This document shows positions 1 to 7,674 of a DNA stretch of 7,674 nt, in pieces; position 1 is the stretch's first letter; each line of letters opens with the position of its first letter. The position numbers and the translations under genes are program-made. This stretch comes from Erythrobacter sp. GTDB lineage: Bacteria; Pseudomonadota; Alphaproteobacteria; Sphingomonadales; Sphingomonadaceae. Below the pieces are notes generated by a model that saw only the letters and a list, made by a program, of their open reading frames with translations, was not told the DNA's origin and did not search any database. Location: contig NZOF01000155.1 of the NCBI GenBank assembly GCA_002695185.1, forward strand, positions 82,421 to 90,094, in the 5' to 3' direction.

Positions 1-299
1 GCGGCGGGCACGTGGCCCTCGATGACGTACCCATCCGCGATCATGGTATGACACGAACGAAGGTCATCGGGGACACCGTGCTGCGTCTTTACCGACGCCA
101 TGTCGGGGTGATCGACCGTTGCGACTTCATGCCGGTCGCCCTGCTGCATGTGCGCCGCCCAGGCTTCGCAACATCCGCAACTGGGATCGCGATACATGGT
201 GAAGCTGGCTGCCTGCGCCGCGCCCGTACAGGCTGCGAGCAATATCGTGCCAAGTATGGGGAGAAGTGGGCGATGGTTCGGATGTCTGCGTTTGCTCAT
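1..299 (-). CDS. copG: DUF411/CopG-type periplasmic copper protein (3' end cut by window edge)
   Basis: The first 99 codons are visible; the gene runs off the window at base 1. The protein starts with a basic N-terminus (MSKRR) and a hydrophobic stretch ending in LLAAC (Cys24), which could be a lipobox. AQA-AS just after it could instead be a signal peptidase I site, so the anchoring is uncertain. The mature part shows the DUF411 signature: MYRDPSCGCCEAW with Cys41, Cys43 and Cys44, then SCHT (Cys83, His84) and GYVIEGHVPA. In the DUF411 family, CopG proteins are thioredoxin-fold periplasmic proteins that bind a copper cluster through these Cys residues and help detoxify copper. The ATG at 299 shares one base with the stop of the upstream lipoprotein gene (TGATG), which indicates translational coupling. 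A role in copper handling is well supported by family and neighbours; the exact chemistry is inferred. Confidence 0.88.
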   Translation of the reverse strand, partial: MSKRRHPNHRPLLPILGTILLAACTGAAQAASFTMYRDPSCGCCEAWAAHMQQGDRHEVATVDHPDMASVKTQHGVPDDLRSCHTMIADGYVIEGHVPA

Positions 300-700
300 C
301 AGTTGTGTCCCATTGCTTTCATGTCTTCATCCGACATGGTCGACATGTCGTGGCCGGCATGCGGATCGTTAACAGGCGTCCCGGTGGGGGCGGGCGCTGG
401 TACAGGCGCTGCATGGGAGCCTTCCCGAACAGGTGTCTTCGCCTCAGCGGGCGCCGGATTTGACTGCGACGCTGCCGGCGCCACCGGTGCCCGGACCCCA
501 GTGGCTGTGCGGGATTCTATCGAGCTGCTGGTCGGGGACGGGGTAGCACTCGCAGAGGTGAGCGGTGCAGAAGGTTCCGCATTGCTGTCACTCTTTTGAT
601 CGTTTCGAGCGTCTGACGAAGCTCCACAAGCAGCCAGCGACAAAAACAAGAACGGCAGAACGCCGATTAATCGCACGTGTTTCGAAGTCTTTCGCTCCAT
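299..700 (-). CDS. small lipoprotein with His/Met-rich C-terminal tail
   Basis: This is a 133-residue protein of no family I recognise. It has a basic start (MERKTSKHVR), a hydrophobic segment, and the lipobox LSLAAC with Cys25 as the predicted lipidated residue. Residues 26 to about 111 are low-complexity Ala/Pro/Ser/Thr, probably an extended linker. The last 22 residues carry the chemistry: DPHAGHDM at 112-119, then Met122, Met127, Met130 and His132, with Asp and Glu between. This looks like a flexible arm holding a metal-binding tail away from the membrane. I chose the ATG at 700 because a GGAG lies seven bases upstream; the in-frame TTG at 718 has no support. The gene follows the DUF2231 gene directly and overlaps copG by one base, so all three are likely one transcript. 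Copper chaperone or sink is inference from composition and context. Confidence 0.8.
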   Translation of the reverse strand: MERKTSKHVRLIGVLPFLFLSLAACGASSDARNDQKSDSNAEPSAPLTSASATPSPTSSSIESRTATGVRAPVAPAASQSNPAPAEAKTPVREGSHAAPVPAPAPTGTPVNDPHAGHDMSTMSDEDMKAMGHN

Positions 701-704
701 GCTC

Positions 705-1403
705 TTACTCCAGACCAAGGTGATTGGGGCCGAAAACCATCTCGCCGCCGAGATAGCCTTGCAGTACGAGTGCTACCGCCAGCACCGCCAGCACGATACG
801 AAGAAGGGTGCGGTTCCTCGCGCGAAATGCCAGCCAGGTCGCAACAAGGGCAACGGCTGCAATCGCCGTTCCATTCCATCGGTGCAGTCCCAACGTCTCG
901 GAGCGGTCCTCGAGGCGCCATCCCGCAGCAAACCAACCGAGGAGTGCAGCGGTAAGCGCGCCAGCGGCCCCCCCGCTGATAAGAAAGCGCACCGTGGTTT
1001 CGAGGCCGAGAGCAGGCCGGATCGTCAGCAAGAGTTCCCCCAAGGCAGCAAGCAAAAGGAGGGCAATCGGAAAATGCGCGGCGACAGGGTGGAGGCGACC
1101 GAGGAAGTCGCTGATCGAGGTAACCCGGTTCTCGGCAATTTTGGCTGCGAGCGCCTGGTCGGCTGTCTGCGGCATGGCGTTTGCCGAAGCTTGACGGGCA
1201 CCTGCTGGGCCGATCATGGCGTCGGGCATCATCTCCGCCCCATCATGATGCGCAGCGGGATGATCCTGCATTTCCATCTGCGCCATCTCGGCCTCGCTCA
1301 GGTCCTTCTTATGACCCTCGTGAGCACTGCCAGGGGCCGAAAGAAGGAGGAGCGCCACAGCGATCGGTGTGAGGAGCCAGAGGAGCGAACGGGATAGCTT
1401 CAT
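705..1403 (-). CDS. DUF2231 membrane protein with exported His/Met-rich N-terminal region
   Basis: The protein has 232 residues. Residues 1-27 form a signal peptide ending APGSA, so the mature chain would begin His28-Glu-Gly-His31. Residues 28 to about 65 are rich in His and Met (Met40, Met43, Met45, His48, His52, His53, Met58, Met59, Met63). The rest is a four-helix membrane domain with the DUF2231 signatures LHPVAAHFPIA (His105, His110), HRWNG (His174) and a C-terminal GYLGGEMVFGPNHLG (His228). DUF2231 proteins have no settled function; the conserved His residues suggest metal or heme binding in the membrane. I chose the ATG at 1403 because it opens a clean signal peptide; a TTG at 1448 would add 15 unlikely residues. 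It is the first gene of the leftward operon, facing the cnr-like genes across the shared control region. Metal handling is inferred. Confidence 0.85.
   Translation of the reverse strand: MKLSRSLLWLLTPIAVALLLLSAPGSAHEGHKKDLSEAEMAQMEMQDHPAAHHDGAEMMPDAMIGPAGARQASANAMPQTADQALAAKIAENRVTSISDFLGRLHPVAAHFPIALLLLAALGELLLTIRPALGLETTVRFLISGGAAGALTAALLGWFAAGWRLEDRSETLGLHRWNGTAIAAVALVATWLAFRARNRTLLRIVLAVLAVALVLQGYLGGEMVFGPNHLGLE
708..711 (-). promoter_or_regulatory. ribosome binding site of the lipoprotein gene
   Basis: GGAG on the minus strand abuts the TAA stop of the DUF2231 gene (707-705), with seven bases between it and the ATG at 700. It fixes the lipoprotein start at 700 and places the site inside the end of the upstream gene, as in coupled operons. 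Confidence 0.6.
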
Positions 1404-1411
1404 GCTTCTCT

Positions 1412-1435
1412 TACGTCCGACCCGTTCGCATCCCT
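1412..1435 (-). promoter_or_regulatory. predicted ECF sigma-dependent promoter, leftward operon
   Basis: On the minus strand AGGGAT (1435-1430) is followed by 14 bases and CGTA (1415-1412). ECF promoters typically have a GGA-containing -35 element and a CGT-containing -10 element at about this spacing. The same arrangement occurs on the other strand at 1448-1471, which strengthens the call. The -10-like element ends only eight bases before the ATG at 1403, so the transcript would be leaderless or nearly so. Confidence 0.6.
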
Positions 1436-1452
1436 CAAAAATTTTCAAGGGA
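1431..1452. repeat. 22-bp inverted repeat holding both -35-like elements
   Basis: The arms are TCCCTcaAAAA and TTTTcaAGGGA. Eighteen of 22 positions are symmetric; the only breaks are the two-base CA steps in each arm. The outer TCCCT/AGGGA blocks are the -35-like elements of the two divergent predicted promoters, and the centre is eight A/T bases. It may be no more than two back-to-back -35 elements, or it may also bind a dimeric regulator. Confidence 0.7.
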
Positions 1453-1471
1453 TATGAGAGGACGAAGCGTA
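1448..1471 (+). promoter_or_regulatory. predicted ECF sigma-dependent promoter, cnr-cop operon
   Basis: AGGGAT (1448-1453), 14 bases, then CGTA (1468-1471). This matches, base for base in both elements and in spacing, the promoter on the opposite strand at 1435-1412. Transcription would begin near 1478, about 24 bases before the cnrY-like ATG, leaving room for the AGGA at 1488-1491 as ribosome binding site. Autoregulation by the sigma factor encoded in the operon is the natural inference. Confidence 0.62.
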
Positions 1472-1501
1472 TAGTTGGCTGTAAGACAGGATAAAATACG
1501 C

Positions 1502-1786
1502 ATGGCTGACAACGAAAGACTTAATCGTGCCTTGCAGTGGCTGGGAGCTGCACCCGATCCTTCGCTGCCCGAAGACTTCATGGGTGGCGTGTGGATGCGG
1601 GCGGGTAAGCTCGAACAGGTCGATGCGACGCGAACGCGTGTCGCCTTATTCACGGCGATGGCATTTATTGGGCTTGGTGCGGGCTTTGGCACGTCGCAAT
1701 CGCCTGCCCGTGAAAGCCAAACAAATTACCAGCTAATCGAAGGCGCCGACCTCTCACCTGCTTCACTGCTGCATGTTCAACCATGA
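1502..1786 (+). CDS. cnrY: CnrY-like membrane anti-sigma factor
   Basis: This small protein has 94 residues, close to the roughly 95 of CnrY from Cupriavidus metallidurans. Residues 1 to about 46 are hydrophilic and presumably cytosolic (MADNERLNRALQWLG at the start), about 47-63 form one membrane helix (VALFTAMAFIGLGAGFG), and about 30 residues lie in the periplasm. In the Cnr system the short cytosolic part of CnrY wraps around the sigma factor and holds it inactive, while its periplasmic end works with the sensor CnrX. Small anti-sigmas of this kind diverge fast, so the call rests on size, topology and position: it is first in a Y-X-H gene order and overlaps the sensor gene by four bases (ATGA). 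The ATG at 1502 has AGGA ten bases upstream; a TTG at 1475 is in frame but would sit at the predicted transcription start. Confidence 0.78.
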   Translation: MADNERLNRALQWLGAAPDPSLPEDFMGGVWMRAGKLEQVDATRTRVALFTAMAFIGLGAGFGTSQSPARESQTNYQLIEGADLSPASLLHVQP

Positions 1787-2223
1787 AGGTCAGCATTCTC
1801 CAGATAGTGCTTGCTGCCCTTCTGGCCGTGGCTGCGGGATGCATCGGCGCATACGCTGCCGGGCAATGGCGCGAGGCATCGCATGCGATCACTTTGCATG
1901 ATTTCGTCCACGAGGAACTCGATCTTGATGCATCGCAGGACAGGAAACTCGATCAGCTCGAGGCGCGGTTCGCTGTTCAACGCCAGGAGCTCGACCTGTC
2001 GCTCAGAGCCGCAAACGCGAGGCTCGCCTCCGCGATGGACGATGAACATGAATACGGGCCCAAGGTGGCCGCGGCTATTGACGAGGTGCACGCACGCATG
2101 GGCGATCTGCAGAAGGCAACAGTCGAGCATGTATTTGCAATGCGCGCCTTGCTCGATCAGGAGCAGCGCGCGCGCTTCGATCGCCAGGTCGCGGCTTCGC
2201 TAACACGCGAACCTGGCGAATGA
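1783..2223 (+). CDS. cnrX: CnrX-like periplasmic metal sensor
   Basis: The protein has 146 residues: an N-terminal membrane anchor (about 5-26) and a helical periplasmic domain. CnrX of C. metallidurans binds Ni or Co through His42, His46, Glu63, His119 and Met123. Here the equivalents are His39 and His43 (LHDFVHEELDLD), Glu60 (LEARF), and His116 and Met120 (EHVFAMRA). All five are present with one constant offset of three residues. The surrounding helices also match what I remember of CnrX, notably RAANARLA and DLQKATVEHVF. The sensor would bind metal in the periplasm and relax the grip of CnrY on the sigma factor. The gene overlaps cnrY by four bases and is followed after six bases by the sigma gene. 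Extra histidines (34, 89, 103) could matter for metal choice. The ligand here could be Ni, Co or Cu; the neighbours point to copper. Confidence 0.9.
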   Translation: MKVSILQIVLAALLAVAAGCIGAYAAGQWREASHAITLHDFVHEELDLDASQDRKLDQLEARFAVQRQELDLSLRAANARLASAMDDEHEYGPKVAAAIDEVHARMGDLQKATVEHVFAMRALLDQEQRARFDRQVAASLTREPGE

Positions 2224-2229
2224 CAGGTC

Positions 2230-2790
2230 GTGGAGGGGCGGAACGACACACCTGACGAGGAACTGGTCGAAAAGATAATTGCAGGGGACAAGGCAGCATT
2301 CGGCAGACTCGTCGAGCCTCATCTGCCCCGCCTGCTCGGTCTGGCCCGCCGGATGCTCTCGTCTGCCGACGAAGCCGAAGATGCGCTGCAGAACGCACTG
2401 GCATCGGTTTGGATGGCGCGAGCCAAGCTCGATCCTCGCAAGCCTGTAGCAGCCTATCTGACAACCGTGACGCTCAACAAATGCCGCGACCGGCTCAGGC
2501 GCCAAAAGGTTGTGCGGCTGCTGAGTTTGAGGGCCCTAGGTCCCGACGTTGCCGTTGCGGCAGACGAACCCGGTCCTGATGTTGAGATCGCCGACCGGCA
2601 ATTGCTCGCTCAGGTCACCAACGCGATAGATCGCTTGCCGCTCCGCCTTCGCGAGGCTCTTGTTTTGGTCGCCATCGAGGGGCGAAGCCATGGCGAGGTT
2701 GCTAAATTGTTGGGAGTGACGGAAAAATCGGTCGAAACACGTGTGTATCGGGCCCGTCAGCGCCTGCGCAATAAGATCGATTTTCTTTGA
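2230..2790 (+). CDS. cnrH: ECF RNA polymerase sigma factor, CnrH-like
   Basis: The 186-residue protein has the two-domain layout of ECF sigma factors. Region 2 spans about residues 12-92, with DEAEDALQNALASVW (47-61) as the core-binding helix and the basic stretch DRLRRQK behind it. A variable linker follows, then region 4 at about 133-182 with IDRLPLRLREALVLV and the helix-turn-helix GRSHGEVAKLLGVTEKSVETRVYRARQRLR. Third position in a Y-X-H order marks it as the CnrH equivalent, released from CnrY when the sensor binds metal. The start is a GTG at 2230, the first possible one: it lies in the same frame as cnrX, two codons after its TGA. A weak AGG (2225-2227) sits very close to it, so translation may depend on coupling to cnrX. 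Targets are probably the two promoters at 1412-1471. Confidence 0.9.
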   Translation: MEGRNDTPDEELVEKIIAGDKAAFGRLVEPHLPRLLGLARRMLSSADEAEDALQNALASVWMARAKLDPRKPVAAYLTTVTLNKCRDRLRRQKVVRLLSLRALGPDVAVAADEPGPDVEIADRQLLAQVTNAIDRLPLRLREALVLVAIEGRSHGEVAKLLGVTEKSVETRVYRARQRLRNKIDFL

Positions 2791-2822
2791 GGGGTGATGG
2801 CGGTCGCGGCGTAAACAGAGGC

Positions 2823-4676
2823 ATGAGCATACTTCCTCTAATCGACGACGTCGCAATCAACCGCAGAAAGTTCCTCACCGCCAGCGCCGGCGCGGCAAGC
2901 TTGCTCGCCCTCGGTCAGACAGCGCCGGCATGGGCCCGCGGCGCCGACCTGCACGGCGGCGGCCCCATCCGCCCCGGCTTCGACGAAGTGTCGGGCCGCG
3001 ACATCGCACTGACGATCGGCGAAGGTCCGCGCGTTGTGCAGGGGCGTCGCGGCCACGCCATCGCTGTAAATGGGAGCGTACCGGGTCCGCTGATCCGTCT
3101 CAAGGAAGGTCAGCCGGTCCGGCTGGCAGTGACGAATACACTCCATGAAGACAGCTCCATTCACTGGCACGGGCTGCTTCTGCCATTCCAGTACGACGGC
3201 GTACCGGGTGTCAGCTTTCCCGGCATCAAACCTGGAGAGACTTTCGTCTATGACATCCCCGCGCTGCGACAGAGCGGCACCTACTGGTGGCATAGTCACT
3301 CGGGGTTGCAGGAGCAGGCCGGGCACTACGGCCCGATCGTGGTTGAACCCGCCGGGACGGTCCCCGTGCAAGCGGACCGCGACTATGTTCTACTCCTGAG
3401 CGACTTCACGCCTCTTCACCCCCATACGATCATGGACAAGCTGAAGAAGGGCGAAGGCTACTTCAATTACCAGCAGAACACCTGGACCGACGACTATCCG
3501 CTGTCGGGCGAGGACCGCCGGATGTGGGCGCGTATGCGCATGATGGCGACCGACATCCTCGACGTGACCGGCTCGACCTACACTTACCTCGCCAACGGGC
3601 GCGGACCGGAAGAGGGTCTCGAGTTCCTGTTCAACCTTGGCGAGCGAGTACGGCTGCGCGTCATCAACGGCAGCGCCATGACATTTTTCAACGTCCGCAT
3701 TCCCGGAGTGAAGTTCTGGGTGGTCGGTGCCGACGGTCAAAACGTGCGCCCGGTCGAGGTCGAGGAGTTTCAGATCGGCACGGCCGAGACCTACGACATC
3801 GTCGTCGAGCCGACCGGGGAAGCCCGCACGATCGTGGCCGAGAGCATGGACCGGTCGGGCATGGCGGTGGCGACCCTAGCCTCGCGTCCCGGCGCGCGGG
3901 CACCGGTTCCGCCCTTGCGCGATCCGCCACTGCTGACGATGGCGGATATGGGTATGAACCACGGCTCGGGCGGAATGGACCATGGCGGTGGCGACGACAT
4001 GGGCGGGATGGACCATTCGGCCATGGGCCACGACATGCCATCGCAAGGTGCGTCTGCGGATCCGATGGCCGGAATGGACATGAGCGGCATGGATATGCGC
4101 GACACATCCCTGCTGCCGCCCAGCGTGGAGGTCGGCCCCGGCATCGACATGGTGTCGATGAACCCGGTCGATCGCATGGGCGATCCGGGCCTCGGCCTGG
4201 ACAACGTTCCCCACAAGGTTCTCACCTACAAGGATCTTGTGGCGCTCGAGCCGAACGACGATCTGCGCCGCCCGACACGTCAGATGGAGATCCATCTGAC
4301 CGGCAACATGGAGCGCTACATGTGGTCGTTCGACGGCAAGAAGTTTACCGCCGTCAGCGACGACCCCATCCGCTTCGCCTATAACGAACGTGTCCGTGTG
4401 AAGCTCGTCAACGATACGATGATGGCGCATCCGATCCATCTGCACGGCCATTTCTTCGAACTGGTCAACGGCGCGCCTGCCGACCGGCAGCCGCAGAAGC
4501 ATACGGTTATCGTGCAGCCCGGCGGCAGCGCCACCTTCGACCTCACCGCCGACGAACAGGGCGACTGGGCCTTTCACTGCCACCTGCTCTACCACATGCA
4601 TTCGGGCATGTTCCAGATCGTGACCGTCGCCCAGCCGCCTTCGGCGCCCGATGTGAAACGGGTGGGAGAAGACTGA
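2823..4676 (+). CDS. copA: CopA-type periplasmic multicopper oxidase
   Basis: The protein has 617 residues, similar to CopA and PcoA. The N-terminus is a twin-arginine signal (NRRKFLTASAG, ending in AWA), so it is exported folded by the Tat system. Copper ligands of the multicopper oxidase fold are all visible: HWHG (His114, His116), WWHSH (His157, His159), HPIHLHGH (His536, 539, 541) and HCHLLYHMHSGM, giving type 1 ligands His536, Cys586, His591 and Met596. Between the second and third cupredoxin domains, residues 373-425 are Met/His-rich (repeats like GMDH, GMDM), a feature of copper-resistance oxidases that bind Cu(I). The family oxidises Cu(I) to less toxic Cu(II) in the periplasm. The ATG at 2823 has AGAGG one base away, which is tight; a TTG at 2787 overlaps the sigma gene and is less likely. 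copB overlaps its stop by one base. Confidence 0.96.
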   Translation: MSILPLIDDVAINRRKFLTASAGAASLLALGQTAPAWARGADLHGGGPIRPGFDEVSGRDIALTIGEGPRVVQGRRGHAIAVNGSVPGPLIRLKEGQPVRLAVTNTLHEDSSIHWHGLLLPFQYDGVPGVSFPGIKPGETFVYDIPALRQSGTYWWHSHSGLQEQAGHYGPIVVEPAGTVPVQADRDYVLLLSDFTPLHPHTIMDKLKKGEGYFNYQQNTWTDDYPLSGEDRRMWARMRMMATDILDVTGSTYTYLANGRGPEEGLEFLFNLGERVRLRVINGSAMTFFNVRIPGVKFWVVGADGQNVRPVEVEEFQIGTAETYDIVVEPTGEARTIVAESMDRSGMAVATLASRPGARAPVPPLRDPPLLTMADMGMNHGSGGMDHGGGDDMGGMDHSAMGHDMPSQGASADPMAGMDMSGMDMRDTSLLPPSVEVGPGIDMVSMNPVDRMGDPGLGLDNVPHKVLTYKDLVALEPNDDLRRPTRQMEIHLTGNMERYMWSFDGKKFTAVSDDPIRFAYNERVRVKLVNDTMMAHPIHLHGHFFELVNGAPADRQPQKHTVIVQPGGSATFDLTADEQGDWAFHCHLLYHMHSGMFQIVTVAQPPSAPDVKRVGED

Positions 4677-5896
4677 TGCACCTGATCGTCGCCATGTTTC
4701 TGGCGGGCACCGCCACCCCGACCTTCGCGCAGGACCATTCGGGCCACGCGATGCCCGCGCCCCAGGCTCCTGCCCAGACCGAATGCGAAAAGGAGGCCGC
4801 ACGTCATCGCGCCATGGGCCACCCGGTGCCCGAGGGAGCGTGTGCGCCCACTGCGCAACCGGGCGAAACAGCCTCCGCCGATCCGCACCAAGACCACTCT
4901 GGCATGGATCATTCGCAGATGAACCATAGCCAGATGGAGGGGATGGACCATTCCACCATGGACCATTCGGGGATGGATCATAGCCAGATGCCGGCGATGG
5001 ACGATTCTACCATGGAAAACATGGACCACGAGGCGATGGGCCATGAAGGGATGCAGTCGTCCGGCCAACCACCGATGAACCATCAGTCGATGGACCACGG
5101 GATGATGGACCATGGCACTATGGACCATGGCGCCATGGACATGACCCCCATCCCGCAAGGACCGCCTCCGGCTGCGGCGGGATCGGGACCGCCCCGTGCC
5201 GCCGATGCGATCTGGGGGGCGGACGCGATGCGTGCCTCCCGCGATGCTCTGCGCGCCGAGAACGGCGGGATGAACGTTTTCTGGTTCCAGGGCGACCGCG
5301 CCGAATATCGCGCACGGGAAGGCGGGGATGGTTACCTGTGGGACGTGCAGGGCTACTACGGCGGCGACCTCGACAAGTTCTGGTTCAAGAGCGAGGGCGA
5401 AGGCACATTCGGCGAAAAGCCCGAGTCCGCTGAAATCCAAGGCTTGTGGAGCCACGCGATCGGCCCATGGTGGGACCTGCAAGCCGGCGTACGGCAGGAC
5501 CTGACGGGCCCCGAACGGACCCACGCCGTCCTCGGCGTGCAGGGTCTGGCGCCCTATATGTTCGAGGTCGATGCGGCCGCTTTCCTGTCGACCAAGGGCG
5601 ATCTGACGGCACGTGTCGAAGCCGAACTGGACCAGCGAATAACGCAGCGCCTTATCCTGCAACCGCGCGCTGAGGTGAACCTGTCCGCGCAGGACATTCC
5701 CGAACTGGGTGTCGGAGCCGGTCTCGATTCGGTCGAATTGGGGCTGCGGCTGCGCTACGAATTCGTCCGTGAATTCGCGCCCTATGTCGGCATCGAGCAG
5801 GAATGGAAGGTTGGCCAGAGCGCCGACTATGCCCACCTTGCGGGCGAGGATCCAAGCGTGACCAACTATGTCGTGGGCGTTCGGTTCTGGTTCTGA
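4676..5896 (+). CDS. copB: CopB copper-resistance outer-membrane protein
   Basis: The 406-residue protein has three parts. Residues 1-18 are a signal peptide (ends PTFA, mature start QDHSGHAM); it lacks any Lys or Arg at its start, which is unusual. Residues 73-156 are a run of MDHxxM-like repeats, a likely Cu-binding brush. Residues from about 175 to the end are the CopB/PcoB domain, starting AADAIWG and AMRASRDAL, with alternating amphipathic strands and a C-terminal Trp-Phe typical of outer-membrane barrels. CopB acts with CopA in periplasmic copper tolerance, though whether it exports or sequesters copper is unsettled. The ATG shares one base with the copA stop (TGATG), so the two are translationally coupled. 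The repeat region varies widely in length across the family. Confidence 0.95.
   Translation: MHLIVAMFLAGTATPTFAQDHSGHAMPAPQAPAQTECEKEAARHRAMGHPVPEGACAPTAQPGETASADPHQDHSGMDHSQMNHSQMEGMDHSTMDHSGMDHSQMPAMDDSTMENMDHEAMGHEGMQSSGQPPMNHQSMDHGMMDHGTMDHGAMDMTPIPQGPPPAAAGSGPPRAADAIWGADAMRASRDALRAENGGMNVFWFQGDRAEYRAREGGDGYLWDVQGYYGGDLDKFWFKSEGEGTFGEKPESAEIQGLWSHAIGPWWDLQAGVRQDLTGPERTHAVLGVQGLAPYMFEVDAAAFLSTKGDLTARVEAELDQRITQRLILQPRAEVNLSAQDIPELGVGAGLDSVELGLRLRYEFVREFAPYVGIEQEWKVGQSADYAHLAGEDPSVTNYVVGVRFWF
4892..5143 (+). repeat. degenerate tandem repeats coding for MDHxxM units in copB
   Basis: The reading frame contains eight MDH units plus variants MNH (twice), MGH and MDD, spaced mostly four to eight residues apart. 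At DNA level the core is ATGGACCAT or ATGGATCAT, with the best-preserved copies near 4944-4990 and 5090-5140. Such arrays can expand or contract by slippage. The opposite strand reads as false His/Val/Met-rich open frames because of the same repetition. Confidence 0.85.
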
Positions 5897-5900
5897 GGGG
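5896..5900 (+). promoter_or_regulatory. ribosome binding site of the NTF2-like gene
   Basis: AGGGG begins at the last base of the copB stop codon and ends seven bases before the ATG at 5908. It is one of the better Shine-Dalgarno matches in the operon and supports that start. Confidence 0.55.
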
Positions 5901-5907
5901 ATAAGCG

Positions 5908-6423
5908 ATGAGGTTTACAGGTTTCGCGGCTGCGGCTGCGGCGGCACTCGCTGCGATGGCCACTGCGGCGCACGCTCAGCATGCCGGTCATGGCGATCAT
6001 TCCGCCCATAGCGCACAAATTGCGGCGCCGGACGCGCTCACGCAACAGGCGCAGGCCGTGCTCGTTGCCTACCGTGAGGCACTGGTTGCCCGTGACGAGG
6101 CGGCCATGCGGACGCTGTTTGCCGCGGACTCGCTGGTTTTCGAGAATGGCAAGGCCGAGGGCACGTTCGCGCAGTACATGGAACACCACCTCGGCCCAGA
6201 GCTCGGCGAGATCACCGAGTTCGCATTCACCAATCCGACGGTGAACGCCAGGATAGTCGGTCATGTGGCGTATGGCCATGAAACTTACCGCTACCGGATC
6301 GCCCTCACGGATGGCCGTGTAATCGAGCGCGACGGGGTTGCGACGTCCGTACTGACGCACGAGGATGGCAACTGGAAAATCGTCCAGTACCACTCCTCGT
6401 CACGCGCGCCGCGCCAGAACTGA
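5908..6423 (+). CDS. exported NTF2-like (SnoaL/DUF4440-type) protein with His-rich N-terminus
   Basis: The protein has 171 residues. Residues 1-23 are an Ala-rich signal peptide (ends AHA), and the mature chain opens with QHAGHGDHSAHS, five histidines in 11 residues. From about 44 to 165 the pattern fits the NTF2-like fold: a first helix (AQAVLVAYREALVARDEAAM), LFAADSLVFENGKAEG, and a final strand pair ending HEDGNWKIVQYHSSS, as in DUF4440 and SnoaL-like proteins. Members range from enzymes to simple binding proteins, so no reaction can be assigned. The gene sits 11 bases after copB with its own ribosome binding site and precedes the PepSY gene by 13 bases. A periplasmic role linked to copper, with the His-rich end binding metal, is inference from composition and operon position. 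Confidence 0.83.
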   Translation: MRFTGFAAAAAAALAAMATAAHAQHAGHGDHSAHSAQIAAPDALTQQAQAVLVAYREALVARDEAAMRTLFAADSLVFENGKAEGTFAQYMEHHLGPELGEITEFAFTNPTVNARIVGHVAYGHETYRYRIALTDGRVIERDGVATSVLTHEDGNWKIVQYHSSSRAPRQN

Positions 6424-6436
6424 TCAACCGGCCGCG

Positions 6437-7165
6437 ATGACAGGCCAGCGTTCGCGCAAGCTGCGACTGCACATCTTTGGCAGCAAGGTCCACAAGTGGC
6501 TCGCAGTCTTCGTCGGCGTGCAAGCCCTCCTGTGGACGGCAACCGGGACGATCATGTCGTTCCTGAAAATCGAACACGTCCGTTCCGAGCACGTGATCTC
6601 GCGCGAACCATTACCCCTGGGCGTTGACGCTCCGCTACCTGCATGGGCGGCTAACGAGGGCGACCTGGTCTCGGCAACGACGAAGACCGTCAACGGCGAT
6701 CCGGTGGTTGAATTGAAGCGCGTCGATGGCAGCGCAACATTGCACGAAGCAGTGACCGGAAGGAAATTGTCGCCGCTCTCGCGCGACGCCGCCGAGCAAA
6801 TCGCCTCGGCTGCCTGGACGGGACCCAGCACCGCGATCAAATCCTCAATGTCGATCGAAGCGCCGGTCGGCACCGAATTCGGCGGACCGTTTCCGGCGTG
6901 GCAGGTGCAATTTGCCGATCCGGATGGCACGCGCCTCTACATCGACGCTTCAACCGGCGCGGTGCTCGCGGCGCGCAGCGATACCTGGCGCCTATTCGAC
7001 CTCGTCTGGGGACTCCACATCATGGACTGGACCCAGCGTGACCGGATCAACAGCTGGTGGCTGCTCCTGTTCGGCATCGGCGGGACCGTCATTGCAATTT
7101 CCGGCTTCGTGCTTCTTGCCAATCGCTTTCCCAAGCTCCGGCGCAATCGCGCGAAGGGGCCGTAG
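6437..7165 (+). CDS. PepSY domain membrane protein
   Basis: The 242-residue protein has two membrane helices, about 21-43 (starting KVHKWLAVFVGVQALLW) and about 207-228 (SWWLLLFGIGGTVIAISG), with a periplasmic part between. Residues about 152-180 match a PepSY unit (AWQVQFADPDGTRLYID followed by STGAVLA). His19 beside the first helix and His194 (WGLHIMDW) before the second recur in PepSY-associated membrane proteins, some of which are heme or flavin-linked reductases; that role is not shown here. The C-terminus is basic and cytosolic. I chose the ATG at 6437 because the longer frame from 6365 overlaps the previous gene by 59 bases and adds a non-hydrophobic, unlikely extension. No clear Shine-Dalgarno is seen, so translation may be coupled. 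It is the last gene of the operon. A redox or assembly partner for CopA or CopB is a guess from context. Confidence 0.85.
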   Translation: MTGQRSRKLRLHIFGSKVHKWLAVFVGVQALLWTATGTIMSFLKIEHVRSEHVISREPLPLGVDAPLPAWAANEGDLVSATTKTVNGDPVVELKRVDGSATLHEAVTGRKLSPLSRDAAEQIASAAWTGPSTAIKSSMSIEAPVGTEFGGPFPAWQVQFADPDGTRLYIDASTGAVLAARSDTWRLFDLVWGLHIMDWTQRDRINSWWLLLFGIGGTVIAISGFVLLANRFPKLRRNRAKGP

Positions 7166-7183
7166 TTCGCGGTGCGCGATCTC

Positions 7184-7219
7184 CTGTCTGCAATCGGCCC
7201 GCGATCGGTCTGCGGACAG
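7184..7219 (+). terminator. possible hairpin terminator after the PepSY gene
   Basis: CTGTCTGC (7184-7191) can pair with GCGGACAG (7212-7219) with one G-U, and ATCG (7193-7196) with CGAT (7202-7205) inside it. It begins 19 bases after the PepSY stop. No T-run follows, so intrinsic termination is uncertain. Confidence 0.3.
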
Positions 7220-7337
7220 ATGCCACGGGAGTATATGCTGCCCATGGTGCAGGCCTCGCCCCCGGATGCGATGAGGCCCGAAAGAAACTCCAATCCGTGA
7301 GACTGCGATTTCGAGCTCAAAATTGAATTGTGGCGCC

Positions 7338-7365
7338 GAGAGAATAGATCACCGAATATTCTCTC
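7338..7365. repeat. perfect 9-bp inverted repeat near the arsH end
   Basis: GAGAGAATA (7338-7346) and TATTCTCTC (7357-7365) are exact complements around a 10-base loop. The position between two convergent genes suits a two-way terminator, but there is no T-run and the stem is AT-rich. A binding site for a dimeric protein is the alternative. Confidence 0.4.
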
Positions 7366-7415
7366 ACCGCCTCAGGCTCACTTGTTCAGGCAGGATGTCG
7401 AAGGCTCTAGACGTC

Positions 7416-7674
7416 TCACGATGACGATAAGGCGATAGACGAGATATCGGCCTTGGGATCGATATCGCGTTTGGCTTCCTTGCGCTCCGAATAGCGGTCG
7501 ACCAGCTGGTCGGCATGCGGGCGCAGCAGGACGGTGAACCGCACCAGTTCCTCCATGACATCGACGATGCGGTCATAGAGCGAGGACGGTTTCATGCGGC
7601 CCGCCTCGTCGAACTCCTCGTATGCCTTCGGCACGCTTGACTGGTTCGGGATGGTGAACATCCGCATCCAGCGC
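7416..7674 (-). CDS. arsH: ArsH NADPH-dependent flavoprotein, C-terminal part (5' end outside window)
   Basis: The last 86 codons before the stop at 7416 are visible; the start lies beyond base 7674. The sequence [20 protein letters not shown], followed by [23 protein letters not shown]-like [12 protein letters not shown], and [10 protein letters not shown], is the highly conserved C-terminal third of ArsH. ArsH is a cytosolic FMN-binding oxidoreductase of the flavodoxin-like family that uses NADPH and confers resistance to organic arsenicals by oxidising trivalent forms. The frame stays open to the window edge, with Arg-Trp before the first internal Met, so this is a continuing gene and not a short one. 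It converges on the copper operon and probably belongs to a separate ars operon further right, showing that the region groups several metal and metalloid resistances. Confidence 0.93.

Follow-up and report, generated by a model that had tools for sequence, protein, structure and literature searches.

The closest described counterpart of the locus studied here is the cnr system of Cupriavidus metallidurans plasmid pMOL28. Its regulatory genes follow the order cnrY-cnrX-cnrH. One promoter precedes cnrY and another precedes the first output gene, and each combines a G-rich -35 element with CGTA at a fixed distance. Both promoters, cnrYp and cnrCp, read GGGG-N16-CGTA (GGGG spacing counted by hand), and the published start lies 9 nt past the last A of CGTA. 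PMC9045368 places the starts 23 and 24 bp upstream of cnrY and cnrC, and quotes 24 and 25 bp from older primer extension.

The window, which is the whole analysed stretch of 7,674 nucleotides from Erythrobacter sp., carries homologous sigma and sensor genes in the same Y-X-H order, followed by the output genes copA and copB (Table 1). Between cnrY and the first leftward gene, the motif AGGGAT-N14-CGTA occurs on both strands, back to back. Judged by comparison with relatives and with pMOL28, this pair very probably represents two back-to-back promoters of the CnrH-type ECF sigma factor, driving both operons. Titles and abstract openings of the open-licence literature yielded no published account of the pair.

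Genes and sequence elements of the locus

Table 1. Genes and predicted promoter elements in the window
Feature	Position	Strand	Details
DUF411 protein, cut by window edge	3..299	-	PF04214, E 5.6e-9
Small 133-aa protein, no Pfam family	302..700	-	
DUF2231 membrane protein, first leftward gene	705..1403	-	PF09990, E 3e-9
Leftward CnrH-type promoter (predicted)	1412..1435	-	-35 AGGGAT 1435-1430, 14 nt, -10 CGTA 1415-1412
A/T-rich core separating the AGGG blocks	1436..1447		CAAAAATTTTCA, 12 bases; candidate upstream tract of both promoters
Rightward CnrH-type promoter of cnrYXH (predicted)	1448..1471	+	-35 AGGGAT 1448-1453, 14 nt, -10 CGTA 1468-1471
CnrY-like small protein (94 aa), presumed anti-sigma	1502..1786	+	Position and size only
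CnrX-like periplasmic metal sensor	1783..2223	+	PF13801; best PDB chains are CnrX/NccX
CnrH-like ECF sigma factor	2230..2790	+	Sigma-70 regions 2 and 4; best PDB match 4cxf CnrH
Third promoter, before copA (predicted)	2788..2813	+	TGAGGGGT-N14-CGTA, one-base variant
CopA, copper resistance multicopper oxidase	2823..4676	+	TIGR01480, 754 bits (cut-off 479)
CopB, copper resistance protein B	4676..5896	+	PF05275, E 5e-87

The sigma factor is nearest to CnrH. In the PDB, 4cxf matches with E 5e-25 and the runner-up with 1e-15. In the CnrX-like sensor, H39, H43, E60 and H116 align to identical residues of chain 3zg1_A, and M120 stands opposite Ala. All five residues, which we take to be the CnrX metal ligands, are invariant across the three paralogs of the genome. 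The 94-aa CnrY-like protein has no match in Pfam, NCBIfam or the PDB and is placed as in cnrYXH. Downstream of copB lie genes for a SnoaL/DUF4440 protein (5908-6423, plus strand) and a PepSY membrane protein (6437-7165, plus strand). On the minus strand at 7416-7673, the C-terminal part of an ArsH-like protein matches TIGR02690 positions 156-219 of 219 with E 3e-35, under the cut-off because the gene runs past the window edge; an arsenic gene thus adjoins the copper cluster. Sphingobium naphthae and Altericroceibacterium spongiae (L023 and L024; cnrX at 6001-6438) each carry a CnrX with 100% identity to that of the window, suggesting recent transfer of the cluster between genera.

AGGGAT-N14-CGTA is exact on each strand, as the earlier note had claimed. 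Its proposal that the -35 blocks are the ends of an inverted repeat is also supported; the repeat is real though imperfect, with arms 1430-1441 and 1442-1453 being 83% complementary. The third copy begins within the sigma stop codon (2788-2790) and finishes 9 nt ahead of the copA start codon. This copy, and similar sets at two more cnrYXH-copA loci of the genome, were absent from that note. The usual ECF -35 element is of the AAC type; the -35 element here differs, a point against the CnrH-type reading. A search of 1300-1600 for a sigma-70-like promoter or a terminator found none, and an Rfam scan of the window gave no match. An RNA fold is possible at 1425-1460 (z -2.75), but this segment lies outside both predicted transcripts.

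Occurrence in the genome and conservation among relatives

The exact motif AGGGAT-N14-CGTA occurs 8 times in the genome (5.46 Mb) and 3 times in the backwards-read control. Five of these 8 matches fall at the three best CnrH-like sigma loci, which make up ~9 kb in total, and the chance of such a placement is near 1e-12 by hand arithmetic. The back-to-back double pattern with a gap of 4-30 is found twice in the genome and 0 times in the reversed control. Looser forms show no excess over the whole genome: there are 363 matches versus 347 in the control for RGGGAT-N14-CGTA with 1 mismatch, and 20 versus 45 for YRAGGG-N16-CGTA, with 8 of the 20 at the three sigma loci. The signal therefore consists of exact, locus-specific matches. 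In the window, allowing up to 2 mismatches gives 7 matches, and shuffles average 4.5. The other 12 YRAGGG-N16-CGTA matches and two more of AGGGAT-N14-CGTA all overlap ORFs (called mechanically, at least 100 aa), and no further target is claimed, although a genuine promoter may be among them.

The two sigma paralogs lie at C1:1033781-1034308 (41% identity) and C2:753532-754056 (32%), and the next match is far weaker (E 2e-11). Both sit in cnrY-cnrX-sigma-copA order, at loci B and C. At locus B the back-to-back layout recurs, the gap being 15 rather than 12 and the gene opposite being DUF411. Locus C carries sites at cnrY and copA and lacks a divergent copy.

Relatives keep the elements, with a fixed distance inside each, at the same three places, and the elements go together with cnrX loci. 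With a CnrX profile, the best 80 of 253 relatives were picked irrespective of the motif. AGGG-N16-CGTA is present at cnrY in 79/80, at the divergent site in 75/80 and before copA in 73/80. These 80 loci hold many near copies and reduce to 44 distinct site sets; thinning at 75% identity per site leaves 16, 16 and 13 representatives for cnrY, divergent and copA sites. In the 44 distinct loci, 43, 39 and 38 matches at the three sites have the spacing of 16, against 0-3 for any other value between 8 and 24 and 0-5 in the reversed control. Mono-shuffled windows contain a match in 27/6000. Among the misses, L039 and L067 are contigs ending early; in L025, L026, L031 and L033 the copA site has one change in the AGGG block with the CGTA distance kept; in L044 and L057 CGGG replaces AGGG at the divergent site. 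AGGG and CGTA themselves are given by the way the sites were chosen; elsewhere, conservation is highest in a T-rich stretch directly 5' of AGGG, closing in G (rarer A), at all three sites, and at the base immediately 5' of CGTA. In the comparison with relatives that had been proposed, the elements and their internal spacing are thus kept.

A search blind to genes, with the pattern TACG-N16-CCCT-N(4-30)-AGGG-N16-CGTA, leads to the same kind of locus. Among the matches listed, the pair with a gap of 4-30 is found in 99/396 genomes of the order (reversed control 5), and with gaps of 18-48 in 73/195 genomes of the genus (control 10). A total of 55 pairs were fetched, including some near copies and locus B itself. 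In 52 of the 55, among the matches listed, a cnrX relative lies on one side, pointing away, and the gene on the opposite side, also pointing away, is DUF2231, DUF411, CopC, CopD or a methyltransferase. L104, L143 and L150 depart from this arrangement. The layout recurs in many related bacteria, which argues for a real control element rather than coincidence. The class-wide search, with gaps of 8-38, gives 4/241 genomes (control 1): the source genome, another member of its family, and a further two from outside the order, which lack the A/T-rich core and are probably chance. In L143 (1501-1588) and L150 (362-449) the pairs have a gap of 40 and flanks without a CnrX relative; the downstream ORFs of L143 resemble, by eye, a thioredoxin-reductase-type oxidoreductase and a metal-transporting ATPase.

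The presence of two more CnrH-like sigma factors, with nearly the same elements at all three loci, raises the possibility that one or several of them read the pair, and not the local sigma factor alone; each of the three paralogs might even read every set. We regard this cross-regulation as possible, if somewhat doubtful. Each set stands at its own cnrYXH locus and 52 of the 55 fetched pairs flank cnrX, as autoregulation predicts, and cross-talk is compatible with the same arrangement. Cross-regulation also overlaps with the preferred explanation, since the promoters and their layout would be unchanged. The earlier claim that one CnrH-like sigma factor drives both operons is probably right, in view of the conserved elements and spacing, the nearness of the sigma factor to CnrH and the similar Cupriavidus promoters.

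Inverted repeat, gap length and predicted starts

The repeat at 1430-1453 might instead be an operator through which a dimeric regulator represses or activates both genes, with CGTA being incidental. Its arms are largely complementary and it lies between divergent genes, where operators are often located. Several observations make this highly improbable. Only AGGG is kept in the arms: of the 38 distinct loci that have the two elements, 3 show the same 6-mer on both sides and 0 the same 8-mer. The distance between the half-sites is inconstant, with a core of 11-17 bp at the cnrX loci carrying both elements (sample of 80) and of 22-44 bp in fetched pairs with CopC/CopD opposite. Lone copies, lacking the mirror image, are present before copA and also at the cnrY of locus C, and the distance from AGGG to CGTA is fixed, though it would be irrelevant to an operator. 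When 10 proteins of the window were scanned, only the sigma factor matched a DNA-binding family.

With two CnrH-type promoters, the repeat would have a simpler origin. The two spacers of the 38 distinct loci have on average 4.6 of 14 bases alike, and AGGG and CGTA alone are common to both sides. Fetched pairs with DUF2231, DUF411 or a methyltransferase opposite have gaps of 11-16 bp, with the exception of L105 (DUF411), where the gap is 22. The A/T content of the core is 0.76 versus 0.38 in the spacers for this short class, and 0.53 versus 0.40 for the long class. Lone copA sites have a T-rich stretch 5' of AGGG too, lying partly within the sigma reading frame. Most simply, each promoter would favour an A/T tract 5' of its -35 element and a close pair would use one in common; the core at 1436-1447 would serve both promoters of the window in this way. 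The inverted repeat would then exist because two promoters share one A/T tract, and would be mostly a by-product.

By the 9-nt rule from pMOL28, cnrY transcription is predicted to start at 1480, giving a 22-nt leader with AGGA. The divergent start is predicted at 1403, the A of the ATG of the DUF2231 gene, and the copA start at 2822, one base 5' of its ATG. The start codons in relatives were picked mechanically, and some are wrong, cnrY above all; with these, 13/43 distinct loci have the copA start codon 9 nt past CGTA, and 24/43 have it 32-33 nt past. AGGA or AGGAG precedes the copA start in 20 of the 24 loci with the longer distance, and AGGA or GGAG in none of the 13 with the shorter one. 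The divergent start codon lies 8 nt past CGTA in 7/42 distinct loci. Start codons 8-9 nt past CGTA suggest that the messages of the DUF2231 gene and copA are leaderless in the clade of the window.

The predicted divergent and cnrY starts are 77 bp apart. A bidirectional promoter with one symmetric -10 was considered and rejected. In that class a single -10 region serves both directions and the starts are close together; here there are two separate -35/-10 sets, with the predicted starts at the distance just given. At 77 bp, the edges of two polymerases would meet near the -35 blocks, so the closeness of the pair could allow only one polymerase to load, firing one way at a time. A precedent is the ECF polymerase at hrpJ, which occludes the divergent hrpL promoter region (PMC5263251). 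We find such a direction switch unlikely, and the earlier suggestion that the site chooses a direction or fires the two in turn is not upheld. The gap drifts over 11-17 bp, and over 22-44 bp in the second class with the layout alike, and a constant geometry for a clash is therefore not maintained. Copper-cluster genes with the same promoter lie on either side, and joint induction is expected of them; it fits better than a switch. The copA promoter is, in addition, separate from the pair. Interference at the 12-bp gap is possible. Nothing points to its having been selected, because the identical layout occurs with 22-44 bp.

The gap lengths fall into groups. The 80 unique pairs form 44 clusters, with 21 at 10-18, 0 at 19-21, 17 at 22-30 and 6 above 30. 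A Rayleigh-type test against a flat distribution gives p values of 0.0015 at 10.5 bp and 0.0001 at 11 bp for the 44 clusters, and 0.024 and 0.003, respectively, for a looser clustering into 28. Single-linkage over 177 entries, 127 of them in one cluster, gives 0.14 at 10.5, 0.06 at 11 and 0.03 at 11.5 bp. Because each of the two main gap classes has its own kinds of divergent partner, common descent may be enough to account for the gap clusters. Helical phasing was therefore rejected as a finding, being confounded with the kind of partner. It is improbable that the gap is in helical register and that the two polymerases are mechanically coupled, helping or gating each other. If they were, the sigma-polymerases would sit on set helix faces around one A/T tract, and the pair would be a two-headed promoter.

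Proposed mechanism and comparison with known systems

In the proposed mechanism, the CnrX-like protein would sense periplasmic metal, probably copper, and the CnrY-like protein would then let go of the CnrH-like sigma factor. Copper is suggested as the metal by the gene content alone. The sigma factor with RNA polymerase would read YGAGGG-N16-CGTA at three places, the rightward copy of the window having CAAGGG. The leftward promoter would serve the DUF2231 gene, the rightward one cnrYXH itself, giving positive feedback, and the third one copA-copB. We infer that this sigma factor reads the elements and that metal would induce both sides together, the leftward side along with copA. In Sphingobium sp. 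ba1, exposure to nickel is reported to raise copA and copB as well as a copC gene (PMC5557971).

This reading would give a concrete promoter rule for the CnrH-like sigma factors of sphingomonads and would tie them to copper defence, not to nickel-cobalt efflux. It also puts exact positions on the predicted starts, two of which would give leaderless messages. The many natural gap lengths offer a test bed for whether polymerases facing away from a common upstream edge interfere with, ignore or help each other.

Two other divergent arrangements can be compared. In the alphaproteobacterial general stress response, the phyR and nepR-ecfG units are also divergent and have promoters of a locally encoded ECF sigma factor, as described in PMC8103513. 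They differ from the window in the sigma group and in the PhyR-NepR partner switch. In the hrpJ-hrpL region of Pseudomonas syringae, PMC5263251 describes a promoter of the ECF sigma factor HrpL divergent to its own sigma gene, with the bound polymerase extending into the neighbouring promoter. There, hrpL is sigma-54 dependent and the feedback is negative, whereas the pair of the window has the same ECF type on both sides.

The cnr system of pMOL28 remains the nearest in its genes and promoters, and differs from the window in several points. Its -35 element is GGGG where the window has AGGG, and the next annotated gene left of its cnrY is a small YHYH-domain gene. Its output is the nickel-cobalt efflux system cnrCBAT, whereas that of the window is copA-copB, and the locus therefore appears to be a CnrH-like copper variant rather than cnr itself.
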